The position numbers and the translations under genes are program-made. From Thermoproteus sp. (GTDB taxonomy: Archaea > Thermoproteota > Thermoprotei > Thermoproteales > Thermoproteaceae): a stretch of 64,000 bases of DNA. The stretch spans positions 1,043,824 to 1,107,823 of the forward strand of contig JAWARJ010000001.1 in NCBI GenBank assembly GCA_038893495.1. The letters are read 5' to 3'. Position 1 is the first letter of the stretch, and each line of letters begins with the position of its first letter. Of the stretch, positions 1 through 64,000 are shown piece by piece. The notes beneath the pieces are model-generated. The model was given only the letters and a program-made list of their open reading frames with translations. It had not been told where the DNA came from and searched no databases.

Positions 1-680
1 CGAGGGACGTCGCTGAGATCCGCGGCTGGGTCGTAATACGCGGGGTCAACATCACGTTGACGTACCACGGCGGGATCGCCGGAACGATAATGAAAGACGA
101 CAAGGGGTACTACGTATTGTACAGATGGACGTTGGACAACGCGACGTTGCAGAAGATAGAGGCGCTAAATAGGTCTCTGGCCGAGGTCGTCCCCGCATAT
201 ATCGAGGCTAAGGTGAGAGTCGTCCCCTCAAGCGCCGCCGGGCTGTCGCTCAGCGCCGTGCAGGTCAAGGCTGTGCAGACGACGTTTACGGGGTACAACT
301 ACCTCGGCGTGCAACAATACAACGTAGTTCAGTCCATCGCCTTCGGCTACGACGGATCTAACGTCGTATGGGAAAGCGGCTCTATAACTTGCGGCGGCGC
401 CGGCTATTCATTCTACAACACGATAACGGCCAACGGCGTCACGTATAGCGGTTGGGGCAATTTAGCCACGCCCTCTATACCGGTCAACGCGCCTAGCGGC
501 TACGTATATGAGAACACCGCGGTGTATTTCGGCATAAACATAGGAGGATCGGGCATCTACGGCCAAGTGGCCGGCTTCACCACGTACTACTACCCATACG
601 GGTCGGGCTGGACCTACTACGTGGTGTACGGCTCCTCTTCGGGCAAGACCACCAGCTATTCGGGCTGGGCCGACCCCTAA
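1..680 (+). CDS. C-terminal part of a secreted/surface protein (5' end outside window)
   Basis: The frame is open from position 3 to the TAA at 678-680, so the gene starts before the window; the TTG at 57 is probably internal. About 225 residues are visible. The last 130 are rich in Tyr, Gly, Ser and Asn with very few charged residues, a composition typical of extracellular beta-sheet proteins of Thermoproteales. There is no C-terminal membrane anchor. I recognise no family. The N-terminal part seen here (NITLTYHGG, then a short charged helix-like stretch) could be the end of another domain. A C-rich run follows the stop. Confidence 0.7.
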   Translation, partial: RDVAEIRGWVVIRGVNITLTYHGGIAGTIMKDDKGYYVLYRWTLDNATLQKIEALNRSLAEVVPAYIEAKVRVVPSSAAGLSLSAVQVKAVQTTFTGYNYLGVQQYNVVQSIAFGYDGSNVVWESGSITCGGAGYSFYNTITANGVTYSGWGNLATPSIPVNAPSGYVYENTAVYFGINIGGSGIYGQVAGFTTYYYPYGSGWTYYVVYGSSSGKTTSYSGWADP

Positions 681-785
681 ACACCCCCCCCCCCCTTTTG
701 TTCACGCCTTTCTCGCCGAGACCCTGTTCGGCAAACTCTTCGAGCTTGATGCAAGGCGGCGCCTTTGAGCCGGAGAGAAAAGCCG

Positions 786-890
<105 letters not shown>

Positions 891-1009
891 GTACTGAACG
901 GTCGCCATTTAAGTCTTTCCGCCCCGATGAGAAGCGCGGGGCGGTCGCGGCGCTTAGCCACATATTCTTCCCCACTGTCATCTCTCGCGCCGCCGCTAGG
1001 CGCCTAACC

Positions 1010-1250
1010 GCCTCAACTCGCTCCCGTAAAGCCGGAAGTACTAAGCTTTGCCGTCGGCCGTTCGCTTGACCTCTGCCCTTTTGCCCGTCAGCGCTCGGCG
1101 TGGGTCAACATGACAGTGCCGTCATTCTTCACCTTCCAGCCTATGGCGATCCACTCCCTCCGCCCCTAGAGTCCTCGGCGTAGAGGACGGAGTATATATG
1201 GCGCCTGTCTTTTGCCTCCCGAGGAATGCATAATGGAGCACCTCAAGCTT
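1010..1250 (-). pseudogene. PaRep2b-like remnant (C-terminal part)
   Basis: Read on the minus strand in shifting frames, this stretch matches the C-terminal half of the PaRep2b-like protein at 54003-54763: YSVLYAED near 1200, then HAER, then LTGKRAEVKR and YFRLYGS near 1015-1050. Stops and frameshifts interrupt it, and no start or complete frame remains. It lies about 120 bp from the tRNA-like fragment at 788-890. PaRep2b is a repeated protein family first named in Pyrobaculum; its function is unknown. The short forward ORFs between 1212 and 1506 overlap this remnant and the conserved 3' flank of the next gene, so I do not call them. Confidence 0.6.
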
Positions 1251-1507
1251 TCATATCCTCTGTCTCTCTACATATATCGCAATGGTGAATCCCTCGACGT
1301 GGACCTTCACGGCTTTTGGTGTTTCGGTCGACGCAGATGCCCTCGAGGGCCGCCACGCGGAAGTTCAAAAGCCCGACGCAACTGCGCCCGCTAAAACTAT
1401 CTCCCTAACGCTAAAGCGGCTATCTTGGTCGCGGAGATGGAACATCCAGAATTGCGAAATAGACATCGGGAAAAAATTCGTCGTTCTTAACTACGAGCCG
1501 CACTAAG

Positions 1508-1876
1508 TTACCTCCCCACTATCAAGGCGGTTATCTTGGACAGAGAAAAGATAAAGAACCATGTGTTCAAGACTATAAAATACAACGTAGCCATGGGGCT
1601 CGACTTCGTAATATATCTCAAATGGACGGCCGTGCCTGCCGCAGTGCTCCAATAGACTGGAATCATCAACATCTCGACGCCCACCGCTCTTATGTCGGCG
1701 AGCACCACCAACGCGAACATAGCCGCAGAACCCAAGACGACGAGCCAATCGAGTAGAGAAAGCCTCTTCTTTTGTGCCCTCAACAAGAAGGGCAACAACA
1801 TGTTTGCGGCGAGATACCACATAATGGGCAACGAGGCGACCACTACGGGGTCGAAGAAGAAGTTGGGCAACGGCAT
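1508..1876 (-). CDS. Small four-helix membrane protein (paralogue of 23117-23482)
   Basis: 122 residues with four hydrophobic segments (about residues 8-30, 42-62, 70-88 and 95-120), so an integral membrane protein. It is clearly paralogous to the protein at 23117-23482: both start MPLP(N/S)FFFDPVVVASLP, share GSAAMFALVVLA in the middle and end in SLSKITAL(I/V)VGR. The promoter is also conserved (T-rich TATA-like box about 25 nt before the ATG, leaderless). The similarity continues about 60 bp past the stop (minus strand, 1506 to 1440). I know no function. Its paralogue sits next to a cysteine-rich secreted protein, so a role beside a peptide product (immunity or export) is possible but unproven. 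Confidence 0.75.
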   Translation of the reverse strand: MPLPNFFFDPVVVASLPIMWYLAANMLLPFLLRAQKKRLSLLDWLVVLGSAAMFALVVLADIRAVGVEMLMIPVYWSTAAGTAVHLRYITKSSPMATLYFIVLNTWFFIFSLSKITALIVGR

Positions 1877-1989
1877 GTAGCAATTTCCACATCAATTAAA
1901 AAATTTCTATTCTAACGACTCAATCGATATGCCGATACGCGGCGGCCCATTTCACCGCAAATACGCCCGACCGCTCGCGGCCGCCGCAA

Positions 1990-2297
1990 CCCTCAAGGCG
2001 CCGAGCCCTCCCGCCATAGTCGCGCATACGGCCAAGCTGTCCATTACGCGTCCGTCGGGCTGGGCGTCGAGGGGCTTAACGATGATAGGGCCCGACCCCG
2101 CGTAGAGCGTGCTGCCTCTAGAGAGCGCAATGGCGAGAGACGTGGCGACCGTGGCCTTGCCCGTGCCTCCCTTTGGGTGCCAAAAATGCGGACCAACGGT
2201 CCTCGTAGGCTACGGCGGGCCGTTGGGTGGTCGGCCAGCGCTAAAAGACGCCGAATTTGACAAACCTCAACACGGTCACCTTTCTCTTGTCGGCCAT
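1990..2297 (-). pseudogene. Decayed ParA/Soj-like ATPase with preserved promoter and start
   Basis: A TATA-like box (about 2318-2328) is followed on the minus strand by ATG at 2297 and an 18-codon frame (MADKRKVTVLRFVKFGVF) ending in TAG. Further on, in other frames, come the P-loop-like residues PKGGTGKATVATSLAIALSR and then LDAQPDGRVMDSLAV, which look like the Walker A and following region of a ParA-type chromosome/plasmid partition ATPase. Frameshifts break the gene. The same order, including the early TAG, occurs at 21581-21960, so the two loci share ancestry. It could also be a short functional peptide gene followed by debris. Confidence 0.55.
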
Positions 2298-2434
2298 AGG
2301 CGGAACTTCCCCCGTCGATATATATTTATGGTGTCCGAGCCGACCCACATCTCACCTATCTTGGGATTCGATGAGCCGCTGAGTCGATCTATCGCTACAT
2401 CAATAATGACATATATAACGGCCATAGTGGGCTC

Positions 2435-2848
2435 ATGGAGTTGCGGTATGAAGGTAGCCTTAAGCTGAAGGACCCCTCTAACTTCAAGAAGTTGTTGGAT
2501 CCCGAGGTCGTCGGCCGCGTGCCTCCCGGTACACTCTCGATAATTAAGGAGGGCGAGTGGTATAGGGCAAAGATGTCCGTAGGGGTCGGCGGGCTTAGGG
2601 TCACTATGGACGTCAGGTTCAAGTATGCGAAGGCGTCGGAGGATGGGACCGCGGTCGCGGGCTCGGCGAGCGGCCTGCAGGGCGCGGTCGACTTCGCCAT
2701 AACCTTCCGAAGGCAGGGGGACGAAGCCCTGTGGAGCTTTAACGGCAACGCGAGGGGTCTAATTTCAGTCCTCGGCAAGCCCATCGTGGACGCCACGGCT
2801 AGATCCATAATAGAGAAGGTCACGTCGAACCTACAGGCAGTGGTTTGA
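2435..2848 (+). CDS. CoxG-like SRPBCC domain protein
   Basis: 137 residues, the usual length of CO dehydrogenase subunit G (CoxG) family proteins. These have an SRPBCC fold and are thought to act in membrane attachment or maturation of Mo-hydroxylases. Visible features are the N-terminal strand MELRYEGSLKLKDP, the phrase LLDPEVVGRVPPGTLSI, and a C-terminal helix with ILGKP-like VLGKPIVDATARSIIEKV. The ATG lies about 22-25 nt after the TATA-like ATATATAA, so it is leaderless. Its stop overlaps the start of the MocA-like gene. That pairing with a Mo-cofactor nucleotidyltransferase supports a role with a Mo-hydroxylase, although no hydroxylase subunit is in the window. Confidence 0.75.
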   Translation: MELRYEGSLKLKDPSNFKKLLDPEVVGRVPPGTLSIIKEGEWYRAKMSVGVGGLRVTMDVRFKYAKASEDGTAVAGSASGLQGAVDFAITFRRQGDEALWSFNGNARGLISVLGKPIVDATARSIIEKVTSNLQAVV

Positions 2849-3405
2849 TGGGCCTTGCGGTGGTCGTGCTGGCGGCCGGCGAGTCGAAGAGGTTCGGCTC
2901 GTTTAAGCTCTTGGCGGACTTCTGCGGGGCGCCCGTCGTGGTGAGGGCCGTCTCGACGGTTGTGGCGACGGGGTTGCCGACGTATGTAGTGGTCGGCCAT
3001 AAGGCAGAGGAGGTGCAGAGGGCTCTGCGGGGCCTCGGCGTCGGCTTTATATATAACCCTTGGTATCGACTCGGCCTCAGCTCCAGCCTTAAGGCCGCGG
3101 TGACGGCCTTGCCGAATTTCGACGGCTATATAATAGCCCTCGGCGACATGCCCCTAGTGTCCGCCGGCACCTATAGGGCTTTGATAGACAACGCGGGTAG
3201 AGCGCCCATCGTCTACCCCACCTATAGGGGGGCCCGAGGCAATCCCGTCTACATAAGCCGCGCCGTTCTGCCGTACGTGATGGAGCTCGAGGGGGACGTG
3301 GGCGTTAGGGCGTTGATGGGCCGCCTCGAGTCGCTGGGAGTTGAGGTGGACGATCCTGGCGTCCTCATCGACGTGGACCGGCGGGAGGACGTCGCGACAT
3401 GCTGA
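2848..3405 (+). CDS. MobA/MocA-like nucleotidyltransferase (molybdenum cofactor)
   Basis: 185 residues. The N-terminal motif LAAGESKRFGSFK (residues 8-20) is the NTP-binding signature of MobA/MocA enzymes, which add CMP or GMP to molybdopterin; ALGDMPLV (Asp about 100) is the metal-binding motif. MocA (CTP, for xanthine/CO dehydrogenase-type enzymes) is more likely than MobA because of the CoxG-like neighbour and the length. I chose ATG at 2848, which overlaps the CoxG stop as TGATG, over the TTG three bases earlier. The 3' end overlaps the next gene by 7 nt, so 2435-4205 is probably one operon. Confidence 0.75.
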   Translation: MGLAVVVLAAGESKRFGSFKLLADFCGAPVVVRAVSTVVATGLPTYVVVGHKAEEVQRALRGLGVGFIYNPWYRLGLSSSLKAAVTALPNFDGYIIALGDMPLVSAGTYRALIDNAGRAPIVYPTYRGARGNPVYISRAVLPYVMELEGDVGVRALMGRLESLGVEVDDPGVLIDVDRREDVATC

Positions 3406-4205
3406 CGGGGATAGCCCTGGCCCTCTTCGCGTCGGTCCTATGGGCGATAGGCCCTCTGCTCTACAAGACGGGCGCCACCGAAAGCGCTCTGGACGACTTG
3501 TTCTCTATAGCCCTGGCGGCGCTCATATCGGCGCTCCCCCTGGCGGCTCTCGGCTTGAATCTATCTTTAGACGTATGGGCGTACGGATTTCTATTCTCGC
3601 TTCTGGGGCCGGTCCTGGGCACATACGCATATCTCCTATCGCTTAGATACGCCGAGGTGGGCTTGGCAAACCTCGTGTCGTACGCATATATAGTGATGGT
3701 GCCCCTCCTGGAGGCCCCAGCGGAGGGCCTATCGCTCCGATATCTAGCCGCCGGGGCGGTGGCCATGGCCGGCCTCTACGCCATAATGAGCTCCCGGAGG
3801 GCCTCGGCCAAAGGCCTGGCCTTGGCCTCCCTGTCGGCGCTCTTGTACGCATTGTCGTTTCTGGCATTGGGCGCCGCGACATCGTCTACAGACCCCTGGA
3901 GCTTCGCGTTCGCGAGGTCGGTCTCGCTTTTCCTCATAGCGGCCGCGCTGGAGGCCGCCAGGCGCAGGAGGCCTAGGCTGAGCGGCAGGATATTCCTCGC
4001 GGCCGTTTTGGGCTACGGGGTGGGAGGCCCTGCGTTTATACTTTCGGTCTACGAGGCCGGAGTCGTCGTGCCTACCATAATAACCGCGCTCTCGCCTGCG
4101 TTGACGCAGATACTGGCGGCGTCCAGGCTGAACGAAAGGCTTGACGCCTCATCGGCATTGGGCTTCCTCTTGGTGATGGCGGGCATAATCATCGCCTCAG
4201 TTTAA
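3399..4205 (+). CDS. EamA/DMT-family transporter
   Basis: 268 residues with about ten hydrophobic segments arranged as two five-helix halves, the architecture of EamA (drug/metabolite transporter) permeases in the cytoplasmic membrane. Typical phrases are ALFASVLWAIGPLLYK at the N terminus, LRYAEVGLANLVSYAYIVMVPLLEA in the first half and VPTIITALSPALTQILAA with LGFLLVMAGIIIAS at the C terminus. The substrate cannot be read from sequence. The start overlaps the MocA-like gene by 7 nt, so it is cotranscribed with the CoxG and MocA-like genes. A link to cofactor metabolism is only positional. Confidence 0.8.
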   Translation: MLTGIALALFASVLWAIGPLLYKTGATESALDDLFSIALAALISALPLAALGLNLSLDVWAYGFLFSLLGPVLGTYAYLLSLRYAEVGLANLVSYAYIVMVPLLEAPAEGLSLRYLAAGAVAMAGLYAIMSSRRASAKGLALASLSALLYALSFLALGAATSSTDPWSFAFARSVSLFLIAAALEAARRRRPRLSGRIFLAAVLGYGVGGPAFILSVYEAGVVVPTIITALSPALTQILAASRLNERLDASSALGFLLVMAGIIIASV

Positions 4206-4232
4206 TTTATAATTACGAGACGTGACCCCTCC

Positions 4233-5054
4233 ATGCGCGACGTGAAGTGCGTGAAGTCTGTCGGTTGCGTGTCGGCTGTCGGCATGGGAACGTGGGGCGT
4301 GGGGGGCGGCTTCTGGACCCCCGACTACAGCAACGACGAGGGCTGGGTCGCCGCCCTCAAGTTGGGCATAGAGCTGGGCATGACGCTCATAGATACAGCC
4401 GAGATGTACGGCGGCGGGCACAGCGAGGAGCTAGTCGGCAGGGCCATAAAGGGCTTCAAGAGGGACGACCTATTCATAGTCACTAAGGTGTGGCCGAACC
4501 ACGCCAAGTACGAAGACGCCTTGAGGTCCATCGAGGCCAGCGTGAGAAGGCTGGGGACCTACGCGGACTTGGTGTTGTTGCACTGGCCCAGCGACTCGGT
4601 GCCCCTATGTGAGACGGTTAAGGCGTTTGAGGAGGCCGTAGACAAGGGCTTGGCCAGGTACTGGGGCCTTAGCAACTTCGAGGTGAGGGGCATAGAGGAG
4701 GCCAGGCGGTGCGCTAAGAAGTACGACATAGCCGCGGTTGAGAATAGATACAGCTTAAAGCATAGAGCGGACGAGGCGTCGGTGATACCCTACGCCGAGA
4801 GGGAAGGGCTGTTGTATTTGGCCTATACGCCGATAGAGAAGGGCGCCTTGGCCCACGACAAGTTGCTCACGGAGCTCGGCAAGAAGTACGGCAAGACGGC
4901 AATACAGGTGGCCCTCAATTGGTATATAGGGCTCGGCACCGTGGTGCCTATACCTAAGGCCAGCAACATGGAACACGTTCGGGAGAACGCAGGGGCGATG
5001 GGCTGGCGCCTCAGCAGAGAAGATTGGGAGTTAATAAGTAGACATTTCAGGTGA
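4233..5054 (+). CDS. Aldo/keto reductase
   Basis: 273 residues, a full (beta/alpha)8 aldo-keto reductase that reduces aldehydes or ketones with NAD(P)H. The catalytic tetrad is visible: Asp54 and Tyr59 in IDTAEMYG, Lys85 in VTKVW and His117 in LLHWP. The C-terminal nicotinamide-cofactor segment PIPKASNMEHVRENAGA is present. The ATG at 4233 lies about 25 nt after a TATA-like TTTATAATT at 4204-4213, in line with a leaderless transcript. It stands alone: a gap of 109 bp with its own promoter separates it from the next gene. The physiological substrate is unknown. Confidence 0.85.
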   Translation: MRDVKCVKSVGCVSAVGMGTWGVGGGFWTPDYSNDEGWVAALKLGIELGMTLIDTAEMYGGGHSEELVGRAIKGFKRDDLFIVTKVWPNHAKYEDALRSIEASVRRLGTYADLVLLHWPSDSVPLCETVKAFEEAVDKGLARYWGLSNFEVRGIEEARRCAKKYDIAAVENRYSLKHRADEASVIPYAEREGLLYLAYTPIEKGALAHDKLLTELGKKYGKTAIQVALNWYIGLGTVVPIPKASNMEHVRENAGAMGWRLSREDWELISRHFR

Positions 5055-5163
5055 GGCGAGACGCGTCATCGAATCATTCCGGGTTCATGTCGTCAACGAT
5101 CAGCCCTCTCGCCTGTTTTTACCTCTTAGAGGCACATTTAAATCTTAGTGGTGCTTAGCCGGC

Positions 5164-6480
5164 GTGGGGGAGCTTGCGAGGACTTGTATGAAATATAGAG
5201 ATTTAGTCGCTGGCTCTCCTGACGAGAGGACCTTCTTGAACTATATAGCATCGATATTAGATATACCGTATGTATGGCTTCAATTTTCCCCCGTTGAGGT
5301 ACTTTACTGGAGGGACAAAGGCTCTACTCTCGACGTGGGGGGCCTCAGATTTGAAGTGTTGGCGATGCCTTACTCCAAGGCGGGAACCTACGAGGGCAAG
5401 CTGGTGGGGATGGACGATGACGTTGAGGGCAATATAGCAGTATCGCAGTTCCCCAAAGACGTAAATGACGCTAAGTACCTATTGATCCAGGCGGCCAGGC
5501 GGGGAGCTTTGGCCGTGGTGTTCTACGGGGAGCCTCAGAGGAGGATTGTGGTGACCGACGAGCTGGGCTTTAAATACGACGCGGCGCCGCCCCCCATACC
5601 GGCGGTCAGCGCGCCTCAAGCGGTGGAGAAGGCGGTTGGGCAGAAGGCCTCGCTTTATATAGACATAGAGTCAAAAATAACGTATAGCTACAACGTGGTG
5701 GCGATGAACTCCTTCGACGACACGCCAATGATTTCGGCCCATTACGACCACTGGCTCTGGGGCGCCTCGGACAACTGCGGAGGCGTCGAGGCGGCGATTA
5801 TGGCGTTTCTCGACCTGGTGGCGGAGGACCGCCCGATAGCGCTGGGCCTCTTCACGGCCGAGGAGGGCGTCGGCCCCCACGTGCCTTCGTTGTACTGGGC
5901 GTGGGGATCTTTGGCATATTTCAAGAGGTGGAGGCCCAAGCTTCTGGTGAACCTCGACGTAATCGGCGTGGGTTCCCCCAAGGCCTACGTCATGCCCTAT
6001 CTGGAGGAAGAGGCGAGGGGGGTGTTGCCGGTGGAGCGGCCGCGGGCCGATTTCGACTCGCTAAACTACGAAGTCGAAGGCCTTCCGGCTGTCACCATAT
6101 CGTCTCTAGACGACGTCTGGCCCATATACCACAGCCCCCTAGACGACAAAGTCGACGACGCGACGGTGGCCCTCGCCGCCGAGGCCGCCAAAAGGCTTGC
6201 CAGAATGGAGCCGAAGCCGCCCAAGGTCGAGTTGGCCCAATACGGCATTGGGGCCGGCTCGGACCCCTACGAGGCGTGGTCAATCGCGCACAACTACCTA
6301 GTGGTCTTCAAGGACTACAGCCACAGCGATATAGTGTATGTCGACGTGTTCGATTTCCTTAGGCGCAACGGCAAGGACTACGTCAGGATAGACCTCCTGG
6401 GGGGCCCGACTATATGCGTCGGCGACTGCGAGAGGGCCCTCGAGATCTATAGGGAAATCGCGTACCTACGGCTGGCCTAG
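5164..6480 (+). CDS. M28-family zinc aminopeptidase-like protein
   Basis: 438 residues without a signal peptide, so probably cytoplasmic. Metal ligands of the M28 family are visible: HYD at 193-195, Asp203 in SDNCGG, Glu233-Glu234 in AEEG (catalytic base and ligand), Asp265 in LDVIG, and His in the late IYHSP motif. A PA-like insert (about residues 80-165) precedes the catalytic part, as in some aminopeptidases. The last 85 residues (after PPKVELAQYG) form an extra domain I do not recognise. The GTG start is supported by a TATA-like CATTTAAAT at about 5132-5140. The gene stands alone. Confidence 0.75.
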   Translation: MGELARTCMKYRDLVAGSPDERTFLNYIASILDIPYVWLQFSPVEVLYWRDKGSTLDVGGLRFEVLAMPYSKAGTYEGKLVGMDDDVEGNIAVSQFPKDVNDAKYLLIQAARRGALAVVFYGEPQRRIVVTDELGFKYDAAPPPIPAVSAPQAVEKAVGQKASLYIDIESKITYSYNVVAMNSFDDTPMISAHYDHWLWGASDNCGGVEAAIMAFLDLVAEDRPIALGLFTAEEGVGPHVPSLYWAWGSLAYFKRWRPKLLVNLDVIGVGSPKAYVMPYLEEEARGVLPVERPRADFDSLNYEVEGLPAVTISSLDDVWPIYHSPLDDKVDDATVALAAEAAKRLARMEPKPPKVELAQYGIGAGSDPYEAWSIAHNYLVVFKDYSHSDIVYVDVFDFLRRNGKDYVRIDLLGGPTICVGDCERALEIYREIAYLRLA

Positions 6481-6543
6481 CTCCAACGGATCGGCGTCTG
6501 CCGCAAGCCGCTTAAGTTTAAATCTTAGGGCTTAAAGCCCTCT

Positions 6544-6996
6544 GTGAGGCTCAGATATAGACGTGTAGTCCTAGGCGGCACCTTCGACACGTTACATTCG
6601 GGCCACGTCAAGCTGTTGGCCACCGCGTCGCTTATAGGCGAGGAGATCTTGATAGGTCTGACCAGCGACTCCTTCGCGTCGACCTATAAGCAGTATAACG
6701 TCAAGCCCTTCGCGGTGAGGCTGGCGAACTTAAAGGCGTTGATGGGCCTCATAGCCCCCGAGAAGAAGGTGGAATACGCCGCGATCAACGACCCCTACGG
6801 CCCCGCGACGGCCAGGCCGGAGCTAGAGGCCATCGTGGTGAGCAGAGAGACCCTGCCGAGGGGGCTGGAGATAAACGACGAGAGGGCCAGACGCGGGCTC
6901 AGGCCTATGGACGTCGTCATGATAACCACCGTGAAGGACGGCTACGGCAATATACTCTCTTCCACCTTCATAAGGCGGCTGTTAGGAATCAATTAG
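6544..6996 (+). CDS. coaD: Archaeal phosphopantetheine adenylyltransferase (PPAT)
   Basis: 150 residues. The nucleotidyltransferase motif GGTFDTLHSGH at residues 11-21 ends in the HxGH-type signature that binds ATP. The sequence has the archaeal/eukaryotic PPAT pattern (LIGLTSDSFA, VVSRET, NILSSTFIRR near the end). It transfers AMP from ATP to 4'-phosphopantetheine, the penultimate step of coenzyme A synthesis, in the cytoplasm. The GTG start lies about 25 nt after a TATA-like GTTTAAATC, so the mRNA is probably leaderless. Neighbours on both sides have their own promoters. Confidence 0.85.
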   Translation: MRLRYRRVVLGGTFDTLHSGHVKLLATASLIGEEILIGLTSDSFASTYKQYNVKPFAVRLANLKALMGLIAPEKKVEYAAINDPYGPATARPELEAIVVSRETLPRGLEINDERARRGLRPMDVVMITTVKDGYGNILSSTFIRRLLGIN

Positions 6997-7072
6997 CCCC
7001 CTTTGGGTTCCCACATTCCGTTCGCCGCCTTCCCTCAAATCTACTGAAAATATAAGGTCGGCCATAATATAC

Positions 7073-8425
7073 GTGGTGCAACTGTTGTGGGATAGAGGCA
7101 CCGTTTTGATTTCGGGGGACGTGCCCGCCCAAATTAAATCTCTCTCTTTCGTTAAGTTCGACTCGAGGGTTGGCAAGTACCGCGCGCTTGGCATGTACTA
7201 CCAGAGGATCAAGGCCGTGTTGGACTCCCTAGGCGTGCAGTACGAAGACGACGTGTTGTCGCCCCTCTGTAAATCCGTTAAGTACGTCAAGGAGCCGCGG
7301 TTGAGGCCGTATCAAGAGGAGGCCCTTAAGAGCTGGCTTAGGCGTAAGAGGGGCGTAGTCGTAATGCCGACAGGCGCGGGGAAGACCTACGTGGCCATAA
7401 GGGCTATAGCCGAGGTGGGACAAGCCGCTCTGGTGGTGGTCCCCACAGTGGAGTTGCTTAAACAGTGGGAGAGGAGGCTCTCCGAGTACTTCCCCGGCAG
7501 GGTGGGGGTTTGGTACGGCGAGGAGAAGAGGGAGATGTGCATAACGGTGACCACATACGACTCCGCCTATATCTCCATAGAGGCTCTGGGCAATAAGTAC
7601 CCCCTCCTCGTCTTCGACGAGGTCCACCACCTGCCGTCCGAGTCGTACAGACAGATAGCCGAACTGTCGCCGGCCCCCTATAGGCTCGGCCTTACGGCCA
7701 CGCCCGAGAGGGCCGACGAGCTCCATTTGTTGTTGCCGGACCTAGTGGGCCCCGTGGTGTACCGCATGTCGGTGTCGGAGGCCGCCGGGAGGTACCTCGC
7801 CGACTTCGAGGTGGAGGTGATAAAGGTAGACCTGACGGAGGAGGAGTTGAAGAGGTATAGGGACTACGAGAGGATATACAAGGAGTTCCTAAGGGCCAAG
7901 GGGCTGAAGTTCAGATCCCCCTCCGACTTCAACAAGCTGGTCCTGTTGGCCGGCAGAGACAAAAGGGCCAGGGAGGCACTTGAGGCTTGGCACGAGATGA
8001 GGAGGATACTTTTTGAGGCCGAGAACAAGATAAAGGCGGTGGCCGACATATTGAGGAGACATAGGGACGGGAAGGTCCTAATCTTCACCGAATATACGGC
8101 GCTTGCGAGGGAGATCTCCAGGCGTTATTTAATACCGGAGGTGACCTACGACGTGCCGGATCAAGAGAGGGAGCTCGTCATGGAGATGTTCAGAAGGGGC
8201 GAGGTGAGGGCAGTGGTGACGGGCAAAGTCCTCGACGAGGGCATAGACGTCCCGGATGTCGACGTCGTTGTGATACTGGGCGGCACGTCCTCCAGCAGGC
8301 AGTACGTGCAGAGGGTCGGAAGGGCGCTCCGGCTGAAGCCCCATAAGGCCAAGATCTACGAGGTCATCACAGCTAGAACTAGAGAGGTCGATATGTCCAG
8401 AAGGAGGCGTAAGGGCGTGTCGTGA
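7073..8425 (+). CDS. xpb: XPB-type DNA repair helicase
   Basis: 450 residues, the size of archaeal XPB/Rad25, an SF2 helicase that opens DNA in repair and perhaps transcription. An N-terminal damage-recognition-like region (1-70) precedes helicase domain 1 with MPTGAGKT (about 98-105), DEVHH (182-186) and GLTATPER. A thumb-like insertion (about 255-320) is followed by domain 2 with LIFTEYTALA, TGKVLDEGIDVPDV and QRVGRALR. GTG is the start, about 25 nt after an A/T-rich box. The stop overlaps the GTG of the Bax1-like gene (GTGA), matching the known XPB-Bax1 pair. Confidence 0.88.
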   Translation: MVQLLWDRGTVLISGDVPAQIKSLSFVKFDSRVGKYRALGMYYQRIKAVLDSLGVQYEDDVLSPLCKSVKYVKEPRLRPYQEEALKSWLRRKRGVVVMPTGAGKTYVAIRAIAEVGQAALVVVPTVELLKQWERRLSEYFPGRVGVWYGEEKREMCITVTTYDSAYISIEALGNKYPLLVFDEVHHLPSESYRQIAELSPAPYRLGLTATPERADELHLLLPDLVGPVVYRMSVSEAAGRYLADFEVEVIKVDLTEEELKRYRDYERIYKEFLRAKGLKFRSPSDFNKLVLLAGRDKRAREALEAWHEMRRILFEAENKIKAVADILRRHRDGKVLIFTEYTALAREISRRYLIPEVTYDVPDQERELVMEMFRRGEVRAVVTGKVLDEGIDVPDVDVVVILGGTSSSRQYVQRVGRALRLKPHKAKIYEVITARTREVDMSRRRRKGVS

Positions 8426-9552
8426 TCCCGCTGGAGCTCTTGAGGGTAAAAAGGCGGGGGGAGCTGGTCGCGCCGTTATATCTACGCGACCTCAAGCCCG
8501 CCGAATATGTGCTCCGCGCGTATAGGCCGGGCGCGAGGCTCAAAGACGCCAGAAAGGCCGTCGAGGAGGCTCCTCTGGACTCCAAATTGGCCAGGGGGCT
8601 CGCCCACATAGTCGAGAAATACATTGTCGTGGAGCCCGTCGATAAGAAGCTTCTGACCAAAGTGAGAATTGAAGTGTTTAGGGAGGCCGCCAAGGCGCAT
8701 CCAATACTCGACGAGGCGGCTAGGTCTAGGGTGCTGTCGTCGGTCGCGGCGCGGCTTAAGATGCGGATGGAGGATGTGGAGAAGGCGCTCTTGAAGGTAC
8801 ACGAGGACGAATTGACGATAATGGAGGCCCCCCGCATAACGCCCGAGGAGCTAGTCGCCCTATACAACACGTCGTTGATACAGGCGCTGTTGTTTAGGTC
8901 TAGGCGCATGTCCCTCTACGTCGAGGCGGGCGGCTCTCAGATAAAGGAGTTGACGCGGGCCCTCAAGAGGCTCGGGCTCATGTACGTCGCTGAGAAGAGG
9001 GGCGCGGGGATAACGATGGACATAGACGGCCCGGCGTCTCTGCTCAAACAGACCGAGCGCTACGGGACCAGGCTGGCCAAGCTAGTCCCCTACATCGCGT
9101 CGGCCGGCGACTGGCGCATAGAGGCGGAAATAAGCCTATACGGGAGGTCCTATAGGTTTGTCGAGTCTAAAGCCACCGCGCCGGAGCTCTCCACAAGGGA
9201 CCCAGAGCCCCTCCAGTTCGACAGCTACGTCGAGCAGGAATTTTACGCCAAAATCTCCCAATTGTGCCGGGCGGAAAGGGAGCCGGAGGCCCTCGTGGTC
9301 GACGGGAGGATATTCATACCCGACTTCAAGGTCGGAGAGCTGTACGTAGAAATAGTGGGGTTCTGGACCCCCGACTATATAGCTAGGAAATACGAAAAAC
9401 TGGCCTCGGCCAAGATACCCCTATTGGTGTTGGTGGACGAGAAGCTCGCCTTAGCCTCCTGGAGGAGCCTGCCGCATTACGTAGTAGTGTTCAAAGAGAG
9501 GCCGAGGCTCAGCGACGTCTTTAAGTACATAAAGCCCTATTGCAGACGGTAG
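8422..9552 (+). CDS. bax1: Bax1-like nuclease (DUF790), XPB partner
   Basis: 376 residues, DUF790/Bax1 family. Bax1 is a structure-specific nuclease that binds archaeal XPB and cuts bubble DNA in repair. Visible are the N-terminal LRVKRRGELVAPLYL and YNTSLIQALLFRSRRM, typical of the family, and a restriction-endonuclease-like C-terminal core. That core includes FDSYVEQEF, VDGRIFIPDFKVGELYVEIVGFW (Asp and Glu spaced as in PD-ExK nucleases) and LLVLVDEK. The GTG start overlaps the XPB stop by 4 nt, so translation is coupled. This conserved arrangement makes the call firm. Confidence 0.85.
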   Translation: MIPLELLRVKRRGELVAPLYLRDLKPAEYVLRAYRPGARLKDARKAVEEAPLDSKLARGLAHIVEKYIVVEPVDKKLLTKVRIEVFREAAKAHPILDEAARSRVLSSVAARLKMRMEDVEKALLKVHEDELTIMEAPRITPEELVALYNTSLIQALLFRSRRMSLYVEAGGSQIKELTRALKRLGLMYVAEKRGAGITMDIDGPASLLKQTERYGTRLAKLVPYIASAGDWRIEAEISLYGRSYRFVESKATAPELSTRDPEPLQFDSYVEQEFYAKISQLCRAEREPEALVVDGRIFIPDFKVGELYVEIVGFWTPDYIARKYEKLASAKIPLLVLVDEKLALASWRSLPHYVVVFKERPRLSDVFKYIKPYCRR

Positions 9553-9583
9553 CGGAACTATTATAAGAGGGCTATAGTAGGTC

Positions 9584-10777
9584 ATGGAGTCGAGGGCCGT
9601 CGAACTGCTGTCCGGCATGATAAAAATACCGACGGTCAATCCGCCCGGCGAGAAGTATCTAGAATTCGTGGAGTTCGCCGAGAGGATACTGAAGGGGCTC
9701 GGGATGGACGTCGAGGTGGTCGAAGTGCCCAAGGCTGTGGTTAAAAGCGCGTGTCCCGAATGTGTGGACTATCCACGCTATATCCTGTTGGCCAGGATAG
9801 GCGAGCCCAAGGTACACTTCAATGGGCACTACGATGTGGTGCCCCCAGGTCCGGAGGCCAGCTGGGTTGTCACTAAGCCCTTCGAGCCCCGTTATATAAA
9901 CGGCCGGCTCTACGGGAGGGGAGCCGTCGACATGAAGGGCGGCTTGACGTCCATAATCCTCGCCGCAGAGGCGGCCATTAGGGAGGGGCTTAAGAACTTC
10001 GAGATATCGTTCGTCCCTGACGAGGAGATAGGCGGGGTCTCCGGCGCCGGCTATCTGGCAGATTCAGGCAAAATAAAGGCCCCATGGGCCGTAATCGCGG
10101 AGGGCTCGGGCGTGGACAACATATGGATAGGACATAGGGGCCTCGTCTGGTTTTTAGTGGAGGTCTACGGGAAGCAGGTACACGGCTCTACGCCGTGGTT
10201 GGGCCTAAATGCGTTCGAGGGGGCCGTCAAGATAGCCAATAAGATCATAGATGAGTACATCCCGTCGCTCTCGGCTAAACGCAGCAACTACGAATTCGAA
10301 GACCCGAGAGGCGCCGTGCCCACTTTGACCATTGGCGGTGAGGTGAGGGGGTCCGTCAAGACAAATGTGGTGCCTGGCTACTTCGCGTTTACTCTAGATA
10401 GACGCCTCATACCCGAGGAGAACGTTGAGGAGGTCAAAAAAGAGGTGGAGGACTTCATAAAGAGGGCCGCCAAGGGGCTCGACCACAGAGTTGAGGTCAA
10501 GGTGATAAACGAGTCGGAGGCCGCTGTGGTGCCTCCCGACCATCCCCTAGTGAAGACGCTCGAAGCGGCCGTGGCGAAAGTCAGGGGGAGGACGCCGAGA
10601 AAGACTATATGTATAGGCGGCCTGGACGCCAGATTCTTCGTGAGGCGCGGAATACCCACAGTGACCTACGGACCCGGGCCTGAAAGCACGGCGCACGCCC
10701 CAGACGAATTCGTAGAGATAGCCCAGGTAATAGACGTGGCCAAATCCTACCTGGAGCTTTTACGGAGTCTTAAATGA
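9584..10777 (+). CDS. M20-family metallopeptidase/deacylase
   Basis: 397 residues, M20 family (succinyl-diaminopimelate desuccinylase, acetylornithine deacetylase and relatives). Metal-site motifs are in place: FNGHYDVVPPG, GRGAVDMKGG, PDEEIGG (catalytic Glu-Glu), a long dimerisation insert starting at HRGLVWFLVEVYGKQVHGS, and the final HAPDEF His. The exact substrate (N-acyl amino acid or dipeptide) cannot be set. The ATG at 9584 lies about 25 nt after a TATA-like ATTATAAGAG. Its stop overlaps the next start (ATGA), so it heads a four-gene operon to 13426. Confidence 0.82.
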   Translation: MESRAVELLSGMIKIPTVNPPGEKYLEFVEFAERILKGLGMDVEVVEVPKAVVKSACPECVDYPRYILLARIGEPKVHFNGHYDVVPPGPEASWVVTKPFEPRYINGRLYGRGAVDMKGGLTSIILAAEAAIREGLKNFEISFVPDEEIGGVSGAGYLADSGKIKAPWAVIAEGSGVDNIWIGHRGLVWFLVEVYGKQVHGSTPWLGLNAFEGAVKIANKIIDEYIPSLSAKRSNYEFEDPRGAVPTLTIGGEVRGSVKTNVVPGYFAFTLDRRLIPEENVEEVKKEVEDFIKRAAKGLDHRVEVKVINESEAAVVPPDHPLVKTLEAAVAKVRGRTPRKTICIGGLDARFFVRRGIPTVTYGPGPESTAHAPDEFVEIAQVIDVAKSYLELLRSLK

Positions 10778-11715
10778 GACTCGTTCTGGCCATCGGCGGG
10801 GGCGGCGACATAGTGACCGCGTCGGCGCTAGCCGTCAAGCTAGGCGCGGACGTGGGGCTGTTGCCGTGGGAGCGCTACGTCGTAGACCCGGTGCCGGGCC
10901 CCTTGACGCGTAGAGACTTCGTCAACGCGGAGGGCGAAAACCCTCTATTCGTCATAGGACCCGAGACGCGCGCAATAAGGCGCAATAGGACCATAACGCC
11001 GCAGGGAGCTTGCGTTTCTTCTATCATCGGCAAGAAGGTCTACGCCATATCGCCCGACAGCCCGCCTTCCGTTATTGCGAATGCGCTTTCCTCTCATTTC
11101 GACGAAATTATAGGGGTCGACGTGGGCGGCGACGTCCTCGCGTGCGGTTGCGAGTACGATTTGCACTCGCCTCTCGCCGACTCCTACTCTTTAGCTGTCC
11201 TCAAACGGGCTGAAGATCTAGGCGTTAGGGCGGAAGTCGCCGTGGCGGGCCTCGGGGCGGATGGAGAGCTCGATAGAGGCTATTTGGTCGAGAGGGCCTC
11301 CCGTGCGGCCGCTATCGGAGGCCTTTTGGGCTATTACGCCCTGGAGCCTCCGGAGATTCCGCTACTCGAACAGCTAATATCTAAATGTGTAACTGAGGCT
11401 TCCAGGAATGTCTTGAGGGCGCTTAAAGGGGAATATGGGGAAGTCCCCATTAGGGCCGGCGCGAGGCGTGCATATATAGACATATTTACGCCGATCTTTA
11501 TCCGCTTCAAGCCGAGCGCCTTGATTCCTATGAATAAGATCGCCAAGGCGATATACGAAAACGACTGGGATATATTTAAGGCCGCGTTGGAGTTGAGGAA
11601 AATGGGATACACCACCGAATACGACTTCGAGAACTACATAGCCGCCGGATTGCCCCCCTCTGAGGCCCTCGCCAAGGCTAAAGCCGATAGGAGGTGTAGT
11701 TGCGAGGAGACATGA
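10774..11715 (+). CDS. DUF1152 family protein
   Basis: 313 residues. The N-terminal IGGGGDIVTASALAVKLGADVGLLPWERYVVDPVPGP is diagnostic of the DUF1152 family, archaeal proteins of unknown function. Other family-like segments are VDVGGDVLACG near the middle and VAGLGADGELDRGYL; FDIYE-type DWDIFKAALELRKMGYTTEYD occurs near the C terminus. The last residues (DRRCSCEET) are cysteine-rich. There is no signal peptide or membrane segment. It overlaps both neighbours by 4 nt, inside the M20-DUF1152-ADH-DtdA operon. I cannot assign an activity; the glycine-rich N terminus suggests nucleotide binding. Confidence 0.75.
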   Translation: MRLVLAIGGGGDIVTASALAVKLGADVGLLPWERYVVDPVPGPLTRRDFVNAEGENPLFVIGPETRAIRRNRTITPQGACVSSIIGKKVYAISPDSPPSVIANALSSHFDEIIGVDVGGDVLACGCEYDLHSPLADSYSLAVLKRAEDLGVRAEVAVAGLGADGELDRGYLVERASRAAAIGGLLGYYALEPPEIPLLEQLISKCVTEASRNVLRALKGEYGEVPIRAGARRAYIDIFTPIFIRFKPSALIPMNKIAKAIYENDWDIFKAALELRKMGYTTEYDFENYIAAGLPPSEALAKAKADRRCSCEET

Positions 11716-12683
11716 AGGCCGTAAGGCTGGTAAAATTTGGGAGCCCCGGCGAGGCGTTGAGGCTCGTAGAGCTCGACGAGCCTAAGCCGGGAGGCGGCGA
11801 GGTGTTAGTGAAAATAGAAGCCGCCGGGGTCTGCGGCCGCGATTTAGTCGTCCGTAAAGGCGCTTTTCCCCATGTGCGGCTCCCCATAACGCCAGGCCAT
11901 GAAGGTGTCGGCAGGGTCGTAGAGGTGGGCCCCGGCGTCGAGAAGGACCTAGTAGGGCAGAGAGTCTTCGTGGCCCCCGCTCTATACGACGGAACTTGTG
12001 AATACTGTAGGCGTGGGTTGGAAAATTTATGTAGAAACGCCCAATATTTGGGCGAGCATAGAGATGGCACATACGCCGAGTATGTAGTCCTGCCCTCTAA
12101 TTTTGTATATCCATTCCACGGCGTAGATCCCAGAGAGGCGGTCCTGGCCACCGACGTGATCCCGACAGCCGTAGCGTCGGTCAGGAGGGTCGATGTGGAG
12201 GGCAAGAGAGTTTTGGTCGTAGGCGGCGGGGGGACGGGGCTATATATAGCTCAGGTGGCCAAATTGAGGGGGGCCGACGTCTACATATCGACTAGATCTG
12301 CCGAGAAGGCAAAGGCCTATAGCTCCCTAGGCCTGGAGATATATAGGGAGGGCATGAAGGACTTCGATGTGGTTTTCGACACGGTGGGCTCGCCCACCAT
12401 AGAGGGCTCGATCAGGCTGGCCAAGAGGAACGGCGTCGTCGTGCTTATAGGCAACGTGACCGGCGAGAAGGCCGTGTTGAGTCCAGCCCTACTGATATTG
12501 AGGCAGGTGGCGGTGCTGGGCCATATGGCCTACAAGCCGTGGGACGTATATGAAGGCCTAGACCTCTTGAGGCGCGGCTTAATAAAGCCGATATATACCG
12601 AATATAAACTCTCAGATGCGGCTAGAGCCCACGAGGACATGGAGGCGGGGAGGGTGTTGGGGAGGGCCGTATTGACGCCGTGA
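11712..12683 (+). CDS. Zinc-dependent alcohol dehydrogenase (MDR family)
   Basis: 323 residues from the ATG at 11712, which overlaps the previous stop (ATGA); an upstream in-frame TTG at 11700 is less likely. Medium-chain dehydrogenase features are the catalytic Cys in GVCGRDL, TPGHEGVG with the His and Glu, and the Rossmann motif VVGGGGTGLYIAQ. The structural zinc lobe has GTCEYCRRGLENLC, which shows three of the usual four cysteines, so the structural zinc may be altered or absent. It oxidises alcohols or reduces aldehydes with NAD(P); the substrate is unknown. It overlaps DtdA by 4 nt. Confidence 0.82.
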   Translation: MKAVRLVKFGSPGEALRLVELDEPKPGGGEVLVKIEAAGVCGRDLVVRKGAFPHVRLPITPGHEGVGRVVEVGPGVEKDLVGQRVFVAPALYDGTCEYCRRGLENLCRNAQYLGEHRDGTYAEYVVLPSNFVYPFHGVDPREAVLATDVIPTAVASVRRVDVEGKRVLVVGGGGTGLYIAQVAKLRGADVYISTRSAEKAKAYSSLGLEIYREGMKDFDVVFDTVGSPTIEGSIRLAKRNGVVVLIGNVTGEKAVLSPALLILRQVAVLGHMAYKPWDVYEGLDLLRRGLIKPIYTEYKLSDAARAHEDMEAGRVLGRAVLTP

Positions 12684-13426
12684 TCGCGCTGGCGATATCG
12701 GCGGATCCCGTCTCCAAGGGCCTAGCCAAGATTTTAGGCCTGCAGGAAGCTCCCGGCGCCTCGACGTTTTATACAATCCAGTGGAGGGGAATTATGGTGG
12801 TGTTCCATAAAGGCGACTCGGTCGAAGTGCCGCCCGAGGACGAACTGAAGAAGTTGGGGATACGGCATCTGGTAGTGCCTTCACGGCACGAAATGGCCAA
12901 GCCCAGGCCCATGATGACTGCACACACTCCGGGCGTCGCCCCGTCGTTGTCGGTAGCGCACGCCGGCTTGAAGTCTTGGCTATTTAGGCGTATATGTTCC
13001 GCGAAGCCGGAGGAGTACGATTGTTCCATGGAGGCGACACACCACGGGCCCAATACCGATGAGGTGAGTGTGACGTTTATAGAGATAGGTAGCACCGAAA
13101 GGGAGTGGAAAGATGAGCGCGCCCTCAAGGCCCTGGCCTCAGCCGTTGAGGACATGCCCTCATACGAGCCCGGAGGGGCGCCTGTAGCCATGACGGTGGG
13201 CGATCTACACTACTCCCTCGCGACTCAAGACGTCCTTCAGGGCCTTATCGATTTGGGCCACGTGGTGCACAAAGATGTAGTTACGGCGGATTTGGTCCTA
13301 GAGGCATTATATAAACATGTAGAGAAACCCCAAAAAGTTATAGTATATAAGAAGAGCATAAAGGGCCCCGTCAGGCGCGGGGTTCTCGACGTGTTGAAGG
13401 GCGCGGAAATCGAAATACGCGGATAA
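12680..13426 (+). CDS. dtdA: Archaeal D-aminoacyl-tRNA deacylase
   Basis: 248 residues, DtdA (GEK1-like) family, which removes D-amino acids wrongly loaded on tRNA. Signature segments are TAHTPGVAPSLSVAHAGL, MEATHHGP with the paired histidines, and VGDLHYS near the C-terminal third. The GTG start overlaps the alcohol dehydrogenase stop (GTGA). It is the last gene of the operon starting at 9584; the next gene has its own TATA-like box. Confidence 0.87.
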   Translation: MIALAISADPVSKGLAKILGLQEAPGASTFYTIQWRGIMVVFHKGDSVEVPPEDELKKLGIRHLVVPSRHEMAKPRPMMTAHTPGVAPSLSVAHAGLKSWLFRRICSAKPEEYDCSMEATHHGPNTDEVSVTFIEIGSTEREWKDERALKALASAVEDMPSYEPGGAPVAMTVGDLHYSLATQDVLQGLIDLGHVVHKDVVTADLVLEALYKHVEKPQKVIVYKKSIKGPVRRGVLDVLKGAEIEIRG

Positions 13427-13466
13427 ATGAGTACTAGAATTAATAATTCTGGGCGTTTTGAAGTTT

Positions 13467-13769
13467 ATGGACGACGCAGTGAGGGCACGCGTCGACGCGT
13501 TGGTGAAAAATGCGGCTACTCCCATACTTGACAAAATAGCTAAAGGAAAGAAAATAAACACTGAGGAGTTACTCCTAGTTTCATTATATTTACTTTCGTT
13601 GAAGATAGACGACATAAGGAATTCTTTGGACGAAATAGCGCGTGGGGTTCAACGGCTAAACGAACTCCCACCCGTATTGAAACAAAACAACCTAGACGTA
13701 ATGGCTAAATTGAACGAGATACTCGAAGAGCTCAAGAAGATGCAAGCCTTTGGGGTTGAGGAGGCTTAG
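13467..13769 (+). CDS. Small helical protein of unknown function
   Basis: 100 residues from ATG at 13467. An in-frame TTG at 13458 exists, but a TATA-like ATTAATAATT at 13438-13448 puts the leaderless start at the ATG. The protein is almost entirely helical and charged, with heptad-like leucines (LLVSLYLLSLKIDDIRNSL and NLDVMAKLNEILEELKKM), so a coiled coil or helical bundle is likely. There is no membrane segment. I recognise no family. It stands alone between dtdA and a decayed gene on the other strand. Confidence 0.6.
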   Translation: MDDAVRARVDALVKNAATPILDKIAKGKKINTEELLLVSLYLLSLKIDDIRNSLDEIARGVQRLNELPPVLKQNNLDVMAKLNEILEELKKMQAFGVEEA

Positions 13770-13785
13770 CTCATAGGATTACCGC

Positions 13786-14370
13786 TCATAATTTGTCGTC
13801 TTTCGGCCTAGAGGTGCCGGCTTGACTCGGCAAGGTGTCCCTCCGCCCCCTCCACGACGGCCTCAAGTCCGGCCGCCACCTCGTAGAGACCCACGTCGAC
13901 CTCATGCCGATGGCGTTTAGGTCGAAGACCGAGCCTATCAATTTCCTGACCCAAGACGCGATTACGCCCCACATTCCCCTCCCCCTCACCTTCTCTCTCA
14001 ACGCCTCATAGACGGCCTCGACCACGGCGAATTCTCGTAACAGTCTCCTCGCCGTCTTCTCGGCTGTAGACCACTGGACCGTACGGCCCAGCTCGGCCGT
14101 TACCGAGACGATACGGCCGGCGACCTCGCCGAGTGGCTCTACCGGCCCGCCGCGGGAGGATGCCCCACACGCGGCTGTACTATAGACATAGGCCAGCCCT
14201 AGAGATGGCCCCGTCGGCATGTAGCCGGTCTGCAGGCGCCATGTTTTGGCGAGGAGTACACCTCGGGGCAGGCGGCGACGATAACGCTGACGGCACATAC
14301 GGCCCCGCCGTGACCGACATGCCCCCGCCACAGACCCGATCCCTGTTCCCCCTCGGCGGGAGACGTGCAA
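13786..14370 (-). pseudogene. Decayed copy of the repeat-family protein at 20871-21437
   Basis: The middle of this frame (about codons 80-150: VAGRIVSVTAELGRTVQWS, STAEKTARRLLREF, VVEAVYEALR) is strongly similar to the intact paralogue at 20871-21437 (EIAGKIVSATAELGRATGWS and so on). Both ends differ: the first 60 codons are Arg/Cys/Gly-rich and look like reading out of frame, and after SVFDLN the similarity stops. It is therefore probably a frameshifted pseudogene, although the frame itself is open for 194 codons. The family looks lineage-specific to Thermoproteales; its function is unknown. Confidence 0.55.
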
Positions 14371-14405
14371 GTAGCAACTTTTAGACGTCTTTATTCTTTG
14401 TAGTT

Positions 14406-15884
14406 GTGGGTTCGAAGATAAGCTCGAAGTATGTGGTAGTTGTGGTTCTAGTTTTGGTCGTCGTCGCGGCCTTGGCGTTTCGCTTTTTGGCCAGGCCGGC
14501 GCGGCCTACGGGGAGTTCCTCTGTGTGGTCAGGCGGCGTCGTGCCGCCTCCCTCCGTGCCTGTCGGCGTGTCTGTTGTGGTGGTCGGCCCTCCGCCCTTT
14601 GTGGAGAATATGACCGCACTGTTTCCAGACGCTAGGCCTATGTCGGCCTCCTCGTTGCCGTACCTACAGAATAACTCAATTGTGTTTATCGATTGGGACT
14701 ACCTACTCAACAACAGCAACGCCACGCTGGCCGTAGAGCACATAAGGCCTCTAATGGATAGGCACATATTCGCCGTATTCGCCGCGGGGAACTCCAGCGA
14801 AGCCCTTAGGCTCGAACTCCTACTGGCCGATATGTGGGCGACGACAAACGGCGCGAAGCCCGTGGCGATACCAATAGTGCCGAACAATAGGGGCCTCCGC
14901 TACGTTGTGATCGCCCCCATGGGACACATCTTAATGATAGCACAGACGAACAAAGAGGGGGCACTACAGAGACTTGCGGCGTGGCTAAACATAACGGGCC
15001 TCGGGGGAGTACAAACAAGCGCGGAGGCACTAGCCCCATACGCACTACAAACAACATCAGGGTATACCTATCATGACTTTTGTGCAGACTTGGCATCCAC
15101 CCCGGGACTTAGCAATGTAGAGAACAGCTACGTCTATTGGTTTGGACAGCAGGAAGCTGGCGACGGTAATGGGACGTTCGTGGTGGATTACTGTTTTGAG
15201 ATGGCTAACCACATAGTTGGCGCTCTACAGGGAGGGGTTCCGTGGACGAGCGCGTGGGCGTATAACTACATAGAGTATGTGCCCTCTCCTACGTTGACCA
15301 ATAATGGCGGTTATATTGTGAGTATGGCTACGTTCCAAGACGCCTACTCGTCCTATGAGTGTTATGCAACTCCCGGCTATACACCACCGGAAGGTTTTTG
15401 TGACTATTCAGGGGTGCCAATGGGCTATTTTACGATAGGCAATTGGTACCCGCAAGCCATATCGACGCCGCAAGTTACGATATCTATTCCAGCCAGTATG
15501 GGCGCTCCTGCGCTTATAGGGCTTGCTTATAATCTTACCATGGTCTTCACCCCAAATGAGAATGTCGGCGTTGGGCAGACGATGAACCAGTATCCCATGG
15601 ACACCGCATTATATGTAGTTTTGCCGTACGGTAGCTCCAAAACGCAGGAGCTCGATCTGCCCGTGGGCTCCTCTGCGTTGATCTATACGGGCTCCCCACG
15701 GCTATTTACTTGCGATTATGAGCTTTGGGGCAGTGGGATTGAGTGGATGGTCTTCTGGCCGAGCCCGCCCATCCCTCTATGGCAGACAATAAACCCAATG
15801 ATAACAATAACCACACCGCAAAACGCCCAGTTCTACGATGGAGCGGCTCTATATATGGCGAGCTGGAGTACATTCTGTTGGTAA
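14406..15884 (+). CDS. Membrane-anchored extracellular protein, unknown family
   Basis: 492 residues. One N-terminal hydrophobic segment (about residues 9-27, VVVVVLVLVVVAALAFRFL) preceded by lysines would anchor or export it. A Pro/Ser-rich linker follows (residues 30-52), then a large ectodomain with many N-glycosylation sequons and paired cysteines in the second half (CADL, CFEM, CYAT, CDYS, CDYEL, final CW). The C-terminal half is rich in Tyr, Pro, Ser and Thr. The GTG start fits a leaderless transcript. Its build resembles the protein at 51832-53754, but I see no clear sequence match. Function unknown; a surface or exported structural role is likely. Confidence 0.7.
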   Translation: MGSKISSKYVVVVVLVLVVVAALAFRFLARPARPTGSSSVWSGGVVPPPSVPVGVSVVVVGPPPFVENMTALFPDARPMSASSLPYLQNNSIVFIDWDYLLNNSNATLAVEHIRPLMDRHIFAVFAAGNSSEALRLELLLADMWATTNGAKPVAIPIVPNNRGLRYVVIAPMGHILMIAQTNKEGALQRLAAWLNITGLGGVQTSAEALAPYALQTTSGYTYHDFCADLASTPGLSNVENSYVYWFGQQEAGDGNGTFVVDYCFEMANHIVGALQGGVPWTSAWAYNYIEYVPSPTLTNNGGYIVSMATFQDAYSSYECYATPGYTPPEGFCDYSGVPMGYFTIGNWYPQAISTPQVTISIPASMGAPALIGLAYNLTMVFTPNENVGVGQTMNQYPMDTALYVVLPYGSSKTQELDLPVGSSALIYTGSPRLFTCDYELWGSGIEWMVFWPSPPIPLWQTINPMITITTPQNAQFYDGAALYMASWSTFCW

Positions 15885-16004
15885 GTTTTTCCTTTCCTTC
15901 TCTACAGTACTGCAACGCCGAGCCGTAAGCTATTCGAGGCCGCTCAGGATATCGTATTGTTACCACAGCCGCACCAAAACAAGCAATCTATCTTTGCTGA
16001 CGGC

Positions 16005-16310
16005 CAGACCCGAGAGGGATATGTATTCTGCGTGGAGGCAGAGGGTTAGACGGTACGTATACTCCGCGCTGAAAGGGCGAGCGGACGGCCGCGGGCGAGG
16101 AAGGTCGGGAGCGACGGCACGGCGGCCATGCAACATTCCAACGAAGACACATGCCGACGCCCTCAACGAGCTTCTGGCTGGTTGCATAGCCCGGGGACGC
16201 TGTACGCGAAAAGAGGCAAAGCCGGAGAAGAGCGGCTGGGCTTGGTATTTCCGCCTATATGGGGCGGATCTCGAAGAACTCGGCGGGCAGTTATATAGGC
16301 TTAAATAGTA
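16005..16310 (+). pseudogene. PaRep2b-like remnant
   Basis: In shifting forward frames this stretch matches the second half of the protein at 54003-54763: YVFCVEAEG near 16020, then a degraded middle, THADALNELLAG, and the well-kept end KSGWAWYFRLYGADLEELG at about 16230-16290. Frameshifts prevent a full reading. The remnant ends just before the promoter of the MYG1-like gene, whose automatic upstream extension (from 16259) runs through it. The 120 bp between 15885 and 16005 hold nothing I recognise. Confidence 0.6.
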
Positions 16311-16324
16311 GATTTGTTTTGCCC

Positions 16325-17482
16325 GTGGACATAATAGCGAGGTACAAGAGGGAGGTAGAAGATGCAAGGAGGATAATATCGGGCGGGCGCTTCGCGGCGG
16401 TGGTGCACAACGGCACTGCTCATGCCGACGACACTATAGCGGCCGCTTTGTTGTATAGGGCGGGGGCAGAGGCGGTCTATAGGCTGGGTCAAAGGGAGGA
16501 GTTGCTGGAAGTCGCCTCGAGGGGTTCAGTCGTGTATGCAGATATAGGCTATAGGCACTACGACGAGCTTAAGGCCAGGGGCGACGTGGCGATTTTAGAC
16601 CACCATGCGCCCAACGGCGAGCCCGAATATACGGAACTTCCATCGTCCTTAATCCAGACAGTTGAGGCGTTGGGCCTTAGGCTAAAGCCTAGAGTCTCCA
16701 TACTGTTTGTGGCGGCGGATCTAGTCGATAGGTTCGGCGCAATTGCGGCTAAAAGGTGGCTGGGGGTCTACGGCGCCTCTTTAAATCAAGGGCTCTCGGC
16801 GTATTTCGGCATGACCGCCAGAGGCGAATATAAGGACGTCAAATTCCTAGATCTAATAGCAGAAGCCGTCCTGTCCGACTTCGACGTAAACGACTTCGCC
16901 GAGTACGCAAAGGCGTTCTGGACGGCGTCCAACATAAACATAGACCCCGATAGGTACCCGAGGACTTTAGGACAGTTGAGGCTCATGAGGCAAGCCGCTA
17001 GGGGCGATGTGACGTCTGTAGCGTTGAGCCAAGACGCGTTTAAGGTAGGCTTCGGGATAGACTTCGCGACGCACGCCGTGTTGGCGGTGCCGCAGTTGGG
17101 CGACTACATCGCCAAGGGCTTGGAGAGATATTTCGGCGAGTCCATAAAGGCGGTGAAGATAGTAGAGGGCAGACAGTACTCTGTGGTGGAGGGGCCCATA
17201 AAGGCCTTTGCCGTTGAGGACAGCGCGCCCCCCACAGCTATATGGAACGCCCTACTCGATCTATCGGTAATAAAGGAGGAGGAGCCCGTAGTCATAGCGG
17301 TTAAAGACATCAGGAACCCCGGCGCCTATTCGCTCTGGCGCCCCGACAGACATAAAGACAGGATAGATTTCCGAAAACTGCAGGGAGACGCCGTCATATT
17401 CAAACACCAGTCGGGCTTCATGGCGGTCGTGAAGGCCGACAGCGCCGAGGAGGCAGTTAGGTATGTCCTTCCGATACTTTAG
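16325..17482 (+). CDS. MYG1/DHH-like phosphoesterase
   Basis: 385 residues from the GTG at 16325. I prefer this start to upstream codons because a TATA-like GCTTAAATAG at 16299-16308 lies about 22-25 nt before it and the upstream codons belong to a PaRep2b remnant. HNGTAHADD (residues 28-36), YADIG (Asp73) and DHH (92-94) match metal-binding motifs of MYG1/DHH-superfamily phosphoesterases or nucleases. The C-terminal half (after 200) has a DHHA1-like character with FKHQSGFMAVV at its end. Substrate unknown; MYG1 relatives are 3'-5' RNA exonucleases. It overlaps the next gene by 20 nt. Confidence 0.65.
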   Translation: MDIIARYKREVEDARRIISGGRFAAVVHNGTAHADDTIAAALLYRAGAEAVYRLGQREELLEVASRGSVVYADIGYRHYDELKARGDVAILDHHAPNGEPEYTELPSSLIQTVEALGLRLKPRVSILFVAADLVDRFGAIAAKRWLGVYGASLNQGLSAYFGMTARGEYKDVKFLDLIAEAVLSDFDVNDFAEYAKAFWTASNINIDPDRYPRTLGQLRLMRQAARGDVTSVALSQDAFKVGFGIDFATHAVLAVPQLGDYIAKGLERYFGESIKAVKIVEGRQYSVVEGPIKAFAVEDSAPPTAIWNALLDLSVIKEEEPVVIAVKDIRNPGAYSLWRPDRHKDRIDFRKLQGDAVIFKHQSGFMAVVKADSAEEAVRYVLPIL

Positions 17483-17873
17483 GCCGACTCAAGACTGGCT
17501 CGAAGAGCTCTGCGCCAAGATATCAGGCGTAAATAAGGCGCCGCCCGAGCTCTCGATCATAGCGGTAGACCCCCCTAGGGAGCTCGACGGCGACGGCATA
17601 ACGCTTTACTTTAAATTTAGAGATAATAAATGTATAGAGGCAAAATTAATACAAGGCAAATTCTATACGAAATATACCCTTTCAGCTAAATATAATGACC
17701 TATTAAAGATGTTGGAAGGCACCCTCTACCCCTTCGCCGCAGTGCCGTTGGGCAAGCTCAAGGTGGAGCGGGGCAGCTTGGGCGAGCTGGCCGACTACAT
17801 GCCGCTGGCCATAGAGATAGTCGAGGCGGCCCGCGATGCGGCCAGGCGGAGGCTCAGCTCACAGACGCGGTAA
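17463..17873 (+). CDS. Conserved-looking small protein, unknown function
   Basis: 136 residues starting at ATG 17463, inside the last 20 nt of the MYG1-like gene, so the two are probably cotranscribed. The protein is soluble, with an alpha-beta pattern: ITLYFKFRDNKCIEAKLIQGKFYTKYTLS suggests paired strands, followed by a helical C-terminal third (ADYMPLAIEIVEAARDAARRRL). I recognise no motif or family. Its 3' end overlaps the convergent pilin-like gene by 20 nt. Confidence 0.6.
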   Translation: MSFRYFRPTQDWLEELCAKISGVNKAPPELSIIAVDPPRELDGDGITLYFKFRDNKCIEAKLIQGKFYTKYTLSAKYNDLLKMLEGTLYPFAAVPLGKLKVERGSLGELADYMPLAIEIVEAARDAARRRLSSQTR

Positions 17874-18270
17874 AGGGAAAGACGGCGCCGGTAGAGAGCA
17901 CTAAGTCGCCCTGTACGGTAGTTCCGGCAGTGCCCGAGAAGCCGTTGCAATAGAACACCAACGTGGCGGAGCCCCCGACGTCTAGAACCACCTTAGTACC
18001 GCTGATAGTCGCGGGGCCCGACGCGTATTTAGGCAGGCACGGCACCCCTCCCACATATGCCCCCACTATTGTCGCCGTAGAGGGCCCCACGTTGGTCGCC
18101 ACTATTTGCAAATACCCCGTGCCGTTCACCACGGCCTGCGCTATCGAGATCTTGCTACCGGACTGAACGCTTGCCAGAAATAAAGTGTACATATACCAGC
18201 CGACGGCCACGGCTATAACCACCACAATTCCTACAAGTATGGCTTGCTCTATTGAGACCTCTCCATCCAT
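17854..18270 (-). CDS. Archaeal type IV pilin-like protein
   Basis: 138 residues from ATG at 18270; a TATA-like box near 18290-18300 lies about 25 nt upstream, so I prefer it to the TTG at 18288. The N terminus MDGEVSIEQAILVGIVVV, with a short charged leader, a Glu at the fifth position of the core and a long hydrophobic helix, is typical of class III signal peptides cut by archaeal prepilin peptidase. The rest is a Gly/Ser/Thr/Val-rich beta domain with two cysteines (GGVPCLPKY and FYCNGF) that may pair. It probably forms or caps a surface filament. No other pilus genes are nearby. Confidence 0.7.
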   Translation of the reverse strand: MDGEVSIEQAILVGIVVVIAVAVGWYMYTLFLASVQSGSKISIAQAVVNGTGYLQIVATNVGPSTATIVGAYVGGVPCLPKYASGPATISGTKVVLDVGGSATLVFYCNGFSGTAGTTVQGDLVLSTGAVFPFTASVS

Positions 18271-18296
18271 GAGCTGTACTGTCCGCAATAATAAAT

Positions 18297-19448
18297 TTAT
18301 GATTTACTTAATTGGGCTAAATATTTGGTTTTTATATATCGTATGATTTCCGGTATATTTATCTTCATCGGGCAGACCTCCCTGCAGTTGCCCGCATGGG
18401 CGCACATCATAGCGGAAGGCCCAGCCGCCCTAAGCCCGCGGGTCACGGCCAGCCACATCACGCCGACAGGCCCCACATATGGAGGCTCGCCGAAGTCCCT
18501 CCCCACGGCCTTGTAGACCGGACAGACGAAGCCACACCTGACGCATCTAATACAGAGCAACGCCTCCCTCAAGACTTCGTCTTTAGCCGCGGCTCTCCTC
18601 CCGTTGTCCACAAGCACCAAGTGGAACTCCCTAGGCCCTTGGGCGGGCCTGACGCGAACCAGCTCTATGTCACCCGTGGAGGAAGGCCCCGCGGAGATCT
18701 CCAAATAGGTCGGCGGGAAGAGGCCGTGATATGCGGCCTGCACTATCGCCTGATGCACCGCGTCGACCAGCGTCGGCACGATTTTCTCCACGCCGGCCAC
18801 CACGATATGTACAGGCGGCAGTATTGTGGCCTTACGTATATTTCCCTCGTTTTCGACGTTGACCACGGCGCCTGTATCTGCAGCTATCGCGTTGGCGCCC
18901 GTGATCCCGACATCGGCCTTGATGAATTTGGACCTAAGGAACTCGCCGGCAGCCGTGGCTAAGGCCGAGGGGTCGTCGCCCACGTCTATCCCCAACTTCT
19001 CCTTGAAGAGGCGGGCCACGTCGCCTCTGCCTAGATGCAACGCCGGCGCGATCATGTTGGACGGCTTGTCGTCACCTATTTGGACAATGAACTCGCCGAG
19101 GTCGGTCTCCCAGACCTCGTTGCCCAGCTTCTGTAGGTATTCCCTCAGCCCTATCTCCAGCGCAGTGTTCGACTTCCCCATCACGACAGTCTTCCCGGAG
19201 CCTACGATCTTCCCCACGAGCTCCCTCGCCTCTTCGGCGGTTTCCGCCAAATACGCCTTGCCGCCGAGATTCTCGACGGCCTTTTTGGTGGCCTCTATGT
19301 AGTAGTCGAAGTTTTTTATCACCTCGAGTCTCGCCTCTCTGACCTTTCGGGCCAGCTCCTCGACGTAGCTATACCCCTTCAGAAATCCCTCCACTCTCGT
19401 CAGGGCGCCCTCCGCCGCGCGCTGGAAGAGCTCTTGCCACTTGCTCAT
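18297..19448 (-). CDS. LutB-like iron-sulfur protein (LUD domain)
   Basis: 383 residues. A LUD domain (about 40-290, with GKTVVMGKSNTALEIGLREYL and SAGPSSTGDIELVRVRPAQGP) is followed by two 4Fe-4S cysteine clusters: C299-C302-C305-C309 (CIRCVRCGFVC) and C349-C355-C359 (CAHAGNCREVC). This is the layout of LutB/LldF-type electron-transfer subunits of lactate or glycolate oxidation. The ATG overlaps the stop of the FAD subunit upstream (glcD-like), so they form one transcript and probably one complex passing electrons to the respiratory chain. A duplicated start of this gene lies at about 23700-23750. Confidence 0.8.
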   Translation of the reverse strand: MSKWQELFQRAAEGALTRVEGFLKGYSYVEELARKVREARLEVIKNFDYYIEATKKAVENLGGKAYLAETAEEARELVGKIVGSGKTVVMGKSNTALEIGLREYLQKLGNEVWETDLGEFIVQIGDDKPSNMIAPALHLGRGDVARLFKEKLGIDVGDDPSALATAAGEFLRSKFIKADVGITGANAIAADTGAVVNVENEGNIRKATILPPVHIVVAGVEKIVPTLVDAVHQAIVQAAYHGLFPPTYLEISAGPSSTGDIELVRVRPAQGPREFHLVLVDNGRRAAAKDEVLREALLCIRCVRCGFVCPVYKAVGRDFGEPPYVGPVGVMWLAVTRGLRAAGPSAMMCAHAGNCREVCPMKINIPEIIRYIKTKYLAQLSKS

Positions 19449-20791
19449 AGGATTTTGCCGGGATTAAGTATGCCCTTGGGGTCGAAGACCGCCTTGAGGG
19501 CCTTCATGTACTCAAGGACCTGCGGCTCGAGCTCCAGCCTTAATAGTTCGCGCTTGAGGGTCCCTATTCCGTGTTCTGCCGAAATGCTACCACCCAGCTC
19601 TACTGCTATTTTGCCCAGCCCCTCTATGAACGCCCTGGCCCTTTTGGCCCCCTCGACGTCGCCTCTCCTGAACCAAGTGGTGGGGTGTAGGTTGCCGTCG
19701 CCCACATGTCCGCCCATGGACAAGGGGACCTCCAGCCTTTGGGCCAACTCGACGATCCTCCTGGCGGCTTCGGGCAACTTGGAGACGGGGACTATGACGT
19801 CCTCTATGACTAGGACCCCCTCGCTGCCGAGCTGTCTTTTCATCAACGAGACCTGCGCGCTGAATAGTTTGCGTCGAGGCTCTAGTAGCTCCATCGCGGC
19901 GTCGAGCCCCATGGCCTCCCTGGCTACATACCCCCTCACGAGCTCTTTGAGCCTAGCCAACGCCGATTGTTCGGCACCTTTGCTCACGTCGACCCCCAAG
20001 AACAGCGTATATCTCTCCTCGAGCCCCACCTCTTTGGATTCGGCAGGCCCTAGAAATTCGGCGAATAGAGGCCATATCCTGGCCCCTCTGATCCTCACCA
20101 CGTCTTCCACTAAGGCGCCTAGGTCGTTATAGTAGGCCAATACGGCGACCGCCGATTCGGGCAACGGCGCAATCCTCAAGACTGCCTCGGTGACGAGGCC
20201 CAAGGTGCCCTCGCTGCCCACTATGAGTCTGACCAAGTCGTAGCCGTTCCTACACTTGAGGGTCCTACAGCCCATCTTGAGGAGGTCCCCCTTGCCCGTG
20301 ACCACGTGGAGCCCCAACACCCAATCCCTCATGGTGCCGTACTTGGCGCCGCGCATGCCGCCCGCGCCGTTGGCTATAGCGCCCCCCACCGTCGCGGACT
20401 TCACCGAGCCGGGGTCCACGGGGAAGAACACGCCGTATCTGGACAGCTCTACGTTCAGCTCCTCCAGCCTAATGCCGGGCTGAACGACGACGTAGGAGTC
20501 TGTGGGGTTTACCTCTAAGACTTCGTTCATGCGCTCGAAGCTCACCACGAGCCCCGGCTTGGTCGCCACTGTGTTTCCAGACAGACTCGTGGCGGAGCCT
20601 TGAGAGAACAGAGGGGTCTCGGTCTCGTAGGCCCACCTCACAAGCCAGACCACCTCCTCCTCGGTCTTGGGGAAGACCACGCCTAAAGGCCTCGCGGTGG
20701 GCTCCTCGAAGGAGGCCTCGCGGGAGTAAAGCGAGAGAAATGCGGGGTCGTCCACAAAGCGGTCGCCGAACTTCCTCCTCAACTCCTTCAT
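19445..20791 (-). CDS. glcD: FAD-linked oxidase (GlcD/D-lactate dehydrogenase type)
   Basis: 448 residues, VAO-type flavoprotein. The FAD-binding half shows SQGSATSLSG, VVVQPGIRLEEL and DPGSVKSATVGGAIANGAGG; the C-terminal half has HVGDGNLHP and SAEHGIGTLKRELL. It oxidises a 2-hydroxy acid, most likely D-lactate or glycolate, to the 2-oxo acid. It is translationally coupled to the LutB-like gene by a 4-nt overlap. A TATA-like AATTAATTTTATAG upstream of the ATG supports the start. That promoter and the first codons are duplicated in inverted orientation at 23530-23660. An MFS transporter nearby (23757-25046) could import the substrate. Confidence 0.82.
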   Translation of the reverse strand: MKELRRKFGDRFVDDPAFLSLYSREASFEEPTARPLGVVFPKTEEEVVWLVRWAYETETPLFSQGSATSLSGNTVATKPGLVVSFERMNEVLEVNPTDSYVVVQPGIRLEELNVELSRYGVFFPVDPGSVKSATVGGAIANGAGGMRGAKYGTMRDWVLGLHVVTGKGDLLKMGCRTLKCRNGYDLVRLIVGSEGTLGLVTEAVLRIAPLPESAVAVLAYYNDLGALVEDVVRIRGARIWPLFAEFLGPAESKEVGLEERYTLFLGVDVSKGAEQSALARLKELVRGYVAREAMGLDAAMELLEPRRKLFSAQVSLMKRQLGSEGVLVIEDVIVPVSKLPEAARRIVELAQRLEVPLSMGGHVGDGNLHPTTWFRRGDVEGAKRARAFIEGLGKIAVELGGSISAEHGIGTLKRELLRLELEPQVLEYMKALKAVFDPKGILNPGKIL

Positions 20792-20870
20792 GAACTATTG
20801 GAACTCTATAAAATTAATTGTATTACTGGGGGACTTGGGGCTCCGCGTTTTTCTCTCTTCCAGCCGTCGG

Positions 20871-21437
20871 CTAGCAACCCCTCAGCCCTTCGATGTATGA
20901 CGCTATTTCGCCTATGACGGCCTCTACTGTCTCCAGCCTGTGGGCGAAATCGAGTGGGTCGGCCTTAACGTCGACGTCCGCAACGTCCAAGTCGAATATG
21001 GCCTCTATCACGTCTCTAACCCACGTGAGTGCCGTGCCCCTCGGCCCCCTCTCCTTTGCTCTATCCCTTAAGGCGTTATATACAGCCTTCACGATACCGA
21101 ACTCGCGCAGTAGCCTCCTCGCTGTCTTCTCGGCCGTCGACCACCCAGTAGCGCGGCCGAGCTCGGCGGTGGCCGAGACTATCTTTCCAGCTATCTCGCC
21201 GACGTCTCTGCCGAGATAGACAGTCTTCCTCCTCCGCCACCCCGCATATAGCTGTGCGTAGAGGTACCGCACGCCGTTTCTTACGGCCGCCCACATGTAC
21301 ATCTTGATAGGCCCAAGCTCGATGGACGCCAACGTGCCGCCGTAGGCCAGAGGCATGTGCACATATACGCCTCCCCCTTTTATCTCTTTCGCCGATAAGA
21401 AACGGCGAAATTCCTGCCTACTCCACCTAACATCCAC
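20871..21437 (-). CDS. Repeat-family protein of Thermoproteales, unknown function
   Basis: 188 residues, apparently intact. The N-terminal half (WSRQEFRRFLSAKEIKGGGVYVHM, then MYMWAAVRNGVRYLYAQLYAG) looks alpha-beta; the middle STAEKTARRLLREF stretch is helical and Arg-rich, and the C terminus is acidic and helical (LETVEAVIGEIASYIEGL). A decayed paralogue lies at 13786-14370. It resembles the multi-copy proteins found near tRNAs and remnants in this clade, but I cannot name the family with certainty. It lies in the island between glcD and the MFS gene. Confidence 0.6.
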   Translation of the reverse strand: MDVRWSRQEFRRFLSAKEIKGGGVYVHMPLAYGGTLASIELGPIKMYMWAAVRNGVRYLYAQLYAGWRRRKTVYLGRDVGEIAGKIVSATAELGRATGWSTAEKTARRLLREFGIVKAVYNALRDRAKERGPRGTALTWVRDVIEAIFDLDVADVDVKADPLDFAHRLETVEAVIGEIASYIEGLRGC

Positions 21438-21580
21438 ACATATGAATTCGCAGATAAGACGCAGATAAGAAACGGCGTGGAGATAGACTAAAGATAGTCT
21501 CTTTAGGACTTCTACTCGGCCAGCCGGTGCTGGCCTCGGGAGCCTCCGTAAAGTATATATCGCGGAGGGAAATTCGCCAT

Positions 21581-21960
21581 ATGGCCGACTGCAAGGAGGA
21601 AAAGAGGAGGGTGGCGGTGATTAGGTTCGTCGAGTTCGGCGTCTTTTAGGTCGCGGCCGTGGAGGGGGCGGTGGCTACGGCTATCGCTCAAGCTCTCGCC
21701 TAAAGGCTTATATAGGCCTCGGCGAGGCCTATATATGTTGGTGCGGGTCTGGCATCCCCAAGGGGGGACACTGGCAGGACTACAGTCGCCACGTCGCCGG
21801 TAATCGCGCTCTCTAGGGGCAGGGCGCTCTAGAGGTCGACCCCGTCCCGTTGTGTGAGGCCGTTGAGCGCCCAGCCCGACGGCCAGATGCACTAGGGGAG
21901 GCGGCGGGGCCCGGCGCCTTGGGTGCCGCCCGCCTCGTCCGCCCTAGCGGCGGGCTTGTT
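21581..21960 (+). pseudogene. Decayed ParA/Soj-like ATPase, second copy
   Basis: Same build as 1990-2297 on the other strand. A TATA-like AAGTATATAT at 21551-21560 lies about 25 nt before ATG 21581, followed by 22 codons that end in FGVF and TAG exactly like the first copy. Further on, in other frames, HPKGGTLAGL-type P-loop debris and the DNA equivalents of LAIALSRG and LDAQPDGR can be followed to about 21900. The closing part (GGGARRLGCRPPRPP in one frame) matches the region beside the membrane-protein gene in copy one. Not a functional ATPase. The short 5' frame might still be translated. Confidence 0.55.
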
Positions 21961-22031
21961 CGCGTCAATAAGCAAAAATCTATTCGACAGAAAACTAAAG
22001 TAAAAAAAAAATCTGGATCTTTTTGTAGTTT

Positions 22032-23087
22032 ATGTTGGGCCAAAAAGTTCAGGTAAAGAAGTTGGCGAAAAGTCTGTTGATGCTCGTAGTTATGCTATAC
22101 GGCATGTACGTCCAGGCGGCTTCGACGGCTCCAGCTCAATATCCCGGCCACATCATACAGGTGGCTCTAAGCGGGGAGGGAGAGCTCCAATACAACATAA
22201 CCAGCATACAACAGCTCCTATCTAAACTCAACGCCACTGCTCCACACAACGCCACGTCGGCCGGCGCTTGTAGTTGCGCTGGCGGCTGTAATAGGTCCGC
22301 CCCGCCTCCCAACGTGAAGGTGTACATCGACGTGGTGGCCAACGAGACTTGGACTGAAGACGGACAGCGCTATCAATTCCTCTTCGCCAACATCACGGCG
22401 AGCAACGGGACTTTGAGCTATACGGAATACCTCCTGTTCTACGGGTCTCAAGGCCCGAAGTACAACTTCACGGCGGTAACTCAGATATTGACCAAGCCGC
22501 GTGCGCCGGACGAATACGCGTTGTTCATCACTAGGATAGACTCGTCGCCGGCTAGAGGGAACGCGACCGCCGTGGAGTACATAGTCATTAAGAACGCCAC
22601 AACGCTGTCGGACAGCTACCGCATTATCGCCAAGGCCTTAATGAAGGTGAAGGGAGACAGCCCCAAGGCCTGGCAGATAGCCCACGTAGAGCTCAACAAG
22701 CTGGCCAACATAGTAAAGGAGGAAATACCGAAATACGACAAAAAGGCGCCGACAATAGCAGTGGCGACAGACGTTGTCGTATGCGTGTTCTCGCCCCAGC
22801 CTCTTGCGGGAATAAGCATATACCTAGACTGTCTGCAACCCAATGCGCCGATGTTCGTCCTCCTCGGAAACTGTTGCGTGCCGATTGCGGGAGCTATAGC
22901 CGGTTGCGCTGCTATGTGTCTTACAGGACCGGAGTCATGTTTGCTCTGTGCGGTCGGTGCTATAAATGGAGTATGGAATCTTCTATCCAACCAATGCTAT
23001 CCTGTCTGTCCGGCGATGAATGTATGCGTAGGTATATGCGCACTATCGACTTATTGCATCCCGATTGCGTGCATCAGAATATGGTAA
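22032..23087 (+). CDS. Secreted protein with 14-Cys C-terminal domain (halocin C8-like precursor architecture?)
   Basis: 351 residues. A Sec-type signal peptide is likely (KKLAKSLLMLVVMLYGMYVQA, cut near 29). The middle (about 30-245) is hydrophilic with many NxS/T sequons. The last 101 residues are hydrophobic and contain 14 cysteines: 251, 267, 281, 282, 292, 296, 303, 306, 322, 326, 332, 336, 342 and 347. This layout (signal, 200-residue middle, compact Cys-rich hydrophobic end) recalls the halocin C8 precursor, in which the middle is the immunity protein and the end the antimicrobial peptide. That is inference; I see no proven cleavage site. Alternatively it is a disulfide-rich surface protein. 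A four-helix membrane protein gene follows 29 bp downstream with its own promoter. Confidence 0.7.
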   Translation: MLGQKVQVKKLAKSLLMLVVMLYGMYVQAASTAPAQYPGHIIQVALSGEGELQYNITSIQQLLSKLNATAPHNATSAGACSCAGGCNRSAPPPNVKVYIDVVANETWTEDGQRYQFLFANITASNGTLSYTEYLLFYGSQGPKYNFTAVTQILTKPRAPDEYALFITRIDSSPARGNATAVEYIVIKNATTLSDSYRIIAKALMKVKGDSPKAWQIAHVELNKLANIVKEEIPKYDKKAPTIAVATDVVVCVFSPQPLAGISIYLDCLQPNAPMFVLLGNCCVPIAGAIAGCAAMCLTGPESCLLCAVGAINGVWNLLSNQCYPVCPAMNVCVGICALSTYCIPIACIRIW

Positions 23088-23116
23088 ATCTTTAAAAAAC
23101 TACGCCGGATTTTTCT

Positions 23117-23482
23117 ATGCCTCTCCCTAGCTTCTTCTTCGATCCCGTGGTGGTCGCCTCGTTGCCCATTGTGTCGTATCTCGCCATGAACATGTCGTTG
23201 CCCTTCTTGTTGAGGGGACAGAGGAGGGGTGTCCCTCCGGTTGAGTTGTCTATCGCCTTGGGGTCAGCGGCCATGTTTGCGCTCGTAGTGCTCGCTGTCC
23301 TCAGAGCCGTAGGCGCGGAGGTGTTGATGGTTCCGGCCTATTGGAACTTCGCGGCCGGCTTGGTCCTCCAGTACAGATATACGAAGTCGAATCCAGTCGT
23401 GGCGCTCTACTTCGCAGTTATGAACATATGGTTCCTAGATCTCTCCTTGTCCAAAATAACCGCATTGGTGGTGGGGAGGTAG
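23117..23482 (+). CDS. Small four-helix membrane protein (paralogue of 1508-1876)
   Basis: 121 residues with four hydrophobic segments. It shares the start MPLP(S/N)FFFDPVVVASLP, the central GSAAMFALVVLA and the end SLSKITALVVGR with the protein at 1508-1876. The middle loop differs (RGQRRGVPPVELSIAL against RAQKKRLSLLDWLVVL). The ATG lies about 23 nt after a TATA-like ATCTTTAAAAA, so it is leaderless. It directly follows the cysteine-rich secreted protein, which is missing at the other locus. Both copies keep an open frame, which suggests selection. Function unknown; immunity to or export of the neighbouring product is a testable idea. Confidence 0.75.
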   Translation: MPLPSFFFDPVVVASLPIVSYLAMNMSLPFLLRGQRRGVPPVELSIALGSAAMFALVVLAVLRAVGAEVLMVPAYWNFAAGLVLQYRYTKSNPVVALYFAVMNIWFLDLSLSKITALVVGR

Positions 23483-23529
23483 TCCGTTGCGGTTCGTAGT
23501 TAAAACGACGATTTTTTCCAACGTCTATT

Positions 23530-23756
23530 TCGCAATACAATTAATTTTGAGTTCTAAGTTCATGAGGGAGTTGAGGAGAAGGGGCCGCTTTGTGGACGGC
23601 CCAGCGCTCTACTCCCGCGAGGCGCCGTTCGAGGGGCCCGCCCTTGAGCGTGCGAGGGCTTTCGGCGTTAGACCTAACATACTAAACCCTTCCTATGGAC
23701 AAGCGGCGGGAGCCCTTCCGGCGCGCGGCGGAGACCTCCTAGAATATTCAAAATTA
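23530..23756 (+). pseudogene. Inverted, internally deleted copy of the glcD-lutB operon
   Basis: Positions 23530-23660 repeat the glcD promoter and first codons: AATACAATTAATTTT, then ATGAGGGAG and the codons for GRFVDGPALYSREAPFEG, against DRFVDDPAF and LYSREASFEE in the real gene. After a jump, 23680-23745 repeats the junction between glcD and lutB: ILNP, CCTATG, then a run equivalent to the lutB start including GCGCGCGGCGGAG. More than a kilobase in between is missing. The orientation is opposite to the real operon at 18297-20791, and the copy ends at the stop of the MFS gene. This is a rearrangement scar, not a gene. Confidence 0.75.
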
Positions 23757-25046
23757 CTAGGAGGCTTGGGGCTTCAGCGCGGCCCCTAACGCCACGAGGA
23801 CGGCGCTAACGACGGCTATCGACGAGCCGTAAAGCGCCAACGCCGTCGCGTCGTTCGGAGCGTTCATGACTAAGAACATGGCCGCTAGAGAGCCGAGGGG
23901 GCCGACCACCGCGTTAATGTTCCAGCCCAACGAGACGGCGGTCCATCTGACTTCTGGAGGAAACAGCTCGGCGAAGTATAGAGTCTGGGGGGCCGCGGCG
24001 AGGCCGAAGAGGAGGCCCATCACGAAGGAGGTCGCGGTTGCCGAGCCGCTTAACGTAAAGGCGAAATAAGTAGCCACAGGCGCCACGGCGAGAAGGCCCA
24101 GCGCCGGCGGGATGAAGGCGCGTCTGACGCCAAGGCGAGCCGCGGTGAAGCCGCTTAGCACCTCGCCCAACACCGCCCCTATTCCTCCATATGCCGATAG
24201 TTGCAACGCGAAGCTGTATGCCAGGCTCCTGTTGAGCCCCATTTTGGGGGCCAGTACGTCCCTCATTATGTAGGGCCAGTAGCCGGAGCCGCCGTAATAA
24301 TAAAGGGTAAGGCCTAGGTTTATCAATATCAAGATCACGAAGTTCCTCCAATAGCGCCACACGTGCGCCACAGGCGCCTTTGGTATCCTGCCCTTACGGG
24401 CCGCCGCGAGCCACTCGTTGGACTCCACGCCGAAGAGCCTTATGGCTAAAGCTATAAGGGCGGGGACCACGCCTATTATGTAGAGGACCCTCCAGCCTAC
24501 TGCCGTAAAGGCGCTCCCGAAATAGCCCTGGGCCCACAGCGTCAACGCCGAGGTGAGGAAGACGGCCCACGAGAGGCCGGAGTACATAACGCCGTTTACG
24601 TATGGCCTCAAGCCCTTGGGGGTGAGCTCCAACGCCCAAGTGGCGCCGCCTCCCGCCTCCCCGCCGATGCCCAGCCCCTGGACTATCCTCAACGCGTATA
24701 GGGCTAAAGGCGCCAAGACGCCTATGTCGCGATATGTCGGGAGCAGGCCTATGAGCAATCCGGCGACGCCGACGGCGCTCGCGTCTAGGACCGTCGAGAT
24801 GCGCCTTCCGTATCTATCGCCTATATGGCCGAAAAGTATGGCGCCGAGGGGCCTGACCACATACGTAGCGGCGAACGCGCCCCACGTCGATATGGCGGCC
24901 AGCAGGGGCGACTCCTCGGGGAAGAAGAGGTCCTTGAAAATCCCGGCCAAGGCAGAAAACAAAATTATGTCGTAATATTCGAGGCCCCATATGAGCATCG
25001 TGGATATGGCGGCCGACCAGTAGACCCTCGCCTTCACTTCGGCCAT
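23757..25046 (-). CDS. MFS transporter (metabolite:H+ symporter-like)
   Basis: 429 residues from ATG at 25046; a TATA-like box at about 25064-25075 makes the upstream TTG (25064) unlikely. Twelve hydrophobic segments are visible. The loop 2-3 motif GHIGDRYGRR and the phrases LRIVQGLGIGGEAGGGATWA and ELTPKGLRP are typical of metabolite:H+ symporters and related organic-acid carriers. The plasma membrane protein probably takes up a carboxylate or similar substrate. A scar of glcD-lutB lies directly at its 3' end, and the intact operon is 3 kb away. Lactate or glycolate is therefore a reasonable guess, but not shown. Confidence 0.78.
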   Translation of the reverse strand: MAEVKARVYWSAAISTMLIWGLEYYDIILFSALAGIFKDLFFPEESPLLAAISTWGAFAATYVVRPLGAILFGHIGDRYGRRISTVLDASAVGVAGLLIGLLPTYRDIGVLAPLALYALRIVQGLGIGGEAGGGATWALELTPKGLRPYVNGVMYSGLSWAVFLTSALTLWAQGYFGSAFTAVGWRVLYIIGVVPALIALAIRLFGVESNEWLAAARKGRIPKAPVAHVWRYWRNFVILILINLGLTLYYYGGSGYWPYIMRDVLAPKMGLNRSLAYSFALQLSAYGGIGAVLGEVLSGFTAARLGVRRAFIPPALGLLAVAPVATYFAFTLSGSATATSFVMGLLFGLAAAPQTLYFAELFPPEVRWTAVSLGWNINAVVGPLGSLAAMFLVMNAPNDATALALYGSSIAVVSAVLVALGAALKPQAS

Positions 25047-25061
25047 AAGCCATTCGAGGTT

Positions 25062-25078
25062 CAAATTTATTATTTATT
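25062..25078. promoter_or_regulatory. Shared divergent TATA region for MFS and SDR genes
   Basis: The 44 bp between the MFS ATG (25046, minus) and the SDR ATG (25091, plus) contain one A/T run, CAAATTTATTATTTATT. Read on the minus strand it gives AATAAATTTG about 22-25 nt before the MFS start. On the plus strand TTTATTATTTAT lies about 20 nt before the SDR start. Both genes appear leaderless and must compete for, or share, this short region. Confidence 0.55.
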
Positions 25079-25090
25079 CCAAGATGGGCC

Positions 25091-25864
25091 ATGGCGACCG
25101 GTCTGTCGGGCAAAGTCGCGTTGGTCACAGGCGCCTCTAGGGGCATAGGGGCCGCCATAGCCCGCGAGCTACACGCCAGGGGCGCTTATGTGGCCATAAA
25201 CTACAACTCGTCTAGAGAGCAAGCCGAGGCCTTGAAGAAGCAACTCGGCGATAGGGCCGAGATATTTAGGGCGGACGTGTCCAAAAGGGCTGAGGTCAGG
25301 GCCATGGTGGACGAAGTGGTCAAGACCTTCGGCGGGATAGACATAGTGGTGAACAACGCCGGCGTCATGGAGCTGATGCCCTTCGACCAGCTGGACGAAG
25401 AGCGTTTCGACAGGATGTGGGCTATTAACGTCAAGGGTCCTATCTACGTGACGCTGGAGGCCCTGCCCCACCTCAAAAAGTCCAGGGGGGCCGTGGTCAA
25501 CGTGGCCTCTATAGCGGGCTTGGGGACGGCCCTCGCCAATACTACCTACTACGCCGTGACTAAGGCCGCCTTGATCGCGTTGACGAGGAGGCTCGCCTTC
25601 GATCTGGCGCCCTTCGGCATTAGAGTCAACGCGGTGGCGCCGAGCTGGATAGAGACCGACTTGACGACTAGAGGCAGGACGCGCGAGGAGGTCGAGAGGG
25701 CCAAGGTCGATATAATAAACAGGACGGCGCTTCGGGCTCTCGCCACGCCGGAGGATATAGCCAGGGCGGTGGCGTTTTTGGCGTCGGAGGAGGCCAGGTT
25801 AATCACGGGGCAGGTGCTGGTGGTCGACGGCGGCAGGATCGACTACTTGACGCATGGCATATAG
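25091..25864 (+). CDS. SDR-family oxidoreductase (FabG-like)
   Basis: 257 residues, a classical short-chain dehydrogenase. TGASRGIG at 13-20 binds NAD(P), NNAG at 88-91 stabilises the core, and Ser140, Tyr154 and Lys158 (YAVTK) form the catalytic set. GQVLVVDGG near the C terminus is standard for FabG-like enzymes. It reduces a carbonyl or oxidises an alcohol; archaea lack the bacterial fatty acid pathway, so the substrate is open. The start at 25091 follows the shared divergent A/T box. It overlaps the DUF192 gene by 11 nt. Confidence 0.85.
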   Translation: MATGLSGKVALVTGASRGIGAAIARELHARGAYVAINYNSSREQAEALKKQLGDRAEIFRADVSKRAEVRAMVDEVVKTFGGIDIVVNNAGVMELMPFDQLDEERFDRMWAINVKGPIYVTLEALPHLKKSRGAVVNVASIAGLGTALANTTYYAVTKAALIALTRRLAFDLAPFGIRVNAVAPSWIETDLTTRGRTREEVERAKVDIINRTALRALATPEDIARAVAFLASEEARLITGQVLVVDGGRIDYLTHGI

Positions 25865-26315
25865 GCTGGCGCTTGCGGCCGCTGTGGCGATAGTGGCGGC
25901 GCTTATAGCGGCCCTGGCCTTATCGAATAGAGGCGCGGCTCAAGACGACCCCTTCGCCGAGACCGCCGAAGTCCTGCTCGACGGGAGGCCCTACGTGGTC
26001 TATCTAGCCGATACGCCCGCAAAATGGGTTAGGGGATATATGAACGCGACCTCCTACGACCCGAGGGGGGTGGGGGCTATCGGCATGCTCTTCCTGTTCG
26101 ACAAAAACGCCACGTGGTGCTTCTGGATGCACGACACGCCCATATGGCTCAAGATCATATGGGTGCAGGGCACTGAGGTCACCAAGGCCGCAATCGCCAA
26201 TCCATTCAACGACACGGCCGTATGCGGATACGGCGACAAGGCCCTCGAGGTGGACCCGGAAATCCCGACGCCTACACATGTCAGTCTGCGTCTGACGGAG
26301 ACAGGGGGCCGTTAA
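25854..26315 (+). CDS. Exported DUF192 protein
   Basis: 153 residues. An N-terminal hydrophobic segment (residues 4-24, ALAAAVAIVAALIAALAL) acts as signal or anchor. The rest is a DUF192 domain: LADTPAKWVRGYMN, a Gly-rich stretch leading to GMLFLFDKNATWCFWMHDTPIWLKIIW, and ALEVDP near the end. Family members are small periplasmic or extracellular proteins of unknown role. It overlaps the end of the SDR gene by 11 nt and is probably cotranscribed. The two cysteines (WCFW and AVCGYG) might pair. Confidence 0.8.
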   Translation: MAYRLALAAAVAIVAALIAALALSNRGAAQDDPFAETAEVLLDGRPYVVYLADTPAKWVRGYMNATSYDPRGVGAIGMLFLFDKNATWCFWMHDTPIWLKIIWVQGTEVTKAAIANPFNDTAVCGYGDKALEVDPEIPTPTHVSLRLTETGGR

Positions 26316-26642
26316 TATGCGCGAGCCCCAGGGATCGAAAGGCGGGCCGCCGCCGGCAGGTTGGCGGAGGCCAAGCCGGGGCCGGTCCGCTATTTCGGCG
26401 AGCTCGACGTTGGCTGAAACCCGCTGTAGGCCTCTTGACTTGCGCTCCGCAGTCGGCCGTAGCCCGGCGTGAATAGACGTCGTGGTGAACAAGGCCGTTG
26501 AGGGCCGGCGCGACGGGAAGCCGGCTTCGGCCCCTAGGCCGTCTGGAGCCTCCGCCAGAAACCGCCGTGCGGACTCTAAAGCAGTAAGGAGGTGCGGCCC
26601 GTCTGAGGAAGGCCTATCGGCTCCAGCCGCCCCTCGCCCCCG
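26316..26642. other. Gene-free GC-rich stretch
   Basis: 327 bp between the DUF192 gene and the convergent YVTN-protein gene. All frames are short or full of stops. One forward frame has AKPGPVRYFGELD, which faintly recalls the end of an Fe-S subunit motif, but too little remains to call a pseudogene. I see no RNA gene, repeat or strong hairpin. Confidence 0.4.
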
Positions 26643-27629
26643 CTAGCCTCCGCCGGCGCTCTTCTGCTTGCGCCTAAGCCAGAGGTAGCCCCCTCCGGCC
26701 GCGGCCAAGACGGCCACGGCCAAGGCGACCGCCAGAGCCAATAAACCCAGGGCCGACTGGGTCGGCGTGAAGGCTATCTGGACCTCGACGTTGCCAGTCA
26801 CGTCGATAGTGCCGCCTGCTGGCGACGCCGCATAGCCGCTAGGCGCACTGACGGAATACGTGTAGTTGCCAGGAGGTACGGCGAACGCGATTTCGCCGCC
26901 GGTGGAGGACTTCGTAATGCCGTTGAGGGTCACTGACCAAGCGGCGCCGGGAGGTAAGCCGCTCGCCGCAAAGACGACCCTATATGTGCCGATCACCGAA
27001 ACGGTGCCGTCGAGCCAATTGAGCACATACATATAGCCGTTAGACGGATTATAGACGGCGTATATGGGGTCTGCGCCTACTCGTATCGTCGCAATCACAG
27101 ACGTACCAGAAACGACAGAGACGGTACCATCACGCTCATTTAGTACGTATATGTAGCCGTTCGACGGATCGTAGACTGCGTACACTGGCAACCGGCCCAC
27201 CGGTACGGCGGCGATGGCCGACGTACCAGAAATGACTGAGACGGTACCATCGCCTTCGTTGAGCACATACACGTAGCCGTCGGATGGGTCGTAGACGGCA
27301 TACGCCGGCTGTGGGCTCACCGGTATCGTCGCGATGACGGATGTGCCGGAAATGACAGAGACCGTATTATTGTTGTTATCGAGCACGTACACGTAGCCGT
27401 TAGATGGGTCGTAGACCGCGTATGTCGGCCCCAATTTTACTGTGACTATCGTGCCGTTCGTGACGTTACTGAGTTCATACACATAGCTGTTTGACGGATC
27501 ATAGATCGCATATGTCGGCCCCAATTTTATTGCGGCTATCGCCGGCGGTGCATATGTCGGGAGCGCCGTGGATAGAATTACGGCGGCCAGCGCCGCCGCC
27601 AACGCGGCGCGTATAGACGGCACCGCCAT
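26643..27629 (-). CDS. YVTN-repeat surface protein with C-terminal membrane anchor
   Basis: 328 residues. Signal peptide (about 1-28, ALAAALAAVILSTALPTYA), then about five blades of 40 residues with the pattern YAVYDPSNGYVYVL...VSVISGTSVIATI, the YVTN-type beta-propeller repeat. Five blades are fewer than the usual six to eight, and the first is degenerate. A beta domain of the kind VVFAASGLPPGAAWSVTLNG (common in thermopsin-like and other archaeal exoproteins) follows at about 215-285, then a transmembrane helix and the stop-transfer LRRKQK. The ATG at 27629 is leaderless, about 25 nt after TTTTATAAG. It is a shorter relative of 37997-39742. Confidence 0.8.
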   Translation of the reverse strand: MAVPSIRAALAAALAAVILSTALPTYAPPAIAAIKLGPTYAIYDPSNSYVYELSNVTNGTIVTVKLGPTYAVYDPSNGYVYVLDNNNNTVSVISGTSVIATIPVSPQPAYAVYDPSDGYVYVLNEGDGTVSVISGTSAIAAVPVGRLPVYAVYDPSNGYIYVLNERDGTVSVVSGTSVIATIRVGADPIYAVYNPSNGYMYVLNWLDGTVSVIGTYRVVFAASGLPPGAAWSVTLNGITKSSTGGEIAFAVPPGNYTYSVSAPSGYAASPAGGTIDVTGNVEVQIAFTPTQSALGLLALAVALAVAVLAAAGGGYLWLRRKQKSAGGG

Positions 27630-27739
27630 GATGCATCCGAGGCCTCGCTTATAAAATTTGTCCCTAGGCCCGACGCCGCGGCGACAGATGAGGCATGTAC
27701 AGGGCGCACAAATGGGACTGAGGGACCCTCGGTCTGCGG

Positions 27740-28030
27740 CGACGCGCCGGCCGGCCGTCAGATGTGGGCGCGAGGCCCAAGGCTCGCCGCCATGTATTCC
27801 ATGCGGAGACAGGGCGCTCCGTATGCTCGGTCCTCCACGCGGAGGGCTCGAGGGGCGAAGGGGGTGGCCATGGGCGGAAAGGCGAATAGAGGAGTCAAGT
27901 CGTGTTGCTATACGCCGATCGCTGCATCGCTGAGGCCATGAGCGCGCCGATCGGCAGGAGGCAGACGCCTAACGGCAAGGCTTGGCGCCTCTGGCCGTAC
28001 GGAAGCAATTTGGGGGTCCCTGAATCTACT
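27740..28030 (+). pseudogene. PaRep2b-like remnant
   Basis: In forward frames: ARPKARRHVFHAE, then CSVLHAEGSRGEGGGHGRKGE, then after a frameshift ADRCIAEAMSAPIGRRQTP and NGKAWRLWPYGSNLG. These match, in order, ARPEARHYVFLAE, YSVLYAEGS, THVEAISALTGRR and GIWYFWLYGSDL of the copy at 54003-54763. A stop and frameshifts make it non-functional. The rest of the 450-bp gap holds only the promoter of the next gene (TTTAAAAAG at about 28059-28067). Confidence 0.65.
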
Positions 28031-28082
28031 ATGAGCGAGATAGGACGCCGCCTTTCATTTAAAAAGTGGTGTTAGACGTCTC

Positions 28083-28182
28083 GTGGAGCAGCTCGTATAT
28101 CATTTCGGCGAGCTCGTCGTAGGGATCCTCCTGACGATTTTCGCGGGCCTCCTCGTGGAGCAACTCGTATATCATTTCGGCG
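28083..28182 (+). repeat. 72-bp tandem duplication at the start of the exchanger gene
   Basis: The 28 bases at 28083-28110 recur with one change at 28155-28182, 72 bp later and in frame. The protein therefore reads MEQLVYHFG, 15 residues, then VEQLVYHFG. The second copy, at codon 25, could be the original start region of the gene, with the 24-codon extension arising by a recent tandem duplication. Confidence 0.85.
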
Positions 28183-29033
28183 CTAGGCTCGGCAGATCTA
28201 CCGCAGGGGTCGCGATGACCATAGCCCCCATAATCACGTCGAGCCCCGAGCTCGCCGTGTTCCTCATAGCGCTCCTTGAGGGCAAGGCGGACGTGGCTTG
28301 GGCCTCTATAGTCGCACAGCCCTTTATGGCCTCGACTGTGATATACCCGGCCATAATAATCGCCGCGCTGGCCGCTTGGGCGTTACGCAAAAGGCCGACG
28401 CGCTTGCCCCACGTACATAGATATATAGCGGTCCCCCTCCTCGTGTTCACGTTGCCACTAATACCTATCCTCGCGTTGCATCCAGAACGATACGGGCTCT
28501 ACGGCAGGATCTACGGACTCGTCCTCATCGCCGTCTACTTCATCTACGCGAACAAGACTCTAGGCATAAAGGCGGCGGAGCCCACGGAGTCCCCTCGTTT
28601 ATACCTAAGGAACTGGCCCCTCCAGACTGCGGCCGCAGTCGCGGCCATGTATGTAGGTAGCGAGTCGTTGGTCCGGGGAATAGCCGGCGTCGGCTCTTCG
28701 TTGGGCCTCGACGAGGCCGCGCTTGCGGTGGTGTTGATACCTGTGGCGACCGTGTTGCCCGAGTCCATAACGGGCCTAATCTTCGTGGTCAAGGGCAAAG
28801 ACGACGAGGGGATCGGCGCAATTGTCGGGGAGAAGGCACTTTACAGCACTTTCTATCCCGGCCTCGCGATGGCCGCCGGCATCTACTCCCTGGACCCCAT
28901 AACCGCATCGGCCCTAATCATCGCCGTAGTTATTTCGCTCCTAGAGGTCGCCGCCATATGGCGGGGCTATTTCGGCCTGACGGCGCCGTTAGGCCTAGCG
29001 GGATATTTGTGGTATGTCGCGTCCTACCTCTAA
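28083..29033 (+). CDS. Sodium/calcium exchanger-like protein (CaCA family)
   Basis: 316 residues with about ten hydrophobic segments. The two alpha-repeats of cation/Ca2+ antiporters are visible: SSPELAVFLIALLEGKADVAWASIVAQ near 55-82 and PVATVLPESITGLIFVVKGKDDEGIGAIVGE near 220-250, with the ion-binding Glu in SSPE and LPE. It would exchange Ca2+ or another cation for Na+ or H+ in the plasma membrane. The GTG start follows a TATA-like TTTAAAAAG, but the first 24 codons stem from a 72-bp tandem duplication, so the GTG at 28155 is a possible alternative. The glycerate kinase gene overlaps it by 20 nt. Confidence 0.78.
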   Translation: MEQLVYHFGELVVGILLTIFAGLLVEQLVYHFGARLGRSTAGVAMTIAPIITSSPELAVFLIALLEGKADVAWASIVAQPFMASTVIYPAIIIAALAAWALRKRPTRLPHVHRYIAVPLLVFTLPLIPILALHPERYGLYGRIYGLVLIAVYFIYANKTLGIKAAEPTESPRLYLRNWPLQTAAAVAAMYVGSESLVRGIAGVGSSLGLDEAALAVVLIPVATVLPESITGLIFVVKGKDDEGIGAIVGEKALYSTFYPGLAMAAGIYSLDPITASALIIAVVISLLEVAAIWRGYFGLTAPLGLAGYLWYVASYL

Positions 29034-30225
29034 CATAATACGGACGATATTAGAAGCGTCGGACCTCCGCAGAGCCGTAGCGACCAAGGGCGGAAAGTTG
29101 GGTCGAGTGAGAGTAGTGGCTGTGGGCAAGGGCTCTATTGCTATGTTGAGCGGGCTGGACGAAATAGCGGAGATTATAGACGGCATCGCGATATCGCCCA
29201 CGGCTGGGCCGGTCCCGAGGGGCGTCAAGTTAATGTTGTCGGATCACCCGGTGCCTACCAAGAGGAGCTTCGAGGCGGGCAGAGCTGTGTTGGACTACGT
29301 CAGCTCGTTGGGCAGAGGAGAGACCCTCGTCCTTTTGGTCTCGGGCGGCGCCTCGAGCTTGATGGAGGTGCCACTGGTGCCCGAAGACGAATTCCTAGAG
29401 GCGTGGCGCGTCTTGTTGAGGGGAGGCCTCGATATCCACGAGCTGAACGCCGTGAGGAAAAGGCTTTCCGCCATAAAGGGCGGGAGGCTGGGCCACATAG
29501 CGGCGAGCAAGGGCGTCGAGGTCGTAAACTTGATAGCGAGCGACGTGCCTTGCGATGACCCCTCGGACGTCGGCTCCGGCCCCGGGGTGCCGGACAGGAC
29601 CACTCCGGATGAGGCCTACCTCTACCTAAAGGTCAGAGGCCTCTGGGACAGACTTCCCGAGTCCGTCAAGGCCCTAATAGCCTCCAAGAGGGGCGTTAAA
29701 GACACTCCGTCCGATTTCCCCCATAGGGCTGTCGTGGTGGCGAGAAACGCGGACGTGTTGGAGGCCGTCAGGAGAATTACAGGAGGCCATATAGTCACCT
29801 CGTGTCTGGTCGGCGAGGCGCGCGAAGTGGGCAGGGCCGCGGCCTATATCGCCAGAGAGCTGGGGACGCCTGTGATTTTCGGAGGAGAGCCCACGGTGAC
29901 AGTGAGGGGAAACGGGAAGGGCGGCAGGACCAGCGAGTTCGCCCTCTCCTTCGCTCTGTCTTCGTTCGGCGACCTCGCCGTGCTCGCGCTGGCCACAGAC
30001 GGGCTGGACGGCAATACGGGCGCCGCAGGGGTCTGGGCCGACCCCGGCCTCCTCTCCGACATCGCCTCGTTGGGCCTCGACGTGGGGAAGCTCTTCGAGG
30101 AAAACAATACCTTCGAGCCCTTTGAGGCCACGGGCCGAGTCGTCAGGACAGGCCCCACGGGCTCCAATCTAAACCTAGTGTTCTACGTGGATCGGTGGGA
30201 CAGACTGAAGGGCCTATTGGGCTGA
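29014..30225 (+). CDS. gck: Glycerate 2-kinase (MOFRL family)
   Basis: 403 residues, the archaeal MOFRL-type glycerate kinase that makes 2-phosphoglycerate from D-glycerate and ATP in the branched Entner-Doudoroff pathway. Family segments are VAVGKGSIAML, SDHPVPTKRSFEAG, LLVSGGASSLMEVPL, INAVRK-like ELNAVRKRLSAIKGGRL, DVPCDDPSDVGSGP, and the C-terminal GGEPTVTVRGNGKGGRTSEFAL and ATDGLDGNTGAAG. The ATG at 29014 lies inside the exchanger gene (20-nt overlap). A glycerate kinase of this class is described for Thermoproteus tenax. The 3' end overlaps the convergent permease gene by 12 nt. Confidence 0.85.
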   Translation: MSRPTSNIIRTILEASDLRRAVATKGGKLGRVRVVAVGKGSIAMLSGLDEIAEIIDGIAISPTAGPVPRGVKLMLSDHPVPTKRSFEAGRAVLDYVSSLGRGETLVLLVSGGASSLMEVPLVPEDEFLEAWRVLLRGGLDIHELNAVRKRLSAIKGGRLGHIAASKGVEVVNLIASDVPCDDPSDVGSGPGVPDRTTPDEAYLYLKVRGLWDRLPESVKALIASKRGVKDTPSDFPHRAVVVARNADVLEAVRRITGGHIVTSCLVGEAREVGRAAAYIARELGTPVIFGGEPTVTVRGNGKGGRTSEFALSFALSSFGDLAVLALATDGLDGNTGAAGVWADPGLLSDIASLGLDVGKLFEENNTFEPFEATGRVVRTGPTGSNLNLVFYVDRWDRLKGLLG

Positions 30226-31500
30226 GGCCAAGTAGAGGAAGGGGAAGTATAAAGCCAGATTTATCGCGGTGATTAAGGCGCCTATCTTGGAGAACTCGCC
30301 GAATTTTATCGTGGTGGAGTATTTGCTTTCAATTACCTCTAATATTATGATGTTGGAGGCAGCGCCCAATAGGGTCAAATTGCCGGCTATTGTGGCGGCC
30401 GAGGCCAGAGTCAGCCAGGCCCACCCGTCGTGGGGGCCGTAGCCTAAGGACTTCATGTATTGGATGAAGAACTCGGTGAAGGGCACGTTCGATAGGGCTT
30501 GGCTGAATAGAAGCGACTCCGCCGTGATGGCCGCAATGTCCGCTAAGGCTCCCCTCCTCTCTGGCATTAAGACGCCTACTGCCGGTTGGAGCAAGCCGCT
30601 GTTCCAAACGCCCCCCATCATTATAAACATGCTTATGAAGAAGACGATCGTGCCCCAGTTCACCTCCTCTAGTACTCGCCTAGGCTCCGACGAGAAAATA
30701 TACACGGCTGCGGCTACGACGAAGGGGATAAAGCCGATGTTGTCGACATGGGGGAGGCCCAAGAGGGTCAGCACGTCGTTTATGAGCAACGCCGATATTA
30801 CCGCCAGGAGGGCGCCGCCTGCGAGGTAGGCGTCTCGTCTGTTCTTTATATACTCGCTGGGCACAAAAGCCGCAGATAGGCGCCGCGCGGGGACGCGGTA
30901 CCACCTCGCTATTAGTTGTGAAAGCACTAGGAGGTTTATGAGCGTGGGGATAGATAGGTACTCCAAGAAGGTCAGCAACGGGGTTGCGATGCCGGACTGG
31001 ACCGCTATGAGCACGTTTTGGGGGTTCCCAATCGGCGACATGACCGAACCTATGGTCACCGAAAACGCCAAGAGCAACACCAACGGCTCGAGCTCTATGC
31101 CCGAAATTCTGGCCGCAGTCGCGACAATAGGAGGGCCCATTAGAGCGACGGCGTCGTTTACGGTAAACGCCGACAGCAAGCCGAAGAGAAGCGACAAGGT
31201 GGTCAAGAGAGCCTTAGTGGAGTTGACCCTATTGAGGAACCAGTACGCTATTGCGTCCAGAAGCCCCGAAGATTCGGCCATAGAGACTATTGAGAACATG
31301 CCTATTAGGAACAACACGACGTTGAGGTCTATGACCGAGCCCAACTCGTCGAAGGGCACCAAGCCTCCGGCTGTCACTATGAAGGAGGCAAAGGCCATAA
31401 TCGACCACGCCGGCACCTTTGGGAACTTGGACTTTACGGCCAGCCCGCCGATTAAAACCGCAAGCGCGATCGAGGCGACGACCTCCTTATAGAGGCTCAT
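30214..31500 (-). CDS. Anion permease of the ArsB/NhaD/SLC13 type
   Basis: 428 residues with about eleven hydrophobic segments. The two internal halves each carry a reentrant-type motif: VNDAVALMGPPIVATAAR with SPIGNPQNVLIAVQSG in the first and NVPFTEFFIQYM with GNLTLLGAASNIIILE in the second, as in the ion transporter superfamily. Substrates in this superfamily range from dicarboxylates and sulfate to arsenite and Na+; I cannot choose. The ATG at 31500 faces away from guaA. Location: cytoplasmic membrane. Confidence 0.78.
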   Translation of the reverse strand: MSLYKEVVASIALAVLIGGLAVKSKFPKVPAWSIMAFASFIVTAGGLVPFDELGSVIDLNVVLFLIGMFSIVSMAESSGLLDAIAYWFLNRVNSTKALLTTLSLLFGLLSAFTVNDAVALMGPPIVATAARISGIELEPLVLLLAFSVTIGSVMSPIGNPQNVLIAVQSGIATPLLTFLEYLSIPTLINLLVLSQLIARWYRVPARRLSAAFVPSEYIKNRRDAYLAGGALLAVISALLINDVLTLLGLPHVDNIGFIPFVVAAAVYIFSSEPRRVLEEVNWGTIVFFISMFIMMGGVWNSGLLQPAVGVLMPERRGALADIAAITAESLLFSQALSNVPFTEFFIQYMKSLGYGPHDGWAWLTLASAATIAGNLTLLGAASNIIILEVIESKYSTTIKFGEFSKIGALITAINLALYFPFLYLASAQ

Positions 31501-31641
31501 GGAGCCTCGGCGGGCTCGGCTATTTAAGCGTATAGAGCAACTATTTTAGCCATATGTTTAAAGGAGATAGGGCCCCTTTCAGGGCTATCCCGGATATGTA
31601 TAAAATAAAAATTTAAAAAGGAGAGCCGACAGCGAGTCGAT

Positions 31642-33171
31642 ATGAGGAAGGCCCTCGTCGTCAACTTCGGCGGCCAGTACGCACACCTCATAGCTAGGCG
31701 TCTGAGGGAGGCCGGCCTCTATGCGGTGTTGATAGAGCCCGAAGGCGTTGTGGATGCCCTCAAGGACCCGGAGGTAGCCGCCTTGGTGCTGTCGGGAGGG
31801 CCCAAGAGCGTGTTGGAGGGAGGGCCCACGTTGCCCATAGACGCGCTTAAGGTCGACGTGCCAGTGTTGGGCATATGTTACGGCCATCAGCTCTTGGCGA
31901 AGGCCCTAGGCGGCAAGGTCGAAAGGGGGCCTGGGGAATACGGAAACACCAAGGTGAGGACGATTAGGGGCGATCCCCTCCTCGAGGGCTTCGACGTGGA
32001 GGAGGTAGTCTGGATGAGCCACGCGGACTACGTGGCGGAGCCGCCTCCGGGCTTCGAGGTCCTCGCGGTCTCGGAGCGGGGCTATATCGCCGCGATGAGG
32101 TCGACCGAACGGCCCATATACGGAGTTCAATTCCACCCGGAGGTCTCCCATACGGCGAAGGGCAGGGCGCTCTTTAAGAACTTCGTGGAGAGGATAGTAG
32201 GAGTCGAGCCGTCGCAGAGGTGGGACCCGGCGTCGCAAGTGCCCAAGATAGTGGAGGAGATAAGGAGGGCAGTGGGGCCTCAGGAGAAGGTGTTGGTGGC
32301 GGTCAGCGGGGGCGTGGACAGCACGGTCACCGCCGTGTTGGTCTCTAGGGCGGTCGGCGACCGCGCCGTGCCGATATTTATAGACCACGGCCTCTTTAGG
32401 GAGGGGGAGCCCCAAGAGGTCCTGTCGGCGTTGAGGGGCCTCGGGCTCAACGTGGTCTATGTCGACGCGTCGGAGAGGTTCTTGACGAGACTGGAGGGCG
32501 TGACGGACTGCGAGGAGCGCCGGAGGATTATAGGCGAGACGTTCGCCGAAGTCTTCGTGGAGGCCGCGAGGAGGATAGACGGAGCGGCTTGGCTGGCCCA
32601 AGGGACGTTGTATCCCGACGTGATAGAGAGCGGAGCCGTCAGGGGCGCCGATAGGATTAAAAGCCACCACAACGTCGCGGGTCTGCCGCAGTGGCTCGGG
32701 CTCAAGGTGTTGGAGCCTCTGAGGGACTTCTATAAGGACGAGGTGAGGGCTATAGCCAAGGCGTTGGGGCTGCCCGACGAGCTGGTGCGCAGACATCCCT
32801 TCCCCGGCCCCGGGCTAGCCGTTAGGGTGATGGGCCGCTTCACTAAGAGGAAGCTGGAGATCGCGAGGAGGGCCACGCGTATAGTCGAAGAGGAGTTGAA
32901 GAGGGCCGGCCTGTATTACGACGTATGGCAAGCCTTCGCAACAGTCGGCGACGACATGTGGGTAGGAGTGAAGGGGGACGCCAGAGCCGAGGGCCATGTA
33001 ATCATCGTGAGGGTCGTCCAGAGCGAGGACGCGATGACTGCCGACTGGCCCGCGCTCGACAGGGAGGTCCTCTCCAAGATCTCGAGCAGAATAACCTCCG
33101 AGATCCCCGAAGTCACCATGGTGGCATATGCCGTGACGCCCAAGCCCCCGGCCACTATAGAGCCCTGTTAG
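31642..33171 (+). CDS. guaA: GMP synthase (glutamine-hydrolysing)
   Basis: 509 residues, both halves in one chain, although many archaea split them. The glutaminase half has Cys79 in GICYGHQLL and QFHPEVSHT with the His and Glu of the triad. The ATP-pyrophosphatase half has the P-loop VAVSGGVDST and FIDHGLFREGE, and the C-terminal dimer domain is complete (GHVIIVRVVQSEDAMTADW). It converts XMP to GMP in purine synthesis. The ATG follows a TATA-like ATTTAAAAAG by about 27 nt. Its stop codon overlaps that of hisA on the other strand. Confidence 0.92.
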   Translation: MRKALVVNFGGQYAHLIARRLREAGLYAVLIEPEGVVDALKDPEVAALVLSGGPKSVLEGGPTLPIDALKVDVPVLGICYGHQLLAKALGGKVERGPGEYGNTKVRTIRGDPLLEGFDVEEVVWMSHADYVAEPPPGFEVLAVSERGYIAAMRSTERPIYGVQFHPEVSHTAKGRALFKNFVERIVGVEPSQRWDPASQVPKIVEEIRRAVGPQEKVLVAVSGGVDSTVTAVLVSRAVGDRAVPIFIDHGLFREGEPQEVLSALRGLGLNVVYVDASERFLTRLEGVTDCEERRRIIGETFAEVFVEAARRIDGAAWLAQGTLYPDVIESGAVRGADRIKSHHNVAGLPQWLGLKVLEPLRDFYKDEVRAIAKALGLPDELVRRHPFPGPGLAVRVMGRFTKRKLEIARRATRIVEEELKRAGLYYDVWQAFATVGDDMWVGVKGDARAEGHVIIVRVVQSEDAMTADWPALDREVLSKISSRITSEIPEVTMVAYAVTPKPPATIEPC

Positions 33172-33854
33172 TACTCGAAGTCCTTCACACAAGAGAGGTC
33201 GCCTCTATATAGGGCGTAGCCGACCACGACTCCGTCGAAGCCGGCGTCCTTCAATACGTCCAGATGGGAGCAATTGGAGACCCCGCCCGCGTAGTACACC
33301 CTATCCGCCACGTCTCTCAACGCCTTTACCGACTCGAAAAGAGGCCCCGCGCCGGTCCCCTCGACGTTAATTGAAGTGTAGATGACTGCAGGCAAGTCGA
33401 GCCCCCTCAGCCTCTCCACCGCCTCATCAAATTTCAAGAGGCGTTTGGTCCACCCGCCGCCCATCACGTATCCGTTCAAGACGTCTAGAGAGACCACTAG
33501 GCTCCCGTACAGCCTCAAGGCCTCCTTAAATAGGGCCCAGTCCGTAAAGGGCAGTGTGCTCACCACCGCGTAGTCGCAAACCTCCAAGGCCCGCCCTATG
33601 GACTCAAGAGACCTAAGCCCTCCGCCCAGCTGACAGCGGCCTTCGAGCTCTTTAGAGATGGAATAGGCGGTATCTATATTGGCGAGAGTTCCCGTCTCCG
33701 CCCCGTCGAGGTCCACTATATGCACTAAAGGCGCCTTGGAGAAACGCCTAGCCAGCTCTAAGGGATCGCCCACGAAGACGTACTTCCCCCTCTCCCCTCT
33801 AATCCTCTTGACGGCTCTGCCGCCCTCTAGGTCTATGGAGGGAATTACCAGCAC
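33168..33854 (-). CDS. hisA: HisA-type ProFAR isomerase
   Basis: 228 residues, (beta/alpha)8 barrel, fourth step of histidine synthesis (ProFAR to PRFAR). Asp8 in IPSIDLEGG and Asp124 in VSLDVLNG are in the positions of the catalytic pair. Phosphate-binding loops are seen at LGGGLRS and YYAGGVSNC. The usual late DxxRDG loop reads SINVEGTGAGP, so that Asp is replaced; activity should still rest on the first two. It lies upstream of a gap of 88 bp to hisB on the same strand and converges on guaA. Confidence 0.8.
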   Translation of the reverse strand: MLVIPSIDLEGGRAVKRIRGERGKYVFVGDPLELARRFSKAPLVHIVDLDGAETGTLANIDTAYSISKELEGRCQLGGGLRSLESIGRALEVCDYAVVSTLPFTDWALFKEALRLYGSLVVSLDVLNGYVMGGGWTKRLLKFDEAVERLRGLDLPAVIYTSINVEGTGAGPLFESVKALRDVADRVYYAGGVSNCSHLDVLKDAGFDGVVVGYALYRGDLSCVKDFEY

Positions 33855-33942
33855 TCTCCTTAAAAACTCCAGGCTAATATTTTCTCTGCGTGATGTAAGT
33901 CTCGGGGAGCTAGAGGGATGACGCCGCGGTTATCCGGCTGAT

Positions 33943-34488
33943 TCATTTCGTGGTCATCGGCCTTTCTGACGGCATAAGCGCCTGTCTGAGCGCCAGGCCT
34001 AAGGCCTTATGGGCGGCCTCTATCATGTGGTGTGGGTCTCTCCCCGACACCCTTATGTGAATCGTGGCCTTGGACTCGGAGGCGAGAGACCTCACGAAGT
34101 GTTCGAACATATAGGTGGGGTATCCGCCTATCGTCACGTTGGGCAACTTCGCCTTTACCAGCCAGAACGGCCTCCCGCCGAGGTCCACGGAGGCCGTCGC
34201 CTCCGCCTCGTCCATGGGCACTATGGCCCATCCGTATCGAGCTATAGAGCGCCTATCGCCTATCAGCTCCGCAAGGGCCATGCCCAAGGCGAGCCCCACG
34301 TCCTCTATGACGTGGTGGCCCTCGTCGAGTTCTCTCAACACGACGGCCTCTACCCTGCCGCCCAAGCCAGCATAGTGGAGCAGAGTCTCGACCATGTGGG
34401 TCAGAAACGGCACCGGCGTCGAGACGGAGGCCGGGCCTCCTCTCGACAGCTCCACCAATACTCTAGTCTCCTTGGTCTCTCTAATCAT
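33943..34488 (-). CDS. hisB: Imidazoleglycerol-phosphate dehydratase
   Basis: 181 residues from ATG at 34488. The longer frame to 34569 runs through the divergent promoter and is rejected. Metal-binding motifs of IGPD are present: HMVETLLHYAG, EGHHVIEDVGLALG and DPHHMIEAAHKALG (the last with Asp-Pro before the His pair instead of the usual Asn). It dehydrates imidazoleglycerol phosphate in histidine synthesis. Transcription starts from the palindromic TATA shared with hisF, with the ATG about 23.5 nt from its centre. Confidence 0.87.
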   Translation of the reverse strand: MIRETKETRVLVELSRGGPASVSTPVPFLTHMVETLLHYAGLGGRVEAVVLRELDEGHHVIEDVGLALGMALAELIGDRRSIARYGWAIVPMDEAEATASVDLGGRPFWLVKAKLPNVTIGGYPTYMFEHFVRSLASESKATIHIRVSGRDPHHMIEAAHKALGLALRQALMPSERPMTTK

Positions 34489-34503
34489 AAGTGGGCCCCT
34501 ATT

Positions 34504-34519
34504 GGGGATATATATCCCC
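34504..34519. promoter_or_regulatory. Perfectly palindromic TATA box shared by hisB and hisF
   Basis: GGGGATATATATCCCC is a perfect 16-bp palindrome. Its centre (34511.5) is exactly 23.5 nt from the first base of the hisB ATG (34488, minus) and 23.5 nt from the first base of the hisF GTG (34535, plus). Both genes should therefore be leaderless and served by one TATA site that reads the same on either strand. Confidence 0.75.
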
Positions 34520-34534
34520 TTTGTTCTACCTATC

Positions 34535-35299
34535 GTGACTGCGATAAGGATAATTCCCTGTTTGGACATAGACGGGAGGCGTGGAGTCGTAGTGAAGGGT
34601 GTGAACTTCCAGGGCCTTAGGGAGGTGGGCGACCCCGTCGAGTTGGCCCTCCGCTACGACGAGGAGGGCGCCGACGAGTTGGTGGTATTGGACATAACGG
34701 CCAGCGTAGAGGACAGACCGACCTTCTTGAAGGTGGTGAGGGATGTGGCGACGTCCGTTTCCATACCTGTCACCATAGGGGGAGGCGTGAGGTCTCTCGA
34801 GGACGCGGATAAGTTGTTCAAAGCGGGAGCCGATAAGGTGTCGGTCAACACGGCCGCCGTCAAGAGGCCCAAGTTGGTCTCGGAGCTGGCGGAACAGTAC
34901 GGCTCCCAATCTACGGTGGTGGCTATAGACGCCAAGAGGGTCGGCGACGGGTATAAAGTCTATATAAGAGGGGGCAACCTCCAGACCGACTTAGATGCGA
35001 TAAAGTGGGCCGCCGAGGCGGTCTCCCTCGGGGCGGGGGAGCTCCTAGTTACGTCTATAGATAGGGATGGGACAAAGCTAGGTTACGACGTGGAGCTGAT
35101 AAAGGCCATATATGGGGTGGCCAAAGTGCCCATAATAGCGTCCGGAGGCGCAGGCGACTATCTTCACTTCTACGAGGCGGCGCTCGCCGGCGCCGACGGG
35201 TTGCTGGCGGCCAGCCTCTTCCACTTCGGCGTGATAAAAATCAAGACGCTGAAGGAGTATCTAGCGTCTCGTGGCGTTGAGGTCAGGCTCGACGGCTAA
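34535..35299 (+). CDS. hisF: Imidazole glycerol phosphate synthase cyclase subunit
   Basis: 254 residues from GTG at 34535. The longer upstream frame (from 34394) is a shadow of hisB. HisF barrel with Asp11 in [10 protein letters not shown] and Asp132 in VVAIDAKR as the catalytic pair, phosphate loops IGGGVRS and ASGGAGDY, and [13 protein letters not shown]. It uses ammonia supplied by HisH to close the imidazole ring; hisH is not in the window. Divergent from hisB with the shared palindromic TATA. A 140-bp A/T-rich gap follows. Confidence 0.9.
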
Positions 35300-35439
35300 T
35301 TATATCTACTACATATATCTACATTATTTTTATAAAAAGTAATAATAAACATATATATTTATTTATATCGACAGAAGTGCCCCATTATTTTAACTATAGT
35401 TTCAATATAAGGTTTTAAAGGCCGAAGATCTTTAGACAT
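35300..35439 (+). promoter_or_regulatory. A/T-rich intergenic region and thiolase promoter
   Basis: This 140-bp gap is far more A/T-rich than its surroundings, with several TATATAT-type runs at 35310-35370. The box closest to the thiolase gene, GGTTTTAAAG at 35411-35420, is about 24 nt before the ATG at 35440 and is the likely TATA. The upstream A/T runs may be the hisF terminator region or further promoter elements. Confidence 0.5.
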
Positions 35440-36627
35440 ATGCGCGACGTCTGGATCGTAGGCTACGCGAGGACTCCTATCGGCAAGTTCGGCGGCGCCC
35501 TTAAGGACGTCAAGACGGCCCACCTCGCCGCGTTTGCCATAAGGAAGGCCATCGAGAGGATAGGCCTCGACGGGAAGTTGGTGGAGGAGGTGATAATCGG
35601 CTCTACACTACAGGGAGGGCAGGGGCAGAGCCTCGCGAGGCAGGCGGCGCTTTATGCCGGCCTCCCCGTCTCCACCAGCGCCTATACTATCAACAGGGTC
35701 TGTTCGTCGGGCATGCAGGCGGTCATCGACGCCTATAGGGAGATCGCGCTTGGGGACGCCGATATAGTTATCGCGGGAGGTGCCGAATCTATGTCCACAG
35801 CGCCGCTGGCGTTCCCCTCGGAGGCCAGATGGGGCTTGAAGCACCTCATAGGCAGGTCGCAAGGCCTCGTGGACCTTATGGTCTACGACGGCTTGACGGA
35901 TCCCACCAACGGGCTCCTCATGGGCGAGGAGGCCGAGATGGTCGCCAAGGAGTGGGGCATCACGAGGCAAGAGCTAGACCAGGTGGCCTACGAGAGCCAT
36001 ATGAGGGCTTGGAAGGCCACCGAAAACAAGTGGTTCTTGGACTTAGAGCCCATAGAGGAGAATCTAGGCGGGGTCCCGGTCAGGTTGGATAGAGACGAGG
36101 GGATAAGGCCCGACACCAATCTGGAGAAGTTGGCCAAATTGAAGCCGGCCTTTAGGCCCGACGGCGTTTTGACTGCCGGCACTTCGAGCCAGCTCTCAGA
36201 CGGCGCGGCGGTGTTGGTCTTAGCCTCGGCCGAAAAGGCGAAAGAACTCGGCTTGAGGCCTGTGGCCAAAATACTCGGCTACTCTTGGCATATGGTGGAG
36301 CCTTGGCGTTTCGTCGAGGCCCCCATATATGCGGTGCAGAAACTGTTGAAGAAGCTGGACGCGTCCCTCGACAGCTTCGACTACTTCGAGAACAACGAGG
36401 CATTTGCCGTTAACAACGTCTTGTTCAACAGAGCGTTGCACATACCTTACGACAAGCTCAACGTGTTCGGCGGGGCTATAGCTCTAGGCCATCCCCTAGG
36501 CGCATCTGGTGCGCGTATAATTACAACTCTGATATCGGTCCTCAAAGTGAGGGGAGGTAGGAGGGGAATAGCCTCGCTCTGCCACGGCACGGGCGGCGGC
36601 ACGGCTGTGGCCATAGAGATGTTATAA
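35440..36627 (+). CDS. Thiolase (acetyl-CoA C-acetyltransferase-like)
   Basis: 395 residues, complete degradative-type thiolase. Catalytic Cys88 lies in NRVCSSGMQA. NEAFA, His351 in GHPLGASGAR and the second Cys (381) in CHGTGGG complete the active site. It condenses or cleaves acetyl-CoA/acetoacetyl-CoA or a longer 3-ketoacyl-CoA. No DUF35 partner gene, as found with HMG-CoA-pathway archaeal thiolases, lies beside it, and its motifs are of the classical FadA/AtoB kind. Leaderless ATG 24 nt after TTTTAAAG. Confidence 0.87.
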   Translation: MRDVWIVGYARTPIGKFGGALKDVKTAHLAAFAIRKAIERIGLDGKLVEEVIIGSTLQGGQGQSLARQAALYAGLPVSTSAYTINRVCSSGMQAVIDAYREIALGDADIVIAGGAESMSTAPLAFPSEARWGLKHLIGRSQGLVDLMVYDGLTDPTNGLLMGEEAEMVAKEWGITRQELDQVAYESHMRAWKATENKWFLDLEPIEENLGGVPVRLDRDEGIRPDTNLEKLAKLKPAFRPDGVLTAGTSSQLSDGAAVLVLASAEKAKELGLRPVAKILGYSWHMVEPWRFVEAPIYAVQKLLKKLDASLDSFDYFENNEAFAVNNVLFNRALHIPYDKLNVFGGAIALGHPLGASGARIITTLISVLKVRGGRRGIASLCHGTGGGTAVAIEML

Positions 36628-36648
36628 ATTTAGGTCGGACCCCTCCGC

Positions 36649-37287
36649 GTGGCCCGTCTAATCGAGGCCCTATTGAGGCTAGAGCCGGCCAGACTTGAGG
36701 CAGATTACCGCTCGCGTGAGGCTCCGAGAGACTATGCGGAGCCGCCTCTAGCCGTGAGGCTCGATGGCGTGAATTTCGGCACGGTGCTTTCCGATCTGCC
36801 CGGACCGCGGAACAGAGGAGTCCACAACGCCCTAAAGATAGCGGCGGCCGACTTGGCGAGTTCCAGCGGGGCGGACCTCGCTTATGTTGTGAGCGACGAG
36901 GTGAATCTAATATATAGAGCCATGTTGCCCTATAGGGGCCGCGTCCTTAAGCTCATAAGCGTACTCGCGTCGAGCCTTTCGGCGAGGGCCTCTGCGTTGC
37001 TCAACAGGCCTCTGCGTTTCGACGCAAGGGCCATTAAGCTGTACGACGATAGGGACGCCGCGCGTTATATAGCGTATAGGGCCAGGGTAGGCCTTAACAA
37101 CTACGCCATATCTATAGCTAGGCTGAGGGGTCTCGTCGAATCGTCGACGCCGCCGATAGGCGAGATCTTGAAGTCGCTCGAGGGGGAGGACCTATCTCTA
37201 GGGTGGGGCACCCTATTAGCTAAAGAAAAAAGATGGCTTGAAGTGGACCTCTGCGAGTTCCTGGCTATCTACGGCCTGTGCCTCTAA
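36649..37287 (+). CDS. Thg1-like 3'-5' nucleotide-adding polymerase
   Basis: 212 residues. The metal-binding motifs of tRNAHis guanylyltransferase-like proteins are present: RLDGVNF with Asp39 (the RxDGxxF motif) and SDEVNLIY with Asp83-Glu84. A later RYIAYRARVGLNNYAISIARLRGL matches the helix after the palm domain. Archaeal Thg1-like proteins add nucleotides 3'-5' at RNA 5' ends in repair of tRNA, which fits a clade with fragmented tRNA genes. The GTG start is 21 nt after the thiolase stop, with TATAAATTTAGG just before it. A PaRep2b remnant abuts its 3' end. Confidence 0.78.
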   Translation: MARLIEALLRLEPARLEADYRSREAPRDYAEPPLAVRLDGVNFGTVLSDLPGPRNRGVHNALKIAAADLASSSGADLAYVVSDEVNLIYRAMLPYRGRVLKLISVLASSLSARASALLNRPLRFDARAIKLYDDRDAARYIAYRARVGLNNYAISIARLRGLVESSTPPIGEILKSLEGEDLSLGWGTLLAKEKRWLEVDLCEFLAIYGLCL

Positions 37288-37530
37288 GCGCGGAGGCGCC
37301 CAGCCGCCTCAGATCGCCCCTGTAGAGGTAGAAGTGCCAAGACCTGCCGTCAGCCGTTTGTTTGACATATCTTCCTGCTGATCAACGCCTCCAATATTTC
37401 GGCGTGAGTAACATGGACCTGCAGTCCTTTTCTCTCTCCTGCTCACGGCGATCCCCTAGAGTCCTCGGCGTAAATGCCCCCTCGCCATGCTCAGCCGCCG
37501 ATACATACGCCCTCTTCGCCAGCGATACGG
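37288..37530 (-). pseudogene. PaRep2b-like remnant
   Basis: On the minus strand: IYAEDSRGSP at about 37470, then HVTHAEILEALISRK, and VKQTADGRSWHFYLYRGDLRRLGAS near 37290-37360. These match YAEGSSGG, KHAERRVAETHVEAI and VKRKPSGIWYFWLYGSDLERLGAG of the 54003-54763 copy. The frames do not join. It lies directly at the 3' end of the Thg1-like gene. The remaining bases up to 37960 hold no recognisable gene. Confidence 0.65.
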
Positions 37531-37996
37531 CGAGGACATGTCCCTCTAGTTTTCTCCACGGCCGGCTTGTGCTCCCTACCTAGATACATCATTCAGATCC
37601 TAACCGCCAAAGCGCGTAATGATTCTTCAGCTTTAGGTAGTACGGCCTTCCCCGTCAGGCGTATCCTGGTGAGGGGCCACCTCCCCTTCGAAAGGACAGA
37701 GCATTGGGCCGCGATCTTCGCTTTGGCGTCGTCAAGGCTATTGTGATCACGCCCTCGGCGCCCTAAAAGAGACGCGTGGCCTAATCGCCCATGAGCGAAC
37801 TCTCCGGCCTGGCCGTCAGCCCGGCGGGAGCCGCCTCGCGCCCTCATTCAATAGCCCGACCGAGTGCGTTGCTACCTCCCGTCTGCCGCAGGCAGAGGAT
37901 CCCCTCGGCCCTATTCGGGCTCGCTTTCGCACCCCTATTTATCACTACGGCGTCGGCCTAGGGGCAAATCTTTATAAGCGGCGCCTTTGATGTATT

Positions 37997-39742
37997 GTGG
38001 CTATGCCGTCTATGCACGCCGCGCTGATGGCGGCGCTAGCCGCCGCAATTCTGCTCACAGCGCCAATGGCCCACACACGGCCAACAGTAGTAGCGACAAT
38101 ACCGGTGGGCTTGAGGCCAGTGTATGCCGTCTACGATCCGTCAAGTGGCTACATATATGTGCTCAACTATAATAGTAGTATCGTCTCTGTAATTTCTGGT
38201 ACTTCCGTCATCGCGACGATACCGGTGGGTGAGGCGCCAATGAATGCCGTCTATGATCCGTCAAACGGCTATATTTACGTAGTTAACTCTGGCGATAATA
38301 CCGTCTCTGTTATTTCCGGTACGTCAGTAGTAGCAACGATACCAGTGGGCTTGGAACCTGTTTACGCGGTTTACAACCCATCAAACGGCTACATATATGT
38401 AGTCAATTGGGGCGATGGTACCGTCTCTGTTATTTCCGGTACGTCGGTGATTGCCACCATACAGGTAGGTCGGTATCCGGGGTATGCCCTCTATGATCCC
38501 TCAAGTGGATACATATATATATCTAATGTTGGTAGTGATACTGTCTCGGTAATTTCCGGCATATCCGTTGTTGCAACAATACCAGTGGGCTGGGGACCAT
38601 GGTCAGCTATCTATAACCCATCAAATGGCTATATCTATGTAGCTGATGCTGGCGATAATACCGTCTCTGTTATTTCCGGTACGTCGGTGATTGCCACCAT
38701 ACAGGTAGGTCAGGGGCCGGTATATGCAGTTTACAATCCGTCAAACGGCTTCATATATGTAGTCAATTATGGCAATGGCTCAGTCTCTGTAATTTCTGGT
38801 ACTTCAGTCATAGCCACGATACCAGTAGGCGTGCTACCGATATATGCCGTCTACGATCCGTCAAGTGGCTACATATATGTGCTCAACTATAATAGTAGTA
38901 CCGTCTCGGTGATCTCCGGCACTTCCGTCATCGCCACTATACCAGTAGGCCGGGGGCCGTGGTCAGCTGTCTACAACCCATCCAACGGCTATATCTATGT
39001 GGTCAATGAGGGTGACAATACCGTCTCCGTTATTGCTTGGACGTATGAAGTCGTCTTTGTGGCGAGCGGTCTGCCTCCCGGCGCTGAATGGAGCATAACT
39101 CTTAATGGTACTACGAAGTCCTCTACTGGCAATGCCATAACCTTCGTCGTACCTCCCGGCAACTATACCTACGTCGTCAACGCGCCCAGCGGCTACGTAG
39201 CGAATCCAAGTAATGGCACCATCGCTGTCGGCTCGAATACGGCCATATACATAACATTCACACAAGCCGCATACACAGTCACTTTCGTGGCCTCCGGCCT
39301 GCCTCAAGGCGCCAGATGGGGCGTTACCCTTAACGGCGTGACTGTATACTCGACGGGCGCTACGGTATCCTTCACCGTGCCTCCCGGCACATATCGATAT
39401 ACCGTAGAGGCGCCCGGCGGCTACTCGGCGTCGCCGGCAAGCGGCACCGTCAATGTGACCGGTAACGTCGAGGTCCAGATAGCCTTCACGCCGACCGCCC
39501 AGTCGGCCTTGGATCTACTGGCTCTGGCTGTTGCCTTGGCCGTGGGCGTTGCCGGAGGGGGATACTTCTGGCTTAGGCGCAAGCAGAGGGGCAAGGGGCC
39601 GGGCGCCGGCGGGGCTCCGGCGGCCGGAGGTGAGGGGACTGTGGTGCGGGGCTCCGAGGGACAGCGCGTCGAGCTGTTGGACTACGAGGAGGGCACCAAG
39701 ATCTACGGACGAGAGAAGGAGAAAGACGCGGAGCGAGGGTAA
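37997..39742 (+). CDS. Large YVTN-repeat surface protein with membrane anchor and acidic tail
   Basis: 581 residues. Signal peptide (1-26), then eight 40-residue blades of the pattern VG..PVYAVYDPSNGYIYVVN.GDNTVSVISGTSVIATIP (about 32-350), which should form an eight-bladed beta-propeller. Two beta domains of the kind ASGLPPGAEWSITLNG / ASGLPQGARWGVTLNG follow (about 352-495), then a transmembrane helix, LRRKQRGKG, and a cytoplasmic tail of about 55 residues rich in Gly and charged residues. The GTG start is leaderless (ATCTTTATAAG about 25 nt upstream). It is a longer paralogue of 26643-27629 and probably mediates adhesion or cell-surface contacts. Confidence 0.82.
   Translation: MAMPSMHAALMAALAAAILLTAPMAHTRPTVVATIPVGLRPVYAVYDPSSGYIYVLNYNSSIVSVISGTSVIATIPVGEAPMNAVYDPSNGYIYVVNSGDNTVSVISGTSVVATIPVGLEPVYAVYNPSNGYIYVVNWGDGTVSVISGTSVIATIQVGRYPGYALYDPSSGYIYISNVGSDTVSVISGISVVATIPVGWGPWSAIYNPSNGYIYVADAGDNTVSVISGTSVIATIQVGQGPVYAVYNPSNGFIYVVNYGNGSVSVISGTSVIATIPVGVLPIYAVYDPSSGYIYVLNYNSSTVSVISGTSVIATIPVGRGPWSAVYNPSNGYIYVVNEGDNTVSVIAWTYEVVFVASGLPPGAEWSITLNGTTKSSTGNAITFVVPPGNYTYVVNAPSGYVANPSNGTIAVGSNTAIYITFTQAAYTVTFVASGLPQGARWGVTLNGVTVYSTGATVSFTVPPGTYRYTVEAPGGYSASPASGTVNVTGNVEVQIAFTPTAQSALDLLALAVALAVGVAGGGYFWLRRKQRGKGPGAGGAPAAGGEGTVVRGSEGQRVELLDYEEGTKIYGREKEKDAERG
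38100..39060 (+). repeat. Eight 120-bp tandem repeats coding propeller blades
   Basis: The DNA repeats with a period of 120 bp (40 codons), for example ATACCGGTGGG at about 38099 and 38219 and ATACCAGTGGG at 38339 and 38579. Some units are nearly identical over long stretches: the first and seventh blades share NYNSS and its codons, and the third and fifth share TTATTTCCGGTACGTCGGTG and what follows. This indicates recent exchange between units. Confidence 0.8.
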
Positions 39743-39967
39743 GGACCCCGTCCGTCATACGGTCGATTGGCTATTCACGTCGTCGGGATCGAGACCTAAG
39801 GCCACGGAGACGTCGGTAGCCTCGCGCCTACCTCCACCAGCTATTGGTGTCTCTAACCGACGCCTCTATGTGCCAAGAGGGTTGCCGAACGGCTCCGCAA
39901 TAATCCAGTGTGAAGTCGGCAGTCAATAGAGAAGGGCGAAGGACGCCGGAATTTGGGAAAATTCGCA

Positions 39968-39987
39968 TGGCGGGTCCGGCGGGATTT
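39968..39987 (-). tRNA. tRNA 3'-terminal fragment including CCA
   Basis: On the minus strand these 20 bases read AAAT CCCGC CGGACCC G CCA: the last four bases of a T loop, the T-stem 3' strand, acceptor 3' strand, discriminator and encoded CCA. They match the end of tRNA-Arg(CCG) at 54879-54898 except for one acceptor base and one T-loop base. Nothing upstream supplies the rest of a tRNA; instead the fragment is joined directly to the perfect hairpin at 39988-40043. The junction lies in the T loop, where tRNA-Arg(CCG) has its second intron. Confidence 0.55.
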
Positions 39988-40043
39988 AAAGTAGTGACTT
40001 ACGGCTTAGAGGGCCACCCCTCTAAGCCGTAAGTCACTACTTT
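39988..40043. repeat. Perfect 26-bp inverted repeat with 4-nt loop
   Basis: Arm 39988-40013 and arm 40018-40043 are exact reverse complements over 26 bp, separated by CCAC. Nothing else in the non-coding parts of the window shows such perfect pairing. It abuts a tRNA 3' fragment. On the minus strand a TATA-like TTAAAAATTAG (40053-40063) lies upstream, so RNA could start in or just before the hairpin and run into the tRNA piece. It may be a mini-element, a processed RNA stem or a recombination product. Confidence 0.9.
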
Positions 40044-40059
40044 CCGTAGCGCCTAATTT

Positions 40060-40250
40060 TTAACTCGCTCTACGGGTGTCCCTGGCGAAGAGGACAAGCC
40101 CTTCGGCCCGGTGCGCGTGCGGCCGACGCTCGTGCATCCGGCCGAGAGGGTTCGGCTCCATGTAAAGCACGCGGCTCCGAGGATGGCTTAAGGCAGTGGC
40201 GAGGGGCGACCTTCTTGTCGTCTCCTTTCGGGTGCCATACACGGACTAAT
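40060..40250 (-). pseudogene. Possible third ParA-like remnant
   Basis: The minus frame reads YGTRKETTRRSPLATALSH, then RSRVLYMEPNP, which can be aligned with WHPKGGTGKATVATSLAIALSR and STLYAGSGP of the remnant at 1990-2297; the DNA shows the same WHPK-coding GTATGGCACCCGAAAGG. A TATATATTAG precedes it. Much weaker than the other two copies and without the conserved 5' mini-frame. The remaining stretch to 40310 holds only the promoter of the next operon. Confidence 0.35.
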
Positions 40251-40346
40251 ATATATGGATCTCGCTGATAGTAAGCCTTTAGGTGCGCCCTAATCCATAG
40301 GACCTGTGGCCCGAAAGAGATTTATCGGGATGTCCAACGGCGTTTT

Positions 40347-41111
40347 GTGTTGAGGGGAGTTAGGGCGAGCTTCTACGCCGCGTTTAGGACTCTGGCGAGG
40401 TCCTACGGCTCTGCGGTATTCGTCTCCATATTGCCCCCTCTACTGTCGTCCCTATTGCTCGCCGGCGGTTGGTTGCTCTCCGGCAAGATTGACCTAGACA
40501 AATACCTCTACCAGCTTATTGGTTCGTCTCTCCTGGTTCTAGTCCAGATAGCTGTGGGCGAAGTCGTGTGGACTATTAGGGACTACATAAGGGATGGGAT
40601 ATATGAGTACATGATGGCGTCGCCTGTTAATATCCTGGGGGCTTTCTACGGCATGTTCCTAGCCGAGGCCCTCGTCATAAGCGGTCTGTCTTTAGCCTTG
40701 ACCTCGATAATAGTCGGCGTCATAAAGGGAGCCGCCTACGGCGTCGCCACAGCCCTCGCGTTTGCCCTAACCCTCGTCGGCATACTCCCCGTTTTGAGCA
40801 TAGGCATAATTATAGCCTCGTTAATCCCGTTGGTCAAGGACCCCAACGTGTTGGTCATGCCCGTAGGCGCTCTGTTGACGGTCTTGAGCGGGGCCTTATA
40901 TCCGTTGACGTTACTGCCGCCATATCTAGAGGCGGCGGCCCGGCTTCTGCCAGTGGCAGATCTGGCGGAGGTAGTAAGGGGGATCTCGCTGGGCTTAAAG
41001 CTACAGGTGGAGAGCTTGGGCTTGCTGGGGGCCTATATGCTCTACGTGCTGGTGGGCGTCTTGGCCCTTCAGATATTGGGGCTCTACGCGAGGCGCCGTG
41101 GCGTCACTTAA
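40347..41111 (+). CDS. ABC-2 type membrane permease, first of a pair
   Basis: 254 residues with six hydrophobic segments and the N-terminal amphipathic start RGVRASFYAAFRTLARSYGS typical of ABC-2 exporters. WTIRDYIRDGIYEYMMASPVN and ALYPLTLLPPYLEAAARLLPVADLAEVVRG are characteristic of this family. Such permeases need an ATP-binding subunit; none is encoded beside it. GTG 40347 and TTG 40350 are both possible starts, about 25 nt after ATTTATCGG. It overlaps the second permease gene by 14 nt. Confidence 0.78.
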   Translation: MLRGVRASFYAAFRTLARSYGSAVFVSILPPLLSSLLLAGGWLLSGKIDLDKYLYQLIGSSLLVLVQIAVGEVVWTIRDYIRDGIYEYMMASPVNILGAFYGMFLAEALVISGLSLALTSIIVGVIKGAAYGVATALAFALTLVGILPVLSIGIIIASLIPLVKDPNVLVMPVGALLTVLSGALYPLTLLPPYLEAAARLLPVADLAEVVRGISLGLKLQVESLGLLGAYMLYVLVGVLALQILGLYARRRGVT

Positions 41112-41880
41112 GGCCGCCCTACGCGAGCTCCATAGGGAATACATCAGGTTTTCTAGGCTCAACATACGGGCGTGGCAGAGAGCCATCTCGGGCTCTATAT
41201 CTATGTCCCTATGGCTAATATCGGCGGTGATAGCTATGTCGTGGTACGGAATAGCGAGAGCAAGCGCCGTAAGGGATATGTTCTGGCCCTTCCTTACGTA
41301 TTTCCTGTATTCCGAGCCCGTCTGGGCCGCGGCAGAGGCCCGTACACACCTCAAAGGAGGCGTTGCGGAACAAATACTGGCCGCTAGAACCAAAATGGGG
41401 CCGGTGTTGCTGGCCTGGCTGTCAGTGGATTCGGCGATATGGAGCGTGGTGGACGCCTTCGTGCTCTTCGCGATATTTACAGCAGTGTTGAGAGGCCCGC
41501 CGTCGTTGGCGAGCCCCATGCTGTTTATGTTGTCCCTACCTCCGCTACTCGTCTTCTCGCTCGCGATGGGGATCCTCGCCGTGTATTTAATGTCGCTAGT
41601 CGAAAGCACATGGGTCGTGGGCTTGGCCCTACAGCTGTTCGTGCCTCTTCTAGGCGGCATAATGCCGCCTACTGCGTTGCCCCCCGAGTTTGCCCACATG
41701 CTTCTATATTCGCCGCTTCAGTACGTAATAGCCCCGCCCATATATGCAGGGACTGGCGTCTGGCCGCTTCAGCCTACATTTATATTGATAGTAGACTATA
41801 TACTATCATTTGTGTTTCTATCTGTAATAATATTATTAGATAAATATATGTTTAATTACCTATATTTATTTTCTAGGTAG
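41098..41880 (+). CDS. ABC-2 type membrane permease, second of a pair
   Basis: 260 residues with six hydrophobic segments. N-terminal amphipathic ELHREYIRFSRLNIRAWQRAISGS, then MSLWLISAVIAMSWYG, and the C-terminal LLYSPLQYVIAPPIYA and LSFVFLSVIILL helices fit a second ABC-2 subunit, so the two probably form a heterodimer in the membrane. The GTG start lies 14 nt inside the first permease gene. The 3' end overlaps the convergent carboxypeptidase gene by 25 nt. Substrate unknown (drug, lipid or polysaccharide are typical). Confidence 0.72.
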   Translation: MASLKAALRELHREYIRFSRLNIRAWQRAISGSISMSLWLISAVIAMSWYGIARASAVRDMFWPFLTYFLYSEPVWAAAEARTHLKGGVAEQILAARTKMGPVLLAWLSVDSAIWSVVDAFVLFAIFTAVLRGPPSLASPMLFMLSLPPLLVFSLAMGILAVYLMSLVESTWVVGLALQLFVPLLGGIMPPTALPPEFAHMLLYSPLQYVIAPPIYAGTGVWPLQPTFILIVDYILSFVFLSVIILLDKYMFNYLYLFSR

Positions 41881-43334
41881 TTCAGGAGGTATGTGGGGTT
41901 GTAGACCTCTCCCGTCGCCCTCTTTACAATTTCTTTTGGCGGGTAGACCGCGCCCCACCTGTGTATTTTCTCTCTTAACCACTCCTTTATCTCCGAGAAT
42001 CTGCCCTCTGCGACTACTTCGTCCAGATTGCCGATGGCGTGTCTTATCTGTGCCGCTATGACGTTGCCTAGGGTATAGGTGGGGAAGTAGCCTATACTGC
42101 CGTGGGACCAATGTATGTCTTGTAGAATTCCCTCTGAGTCGTTCTTGGGCCTTATGCCTAACAATCTCTCCATCTCGTCGTTCCATAGGGCGGGGAGGTC
42201 CGCGACTTTTACCTCCCCTGCTATCATCAAACGTTCGAGCCTATAGCGGAGCAGTATGTGTAGGTTGTAGGTCACCTCGTCGGCCTCGGTCCTTATAAGG
42301 CTGGGCCTCACTATGTTGAAGTAGTAGTACAGATCCTCCTCGGAATACCCCTTGAGGACAGACAGGTGTTTCCTCAATATGGGGGCTATGCGGGCCACGA
42401 ATCCTCTAGATCTGCCGATTATATTCTCCCAAAATCTCGACTGGGACTCGTGCACTCCCAGAGATACGCCGGTCCCCACCGGCGTGAAGGCCAGTTTTTC
42501 GTCTATTTGCAACTCGTAGAGCGCATGGCCGAACTCATGTATGGCCGAGAACAGCGGCTCTCTGAAATCTTTAGGCGGATACCTCACCGTGATTCTGACG
42601 TCAAACGGCGACGCGAGGCCTGTCGTGAAGGGATGCGGCGACACATCTATCCTGAAGCGCCCCCGCGGATAGCCTATCACGTCTAAGATCTCCCTAATGG
42701 CCCTTTCGGCCTCCTGTCTGTCGTACGGCTCCTCTTCGAGCTTGTGGCGTTTAGGCCAACCGCGGGCCTCCAACTTGTCTAGAAGTCTCCTGATGCCCGG
42801 CTCTAAGACCGAGAATATCGACTCCACATCCCGCGAAGTTAGGCCCTCTTCGTATAGGTCTAAAAGCGCATCGTAGGGGTGCTCCTCATAGCCCAGCTTG
42901 TCTGCTACAATTTTGGAGAGCTCTATTATGCGCTCTAGATATGGCGCGAAGATCTTAAAGTCCGACCTCTCCTTGGCGTTCTTCCAAGCCACAAACGCCT
43001 CGCTGGTCACTTTGGCGAACTCGGCCACCACCTCGGGGGGAACTCTCCTGTAGAACTTGAGGTCTCTCTCCAACATCCTTATGATGCCCCTCTCGATATC
43101 GGTTAAGTCCTTCTCCTCTTTGGCCTTGTCTATAAGCTTTACAAAAGACTCGTCGAGCATTAATTTCTGTATAAGTTTAGCTATCTCGGCGCTCGCTAGA
43201 GATCTGCCGCTTATGCCCTCCTCGGGCATGTAGACCTCTCGGTCCCAGCCCAGAACGCTCGAGGCGTGGCTCAAAGCCCATATGGCCTTATATCGCTCTA
43301 GGATCTCCTTAACCGTCTCGGACTTTACGTCCAT
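41856..43334 (-). CDS. M32 metallocarboxypeptidase (carboxypeptidase Taq family)
   Basis: 492 residues, the family's normal length. The zinc motif HEFGH is at 266-270, preceded by SAIHEFGH and followed by VHESQSRFWEN (Glu ligand), EEDLYYYFNIVRPSLIRTEADEVTYNLHI and WSHGSIGYFPTYTLG, all diagnostic for M32. The cytoplasmic enzyme removes C-terminal amino acids from peptides. The ATG at 43334 follows an A/T-poor region without a clear TATA, and the preceding gene on this strand ends 29 bp upstream, so it may belong to the same transcript as the ATPase pair. Confidence 0.88.
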   Translation of the reverse strand: MDVKSETVKEILERYKAIWALSHASSVLGWDREVYMPEEGISGRSLASAEIAKLIQKLMLDESFVKLIDKAKEEKDLTDIERGIIRMLERDLKFYRRVPPEVVAEFAKVTSEAFVAWKNAKERSDFKIFAPYLERIIELSKIVADKLGYEEHPYDALLDLYEEGLTSRDVESIFSVLEPGIRRLLDKLEARGWPKRHKLEEEPYDRQEAERAIREILDVIGYPRGRFRIDVSPHPFTTGLASPFDVRITVRYPPKDFREPLFSAIHEFGHALYELQIDEKLAFTPVGTGVSLGVHESQSRFWENIIGRSRGFVARIAPILRKHLSVLKGYSEEDLYYYFNIVRPSLIRTEADEVTYNLHILLRYRLERLMIAGEVKVADLPALWNDEMERLLGIRPKNDSEGILQDIHWSHGSIGYFPTYTLGNVIAAQIRHAIGNLDEVVAEGRFSEIKEWLREKIHRWGAVYPPKEIVKRATGEVYNPTYLLNYLENKYR

Positions 43335-43363
43335 ATCTCTACGTCCAATATGATTATTATCAG

Positions 43364-44143
43364 TTACTCTATCGGGACTTCCAACTCCTTAGTGGAGGAG
43401 AGGGCCATGAGGAGCTCCCTCACGGTGGAATCAGGCCTCGACTTGAGCCAGGAGAGCGCCGCCTTGACTTTATCGGGGCAGAATGCGGAGATTATCTCCT
43501 CTACGTCCCTCTCGTCCAACACGTCGGGTAGCTGGACGGAGACCGAGGCCAATATGTTGCCTAGAGGCGGCACTCTAGAGGCGAGCTTCTCGTAGACTTC
43601 AGGCAGGAAGGACACGACGAAGCCGGCTCTGTCTAGACCCATGTTCCTTATCCTATGTAGCGCAGACGCCGCTTGGAAGAATTGAGGGTCGTCGGTGCTC
43701 GGCATCCACTCGTCGAGGGCCACCACTAACCTGCCTGGGGCCAAGTCTAAGGCGGCCGAAAGCGTCCAGGAGGGATCTCCCTGCGCGAGCGCCAAAAGGC
43801 CTTGGAAGCCATAACGCCTATGTATATCTACTATCTTCGACTTAGCCGCCCTGTTCTGGACGGCCAGCCTCCAAGCCACCACGGCCGCTACGTAGGCCAG
43901 ACTTCTTTCAGGTAGCTCCGTCGCGTCTATATAGATACAAGGGACGCGCTCGCAGAGCGCATAGAGGACTTGTGTCTTCCCCATCCCAGCCCTCCCTATT
44001 AGGGCCGATAGGGGGTATCTCGACGAGAGCTCTACGAGCTCCTCCAGCGCGCCGAGCCAACGCCTCCCTACGAGCTTCACTTCGCGCTTAGCGACAGGCC
44101 ATGTGGGTATGGCGCACGACACGTATGTCGATACATAAGACAA
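43364..44143 (-). CDS. Archaeal P-loop (STAND/AAA-like) ATPase
   Basis: 259 residues. Walker A GRAGMGKT is at about 50-57, and Walker B LVVALDEWMPS near 140. The layout resembles archaeal NTPases of the STAND/AAA group. The TTG at 44143 is the widest start; a TATA-like TTTAATTG at 44146-44153 suggests that GTG 44122 (leaderless) may be the true one, giving 252 residues. The C-terminal part (residues 210-255) lacks the usual winged helix in full. Cellular role unknown. It follows the small HTH-like protein by 17 bp on the same strand. Confidence 0.65.
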   Translation of the reverse strand: MSYVSTYVSCAIPTWPVAKREVKLVGRRWLGALEELVELSSRYPLSALIGRAGMGKTQVLYALCERVPCIYIDATELPERSLAYVAAVVAWRLAVQNRAAKSKIVDIHRRYGFQGLLALAQGDPSWTLSAALDLAPGRLVVALDEWMPSTDDPQFFQAASALHRIRNMGLDRAGFVVSFLPEVYEKLASRVPPLGNILASVSVQLPDVLDERDVEEIISAFCPDKVKAALSWLKSRPDSTVRELLMALSSTKELEVPIE

Positions 44144-44159
44144 TTAAAGAACTGGAATA

Positions 44160-44642
44160 TTACTGGTGTATCTTTTTGATGTAGCCGTAGCCCCTGCCGT
44201 TTATATACACCTTCTCGTCTCCTCCCTCTAGGAGGAGATATCTCCCTTTCATCTCGGCGAGGAGTTTCGCAAGCCTCTCGACGAACTCGGCGTCGGAGAT
44301 GCCGAGCCTGCTCTTGACGTATTCCTTCACCGCCTTTATGGGCGCGTAGCCCGTAGGGCCCGCCGAATGTCTTATAGCGAGATCCAAGACTGCAACGAAG
44401 TCGAGGCCGTCCGGCCGCCTGCCCTCAAGCCTAGAAATTCTGTCCTCCAGCTCTAAAATCTTGCCGAGCACCAGCCCCCAATCTATTACATACCTCACGC
44501 CCCTGCCAGCCTGTTCGGGCCGCGCTCCAAGCCTATCGGCGAGCTCCTCGGCCGTGAGGCCGAGCCTCTTGGCGACCCTCTCTAGATCGCTCCGCCTGAT
44601 ATACAAGACCCCCTGCTCGGTTAGATTCACCGCTATCTCCAC
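44160..44642 (-). CDS. Small protein with HTH-like segments, unknown function
   Basis: 160 residues. An N-terminal helical part (YIRRSDLERVAKRLGLTAEELADRLG) looks like a helix-turn-helix. A short coiled-coil-like stretch (LGKILELEDRISRLEGR) is followed by a second possible winged-helix region (about 85-155: AVKEYVKSRLGISDAEFVERLAKLLAEMKGRYLLLEGG). It lies 17 bp upstream of the ATPase gene on the same strand. DNA binding is likely but not certain; I recognise no family. Confidence 0.55.
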   Translation of the reverse strand: MEIAVNLTEQGVLYIRRSDLERVAKRLGLTAEELADRLGARPEQAGRGVRYVIDWGLVLGKILELEDRISRLEGRRPDGLDFVAVLDLAIRHSAGPTGYAPIKAVKEYVKSRLGISDAEFVERLAKLLAEMKGRYLLLEGGDEKVYINGRGYGYIKKIHQ

Positions 44643-44703
44643 GTAGAGCCCCCTAGGCGCAATTTAAGTCGCCAGCAATTAAAAATAGTATTGTCTCTTC
44701 TCC

Positions 44704-45390
44704 GTGGCCGACCTCAGACTTCTAGTCGAAAAGGCCGTGTCGGCCGTCGAGTTGCGGGAGGAGGAGTTCGTGGCGCCTGTCCTCCGTAAGGCTGGCGTAA
44801 ATCTGTTCGAGTTGTTGGTTGCCGTAATTTTGACGCAAAATACCTCCGACAGAAACGCCTTCCGTGCCTATTACAACTTAAAGGGCGCGGTAGGCGAGAT
44901 AACGCCGCAAGCACTTCTGGCGCTGGGCGAAGAGAAGCTAGCGGAGCTCATAAGGCCTGCCGGCATGAATAGGATTAGGGCGAAGAACCTAATAGAGCTG
45001 TCGAGAAGAGTCCTAGACGTAGATCTAAATTCGATGAGGGACATGCCAGCGGACAAGGCGCGCGCCTTCCTTAAATCCCTGCCGGGAGTCGGCGATAAGA
45101 CGGCAGATGTCATACTGGTCAATCTAGGTAAGCCGGCCTTCCCTGTCGACACGCACATAACTAGAATAGCTACGCGTTGGGGCATCGGCAAGAAATACGA
45201 AGAGATAAGCAGATGGTTTCTAGAGAACTTCCCGCCAAATAGATATCTAGAGGTCCACCTCAAATTAATCCAATTCGGTAGGGACTACTGCCGGGCGCGC
45301 GCGCCGCGATGTAAAGAATGTCCAGTGGGGGACCTCTGCCCCTGGCCTGGTAAGATCAACGCGACGCCAGAAACGCAACGGCGTCCTTAG
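44704..45390 (+). CDS. nth: Endonuclease III-type DNA glycosylase/AP lyase
   Basis: 228 residues. The helix-hairpin-helix LPGVGDKTADVIL contains catalytic Lys132, and VDTHITR holds Asp149. A C-terminal 4Fe-4S cluster is formed by C196, C203, C206 and C212 (spacing 6-2-5). It removes oxidised pyrimidines and cuts the abasic site in base-excision repair. Lys at the catalytic position indicates a bifunctional glycosylase/lyase. The GTG start follows an A/T-rich stretch (AATTAAAAATAG). The 3' end overlaps the convergent glycosidase gene by 35 nt. Confidence 0.88.
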   Translation: MADLRLLVEKAVSAVELREEEFVAPVLRKAGVNLFELLVAVILTQNTSDRNAFRAYYNLKGAVGEITPQALLALGEEKLAELIRPAGMNRIRAKNLIELSRRVLDVDLNSMRDMPADKARAFLKSLPGVGDKTADVILVNLGKPAFPVDTHITRIATRWGIGKKYEEISRWFLENFPPNRYLEVHLKLIQFGRDYCRARAPRCKECPVGDLCPWPGKINATPETQRRP

Positions 45391-47236
45391 GTCCCAACTT
45401 CACTTTGATGGGGTCCGGCCCCTCTACTTCCCCCGTTCCTGCAATCCGTTCGAGCCTCCCGACGCCACTAGTGAGTATTAGGGCTTCCAGCTTCTCGTAG
45501 GAATGGTTGATGGCCACTACGAGGTCCTTGTTTCCCCCCTCAAACACCGATACCTCAACTCTGGGGTCTGTCGACAGGTAGCGGACGTCGAGCCCTGCCA
45601 TATGGGCCAAGGCCGCGTATATTCTGTGATAACCTCTAAGCCAATCTACGCGCTCCATCTCCGCGAGGATAATCTCGAAGGGTATTGTCGAAAGCACGGC
45701 GTTCTTCCTGGCGACTAAAACAGGCCTATTTCTGTGGTCCACGGCTATGACATCGGCGTCTATCGGCTTTATCGCATAGGTGTAGACCGAATCATCTAGG
45801 GCGAACTCGAGCTCCTCTCCGGCCTTTATGGGCCCGAAGTCCTTGACGAACTTCATCCTAAATATGCCGCTGTAGCGGAGCCCCACACTGCCGGGAATCA
45901 ACGTGTTGTCCACGCCGAAGAGGTCGCGCCAGAGGTGCGTAGCGGCCTCGTGGAGCGCCGAGGCTCCTCTGAACTTCCTGAAAAACGAGGCGTAGACAGT
46001 CCCCCCGGACGTCGCGACCTCATATGCGAGGCGCCAAGTGGTCGCCAGCGCCGAAAGCGCCGAGGGGAATATGAGCAACTTCTTCCCCCTAACCCTATCC
46101 CTAGACAGCTCGTAGATGGAGGATATACGTAAGCCGGCCATAAAGCCCAGCGAAAGCGCCATCAAGGCTGGCTTCACTCCAGGATAGTTGCGCCAGCTCT
46201 GTTGTACGAACTCGTAGTCCCTATACATGTAGAAGGGCACGACGACCGAGGCGAGGGCCTCGGGCCTTTTGAACTCTCTGCCTAAGCCGGCCTCTTCAAG
46301 CGCCTTGAGGTCCTCCGAAAACTTCTTGACGGCTATGGCGGCCGGCTTTAAGCTGCCGTCGGCCCTCACGAGGCCGAACCCCAGCTCTAAGAGTCTCCAC
46401 TCGTACGGCGGATCGCCCTCCTGCGCGAAGTCGGAAAAACACCAGATAAACGCGCCGATGGCTCCATGGGCCAGAGAGGACCAAAGGACGTCGTTTATGA
46501 ACCTCGCGTGTAGGTCCTCCGAGAATTGATATGTGCTGAAGCCGAACTCCTCCAATAAGACCGGCATCTCTCCGTCGTTAGAGAAGAGCTCTATATAGGC
46601 GGGATAGAGGTAGGAATGGCGTATAGGGTCCGTGTCGTATAGATATAGGTGGGGCCCCACCCAATCCACGAGCCCCTTGACGTTAGGAGTCTCCTGCAGA
46701 TAGGAGTCGGGCACGTCGCCGGATGAAAACGGATGGGCGGAATCTGCCGACTTGACGGCAGAGGAGTAGGCTCTCAGCAAATTCATAGCCTCCTCTCTAT
46801 TCCTGGCTCGCTTCACGAGGCTGAGCTCGTTGCTTAAAATCCACCCGCCCAGCGCCCTATGCCCTCTAAGCCTCTCGACAATCTTTGAGACAGAGTTGAC
46901 GCCCCGGCTCACCGCGGAGGGCTCGTACACGTCCCAATCGGGGGCCCACGGCAAGGCCCAATTGCGGCCCGACATATGGCCGACTATTAAAGTGGGAAAG
47001 CCCACAAGTCCCCTCTCGCCCAGCATGTCCATAAACTGGCCTAACCGCGCCAACGCGCTTTCGGACACACCGCCGTACCGGTCGAAGAAGTCCTCCGCCA
47101 AAATGAAGAAGCGGACGCCCCTTATGCCGAGGGCCCTTATCGCGTCTAGGTCTTCCTTGATGTCGTCGTAGTTCCACTCCTTCCACATTTTTATGTTGTG
47201 TTTACGCGGCCAGTAGTTCACTCCAAGTAGGAACAT
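45356..47236 (-). CDS. Glycoside hydrolase (clan A, GH5/GH2-like barrel)
   Basis: 626 residues without a signal peptide. The N-terminal barrel (1-300) starts LGVNYWPRKHNIKMW, has the acid/base Glu137 in GWILSNELS and the probable nucleophile Glu230 in VLLEEFGFS, the order expected in clan GH-A (GH5, GH2 or GH42-like). The second half (300-626) contains a Rossmann-like trimerisation-type region (LLIFPSALSALATTWRLA, GGTVYASFF) and a beta domain at the end, rather like GH42 beta-galactosidases. Substrate unknown: a cytoplasmic beta-glycoside or a glycan intermediate. It follows the sulfatase-fold gene by 25 bp on the same strand, an apparent operon. Confidence 0.72.
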   Translation of the reverse strand: MFLLGVNYWPRKHNIKMWKEWNYDDIKEDLDAIRALGIRGVRFFILAEDFFDRYGGVSESALARLGQFMDMLGERGLVGFPTLIVGHMSGRNWALPWAPDWDVYEPSAVSRGVNSVSKIVERLRGHRALGGWILSNELSLVKRARNREEAMNLLRAYSSAVKSADSAHPFSSGDVPDSYLQETPNVKGLVDWVGPHLYLYDTDPIRHSYLYPAYIELFSNDGEMPVLLEEFGFSTYQFSEDLHARFINDVLWSSLAHGAIGAFIWCFSDFAQEGDPPYEWRLLELGFGLVRADGSLKPAAIAVKKFSEDLKALEEAGLGREFKRPEALASVVVPFYMYRDYEFVQQSWRNYPGVKPALMALSLGFMAGLRISSIYELSRDRVRGKKLLIFPSALSALATTWRLAYEVATSGGTVYASFFRKFRGASALHEAATHLWRDLFGVDNTLIPGSVGLRYSGIFRMKFVKDFGPIKAGEELEFALDDSVYTYAIKPIDADVIAVDHRNRPVLVARKNAVLSTIPFEIILAEMERVDWLRGYHRIYAALAHMAGLDVRYLSTDPRVEVSVFEGGNKDLVVAINHSYEKLEALILTSGVGRLERIAGTGEVEGPDPIKVKLGPKDAVAFLASR

Positions 47237-47261
47237 GGAACGATAGATCCCTATTAAAATA

Positions 47262-48404
47262 TCAATTGGGATATATACGTCCTGGCTCTCTAGATCTATA
47301 TCTATATAGCTCTTTAATTCTATCTATTGAGTCCACAAATTGCTTCTGGGAGGGGGCTATTAAAGGCCCGAAGGACTCCGCCAGAGGCGGCCTCTGCTCT
47401 ATGTTGCCTCCATCCGCAATATTTAGCAAGATGGAGTATACCGTGGCAAGGCTCACGGGCTCTCTAAGCTTAATACGCCTAGGCGATTTGACCCACAACG
47501 GGACTTTGACGAGCTCGTCGTACAGCCAATAGCCGTGCCCCAACGCTCCGTGCTCGCCTAACATCTGGCCGTGGTCGGACACCACAACTATAGAGAACCC
47601 CTTAAGCGCGGCGACTATCCGCCTCAAGACGTTAGATAGATAGCGTACCTGTCTGGGATAGTGTTTCCTCCAAGTATTTGTAATTCTCGGCGGTGCCCTC
47701 CCGTCGACTAGCGCCTTTATGTAGGCCCTGCCGGATCTAGCCCAGTCGGTTGCGGTATAGGGCTCGTGCACCTCCATTAAGTTCATAAAAAGGAAGACAG
47801 GCCTCTCGCCGGACAGCCTCTCGACGATCTTAGCGGCTAGCTTAGCTCCCTTCTCCCTAGGTATGCCCAATGCCAACAGCTCTATGGATTTCGCTAGGAG
47901 CTTCGCGGAGGAAATGGGCCCGTTGCGGAAAAATGCCTTCAATACGGTCTTGACTGTAGCCCCCTCTTCGAATATCTCCTTTATCGCCTCTATCTCCTTC
48001 TCGTTGAGTCTAATGCCCCTATTGAGGTAGCCCACGCTTATGTCGTAAAACTCGTCGAACTTAAAGCCGAAGTATTCATTCACATAGGGATTAGCCGAGA
48101 GGCCCACTGTCTTGTACCCCAAGTCTTTCAGTTGGCCCAGCACTCCCCCCCTCAACTTGTTCATTAACGCCAAGGCCCTCTCTCTGGCGACGCCCAGCCA
48201 GTTCCACCCCAGCCATCTATTGGGCTCATGTACGCCATGTTCTGAAGGGTAGAGGCTTGTGAACATAGATATGTGCGCCGGCAAGGTCCAAGGGGCTGTG
48301 GTCCACGCCATATATTTCCTGAAGCCCAATTGGTTGAGCCAGTCGAAATCGGCAGAATAGTCCCAACGTAAGGTGTCCAGCACTATTAGCGCTATGTTCT
48401 CCAC
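47262..48404 (-). CDS. Sulfatase/alkaline phosphatase-superfamily enzyme with Thr at the nucleophile position
   Basis: 380 residues. The sulfatase fold is clear: IVLDTLRWDY (Asp10 metal ligand), the active-site helix APWTLPAHISMFTSLYPSEHGV, and VVVSDHGQMLGEHG with the Asp-His ligands. In sulfatases the active-site residue is Cys or Ser in C/S-x-P-x-R; here it is Thr40 in T-L-P-A-H, and the Arg is His. This is a phosphoesterase-type signature, so a phosphatase, phosphodiesterase or phosphoglycerol-type transferase is as likely as a sulfatase. The ATG follows a TATA-like box at 48422-48432. It is the first gene of an operon with the glycosidase. Confidence 0.72.
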   Translation of the reverse strand: MENIALIVLDTLRWDYSADFDWLNQLGFRKYMAWTTAPWTLPAHISMFTSLYPSEHGVHEPNRWLGWNWLGVARERALALMNKLRGGVLGQLKDLGYKTVGLSANPYVNEYFGFKFDEFYDISVGYLNRGIRLNEKEIEAIKEIFEEGATVKTVLKAFFRNGPISSAKLLAKSIELLALGIPREKGAKLAAKIVERLSGERPVFLFMNLMEVHEPYTATDWARSGRAYIKALVDGRAPPRITNTWRKHYPRQVRYLSNVLRRIVAALKGFSIVVVSDHGQMLGEHGALGHGYWLYDELVKVPLWVKSPRRIKLREPVSLATVYSILLNIADGGNIEQRPPLAESFGPLIAPSQKQFVDSIDRIKELYRYRSREPGRIYPN

Positions 48405-48436
48405 GTGCCGGCCTCAGTCGGCATTTATATATGTCG

Positions 48437-48451
48437 CTCACATCTCGTGAG
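48437..48451. promoter_or_regulatory. Inverted repeat upstream of the sulfatase-fold gene (possible operator)
   Basis: CTCAC-ATCTC-GTGAG, a perfect 5-bp inverted repeat, begins 5 bp upstream of the TATA-like box of the sulfatase-fold gene in the divergent region shared with fba. A further CTCAC occurs at about 48469-48473. Such a place would suit an activator or repressor of either gene. Short repeats can arise by chance. Confidence 0.3.
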
Positions 48452-48535
48452 TAAACGACATGAGGTACACTCACGCGGCCATGTGTTATACGATAGGTAT
48501 AATATGGCTAGAAAGATTTAATAGCCAGTTCGCTC

Positions 48536-49363
48536 ATGCCTATTATGAGAGGCTACACACTAACCGATAAGTTCAAGTCGATATTCGCCAGGCGTGGCCG
48601 CTCGATAATACTGGCGTACGACCACGGCATAGAGCACGGCCCCACCGACTTTTTAGACAACGTCGATTCGGCGGACCCCGAATATATATTGAAGATCGCC
48701 CGCGAGGCCGAATTCGACGGGGTGGTGTTCCAAAGGGGCATAGCCGAGAAGTACTACGACGGCAGTGTGCCGTTGATCCTTAAGCTTAACGGCAAGACGT
48801 CGTTGTACAACGGCGCGCCCATATCGGCGCCCAACTGCACGGTCGAGGAGGCCGTAAGCCTTGGCGCCAGCGCGGTCGGCTTCACGATATATGCAGGTAG
48901 CGACTACGAGTGGAAACAGGTGGAATATCTAGCCCAAATAAAACGGGACGCCGTGAAGTTCGACGTGCCTTTAGTCATATGGTCGTATCCGAGAGGAGGC
49001 AAGGTGGACACCAAGTACAACGGCAACGAGAACCATCCAGAGGTGGTGGCCTACGCGGCCAGGATAGCCCTAGAGCTGGGGGCCGACGCCATGAAGATAA
49101 AATATACGGGAGACCCCAAGTCCTTCGCCTGGGCGGTCAAGGCCGCAGGGAAGGTGCCCGTGTTGATGTCGGGAGGCCCTAAGACCAAGACGGACGAAGA
49201 GTTCTTGAGGCAAGTCGAGGAGGTAATCAGCGCGGGCGCTTTAGGCGTAGCCGTCGGCCGGAACGTATGGCAGAGGAAGAACGCCGTGGAGTTCGGCAAG
49301 TTGCTAGGAGAAATAGTCTACAACGGCAAGAGCGTAAAGGAGGTAGTCAAGGTGGCCCTATGA
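48536..49363 (+). CDS. fba: Archaeal class I fructose-bisphosphate aldolase (DhnA type)
   Basis: 275 residues if started at ATG 48536; ATG 48545 is an alternative. The DhnA-type barrel shows LAYDHGIEHGP, FQRGIAEKYYDG and AMKIKYTGDPKSF with the Schiff-base Lys189, and the phosphate loop GPKTKTDEEFL. It cleaves or forms fructose 1,6-bisphosphate. The start of pfp overlaps its stop (ATGA). The fba-pfp order is known from Thermoproteus tenax, where the pair acts in the reversible EMP pathway. TATA-like GATTTAATAG at 48512-48521. Confidence 0.9.
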   Translation: MPIMRGYTLTDKFKSIFARRGRSIILAYDHGIEHGPTDFLDNVDSADPEYILKIAREAEFDGVVFQRGIAEKYYDGSVPLILKLNGKTSLYNGAPISAPNCTVEEAVSLGASAVGFTIYAGSDYEWKQVEYLAQIKRDAVKFDVPLVIWSYPRGGKVDTKYNGNENHPEVVAYAARIALELGADAMKIKYTGDPKSFAWAVKAAGKVPVLMSGGPKTKTDEEFLRQVEEVISAGALGVAVGRNVWQRKNAVEFGKLLGEIVYNGKSVKEVVKVAL

Positions 49364-50370
49364 AGATAGGGGTACTCACCGGAGGGGGAGACGCGCCCGG
49401 CCTCAATATAGCCGTATATACATTCGTAAAACTCGCCGAAAAGAAACACGAAGTATATGCAATACTGCACGGCTGGAAGGGCCTGCTCAATAGGGAGGTC
49501 AAGAGGGTCTCTTCGGCCGACCTTCTGGATTGGGCCTTCGCAGGGGGCACATACATAAAGACATCTAGGACCAATCCCTTTAAGGACGAAGAAAGGGCCA
49601 AGGTCCTCGCTAGGAACGTGGAGGAGCTCGGTCTGGACGTCGTGGTGGCCATAGGTGGCGACGACACGTTGGGAGCCGCCGGCGAGGCGCAGAGGCGCGG
49701 GATTCTAGACGCCGTGGGGATACCCAAGACTATAGATAACGATGTGTGGGGGACCGACTACACTATAGGTTTCGACACGGCCGTTAACGAGGCCGTCAAG
49801 GCCGCCGAAAACTTCAAGACCACCTTAGTGTCGCACGAACGCGTAGGCGTGGTGGAGGTCATGGGGAGGGAGGCGGGGTGGATAGCCCTACACACGGGGC
49901 TGTCCACCATGGCAGACTTCGTGTTGATACCGGAGAGAGAAGTAAGTTGGGACTTCGTGGCGGAACGCGTGAAGAAGGCGTACGAGTCCAAGAAGTGGGC
50001 CTTAGTGATAGTCTCAGAGGGCGTGAAGTCGTACGGCGGACCTGTCGATGAGTTCGGCCACGTGAGGCTCGGCGGCGTCGGCAACGAGCTGGCGGCGTTC
50101 CTCGAAAAGAAAACTGGCCTCGAGACCAGGGCGGCGATACCTGGCCACATAATAAGGGGAGCTCCGCCTACGGCCTTCGATAGAGTCCTTGCGGTCAGAT
50201 ACGCCACAGCGGCCTACGAGGCGGTTGAGGAGGGCAAATTCGGCGTCATGACGGCGTATAGAGAAGGCGAGATAACCTACGTGCCCATAACCGAAGTAGT
50301 GGGCAAGAATAAGCTGGTTGGAGGGCCCTGGCTTAAGCTTTACGAGACCTACTGGGGCGTCGAGGTTTGA
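49360..50370 (+). CDS. pfp: PPi-dependent 6-phosphofructokinase
   Basis: 336 residues from ATG 49360, overlapping the fba stop; the longer frame from 49267 is rejected. The phosphofructokinase core has LTGGGDAPGLN, GGDDT (Asp102 instead of Gly) and PKTIDND with Lys123 before Thr-Ile-Asp. Both are marks of the PPi-using type, which phosphorylates fructose 6-phosphate reversibly. MGREAGWIAL is the sugar-binding segment. It is translationally coupled to fba. A T-rich stretch after the stop (TAAGTTTTTAAG and further) may end the transcript. Confidence 0.92.
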   Translation: MKIGVLTGGGDAPGLNIAVYTFVKLAEKKHEVYAILHGWKGLLNREVKRVSSADLLDWAFAGGTYIKTSRTNPFKDEERAKVLARNVEELGLDVVVAIGGDDTLGAAGEAQRRGILDAVGIPKTIDNDVWGTDYTIGFDTAVNEAVKAAENFKTTLVSHERVGVVEVMGREAGWIALHTGLSTMADFVLIPEREVSWDFVAERVKKAYESKKWALVIVSEGVKSYGGPVDEFGHVRLGGVGNELAAFLEKKTGLETRAAIPGHIIRGAPPTAFDRVLAVRYATAAYEAVEEGKFGVMTAYREGEITYVPITEVVGKNKLVGGPWLKLYETYWGVEV

Positions 50371-50543
50371 GGCGATAAGTTTTTAAGCGGGATTATTTAA
50401 GCGATTTCTGGACTTTGCCGTAGGTCGCCGTAATTTTCTGTTAGTTTTTTATCGTTGGGCGTCTCTCATCTATAAGAGTTTCTTCGCTGAAAAACGCTTA
50501 TTTTTTGTAGTTAAGTTTTTATATTTCTGCTTTCTCTAAGCAC

Positions 50544-51020
50544 ATGGCCACCAGCGAAGAGTTAAGGCTAACGGATAGACAGGTCCAGATATTACAACAC
50601 CTACTACAACGAGCACAGCCAATGAGGGTCTATACGGTATACGGCGACCAAGACGAAATAGCGAGAGAGCTCGGCATGACGAGACAAGCCCTCGCCATAC
50701 ACCTCAAGAGGCTTAAAGAGCTCGGGCTCGTCAGAACAGGCAGGGAGTTCGTCGACGTTACTGAGAAGGCCGTCAAGTTCCTAAAGGGCCAGAGCAACGA
50801 CGTCATAGTGTTGGTGAAAGTCGAGCCTAAATACCGCGACAAGGTCTACGACTTCTCCAAGAAACTCCCAATAGAGAAGGCGCTGAGGCTCGCCGGGGAG
50901 TACGACCTCGCCGTAATAACACAGGAGACAGTCTTGGACAAGGTGCTGGACTCTCTAAACAACTTGGAGGGCGTAAAGGAAACCAAGACGTTTATCAGTA
51001 TAGGTGCCATAAAGGAATAA
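50544..51020 (+). CDS. Lrp/AsnC-like transcription regulator
   Basis: 158 residues. The N-terminal part (about 10-75) has a winged helix-turn-helix (DEIARELGMTRQALAIHLKRLKELGLV), and the C-terminal part (about 88-155: DVIVLVKVEPKYRDKVYDFSKKL, then EYDLAVITQETVLDKVLDSLNNLEGVKETKTFISI) is a RAM/ACT-like effector domain of Lrp proteins. It should bind DNA as a dimer and respond to a small ligand. The TATA-like TTTTTATATTTC lies about 25 nt before the ATG. Lying next to fba-pfp may be coincidental. Confidence 0.75.
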   Translation: MATSEELRLTDRQVQILQHLLQRAQPMRVYTVYGDQDEIARELGMTRQALAIHLKRLKELGLVRTGREFVDVTEKAVKFLKGQSNDVIVLVKVEPKYRDKVYDFSKKLPIEKALRLAGEYDLAVITQETVLDKVLDSLNNLEGVKETKTFISIGAIKE

Positions 51021-51112
51021 TTAAGCGATATATAAAATACATAAATTTTTCTACCACCATTTTGATCATGTCCCTCGCCGCAAGGTTTTTAACTGGTATC
51101 CTATACTTTACC

Positions 51113-51148
51113 GGGCCCGTAGCTCAGCATGGATCAGAGCGGCGGTGG
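51113..51148 (+). tRNA. 5' fragment of a tRNA-Arg(CCG)-like gene, cut at its intron
   Basis: Positions 51113-51148 are identical, base for base, to the first 36 nt of tRNA-Arg(CCG) at 54879-54994 (acceptor GGGCCCG, D arm GCTC...GAGC, first half of the anticodon stem, first 3 nt of the 30/31 intron). From 51149 on the sequence differs and runs into a PaRep2b pseudogene. A TATA-like AAGGTTTTTAAC (51082-51093) is kept upstream. No matching 3' half follows. It is either a gene broken by insertion or rearrangement at the intron, or a half gene of a split tRNA. Confidence 0.6.
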
Positions 51149-51159
51149 GCCTCGGCGCA

Positions 51160-51796
51160 TGCCAGCACTCAGCTTCCCCTCGACTCTGTAGAGGTAAAAG
51201 CGCCAAGCCTTGCCGTTCTTCTCCAGCCTTGCCTCTTTTCGCATACAGCGTCTCTGGGCTATGCGGTCGGCAAGAAGCTCGTTGATGGCCTCGGCGTGGG
51301 CCTCTGCGACTTTTCCTTCGAGTATTGTAATATTGCTCGCTTCTGTTCACTCTCCGCCCATCGCCGTCAACTCTAATTCTATCCTCAACACCGAGTATAC
51401 TTACCGCCCGTCCTCGGCCTCTACTTGAAATATGCGGCGGTCCCCTCGGTCCTCGCCTTGAGCAAAGACACGCCTTCCGGTAGCGGGCTTCTCGCCTCTC
51501 CTCAACGTGCTCTCCACTGCCGTTGCTAAGAGGCGCCACACGCCGTCCCCATACGGCTTCACGCCCTCCGGCTCCAGCTCCGCGCGCACGCCGAGAGCCC
51601 TCAACGCGGGGTACAACGAGGCGTCAACCACGACGCCCTCCTCGGCCTTTATCGGCTTGAACTCCACCTTGCGCCCAGCCCCGCCGCGCCTCACAACGAC
51701 GGCGCCGCCCTCAAGAGCCGCCTCCGGCCTCTCGCAAGACCTTGCCGCCAGCCCTTGAGGAAGTTCGGCCGCCCCGCGTGCCCTGACGGACGCCAA
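51160..51796 (-). pseudogene. Nearly full-length PaRep2b-like pseudogene
   Basis: From ATG 51796 an open frame of 131 codons (to 51401) aligns along the copy at 54003-54763: VEFKPIKAEEGVVVDASLYPALRALGVRAELEPEGVKPYGDGVWRLL against VPFKLVKGTEHISAPADLHPALRALGVEADL. Then a stop and frameshifts follow: QYYNTRRKS region, and in another frame EKNGKAWRFYLYRVEGKLSAG, the usual family end at about 51160-51220. The C-terminal end touches the tRNA-Arg fragment. Confidence 0.7.
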
Positions 51797-51831
51797 CGAA
51801 AGGTATATATATATGGGCCTCTCTTCGATAT

Positions 51832-53754
51832 ATGTGGGGCCGTAGATGGCCCGCCCTCGTGGCGGCCGTCCTCGCCGCGGTCATAGCCGCCGCCCTCCTC
51901 TACAAGCCGGCCGCCAAGCCCACAGCCCAAAACGTAACGCAGAACGTCCCCGGCATTATCAGCCCGCCTCCAATAGGCAATCTCCAAAACGCGACGCAGA
52001 GCATCAATTGGTCCTCCACCACAGCCCAAAACACAACCCAACAGAACACGATCCAGTACGTCAACTGGTCCAACATCAACTTTAATTACGTAGATGTGCC
52101 TTTTGATCTCTGGGGCCGGCCTCAGTTTGATCCCCCCTGTACGAAGACTTTGACTCTCGTCTATACCTATAGGTTGCCTAGGGACTACACGATTGCGGGC
52201 GCCTTGGGCGAGGCGGCCCGCTCGGCGTCGAGGAGGCTGGCTTGGCATGTCGCCAGCCTCACTGTGTCCTTCGGGAACGACAGCGCGTCGGCCTACAGCT
52301 GGGTGGCCAAACTGTTGCCCGGCCGCCGTGTGTACTGGCCTCCCGGCCTCTGCAATGTGACTATTGAGGCTAGGACGCAGGTCGTCGAGTTGTTGGTCAA
52401 CGGCACTTGGGTCGAAGTTCCGCCGGCGTTCATAAGAGGCAACTACACGAGAGAGCTAAACGCCACGGGCACCGCAGTGTCGGAGCTACTCCAATGGCAC
52501 CTCTTCGAGACGCCAGAACAAGTAGCCCAATACTTCGACTCGCTCATTAGAGACATAGGCGCGGCCCTACTGAAGCTGGGACACTACCTCCACAGCCCTC
52601 CCGCCTGGACTCCCAAATCTACGGCCGCAAGCGGGCCGTCGACTAAAGACCCCACGTGGGCCCTATCGGCGTTTGCGAAGGTCAGTAGCGCCAACGAGAT
52701 ATGCGGCTACGTATATCCCGCCAACAGCAGCAAGCTGGTCCTAGACTCGCCCGCAGACTACGCCGCGGCGGTGTTGTCCGTATGGCAAAGCGGCTACGAC
52801 TACTGGTCACACCCGGTGGCCGTGTTCGTACAAGGCGCGGCCGCGATATGGCCGCCAGCGTTGGTATATAACGTGTGGTTCATCGATTACTACATTAAAG
52901 GCCAAGTGCAAGTCAACATTAATGGTCAAGTGAAAAATGTGTATACTAGTGGGTACGAAGTAGTTTGGGTCGGCAATATGACCCTCACCTCTCCCGCCGA
53001 TTGGCTCGGCTTGGGCCCCGAGTTCTGTATATCGATAAGCCAGCCCTCTTCCAACTCCTACGACATATATATAGATGGGTATGTGGGCAACAACCAATAC
53101 CCGATGGCGACAGCGACCGAAATCATCAGCTCCAACAGCGAGATTACAGTAACGCCCGGTAGCAGATTCACGCAGAGCGTATATGGGTTTTATAACATAT
53201 CAACTCTAAATCCTAGCAAAATGACATTAGCGAACAACACAGCCAGTAGCGTGACGGAATATGTGACCTTGTCGAGCGCGAGCGGCACAATAGGCTCTGT
53301 CGGCGGGGCGGTGTTTCTCCTCCCTTCATCCGTAACCTTCTACCCCTCCATGGCCTTCGAGACTAACGACATGTCTTCTTCCTTCTTCAGCTACAACACG
53401 AAGTTCGCGGTCAAGTTCGAAATGGGGCCGAACTACTATAGTGTCGGCTACTGGCCGCTCTTCTACTCCATAAGCAACGACCCCGCCTGTATCTTCCAGG
53501 GCTACAACATATGGGGCTCTTCCGGCGTCGGCACCTCGTGGCCGCCCGGTCCTAGCTCCAACAGCTACGCCTGGGGCGCCAGCGGCCTTACATACTTGGG
53601 CACGTCGCCTCAGATATATGTGGCCTTGGTCGGCTCTTTGCAACAAATACAGAACGTTCTGCAGCCAATAATACAGGGGCCTCCCAATGTGGTAGGCATA
53701 TCGTGTAGCTACGTGGACACAGAGCTGACCTCGCTGAACGGGGCTTGGACGTGA
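51832..53754 (+). CDS. Large membrane-anchored surface protein, unknown family
   Basis: 640 residues. N-terminal anchor or signal (residues 7-24, ALVAAVLAAVIAAALLY) followed by a long low-complexity stalk rich in Asn, Thr and Gln (30-85). The ectodomain has two parts: an alpha-beta section (85-270, with RRLAWHVASLTVSF and helices) and a Tyr/Ser/Asn-rich beta section to the end. More than fifteen N-glycosylation sequons are present, and the few cysteines may pair (CTKTL, CNVT, CGYV, CIS, CIFQ, CSYV). No C-terminal helix. The ATG lies about 25 nt after the TATATATAT box at 51804-51813. Function unknown. Confidence 0.75.
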   Translation: MWGRRWPALVAAVLAAVIAAALLYKPAAKPTAQNVTQNVPGIISPPPIGNLQNATQSINWSSTTAQNTTQQNTIQYVNWSNINFNYVDVPFDLWGRPQFDPPCTKTLTLVYTYRLPRDYTIAGALGEAARSASRRLAWHVASLTVSFGNDSASAYSWVAKLLPGRRVYWPPGLCNVTIEARTQVVELLVNGTWVEVPPAFIRGNYTRELNATGTAVSELLQWHLFETPEQVAQYFDSLIRDIGAALLKLGHYLHSPPAWTPKSTAASGPSTKDPTWALSAFAKVSSANEICGYVYPANSSKLVLDSPADYAAAVLSVWQSGYDYWSHPVAVFVQGAAAIWPPALVYNVWFIDYYIKGQVQVNINGQVKNVYTSGYEVVWVGNMTLTSPADWLGLGPEFCISISQPSSNSYDIYIDGYVGNNQYPMATATEIISSNSEITVTPGSRFTQSVYGFYNISTLNPSKMTLANNTASSVTEYVTLSSASGTIGSVGGAVFLLPSSVTFYPSMAFETNDMSSSFFSYNTKFAVKFEMGPNYYSVGYWPLFYSISNDPACIFQGYNIWGSSGVGTSWPPGPSSNSYAWGASGLTYLGTSPQIYVALVGSLQQIQNVLQPIIQGPPNVVGISCSYVDTELTSLNGAWT

Positions 53755-53826
53755 AGACAGCGCTCTATATTTCTACATAGTTAAATCCAACTATTTTTAT
53801 ATTTTTAAGGGGAGCTATATAGCCCC

Positions 53827-53952
53827 CTATGTGCGCTTCTGCGTTGTCTTGAGGTACTCGACGAGGCCTCCGGCCTTGATGATCTCTAGGACTAGGCCCG
53901 AGAGGGGCCTCCCCTTGAGGACTTCCCCCGTGGAGAGGCTCGCCGCTCTTAT
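53827..53952 (-). pseudogene. 3' end fragment of leuD (isopropylmalate isomerase small subunit)
   Basis: The minus frame reads IRAASLSTG, EVLKGRPLSGLVLEIIK and AGGLVEYLKTTQKRT and then a stop. The core GEVLKGRPL and IIKAGGLVEYLK is the typical C-terminal end of LeuD/aconitase small subunits. Nothing of the upstream 120 or so codons can be found; the sequence beyond 53955 is unrelated. It is a relic of an old gene or a rearrangement scar between the surface-protein gene and the PaRep2b copy. Confidence 0.6.
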
Positions 53953-54002
53953 GATGGACTGCGGTCATGCCGCTGTAGGCAGAGAGAAAGAGTTGGGAGG
54001 TC

Positions 54003-54763
54003 ATGCTCCAACACGCCGAGCGCGAAGTGCTTAAGTCGCTACGCGCGCTGGCCGAAAGGCTCAGGCAAATGGGCGTCGAGGGCGGGATGGGCGAGGTGTC
54101 CAAGAGGGGCAATGCGGCGTCTACCGCTTCCACGTGACTTGCCCCGCCCCAGAGGCCTTCGAGAGGGCTACGTTGAGGGAGGCGCCTAGGGCAGTCGAAG
54201 CCCGCGTCGAGGGGTCCCTAATCGCCATATACATCGAGAGGCAGAGGTACGAGGTGCCGTTTAAGCTCGTGAAGGGCACTGAGCACATCTCGGCTCCTGC
54301 CGACCTCCATCCCGCCCTAAGGGCGCTTGGTGTCGAGGCCGACTTGGCTCCAGACGGCGTTAGGATTAGGAGGGACGGCATGTGGGGCCTTCTGGCCGCG
54401 GCTGTAGAGCAAGCCGTAAGGAGGGGCGAGCCGCCTCAACTGCCGCCGGGCGTTTCGCTTCTGAGCGCGAGGCCCGAGGCCCGCCATTACGTATTCCTCG
54501 CCGAGGCCGAAGACGGGCGGTATGTATATTCCGTCTTATACGCGGAGGGCTCAAGCGGCGGGAGGCGGTGGACCGCTATGGGCGGAAAGGTGATGAGGAG
54601 TGGCAAGGTCCAGCTCAAACACGCCGAGAGACGCGTCGCCGAGACGCATGTGGAGGCCATAAGCGCGCTGACGGGCAGAAGGGCAGAGGTCAAGCGGAAG
54701 CCTAGCGGCATTTGGTATTTCTGGCTGTACGGGAGCGATTTAGAGAGGCTCGGCGCGGGTTGA
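54003..54763 (+). pseudogene. PaRep2b-like protein, best-preserved copy, one frameshift
   Basis: A 209-codon frame runs from GTG 54134. The frame upstream of it (YRFHVTC before the GTG) and another frame starting at ATG 54003 (HAEREVLKSLRALAERLRQMG, then GEVSKRGNA) suggest one longer gene broken by a single frameshift near 54115-54122. Key segments: HPALRALGVEADLAPDGV, YVFLAEAEDGRYVYSVLYAEG, HAERRVAETHVEAISALTGRRAEVKR and the end IWYFWLYGSDLERLGAG. The 209-residue part may still be made. Function unknown. It points at the tRNA-Arg gene 115 bp downstream. Confidence 0.65.
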
Positions 54764-54878
54764 ACGTCTCATTCCGCGGCGCTGTGAGGTCTCCCTTAAG
54801 GGGGGCGATGCGGTAGGTCTATTCGGCGTAAACCATGACTTAAGAGGCCAGCAGGTGAAGTTGGCTCTTATTGCGATA

Positions 54879-54994
54879 TGGCGGGCCCGGCGGGATTCCT
54901 AGGCGGGCGGACGCCCTGAACCCGCGACCTACGGCTCCGGAGGCTCGGCGGCGTGCGGCCACCGCCGCTCTGATCCATGCTGAGCTACGGGCCC
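54879..54994 (-). tRNA. tRNA-Arg(CCG) with two introns, CCA encoded
   Basis: Read on the minus strand from 54994: acceptor GGGCCCG, D arm GCTC...GAGC, anticodon stem GCGGC/GCCGT around loop CTCCGGA (anticodon CCG at 54938-54940), variable AGGTC, T stem GCGGG/CCCGC, acceptor CGGGCCC, discriminator G and CCA (54879-54881). To close the anticodon stem, 18 nt (54944-54961) must be removed between tRNA positions 30 and 31. To obtain the T loop TTCGAAT, 19 nt (54899-54917) must be removed after TTC. Introns at such places are known in Thermoproteales. A TATA-like TTTTAAAAG lies about 25 nt upstream. Confidence 0.85.
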
Positions 54995-55239
54995 CCGTTG
55001 GCGTCGCCTTGGCGACTTTTAAAGCTTTTCCGCCGGAATCGGGCGCGTCGGCAAGAGGACGTGCCGAACGCCGAAGGCTCTCGCCGGATGTGGCCGGGGT
55101 CGCGGGAGGTAGCCGATGTGAGGACGCTGGCCTTACCGCCGCTCTGCAGTCAGGCCTTAGGGCCATCTGGAGGGAGACCCTGTCGTGTCTTTGGCGTTTG
55201 GGGGTGAATAGGGTAAATTTATATAGCAAGTCACATGGC

Positions 55240-55707
55240 ATGAGGTTTTCAATTGCCGTAACTATAATAGGTGCCGTAATTGTTGCAATATCCGTCCTGC
55301 TGTTCTTCCTTGGCGCTCCGGCGAGCGCCCTAAACGCCTCTGTCAACGAGGCCTTGAGCCAGCTCAATAAGACGTCGGCTGTATACTTAGCCCCAGGCGA
55401 AAATTTGAGTCTGGCATATCCCCAGGCTGCCATCATCTTGATAAATTCGTCGGCGCCCCTCAAGGTAGAGCCCAGTTCATTGAGAGTAGTCTCGCAAGGG
55501 CCCATCACGGCCGTGGCAGTTACGGCGAATACGACCGTCTACATAATAAATAACTACAGCCGCGCCGTCTCGTTGAGATATGCGGTAGTGACCATAAGCC
55601 CATCCCTCTCGCAGGCGGTCTTCTTCACGTTGATGTCTCTAGGCCTCGGCTTCCTTGGCTTCATCTTGTTGGTGGTCGGCGTGGTGCTATACGTCTTAAA
55701 GAAATAA
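55240..55707 (+). CDS. Small membrane protein with ectodomain
   Basis: 155 residues from ATG 55240; the longer frame from 54871 runs through the tRNA gene and is rejected. A TATA-like GTAAATTTATATAG lies about 22 nt upstream. One transmembrane helix lies at 5-25 and another at about 130-152 (FFTLMSLGLGFLGFILLVVGVVLYVL), with an extracellular loop of about 100 residues between them, carrying sequons (NAS, NKT, NLS, NSS, NTT, NYS). The tail is LKK. I know no family. The next gene starts 21 bp downstream. Confidence 0.65.
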   Translation: MRFSIAVTIIGAVIVAISVLLFFLGAPASALNASVNEALSQLNKTSAVYLAPGENLSLAYPQAAIILINSSAPLKVEPSSLRVVSQGPITAVAVTANTTVYIINNYSRAVSLRYAVVTISPSLSQAVFFTLMSLGLGFLGFILLVVGVVLYVLKK

Positions 55708-55728
55708 AACAGGGTATTGTTTTAACTC

Positions 55729-56739
55729 GTGGATAAATTTGTTGTCGACGTGCTTCTGCTTAGAGAGGGGAAGCTTGTAATGAACGCCGAAACGGCGTTG
55801 CTCCTTAAGTATATAGACGAAACTGGCTCTATCCTTTCGGCGGCTAAGAAGCTCGGGCTGTCTTACTCTAGAGCTTGGAGCTATATTGCAAAGGCCGAGC
55901 GGACTCTCGGCGTCAAGCTGGTCGAAGCCAGAAAGGGCTACGGCGGTGGCGCCAAGCTGACTCAAGAGGGCAGGGCGTTCCTATCTCGATATATGGAGTT
56001 CGTGGAGAGGAGGTTGGGCGGGCTTGAGGGGCTGTCGGGAGACCTATGCGACTTCGTGTACGCCGGTAGCTCCGACCCCTTTATGGAGTATCTGCTCAAT
56101 AGGCTAAGGGAGGAGGGCTTTTGCGTGGAGGTGCGTTGGGTGGGCTCCACCGCGGGTCTCATGATGGTCGCGGCCGGCCTCGCCGATGTGGCCGGCACCC
56201 ACCTCTTCGATCCCCTCGTCGAGGAGTACAACATCCCCTATATAGAACGGCTGGGCCTCTCTACGTCTTTAGTACTTCATAAGGGCTTCATGAGGTCTAT
56301 AGGCTTCGTCTACGGCCGAGATATAGGCTTTAACGGCTTGGAGGACTTGCTACGGCTTAAAATCGTCAATCGTAACGCCGGGTCGGGCACCAGGGCTCTG
56401 TTGGAACACCTACTGGACAAACTGGCCTTTAAGCTCGGCGTCTCTAAACGTGTCGTTGTTCAACGCCTGGAGGGCTACTCGACCGAGGTCTCTACGCACC
56501 AAGAGGTGGCCCGCCGCGTGGCTGAAGGCGAGGCCGACGTAGGGCTGGCTGTCGCCGCGGCGGCCGAGGCCTATGGGTTGCAGTTCAGACAGGTGGCGTT
56601 GGAGCGCTTCGACATTGCTGTCAGTAGGAGGAGCCTAAACAAGCCCGCAGTTAGGCGGCTTTTAGAGCTAATGAAGCGGGAGGAGATGCCGTCGGGATAT
56701 ATAGCAATTAAGGGCTCGGGTCTGCCCATAGTGCATTAA
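55729..56739 (+). CDS. ModE-like HTH regulator fused to a binding-protein domain
   Basis: 336 residues. An N-terminal LysR/ModE-type winged HTH (about 15-85: LLKYIDETGSILSAAKKLGLSYSRAWSYIAKAERTLG, then GGGAKLTQEGRAFL) is joined to a PBP-like domain (about 105-335: YAGSSDPFMEYLLNRL, GLMMVAAGLADVAGTHLFDP, IVNRNAGSGTRALLEHLL, EADVGLAVAAAAEAYGL). In related proteins this arrangement senses molybdate/tungstate or pterin-linked signals. The NRNAGSGTR loop is the family's ligand-binding site. GTG start; 21 bp from the preceding gene. No Mo/W transporter is adjacent. Confidence 0.75.
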   Translation: MDKFVVDVLLLREGKLVMNAETALLLKYIDETGSILSAAKKLGLSYSRAWSYIAKAERTLGVKLVEARKGYGGGAKLTQEGRAFLSRYMEFVERRLGGLEGLSGDLCDFVYAGSSDPFMEYLLNRLREEGFCVEVRWVGSTAGLMMVAAGLADVAGTHLFDPLVEEYNIPYIERLGLSTSLVLHKGFMRSIGFVYGRDIGFNGLEDLLRLKIVNRNAGSGTRALLEHLLDKLAFKLGVSKRVVVQRLEGYSTEVSTHQEVARRVAEGEADVGLAVAAAAEAYGLQFRQVALERFDIAVSRRSLNKPAVRRLLELMKREEMPSGYIAIKGSGLPIVH

Positions 56740-56774
56740 TCGCGAAGTTTAATAAGACAGCTCGAAACGCACAT

Positions 56775-56951
56775 ATGGCGAGAGTAGTAATTCACTCCAT
56801 AGAGAACGGGCCCAATGAAGTGTTGGTCGACGAGAAGCCGGTGGCGTACCTTTGTCGTTGTGGCGGCTCCTCGAAGAAGCCCTACTGCGACGGGACGCAT
56901 AGGAGGGTCGGCTTTAAGGCCCCTGAGGCGTTCGTCGAAGTCTTGAAGTAG
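56775..56951 (+). CDS. Small CDGSH iron-sulfur protein
   Basis: 58 residues (ATG 56775, TAG 56949-56951), shorter than common ORF cut-offs. It contains the 2Fe-2S motif C-x-C-x2-S-x3-P-x-C-D-G-(T)-H as CRCGGSSKKPYCDGTH, where Cys-Cys-Cys-His bind the cluster. Such CDGSH proteins carry electrons or store clusters in the cytoplasm; this is the compact archaeal type without extra domains. A TATA-like AGTTTAATAAG at 56745-56755 supports a leaderless ATG. Confidence 0.87.
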   Translation: MARVVIHSIENGPNEVLVDEKPVAYLCRCGGSSKKPYCDGTHRRVGFKAPEAFVEVLK

Positions 56952-56980
56952 TATTTTTAAGCCTATTCGCCATAAGGTCA

Positions 56981-57805
56981 GTGCAGATTTTTCTCGCCAC
57001 AGAGAGGGGCCTCTTCGAGCTGGTGCCTACAGGCGGAGCCTATAGGATATGCTGTCCGGAGCTGGATCTGGCCGACGTCGCGCTGTTTGAGGGCTACCTC
57101 TACGTCTGTTCGCCCTCTTCTGGAGTATATGAGGTGAGAGGGGGAAACCTAAAGAGGCGAGTTAGCGGCGGCTGTTGGAGGCTTAGGCCGATCGGCGAGA
57201 CGTTAGTCGCGGCGGTAGACGGGCCGGCGCTATTCGACGCGACCACGGGGGATAAGATAGTCGACCTCTCTGAATACTCCGAGAGGCTCGGATGGCGTTT
57301 CCTCAAGGGGCCGGCCCACATAACGGACATTGCGACCTTTAAGGGCAAGCTCGTCGCCTCTGTAGAGGACGGAAGCCTCCTCGCGGGCGACGACCTCAAG
57401 TCGTTGGCGCCTACGCGCTTCTGGGGCGACCTACACGCGCTCCTCGCCGATAAGGACAGGCTCTACATCTCCACCTCCACCGGCATATATTACACGCAGG
57501 ACCTGGAGAAATTCAACATGGCCGTGGGGCCCACCGGCTATACACACGCGGTGGTTAGATGTGGCGGCTATCTGGCTACCCAAGAGATGTCGAGGAACCC
57601 CCTATGGACTTCTATAGACGGCCTAGTCTGGCGCCAACTGCCTGTGGAGCTCCCGAAGCCCGCCTTCGGCACGACTAACCTCGCCTGTATAGGGGCGAGA
57701 GCCGTGTACGCTGTGAGGCAGGTCTACGTCATAGATCTAGCTCGACTTATAGTCGAGAAGATGGCGTCCGGCATCCCCCTAGTCCTCAGAGTCTCGGTGA
57801 TTTAG
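56981..57805 (+). CDS. Beta-propeller-like protein, unknown function
   Basis: 274 residues without signal peptide. Repeating short segments such as IFLATERGLFEL, VALFEGYLYVCSPSSGVYEV, GETLVAAVDGPALFD, ITDIATFKGKLVASVEDG, LLADKDRLYISTSTGIYYT and ACIGARAVYAVRQVYVID have the strand-turn pattern of six propeller blades. I cannot name a family or a ligand. GTG start about 25 nt after GTATTTTTAAG. It stands between two leaderless single genes. Confidence 0.6.
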   Translation: MQIFLATERGLFELVPTGGAYRICCPELDLADVALFEGYLYVCSPSSGVYEVRGGNLKRRVSGGCWRLRPIGETLVAAVDGPALFDATTGDKIVDLSEYSERLGWRFLKGPAHITDIATFKGKLVASVEDGSLLAGDDLKSLAPTRFWGDLHALLADKDRLYISTSTGIYYTQDLEKFNMAVGPTGYTHAVVRCGGYLATQEMSRNPLWTSIDGLVWRQLPVELPKPAFGTTNLACIGARAVYAVRQVYVIDLARLIVEKMASGIPLVLRVSVI

Positions 57806-57863
57806 GTAAAAATTGGTATAAATTTGGGAAAAAGTATATCTATGACGTACGAGATGCGCGCCT

Positions 57864-59069
57864 ATGAGCAGAACGACAGGTCTGCTAATAGCGGTCGCGG
57901 TGGTGCTAGCCGTAATAGGCTATGTGGCCGGCCGCCTGTCGGCGCCTAGCGCCGTCCTGATCACAGTCACGGCCACGCAGACGACTACCGCCACGTATAC
58001 GACGACAGTCACGTCGCCTCCTGCTACCACTACTGTTACTGTCACAGCAAGCGCCACGCCAGTTGCCCCGAGGTTAGAGCCGGTTGCGACGGCGAGCGCG
58101 ATCGTGGACGCGTCCAGGGGGGCCACCTTGAGGGCAGGCCCCATTATCGTCGTAATAAGGCCCGGCACCTACGTCCAGTGGGGCAATCGCACCTACTCGT
58201 CATATGTGTTCTCCCTAGTGCTCTATAGCGTCGTTGGGCTACAGGAGAGCCCTGACGGCGCCAAGCCGGTATACGCCTTCGCGTTCGCGGTAAATGGAAC
58301 CATATCGCCCGCCATTTCCTTTGTGGACTCGTCGGGTAGGCCGAGGCCCGCCGTCACGCTGGCCTTCATCCCGCCCAACTGGTCCAGTTGGACTTGGTTG
58401 GGATATCAGCAAGAGCCCAACGGGACTCTAGTCGGCGGCAGATATGCGTTCAAGAACCAATGGCTAGTCCTAGGCGGCGGGATCTCGGCGAATATAGCCT
58501 TCTTCAGGCCGGTGCCTTGGGTCTTCACGGCCGGCGACGGAAATCCGAGGCCGCAATTCGCGACGTACGTACCTGCCGTAAACGCCACCGGTGTGAAGGG
58601 CCTGGTGCCCATAGAGATAGCCGAGGCGGAAATAAACGGCACCGTCGGGGGCGCGGTTAGAGCTGGCAACATAATAGCGGTGGTGCCGCCCGGCACTTAC
58701 CTCTCCACGCCCAACGGCGTCGAGACTATGTACAATTTCAGCTTGGTGTACTACGCGGCGCAAGACTTTCCTGGAGTTCTAGGTATGGCCCCCCTGGGCG
58801 CATACGCGTTTGCGGCAGACGGCGAGGTGACTACCCAGTACACCTTTGTGGATAGCAACGGCCGCCCCGCCCCGATAGTGACTATTGCCTTCTTCCCGCG
58901 TTCTGTCACCACGTGGACTTGGCTCTCCGCCTCTCCCGCCGGGCAAGACGCGCCGCTGACTAACGGGAGCTACCGCTTCCCAGACGTGTGGACCTACGGC
59001 GACGGGTATATGGTGAACACGCAGTTCGTGAAGCCGGTGCCTTGGGTGTTCCTAGCGCCATACAAATAA
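57864..59069 (+). CDS. Secreted protein with Thr-rich stalk and two duplicated domains
   Basis: 401 residues. Signal or anchor at 6-24 (LIAVAVVLAVIGYVAGRLSA), then a stalk of almost only Thr, Ala, Val and Pro (33-70). Two homologous domains of about 155 residues follow: the first with AGPIIVVIRPGTYVQWG, YAFAFAVNGTISPAISFVDSSGRP, WTWLG and FFRPVPWVF, the second with AGNIIAVVPPGTYLSTP, YAFAADGEVTTQYTFVDSNGRP, WTWLS and FVKPVPWVF. The final PWVFLAPYK closes the protein. Likely an exported beta-sandwich binding or structural protein; no family known. The start is ATG 57864. Confidence 0.72.
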   Translation: MSRTTGLLIAVAVVLAVIGYVAGRLSAPSAVLITVTATQTTTATYTTTVTSPPATTTVTVTASATPVAPRLEPVATASAIVDASRGATLRAGPIIVVIRPGTYVQWGNRTYSSYVFSLVLYSVVGLQESPDGAKPVYAFAFAVNGTISPAISFVDSSGRPRPAVTLAFIPPNWSSWTWLGYQQEPNGTLVGGRYAFKNQWLVLGGGISANIAFFRPVPWVFTAGDGNPRPQFATYVPAVNATGVKGLVPIEIAEAEINGTVGGAVRAGNIIAVVPPGTYLSTPNGVETMYNFSLVYYAAQDFPGVLGMAPLGAYAFAADGEVTTQYTFVDSNGRPAPIVTIAFFPRSVTTWTWLSASPAGQDAPLTNGSYRFPDVWTYGDGYMVNTQFVKPVPWVFLAPYK

Positions 59070-59088
59070 ACCCGAACTTTTTTCATGG

Positions 59089-59385
59089 TTGTGGATAGAC
59101 AGGAGACATCTACGCAGACTTTTGTTGTTGTTGCTATTAGGCACGCGCGGCGGCCGCATGCGGTTGAAGATACTGAAGTCGTTGAGGGAACGGCCGATGA
59201 ACGCCAATAGGTTGTGTCAAGAGCTGGGTGTGGACTACAAGACTGTTAGGCATCACCTAAAGGTGTTGGAAGAAAACGGGCTTGTGGAGAGGATAGGCCA
59301 GGGCTACGGCGCGGTCTATGTCGTCTCGGAGGCCCTATTGAAGAACTGGGACCTCCTGGAGGAGGTCGAGAGCTTTGGGCCATGA
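59089..59385 (+). CDS. ArsR-type winged-helix regulator
   Basis: 98 residues. Winged helix with RLKILKSLRERPMNANRLCQELGVDYKTVRHHLKVLEENGLV, the classical ArsR-family archaeal variant, where MNA(N)xLxxxLGxDYKTVRHHL is the recognition region. The N terminus (LLLLLLLGTRGGRM) is typical of this group, so a start upstream of ATG 59158 is needed; TTG 59089 is plausible but uncertain. Its stop overlaps the ATG of a small membrane protein, with which it forms an operon and possibly a sensor pair. Confidence 0.75.
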   Translation: MWIDRRHLRRLLLLLLLGTRGGRMRLKILKSLRERPMNANRLCQELGVDYKTVRHHLKVLEENGLVERIGQGYGAVYVVSEALLKNWDLLEEVESFGP

Positions 59386-59657
59386 TCCCCTGGCTTATCG
59401 ACTTAGGCCTCGCCCTGCTGTCTGCCATCTTTTCTATACTTGCCCTACTCAACGTGGCGCCCATCAGGAGGACTAAGGTGGGCAGGTACATGTTCCTTGC
59501 ATCGAGCGCGTTGCTTGTATACTCGATAGCGGCGCTGGTCTCATACCTAATCTGGATGTCTAGTGGCCACGGCATAGATGTGGCCGGCCCCTCGGCGGCG
59601 ATTTCGTTAGCCGTGGCGTTGGCCTCTGCGATCCTGTACCGTATAGCAAGCATCTAG
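59382..59657 (+). CDS. Small membrane protein paired with the ArsR-type regulator
   Basis: 91 residues with three hydrophobic segments (about 5-26, 36-58 and 66-88) joined by short loops (RRTKVGRY and SGHGIDVAG). ATG 59382 overlaps the regulator stop (ATGA), so the two are cotranslated. Such regulator-membrane protein pairs are common in archaea; the membrane part may hold the regulator or sense envelope stress. No family known. Confidence 0.65.
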   Translation: MIPWLIDLGLALLSAIFSILALLNVAPIRRTKVGRYMFLASSALLVYSIAALVSYLIWMSSGHGIDVAGPSAAISLAVALASAILYRIASI

Positions 59658-59700
59658 GGGCATCCCAAAAAGATTTAAGTAGAAGACGCGTGGATGTATC

Positions 59701-60813
59701 GTGGATGTAGACAGGTTGATCCAAGATGTAGCAAAAGTTCGCCAGTATCTTGACGGCTACTTCTTTAAGTTCTCGGATGAAATTATAGGGGCACTTATAG
59801 CCATGTTGAGTCGCGAGAACTATATAATGATAGGGCCCCCCGGCACTGCGAAGACTATGTTGGTCGCATCGCTTTCTAAACTGCTCAAGGCCAGGTGGTT
59901 CTACCGCCTCCTCACCAAGTTCACAGAGCTGGAGGAGATCATCGGGCCTATAGACGTAGTGGAGTTGCTCAAGGGGAACGTGAAGAGGATATACGCGAAC
60001 TCGATAGTGGAAGCCGACGTGGCGCTATTAGATGAGATATTCAATGCGTCGAGCGCTATACTCAACACGCTTTTGACTATACTCAACGAGAGGGTAATCT
60101 TCGACGGCGGGGCCGTAGTTCCCGTGAGGACTTGGACGGTCTTCGGTGCGTCTAATAGAGTGCCCGACGAGGAGGAGCTACAGGCGCTGTACGACCGCTT
60201 TCCTCTGAGGGCGTTCACGAAGTATGCATCGCCCGAAGAGACGGAGGACCTGTTGAGGTCCGGCTTGGCCTTAAGGCAGGAGTTCGAACATATGAGCCCC
60301 CTAATGACCATGGACGACATAAAGAGCTTAAATGAGTACGTGAGCAAGATGGTCTACGAGAATAGAGACGCGTTAGTCAAACACGTATCGCCGTTAATAG
60401 CGGCCTATCTGGACCACATAGTTATATCCAACAGGACTAGGGTGAAGGTGCCCATCTACGTGATGTCGTACCTGACAATCTTAGGCATAAGGCCTGGCGA
60501 TTTAGATGCGTCGAGCATACGCGCGGCCACCATAAAGGTCTTGAAATATTTAGTACACGACAAGGAGGACCTCAGCGAATATGAGGCCTTCGTCGCGTCG
60601 CATATGCCGGGCAATTTGTCCATGTTGTACGACATGATAAACGAAATAAAGGCCCTCATAGCCAACAACGCGGTGACCATAGCCCGCGAAAAGCTACGCG
60701 AGGCAGAAGAGCTTCTAGATAAGGCATATGCTGACCCGACTCTGTATAAGTTCTTTACTACCGAGATGGCCGAAATAAAGGACGCCCTCAGCATGTTGAG
60801 GAGTCAACTGTAG
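59701..60813 (+). CDS. MoxR-family AAA+ ATPase
   Basis: 370 residues. Walker A GPPGTAKTMLVA, Walker B VALLDEIFNASSAILNTLLTILNER, sensor 1 GASNRVPDEEELQALYDRF and sensor-2 region RSGLALRQEF are diagnostic of MoxR (RavA branch). The last 120 residues are helical, with a long coil at the end (IKALIANNAVTIAREKLREAEELLDKAY). MoxR proteins act as chaperones in metalloenzyme maturation or membrane protein assembly with VWA partners. GTG start about 25 nt after AGATTTAAGTAG. The VWA gene starts 2 bp after the stop. Confidence 0.87.
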   Translation: MDVDRLIQDVAKVRQYLDGYFFKFSDEIIGALIAMLSRENYIMIGPPGTAKTMLVASLSKLLKARWFYRLLTKFTELEEIIGPIDVVELLKGNVKRIYANSIVEADVALLDEIFNASSAILNTLLTILNERVIFDGGAVVPVRTWTVFGASNRVPDEEELQALYDRFPLRAFTKYASPEETEDLLRSGLALRQEFEHMSPLMTMDDIKSLNEYVSKMVYENRDALVKHVSPLIAAYLDHIVISNRTRVKVPIYVMSYLTILGIRPGDLDASSIRAATIKVLKYLVHDKEDLSEYEAFVASHMPGNLSMLYDMINEIKALIANNAVTIAREKLREAEELLDKAYADPTLYKFFTTEMAEIKDALSMLRSQL

Positions 60814-60815
60814 GC

Positions 60816-62114
60816 GTGGGCGCCCTGCTGAACGTTGACTACTCCGACGAGTTGACCAGGCTTAGGGTACAGGAGATCATACGTTACATCCAGAGGCTGG
60901 GCCTCCCGATAAAGCTCAACAAGATATCCTACGAGTATATAGCCGATTCGTTTTACGCGCATTATCGTACTCCAATACTGGCGGCTTCTCCCTCAAAAGA
61001 CGAAGAGTCCTTATGGTATGTATTCCTAAAATCCTACATTTCGTCCGATTTATATCAGGAAATAAGTAAATTAAGTAAGTATAACTACTCTATATCCAGA
61101 TCTGCCTCAGTTAAGCTGTTGAGGGCATTTAACAGCCTCCTCTCCAGAATAGAACGCGGTACGGTACAGGGGATGCGCGAAGGCGATGAGAAGAATGTCC
61201 AGAAGCTTATGAACAACCAGTCGTTGAGACAGGAGATTACGAACTTACTGCGCTTCTACATGGGTAATGTGAAAAACCTAGACAGAATTAGGAAGTCCAT
61301 ATCTAAAATACTAGGCGACGATGTGGGCAAGGAGGTGGCCGATCTCCTATTCGACGTAGATATAGACCCCTATAGGGCCAGGCTGGCAAAGATATTGGAG
61401 TCGTTAGTGAAGATACTGTCTAAAGTGGACCCATATGTCAGCGAGGGGGTGATATTTGAGCGTGTAGGTGTGCCTTCAGGTATTAGAAGTATTAGGAGTT
61501 TTTCTGATTTGAAGAAGGTCACAAACCTCAGCAAGGCCATCTACACGGCGTCGCCCACGCTGTTTGCATATAAGCTGGCCACTAAGTCGCTATCGGTTAA
61601 GGACATGTCGCTGGATACCCGCGAGAAGATATACATGTTGGTAGACAAGTCGGGTTCTATGTTCTATTCTGTCTACGACGGGTTTGCCATGGATATGACG
61701 CAAAAGATCACTTGGGCCACGGCGCTTGCCGTGGCGCTTATGAGGCACAGCAGGAAGGTCATATTGAGGTTTTTCGACCAGATGGTATATCCACAACTGA
61801 CAAACGTCAAGGACGTCATAAAGGCTCTACTTAGAGTCTTGCCTCTAGGCGGTACTGACATAACTTCGGCCGTCCACACTGCAGTCATGGACTCTAAAAA
61901 TATAGGCCTCAAGAGCTACAAGCTTGTAATAATAACAGATGGAGAGGACGACTTCGTAAATCCCGATGTGCTCAGACAAGCAAAAGAGGCGTTTAGGGAC
62001 GTAAAGGTGCTCCTAATAGGGGGCTCCAACTCCATCATAGAGTCTGAGTTGCCCACCATAAGGGTGGATTCTACAGATATAGAGTCTTTAAGATATATTT
62101 TGAAAAATATATAA
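60816..62114 (+). CDS. VWA-domain partner of the MoxR ATPase
   Basis: 432 residues. The C-terminal VWA domain (about 265-432) has the MIDAS motif DKSGSM, a Thr in LGGTDITSAV and the Asp in IITDGEDDF, so it can bind a divalent cation and a partner protein. The N-terminal 260 residues are helical and unlike other domains I know; SPSKDEESLWYVFLKSYI and charged helices dominate. GTG start, 2 bp after the MoxR gene; the two form a MoxR-VWA module. The tail ends in LRYILKNI. Confidence 0.82.
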   Translation: MGALLNVDYSDELTRLRVQEIIRYIQRLGLPIKLNKISYEYIADSFYAHYRTPILAASPSKDEESLWYVFLKSYISSDLYQEISKLSKYNYSISRSASVKLLRAFNSLLSRIERGTVQGMREGDEKNVQKLMNNQSLRQEITNLLRFYMGNVKNLDRIRKSISKILGDDVGKEVADLLFDVDIDPYRARLAKILESLVKILSKVDPYVSEGVIFERVGVPSGIRSIRSFSDLKKVTNLSKAIYTASPTLFAYKLATKSLSVKDMSLDTREKIYMLVDKSGSMFYSVYDGFAMDMTQKITWATALAVALMRHSRKVILRFFDQMVYPQLTNVKDVIKALLRVLPLGGTDITSAVHTAVMDSKNIGLKSYKLVIITDGEDDFVNPDVLRQAKEAFRDVKVLLIGGSNSIIESELPTIRVDSTDIESLRYILKNI

Positions 62115-62165
62115 AAAGAATAACTATATAGAAAATATTTTTAAGCAATTAAAACAGGGCTTTTC

Positions 62166-62588
62166 ATGATGGTGAAAGAGATACTACACAGGCCGCCAGT
62201 GACCATACCCATATCGGCTACATTAGAACAAGCCGCCGAGGCCATGGCGAGCAATAACGTGGGGCTTTTAGTGATAGTAAACCCCAGCGAGCCAAAGAGG
62301 CCCTTGGGAGTCATAAGCGAGAGGGATATAATTAGGGCGCTGGCGCGCAAAATGCCGTTAAGCACCACGGTGGACAAGGCGGGCACTATGGGCAACTTTG
62401 TGTGGATACGGGAGGATGAAAGCGTATATAGGGCGGCCTACCTCATGAGGAGACACCACATAAGGCACCTAGTAGTCCTCAACGGAAGTGGAGAGCTCGT
62501 GGGCGTCCTGTCCATAAGAGACTTGATAGCCGAAGATAAAATAATAGAGAGCCTGTCGGCGGACAGAAGGCCTGCGACGAAGGAATAA
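62166..62588 (+). CDS. Two-CBS-domain protein
   Basis: 140 residues, two CBS repeats: the first from PPVTIPISATLEQAAEAMASNNVGLLVIVNP to GVISERDIIRAL, the second from VWIREDESVYRAAYLMRRHHIRHLVVLN to GVLSIRDLIAED. A CBS pair binds adenine nucleotides. Stand-alone archaeal CBS proteins act as energy-status sensors, often with an unknown target. ATG start, TATA-like TATTTTTAAG about 25 nt upstream. It follows the VWA gene but has its own promoter. Confidence 0.83.
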   Translation: MMVKEILHRPPVTIPISATLEQAAEAMASNNVGLLVIVNPSEPKRPLGVISERDIIRALARKMPLSTTVDKAGTMGNFVWIREDESVYRAAYLMRRHHIRHLVVLNGSGELVGVLSIRDLIAEDKIIESLSADRRPATKE

Positions 62589-62616
62589 CTGTATATATAG
62601 CTCGTTTTTAGGCTTC

Positions 62617-63852
62617 ATGAACAAAACTGTATTGGCCGTAGTGATAGCCGCAATTGCGGTCATCGTAGTTGCGGCGGTGTTAATCTTAAGGCCGCAGGCC
62701 CAGCAGTTCCCGAAGGTCCTCAACGTCTCGTCTCTAAGCCAGCCCGATGGGGTATATATATACGACGTCTACGTGGGCGGGAATAGAGTCTCGTTGGTCT
62801 ACGTACAACGTAATGGAAGCATATTGTTGGTATTGCCCCAAAACGCCAGTGCGGCATACGTCCTATTCTCTCAAAATAGATTCAGCGAGCTCTACAAGTC
62901 TTCAAACATGACGCTCCTCGCAATAAGCTACCCTGCATTGCTAGGTTCATGTATGAACTTCACTATAATGGAAACAATAGCGGGAGTACCCACTAAAGTC
63001 GCCAACCACATATGCGGCGCTCAACAACTACCCACATATACCAATTTCGTGGAGGTCGTATCTACCTTATCCCAATCGCCTCAGCCTACCACATTGTCGT
63101 TTGTTGGCACGGCTCAAACTCCGTTCGGCCGAGCTATAGTTTACAAAAACTCAACAACAATAACTTACTTATTCTACAATATAAACTTTAATTATACAAT
63201 ATATGTACTTAATAATGGAGTTATATATGAATTCTCCATATTGGTGCCAATTCAGCAATATACCTATAATGTAACCTATGTGCTGAGGTCCGCAGGGCAG
63301 GTCAACTCCACATATATCGACCTGATTTCTAATCTTTCCGGCGTGTTGCCTATTAGCGATATGGGGGGTCTCTCGCTTGTCGAAGCCGCGAAGAAGCTCG
63401 GCATGGAGATAAGCGCGGGGCAGCCCACGGTGCTCGCCTATCTAGGCCTTAACGACATGTCCTCCGCGCAGTTGCTCCTATACAACTACACGCTGTTCAG
63501 AGGAGTAGGCCTAATAGTGTTGGATCCGCCAAGTCAGCCGTTGGTATATGCCGAGAGACTTAGATGCCTCTATGCGAGTATAGCTAACAAAACCCAGGTA
63601 ATAGATACGTTACGGACGATCTATAGGGGGCTGTTGAACAACGTCAGTAACCCGTATGCTGTGTTGCCCAACAGCACATGTCTTGTGGACGTATCTTCGG
63701 AGTCGGCCTTATTGTCGTTAGCGCTCACTGGGCTCAATATGCCGGACCAAACGGCCTCGTTGCCGGTGTTGATAGTGGTGTATCCCAACGGGACCTATAC
63801 GGCCATAACTGGCTATAACCCGTCGGCTCTGAAGGCCGCATTAGGCGGATGA
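62617..63852 (+). CDS. Exported protein with a thioredoxin-like domain lacking CxxC
   Basis: 411 residues. N-terminal anchor (residues 5-24, VLAVVIAAIAVIVVAAVLIL). The first 250 residues form a Ser/Asn/Tyr-rich exodomain with many sequons. The C-terminal 150 residues look like a DsbA/thioredoxin-type domain: PTVLAYLGLNDMSSAQLLLYNYTLFRG, LIVLDPPSQ, a helical insert (YAERLRCLYASIANKT), SSESALLSLALTGLNMPDQTASLPVLIVVYPNGTYTAITGY with the expected cis-Pro before VLIV. Where a redox CxxC would stand, NDMSSA is found, so thiol exchange is unlikely. ATG start 15-28 nt after TATATATAG. Its stop overlaps the next start. Confidence 0.7.
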   Translation: MNKTVLAVVIAAIAVIVVAAVLILRPQAQQFPKVLNVSSLSQPDGVYIYDVYVGGNRVSLVYVQRNGSILLVLPQNASAAYVLFSQNRFSELYKSSNMTLLAISYPALLGSCMNFTIMETIAGVPTKVANHICGAQQLPTYTNFVEVVSTLSQSPQPTTLSFVGTAQTPFGRAIVYKNSTTITYLFYNINFNYTIYVLNNGVIYEFSILVPIQQYTYNVTYVLRSAGQVNSTYIDLISNLSGVLPISDMGGLSLVEAAKKLGMEISAGQPTVLAYLGLNDMSSAQLLLYNYTLFRGVGLIVLDPPSQPLVYAERLRCLYASIANKTQVIDTLRTIYRGLLNNVSNPYAVLPNSTCLVDVSSESALLSLALTGLNMPDQTASLPVLIVVYPNGTYTAITGYNPSALKAALGG

Positions 63853-64000
63853 AATGTAGAGCTCTGGTGGCCGACATAGATGGGACGTTGACTGTGTCAA
63901 GGAGTAGCTATGAGCTCTCGCTGGAGGCCCTCGCGGCTTTGAGGGCCGTTAGGGATAGAGGTCTCAAGGTCGCGTTGGCTACTGCCAACGGTCTGGACTA
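63849..64000 (+). CDS. HAD phosphatase, archaeal phosphoglycolate phosphatase type (3' end outside window)
   Basis: The first 50 codons are visible. ATG 63849 overlaps the preceding stop (ATGA). The HAD motif I DIDGTLT (Asp9 nucleophile, Asp11) and ALRAVRDRGLKVALATANG (motif II with Thr) match archaeal phosphoglycolate phosphatase / SPP-like enzymes, which remove phosphate from 2-phosphoglycolate or sugar phosphates. It is probably cotranscribed with the exported protein before it. The rest is cut off at 64000. Confidence 0.75.
   Translation, partial: MKCRALVADIDGTLTVSRSSYELSLEALAALRAVRDRGLKVALATANGLD

What the first reader, a model, noticed from the sequence alone, without database searches (positions are those of the whole stretch)
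1440..2297. Duplicated block shared with 21581-23540: ParA remnant, membrane protein and 3' flank
Two loci 20 kb apart, in opposite orientation, share the same order: a promoter and mini-frame ending in FGVF-stop, decayed ParA-like P-loop DNA, the 120-residue four-helix membrane gene with its promoter, and about 60 bp of 3' flank (CGTAGTTAA, then CGACGA and CTATTTCGCAAT). In the second locus the Cys-rich gene is placed inside. This looks like a mobile or duplicated cassette of which only the membrane gene stays intact.
Basis: seen in the sequence. Interest (0 to 1): 0.58.

Follow-up and report, generated by a model that had tools for sequence, protein, structure and literature searches.

The report
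Duplicated relic with surviving membrane gene
Two places in a heat-loving archaeon's chromosome carry copies of one old patchwork, the dead front end of a DNA-uptake gene cluster joined to a small membrane-protein gene that stayed intact, and in one copy this gene still sits beside a cysteine-rich secreted protein it may protect the cell against.

Summary
Copy A (rc 1451-2331) and copy B (21546-23536) are paralogous along one collinear block: TATA-like promoter and mini-ORF, decayed ParA, membrane gene, ~52 bp of 3' flank. ParA part and 3' flank each beat 500 of 500 shuffles; sequence beyond both ends does not. The ParA pieces are relics of the VirC1/ParA gene at the front of ted (Thermoproteales DNA exchange) loci, intact at 102 kb and 192 kb of this genome; copy B also keeps the divergent 188-aa gene. 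The membrane gene is the part under constraint (dN/dS 0.18-0.31) and has only these two convincing copies among 81 genomes of the class. I revise two points. The Cys-rich gene was probably lost from A rather than inserted in B: the A/B match starts inside its 3' end, and in both other genomes holding the Cys-rich family a hydrophobic 121-130-aa gene follows at 20-33 bp. The end of the 'flank' is probably a relic of a second, tandem membrane gene. No convincing transposon signature was found. Best functional reading, inferred: the Cys-rich protein is a halocin-like peptide precursor and the membrane protein its immunity partner, kept as an orphan in A. It does not match the halocin C8 domain model.

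The parts
1398..1463 (-). Copy A: relic of a second, tandem membrane gene (3' end, reads ...SATKIAALALGR-stop in one frame); its beginning is the 'CTATTTCGCAAT' end of the shared flank
   Evidence: local alignment to the 3' end of the B membrane gene, 0 of 1000 shuffles reach it, but against the A gene 56 of 1000 do; nhmmer hit 1463-1398, E 0.013 in the held loci
1508..1876 (-). Copy A: intact 122-aa membrane gene
   Evidence: 65% identical to copy B; dN/dS 0.18-0.31
1451..1507 (-). Copy A: 3' flank shared with B 23483-23536
   Evidence: 0 of 500 shuffles
1877..1932 (-). Copy A: promoter region of the membrane gene plus probable remnant of the last ~30 bp of a Cys-rich gene
   Evidence: alignment runs into the B gene's 3' end, 23056 onward; 1 of 500 shuffles reach it
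1934..2200 (-). Copy A: decayed VirC1/ParA relic of a ted locus (codons ~8-95)
   Evidence: tblastn E 4e-13 to the intact ParA at 192 kb; alignments
2241..2297 (-). Copy A: mini-ORF ending FGVF-stop
2298..2331 (-). Copy A: TATA-like promoter of the mini-ORF; end of the A/B homology
   Evidence: upstream control at background
20871..21437 (-). Copy B: 188-aa gene, divergent partner of the ted ParA; multi-copy in this genome only
   Evidence: 79% identical to the 192-kb ted-side copy; 8 matches in own genome, 0 in 18 other genomes; sub-threshold DUF4032 hit only
21546..21580 (+). Copy B: TATA-like promoter of the mini-ORF
21581..21649 (+). Copy B: mini-ORF MADCKEEKRRVAVIRFVEFGVF-stop, also present in the intact 192-kb ted locus
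21729..21943 (+). Copy B: decayed VirC1/ParA relic with in-frame stops and frameshifts
   Evidence: 2 TAG; 20855-21916 collinear with the 192-kb ted locus at 74% over 1099 columns
22032..23087 (+). Copy B: 351-aa secreted-type protein with hypervariable Cys-rich hydrophobic C-terminus
23117..23482 (+). Copy B: intact 121-aa membrane gene
23483..23536 (+). Copy B: 3' flank shared with A, cut off at CTATTTCGCAAT
23534..23740 (+). Relic of an FAD-oxidase/LUD operon start, inverted relative to the intact operon at 20791 and 19448
   Evidence: 71.6% to 20824-20679 and 83.7% to 19452-19410
40039..40300 (-). Third, more decayed ted ParA/promoter relic in the window, with no membrane gene beside it

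Best explanation
Shown: A and B are diverged copies of one compound block, made of the front end of a ted locus (TATA-like promoter, mini-ORF, truncated VirC1/ParA pseudogene) followed by a small membrane gene and a common 3' flank; ParA is dead in both, the membrane gene is intact and constrained in both. Likely (inferred from the sequence): the ancestral block also held the Cys-rich gene and a tandem second membrane gene; A then lost the Cys-rich gene, and in B the second membrane gene was cut off where an inverted FAD-oxidase promoter fragment was joined. The block spread by segmental duplication with inversion, not by a transposon. Inferred function: the Cys-rich protein is exported and its hydrophobic Cys-rich C-terminus acts, perhaps after cleavage, on the membranes of competing cells; the membrane protein made from the next gene shields the producer; copy A is an orphan immunity gene kept because it still protects against a peptide made at B or by neighbours.
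For: Block homology with background outside it. ParA relics trace to intact ParA at 192987 and 102859, next to a HerA/TraG-type ATPase, a pilin matching the P. calidifontis conjugation pilin 8dft at E 1.7e-26 (that 8dft is the P. calidifontis pilus is recalled, the call names it 'Pilin protein'), and a TedA-position membrane protein; ted loci are reported to carry VirC1/ParA and HerA genes (PMC9905601, section 6 and passages). A and B ParA relics share a 6-bp in-frame deletion absent from the three intact ParAs aligned. dN/dS of the membrane gene 0.31 (NG86), 0.18 (YN00), 0.19 (ML); 44 of 94 differences at codon position 3. Cys-rich family: central part (residues 138-247) 60-70% identical, C-terminus 26-38% with many Cys kept. 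A hydrophobic 121-130-aa gene starts 20-33 bp after the Cys-rich gene in 3 of 3 loci, own genome included.
Against: The membrane protein has no detectable sequence similarity to the downstream genes in the two Pyrobaculum genomes (BLASTP E 2.0; hhalign probability below 1%), so the shared arrangement rests on position, size and hydrophobicity. The halocin C8 domain model TIGR04449 finds nothing in this genome, and no Pfam or NCBIfam family fits. AlphaFold models are too poor to use (mean pLDDT 54 and 37.6). The tree of ParA relics is unresolved and does not group A with B (support 0.44 and 0.48). The second membrane relic is weak: nhmmer E 0.013, not significant against the A gene (56 of 1000), and in the wider scan 2 of 9512 stretches (overlapping, at 3601 and 3641) score higher, 25.5 against 24.5. 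No expression or activity data.
Confidence: 0.55

Rival explanations
1. The block is a mobile cassette (transposon-like) that moved as a unit.
For: Two copies in opposite orientation 20 kb apart; a 9-bp direct repeat CTATCTTGG at 1420 and 2356, reached by 4 of 200 shuffles.
Against: Only two copies in the genome; the 9-bp repeat lies inside the probable membrane-gene relic, does not match the block edge at 1451, and is one of eight comparisons; no equivalent in B apart from the FAD-oxidase promoter copy; no transposase or integrase family among the intact genes scanned.
Confidence: 0.12
2. The Cys-rich gene was inserted into copy B rather than lost from A.
For: No trace in A of the Cys-rich CDS apart from its last ~30 bp (284 of 500 shuffles reach the score of the rest).
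Against: The A/B alignment starts 32 bp inside the gene's 3' end (1 of 500 shuffles); the two other genomes with the family have a small hydrophobic gene directly downstream.
Confidence: 0.22
3. The membrane gene is an accessory part of the ted DNA-exchange system, duplicated with it.
For: It lies next to ted ParA relics in both copies.
Against: No relative in the stretches read around the two ted loci of this genome or the related locus of G009, and none convincing in 80 other genomes of the class.
Confidence: 0.1
4. The membrane gene is an unrelated species-specific gene with another role (envelope or stress), and its place beside the Cys-rich gene means nothing.
For: No detectable relatives; no sequence link to the Pyrobaculum downstream genes.
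Against: Constraint between the two copies and the same gene order and spacing in 3 of 3 Cys-rich loci.
Confidence: 0.35

Closest known systems
Ted system loci (Thermoproteales exchange of DNA; VirC1/ParA-like gene)
   Same: ParA relics of A and B derive from it; the 188-aa gene, mini-ORF and promoter order of B matches the intact 192-kb locus.
   Different: No ATPase, pilin or channel genes remain at A or B; ParA is truncated near codons 75-95.
Halocin C8 (ProC8 precursor with C-terminal antimicrobial peptide)
   Same: Secreted-type precursor whose C-terminus is hydrophobic and Cys-rich; ProC8 facts (283 aa, 76-aa mature peptide, Tat export) from passages of PMC11509114 and release of a C-terminal fragment from passages of PMC12893001. 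That halocin C8 itself is Cys-rich is recalled.
   Different: No match to TIGR04449; the N-terminal segment reads as a Sec-type signal rather than Tat (my reading, no predictor run); the putative immunity function is a separate membrane gene, whereas halocin C8 and its immunity protein come from one gene (PMC3831642 passage).
Orphan immunity genes of bacteriocin systems
   Same: A constrained small membrane gene left after loss of its toxin-like neighbour (recalled parallel).
   Different: Immunity function not tested here.

Membership tests
Ted locus relic | VirC1/ParA-like ATPase homologous to that of ted loci | tested here: met
   tblastn E 4e-13 (A) and 4e-7 (B) to the ParA at 192 kb, a locus with a pilin matching 8dft
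Ted locus relic | Pilin, channel and ATPase genes present (functional system) | tested here: not met
   No TedC, TedA or HerA-type match in the window at E<=0.01
Halocin C8 family | Match to TIGR04449 halocin_C8_dom | tested here: not met
   0 matches in own genome at E<=10; the model rings in 4 of 14 control genomes, 1 over the cut-off
Halocin C8 family | Cys-rich hydrophobic C-terminal domain on a secreted precursor | tested here: met
   14 Cys in residues 251-351, hydrophobic N-terminus and C-terminus; that this feature defines the family is recalled
Halocin C8 family | Antimicrobial activity of the C-terminal peptide | not testable with these tools
   needs expression and assay
Transposon or insertion element | Terminal repeats or target-site duplication | tested here: not met
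   no match at the block edges, apart from an off-edge 9-mer in A (4 of 200 shuffles) and the FAD-oxidase promoter copy in B
Transposon or insertion element | Multiple copies in the genome | tested here: not met
   2 copies
Immunity protein of a peptide toxin | Gene directly next to the toxin gene, small membrane protein | tested here: inconclusive
   Order and spacing in 3 of 3 loci but no sequence homology between the membrane genes
Immunity protein of a peptide toxin | Protects cells from the cognate product | not testable with these tools
   needs assay

The most novel reading that the evidence does not exclude
Thermoproteales carry an undescribed two-gene conflict module - an exported precursor with a conserved core and hypervariable Cys-rich tip, followed by a fast-diverging small membrane immunity protein - that in this species became joined to the front of a DNA-exchange (ted) locus, was duplicated with it, and survives at one site as an orphan immunity gene.
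Probability: 0.3. Interest if true: 0.66.

Novelty: new variant of a known kind. Interest (0 to 1): 0.4.

Why it matters
It explains the duplication without a new mobile element, shows that front ends of ted loci are copied and decay in this genome (two intact ParA genes, three relics in one 64-kb window), and points to a candidate peptide-toxin/immunity pair in hyperthermophilic Thermoproteales, for which I found no published description in the searches (listings read, and passages of some of the papers); subscription journals are mostly not in that library.

Tried and rejected
Chance similarity of the flanks: rejected. Further copies of the membrane gene: none in own genome (2 matches at E<=10). 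In 80 other genomes of the class only four weak profile hits at E 0.0036-0.0065, two with stops inside, which I set aside unread. Viral contigs: no relative of the Cys-rich or membrane protein. Phage records: no DNA match. Genome contigs: Cys-rich family found only in P. oguniense (records of the window's own genome may be left out there). One further weak Cys-rich hit, G001 E 5.6e-4 with 2 stops, was dropped unread. AlphaFold models of both proteins were too poor for a fold search, so none was run. PHROGs gave only weak hits apart from ParA. The ParA tree did not resolve A and B. Rfam and ARAGORN found nothing in the window. The DUF4032 hit of the 188-aa gene is below cut-off and not used.

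Full report
CHECK. The reverse complement of 1451-2331 and 21546-23536 share one collinear block: 73% over 489 columns for membrane gene plus flanks, 62% over 342 columns for promoter, mini-ORF and ParA part. Shuffle controls separate the block from its surroundings: 0 of 500 for the ParA part, 0 of 500 for the 3' flank, 1 of 500 for the 5' side of the membrane gene, against 391 of 500, 40 of 500 and 284 of 500 outside it.

WHAT THE ParA PART IS. Intact ParA genes of the same kind lie at 102859-103434 and 192987-193565. At 192 kb the gene is followed by a 132-aa gene, a 634-aa HerA/TraG-type ATPase, further genes, a 159-aa pilin that matches the pilin 8dft at E 1.7e-26 (P. calidifontis TedC by recall), and a membrane protein in the TedA position. 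Pilin and TedA-position genes are also found at 102 kb, in opposite orientation to ParA. The Nat Commun 2023 paper on archaeal DNA import (PMC9905601; section 6 and passages read) describes Ted loci with VirC1/ParA and HerA genes. Copy B is collinear with the 192-kb locus over 1099 columns at 74%, including a divergent 188-aa gene, the mini-ORF (MADGKEGKKKVTVIRFVEFGIS-stop at 192 kb) and the ParA start. Copy A keeps only mini-ORF and ParA. A third relic without a membrane gene lies at about 40.04-40.30 kb. The 188-aa gene has 8 matches in this genome and none in 18 others searched.

HISTORY. A and B ParA relics share a 6-bp in-frame deletion relative to the three intact ParAs aligned and are truncated at about the same place, which fits one truncated ancestor; the short ParA tree is unresolved, with support below 0.5, and places A beside the G009 sequence. 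The A/B match begins 32 bp inside the 3' end of the Cys-rich gene of B, so A probably lost that gene. Downstream of the A membrane gene, rc 1463-1398 resembles the 3' end of the membrane gene (0 of 1000 shuffles against the B gene, but 56 of 1000 against the A gene; nhmmer E 0.013; 2 of 9512 control stretches, overlapping, score higher). I read it as a tandem second copy, of which B keeps only the start, cut off where an FAD-oxidase promoter fragment begins. That fragment and a scrap of the following LUD gene lie inverted relative to the intact operon; a similar fragment lies near 119 kb beside another 188-aa gene copy. No convincing target-site duplication was found; a 9-bp repeat near A (4 of 200 shuffles) does not sit at the block edge.

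WHAT SURVIVES AND WHY. The membrane genes are 65% identical in protein, with 26, 24 and 44 differences of 121 at codon positions 1-3 and dN/dS 0.31, 0.18 and 0.19 by three methods (ratios from the values). The gene has 2 convincing copies in 81 genomes of the class, both here. The Cys-rich protein has relatives in 2 of 60 other genomes, and the same two plus one weak, stop-bearing hit in 80 others; the P. oguniense copy is frameshifted. Its central part is 60-70% identical, its C-terminus 26-38%, with many cysteines kept. In all three loci a hydrophobic gene of 121-130 aa starts 20-33 bp downstream, but these genes show no sequence similarity to the membrane gene here. This is what a peptide toxin with a fast-evolving immunity partner would look like; it is an inference, not a test.

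KNOWN KINDS. Halocin C8 is released from the C-terminus of a precursor (passages) and its immunity protein is encoded in the same gene (passage). The present protein does not match its domain model TIGR04449 and fits no Pfam or NCBIfam family. It may work like a halocin; it is not shown to be one.

VERDICT. A real duplicated block, explained as ted-locus debris joined to a small gene module, not as a mobile element. The interesting residue is the candidate toxin/immunity pair and the orphan membrane gene.

Noticed in passing
window 40039-40300 (-): Third decayed ted ParA/promoter relic (reads YILVRVWHPKG...), with no membrane gene.
   Followed up: partly
window 13852-14223 and G000:C1 118622, 924582, 191608: Further partial or decayed copies of the 188-aa gene; family multi-copy in this genome and absent from 18 others searched.
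   Followed up: partly
window 998-1244 with 54476-54756, 37294-37472, 27807-28015: A separate repeat family (64-66% identity) directly beside copy A; no Pfam family explains it.
   Followed up: partly
L041 6517-6651 and 7257-7391: 135-bp, 93% identical duplication of the 3' end of a membrane-protein gene in front of the 192-kb ted locus, possibly an integration or recombination scar.
   Followed up: no
window 787-870: T-arm-like stretch (GGGATTTGAACCCGGGA) suggesting a tRNA with intron or a tRNA remnant; ARAGORN (bacterial code) and Rfam report none.
   Followed up: partly
L042 3544-4230 and 8858-11802: In the 102-kb ted locus the pilin and TedA-position genes are inverted relative to ParA and the ATPase, unlike the 192-kb locus.
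   Followed up: no
window 2241-2297 (-), 21581-21649 (+), L041 8846-8911: An 18-22-aa mini-ORF with its TATA-like box stays open in two decayed copies and one intact ted locus; may encode a micropeptide.
   Followed up: partly

Follow-up and report, generated by a model that had tools for sequence, protein, structure and literature searches.

A candidate toxin-immunity gene pair with an exchangeable cysteine-rich tip in Thermoproteus and related carriers in the Thermoproteota

What is the role of a gene for a secreted protein with a cysteine-rich end that is followed by a gene for a small membrane protein in the genome of a Thermoproteus species? The pair is located in the window, by which we mean the whole stretch of 64,000 nucleotides that was analysed, and the genome around the window is one contig of 1,995,394 bases. 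A sequence-only reading of this DNA had proposed a peptide-antibiotic system that parallels halocin C8. The comparison of related loci suggests that the two genes quite probably form a toxin-immunity module that resembles the polymorphic toxins. The features of the locus are compiled in Table 1.

Table 1 Features of the precursor locus and of its diverged copy in the window
Feature	Position	Strand	Basis and remarks
Precursor gene, 351 aa	22032..23087	+	Open frame; 25 family members examined across Thermoproteota
Signal peptide, about residues 1-32, Sec-type, without RR motif	22032..22127	+	Read from the sequence
Conserved carrier part; contains ten N-x-S/T sequons and closes with TIAVATD (22752-22772), the boundary motif	22128..22772	+	Alignments
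Type A tip with 14 Cys in 104 residues	22773..23084	+	Tip comparisons; AlphaFold model of the isolated tip
TATA-like box CTTTAAAAAA, 18-27 nt ahead of the membrane gene's ATG	23090..23099	+	Sequence; promoter role putative
Membrane protein, putative immunity protein, 121 aa	23117..23482	+	Open frame; paralogue in the window
Orphan membrane protein of 122 aa, a paralogue with 64% identity to the 121-aa protein and without adjoining precursor	1508..1876	-	Search with the 121-aa protein
Diverged copy of the locus, precursor absent	1451..2331	-	Collinear match
Island between FAD-oxidase and MFS genes	20792..23756		Spacing in three congeners
Inverted gene remnants at the right island end (starts of the FAD-oxidase and LUD genes)	23534..23733	+	Sequence matches

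The precursor begins with the hydrophobic Sec-type N-terminus KKLAKSLLMLVVMLYGMYVQAA, and no RR occurs in the N-terminal stretch MLGQKVQVKKLAKSLLMLVVMLYG. All sequons are situated before residue 195, and the carrier is probably glycosylated. The protein contains 17 cysteines, of which three lie in the middle part (CSCAGGC) and 14 in the 104 residues after residue 247. With the 0.77% cysteine of the 72 crude gene calls in the window as the reference, the probability of finding at least 14 cysteines in 104 residues is about 1e-13, and none of the other genes called exceeds seven cysteines per 100 residues. The open frame and the cysteine excess of the hydrophobic end, both described in the sequence-only reading, were thus confirmed, and the end was delimited to 104 residues. 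Ten of the cysteines are invariant among the four members with a type A tip (residues 251, 267, 281, 292, 303, 306, 322, 326, 332 and 347). We infer that the tip contains disulfides and that it is released by cleavage near the aspartate at its boundary.

Hydrophobicity predicts three helices at the C-terminal end of the precursor. When the type A tip was modelled alone, AlphaFold returned a beta hairpin, four helices and a second beta hairpin with a pLDDT of 75 and a pTM of 0.68, from just two sequences; the model of the whole precursor, with a mean pLDDT of 39, was set aside. The search with the tip model gave no fold match (best E values of 1.4 for the PDB and 0.29 for viral models), and the sequence search of the PDB yielded hits at chance level only. 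The type A tips may therefore have a fold that is not among the solved structures, as is assumed in the phylum-wide reading discussed below.

The precursor has no family match in Pfam, NCBIfam or PHROGs, and searches of plasmids, phages and viral contigs revealed no relatives. Close homologues are present in two more genomes of the Thermoproteaceae, one of which is that of Pyrobaculum oguniense TE7, the only hit when genome contigs were scanned with the middle domain. The homologue that P. oguniense has of the window precursor carries a frameshift, possibly a sequencing error, beside a membrane gene with an open frame. A profile of the middle part, which is free of the Cys-rich end except for one cysteine at the margin, picks up distant members elsewhere in the Thermoproteota, the phylum that was covered by the profile searches. 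Using an iterated profile of 14 members, the carrier domain was detected in 22 of 398 Thermoproteota genomes. The members comprise 238-741 residues, and nearly all that are intact have a signal peptide and glycosylation sequons. Their carriers end in the motif x-A-x-[ILV]-x-D, whose aspartate is retained in 24 of the 25 members, and the sequence behind it is hypervariable. The tips are mostly hydrophobic with 8-21 cysteines, the positions of which vary between tip types; two cysteines only are found in three Pyrobaculum paralogues (G012, G007b and G014b) and in G287.

Some loci of the family show additional features. A secreted rhodanese domain precedes the carrier at nine of them (L034, L036, L037, L042, L062, L064, L075, L066 and L070); its active-site cysteine is retained in some members, and L037 has SKSGYRS at this site. 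It is conceivable that the domain handles the cysteines of the tip. Beside the precursor of G335, a divergently oriented gene (L041, 2859-3881, minus strand) encodes, as judged by eye, a DsbD/CcdA-type disulfide relay with a CSTC motif and many helices. As judged by eye, the Cys-poor Pyrobaculum member (G007; L099, 300-8300) is surrounded by genes for ATPases resembling RadA and HerA and for a small membrane protein that resembles a pilin; these surroundings are possibly an integrated element.

The kinship of the tips does not agree with that of the carriers. By their carriers, the window, G007 and P. oguniense are most closely related to one another (Z 60-75). The tips of the window and P. 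oguniense group with those of the distant carrier G218 (Z 12-24; ten invariant cysteines), and the tip of G007 groups with the tips of G324, G243 and G330. Moreover, the tips of G292 and G291a are 61% identical (E 2e-28) with carriers that share 23% identity. The carrier tree, which is rough owing to the two long rows of G287 and G324 (types A and C are without either), rejects each of the three tip types, set from tip comparisons alone, as a single clade (p-AU 2.6e-8, 4e-7 and 3e-9). The reverse situation is also found, as the identity before and after the boundary is 94-100% versus 39% in the pair G012/G014b and 79% versus 28% in the pair G047/G329.

A locus of the second type illustrates such an exchange. 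Its DNA in G012 (L098) and in P. oguniense (L100) is 98.4% identical over 3651 nt, and the identity breaks off 12 nt before the codon of the boundary aspartate, behind which the two tips are 39% identical. In P. oguniense, the tip is followed by its own membrane gene (252 aa), by another membrane gene and then by a third one, which is 93% identical to the membrane gene located directly behind the tip of G012. This third gene (L100, 6992-7414) is thus a displaced membrane gene without its tip. In the two Pyrobaculum species, tip and membrane gene have evidently been replaced together and the old membrane gene has been retained, which matches the prediction of tip-specific immunity. To judge from these alignments, tips have been exchanged between carriers, with a conserved boundary and a linked membrane gene.

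The membrane gene of the window starts after a gap of 29 nt behind the precursor frame. The position of the AT-rich box in front of it would fit a separate promoter, and AT boxes occur at the matching site in several relatives and also before the orphan copy. Of the four helices claimed previously, three exceed the Kyte-Doolittle cut-off of 1.5, by which helices were counted throughout, and the fourth is weaker; the description as a multi-helix membrane protein stands. Among the 72 gene calls of the window, it is the sole small gene with at least two predicted helices. A small protein with at least two predicted helices is also encoded directly downstream of 21 of the 23 members with downstream sequence, mostly less than 60 nt away, or of 20 in a stricter tally, as the neighbour of G291b is a helix-turn-helix-like protein at a distance of 179 nt. 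These membrane proteins are very diverse. The partner of G007 is closest to that of G330, and both belong to type B tips. In one clade, the partners track the carrier instead of the tip, and the partners of the window and G218 are unrelated, although their tips are related. The idea that membrane partners follow the tips everywhere therefore holds only in part, and the pairing is not uniform. In G218 (L038, L039 and L040), the precursors, some intact and some decayed, are followed by two to three small membrane genes in tandem, an arrangement reminiscent of orphan immunity genes in arrays.

The window itself contains a diverged copy of the locus. Two blocks are collinear (21546-21882 with 2331-2052 and 23131-23536 with 1862-1451), and the precursor is absent between them; a second tip was not found in the genome. 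The two membrane genes of the window have a dN/dS of 0.31 (bootstrap 0.19-0.49), indicating purifying selection during at least part of their separation. The distance between the FAD-oxidase and MFS genes is 26-187 nt in three congeners and 2965 nt here, so that, among the species compared, this one alone carries the island, as an insertion. The inverted remnants of the FAD-oxidase and LUD genes suggest that the insertion may have come with an inverted duplication. A 188-aa ORF in the island (20871-21437, minus strand) shows weak similarity to DUF4032 (E 0.0017). Copies of its gene, some of them decayed, occur at five or more sites in this genome and in none of the 20 relatives searched, a pattern that resembles that of a mobile or amplified gene.

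Taken together, a conserved N-terminal part with a hypervariable tip, the exchange of tips, a downstream candidate gene for immunity and orphan or displaced immunity genes were found, as is characteristic of polymorphic toxins. The precursor would be exported via its Sec-type signal peptide, and the conserved carrier would hold or deliver the protein outside the cell. The toxic tip would correspond to the C-terminal 104 residues, a compact, hydrophobic and disulfide-rich peptide. It is probably cleaved off close to the conserved aspartate of the boundary, and it may disturb the membranes of archaeal relatives. Against its own tip, the producer would be shielded by the downstream membrane protein. 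Recombination at the boundary would swap tips and membrane partners between carriers, and old membrane genes would be retained as orphans. We infer the toxicity, the membrane as the target and the immunity from these sequence patterns. The earlier suggestion of a peptide-antibiotic-like precursor with a putative membrane immunity protein is well supported by the swapping of tips, the conserved downstream membrane gene and the orphan membrane genes. Tip swapping and orphans also favour immunity in the choice between immunity and export that the sequence-only reading had left open. The partners that are not bound to the tips everywhere and the frameshift in the window-type copy of P. oguniense speak against the module.

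Alternatively, the carrier itself could confer immunity, following the logic of halocin C8, and the membrane protein could serve the export, folding or maturation of the tip. The precursors of halocin C8 and of the viral toxin SSV9 B310 indeed protect their producers (PMC11509114, PMC8628083), and the rhodanese-bearing clade has similar membrane partners despite differing tips. However, nearly identical carriers bear unrelated tips and thus cannot be tip-specific. The middle part, for which the parallel to halocin C8 had suggested an immunity role, is therefore better read as a carrier for delivery or holding. In addition, membrane genes persist without an adjoining precursor, which a factor for export or maturation would not explain. 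We regard immunity by the carrier as unlikely. The protection of cells by the B310 precursor itself and not by the small membrane protein (PMC8628083) nevertheless calls for caution in assigning immunity to the membrane protein here.

Variable tips and membrane partners could also mark kin at the cell surface without killing. A hypervariable secreted protein with a membrane partner would suit such self/non-self recognition, which is among the options proposed for the VARTIG modules of the Thermococcales (PMC8416519). Yet the small, hydrophobic Cys-rich tips are closer to known peptide toxins than to receptors or ligands, and orphan membrane genes suit protection better, making recognition somewhat more doubtful still than immunity by the carrier. 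An addiction module of an integrated element, acting inside the producer cell, might be suspected from the insertion of the island beside a multi-copy gene that is private to this genome. The signal peptide and the glycosylation sequons of the toxin candidate in nearly all intact members argue for an action outside the cell, and we consider a toxin-antitoxin module very improbable. The predicted helices at the hydrophobic end could moreover belong to an ordinary secreted protein for redox reactions or metal binding, or to one anchored in the membrane, with a partner subunit. Cysteines that change position with the tip type, tips with two cysteines and tips that move between carriers are not the behaviour of a cofactor site or an anchor, and we give this explanation hardly any credence.

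The toxin-immunity module of the polymorphic-toxin kind thus being the preferred reading, there is about an even chance that the family represents an undescribed, phylum-wide polymorphic toxin system of the Thermoproteota, in which a common secreted carrier would release exchangeable, disulfide-rich and membrane-active peptides, membrane-bound immunity proteins would accumulate as orphans and the type A tips would have a new fold. Polymorphic toxin-like systems are hardly known in hyperthermophilic archaea, in which chemical warfare is almost unknown, and the carrier family provides two dozen concrete toxin-immunity candidates in this phylum. The natural swap between the two Pyrobaculum species predicts who resists whom, and the boundary motif is a testable candidate for the cleavage site. 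Furthermore, Cys-rich peptides that work in near-boiling springs would be of interest to peptide chemists.

The SSV9 pair B310/C108 of the Sulfolobus spindle-shaped viruses, which kills kin (PMC8628083), is the closest tested functional analogue. It likewise combines a protein of about 300 aa that is secreted, has a signal peptide and shows allelic diversity with a small downstream gene with predicted transmembrane helices that is linked to the allele (PMC8628083). In contrast, it is viral, lacks a Cys-rich tip and has a precursor that is itself protective. Homology to the SSV toxins was ruled out, as the family profile, run with hmmsearch --max on every ORF from five SSV genomes, gave no hit (best E 0.71, unrelated ORFs). 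Bacterial polymorphic toxins (reviewed in PMC3482391) share the conserved N-terminal delivery part, the exchangeable tip and the adjacent and orphan immunity genes; they differ in that the carrier here is unrelated and the tips here are small Cys-rich peptides instead of enzymes. The VARTIG modules also combine a secreted protein that has a recombining, hypervariable C-terminus with subsequent small membrane genes (PMC8416519), but they are large Ig-domain proteins of another phylum without a Cys-rich tip. Ig-based searches had given no close analogue in other archaea (PMC8416519). The sulfolobicins SulA and SulB are antimicrobial secreted proteins of thermophilic Thermoproteota as well (cited in PMC8628083) and differ in being two secreted proteins. 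Before the study on the SSV toxin, sulfolobicin was the sole characterised toxin system of the Sulfolobales (PMC8628083).

The parallel to halocin C8 holds for the outline, that is, for a secreted precursor of similar size with a longer hydrophilic middle and a hydrophobic Cys-rich C-terminal part (76 aa there, 104 aa here), and was not borne out for membership. Halocin C8 is exported via the Tat system, and a single gene encodes toxin and immunity (ProC8 = HalI + HalC8; PMC11509114), whereas the window precursor has a Sec-type signal, an unrelated middle, a separate membrane gene and exchangeable tips. The twin arginine in the N-terminus of the haloarchaeal homologue L049 (NRRSF) is absent from it. 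It does not match the halocin C8-like domain model TIGR04449, even at E 10, and the six-frame search of this genome gave no match; the control Haloferax volcanii and four Thermoproteota genomes passed. For a HalI-like middle domain, an hhalign comparison of the 14-member profile with three haloarchaeal precursors returned a probability of 0.6%. The type A tip scored below column-shuffled nulls against halocin C8 profiles, in a weak test in which the positive control was barely over (17.9 versus a null maximum of 17.5). In the distant family member G373, TIGR04449 matches the tip along the full model at 19.4 bits (E 0.003), which is below the threshold, and a remote link of some tips to halocin C8 is therefore possible.

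Several further TIGR04449 proteins were observed in the Thermoproteota searches. In G025, which belongs to the same order as the window, a halocin C8-like small protein (L010, 1372-1758) matches the model below the cut-off (E 0.0026). It is nearly identical to sequences of the family f32 (L084 and L085), and the membrane protein behind it also resembles theirs; this similarity is due either to horizontal transfer or to contamination of the draft genome. The f32 loci (L083, L084, L085 and L090) encode TIGR04449 proteins above or near the cut-off, two of which share one unrelated N-terminal domain, and they often have a membrane partner ending in a conserved, cytosolic-looking part. Finally, about 5 kb separate an f32-type TIGR04449 gene in G287 from a gene of the carrier family.
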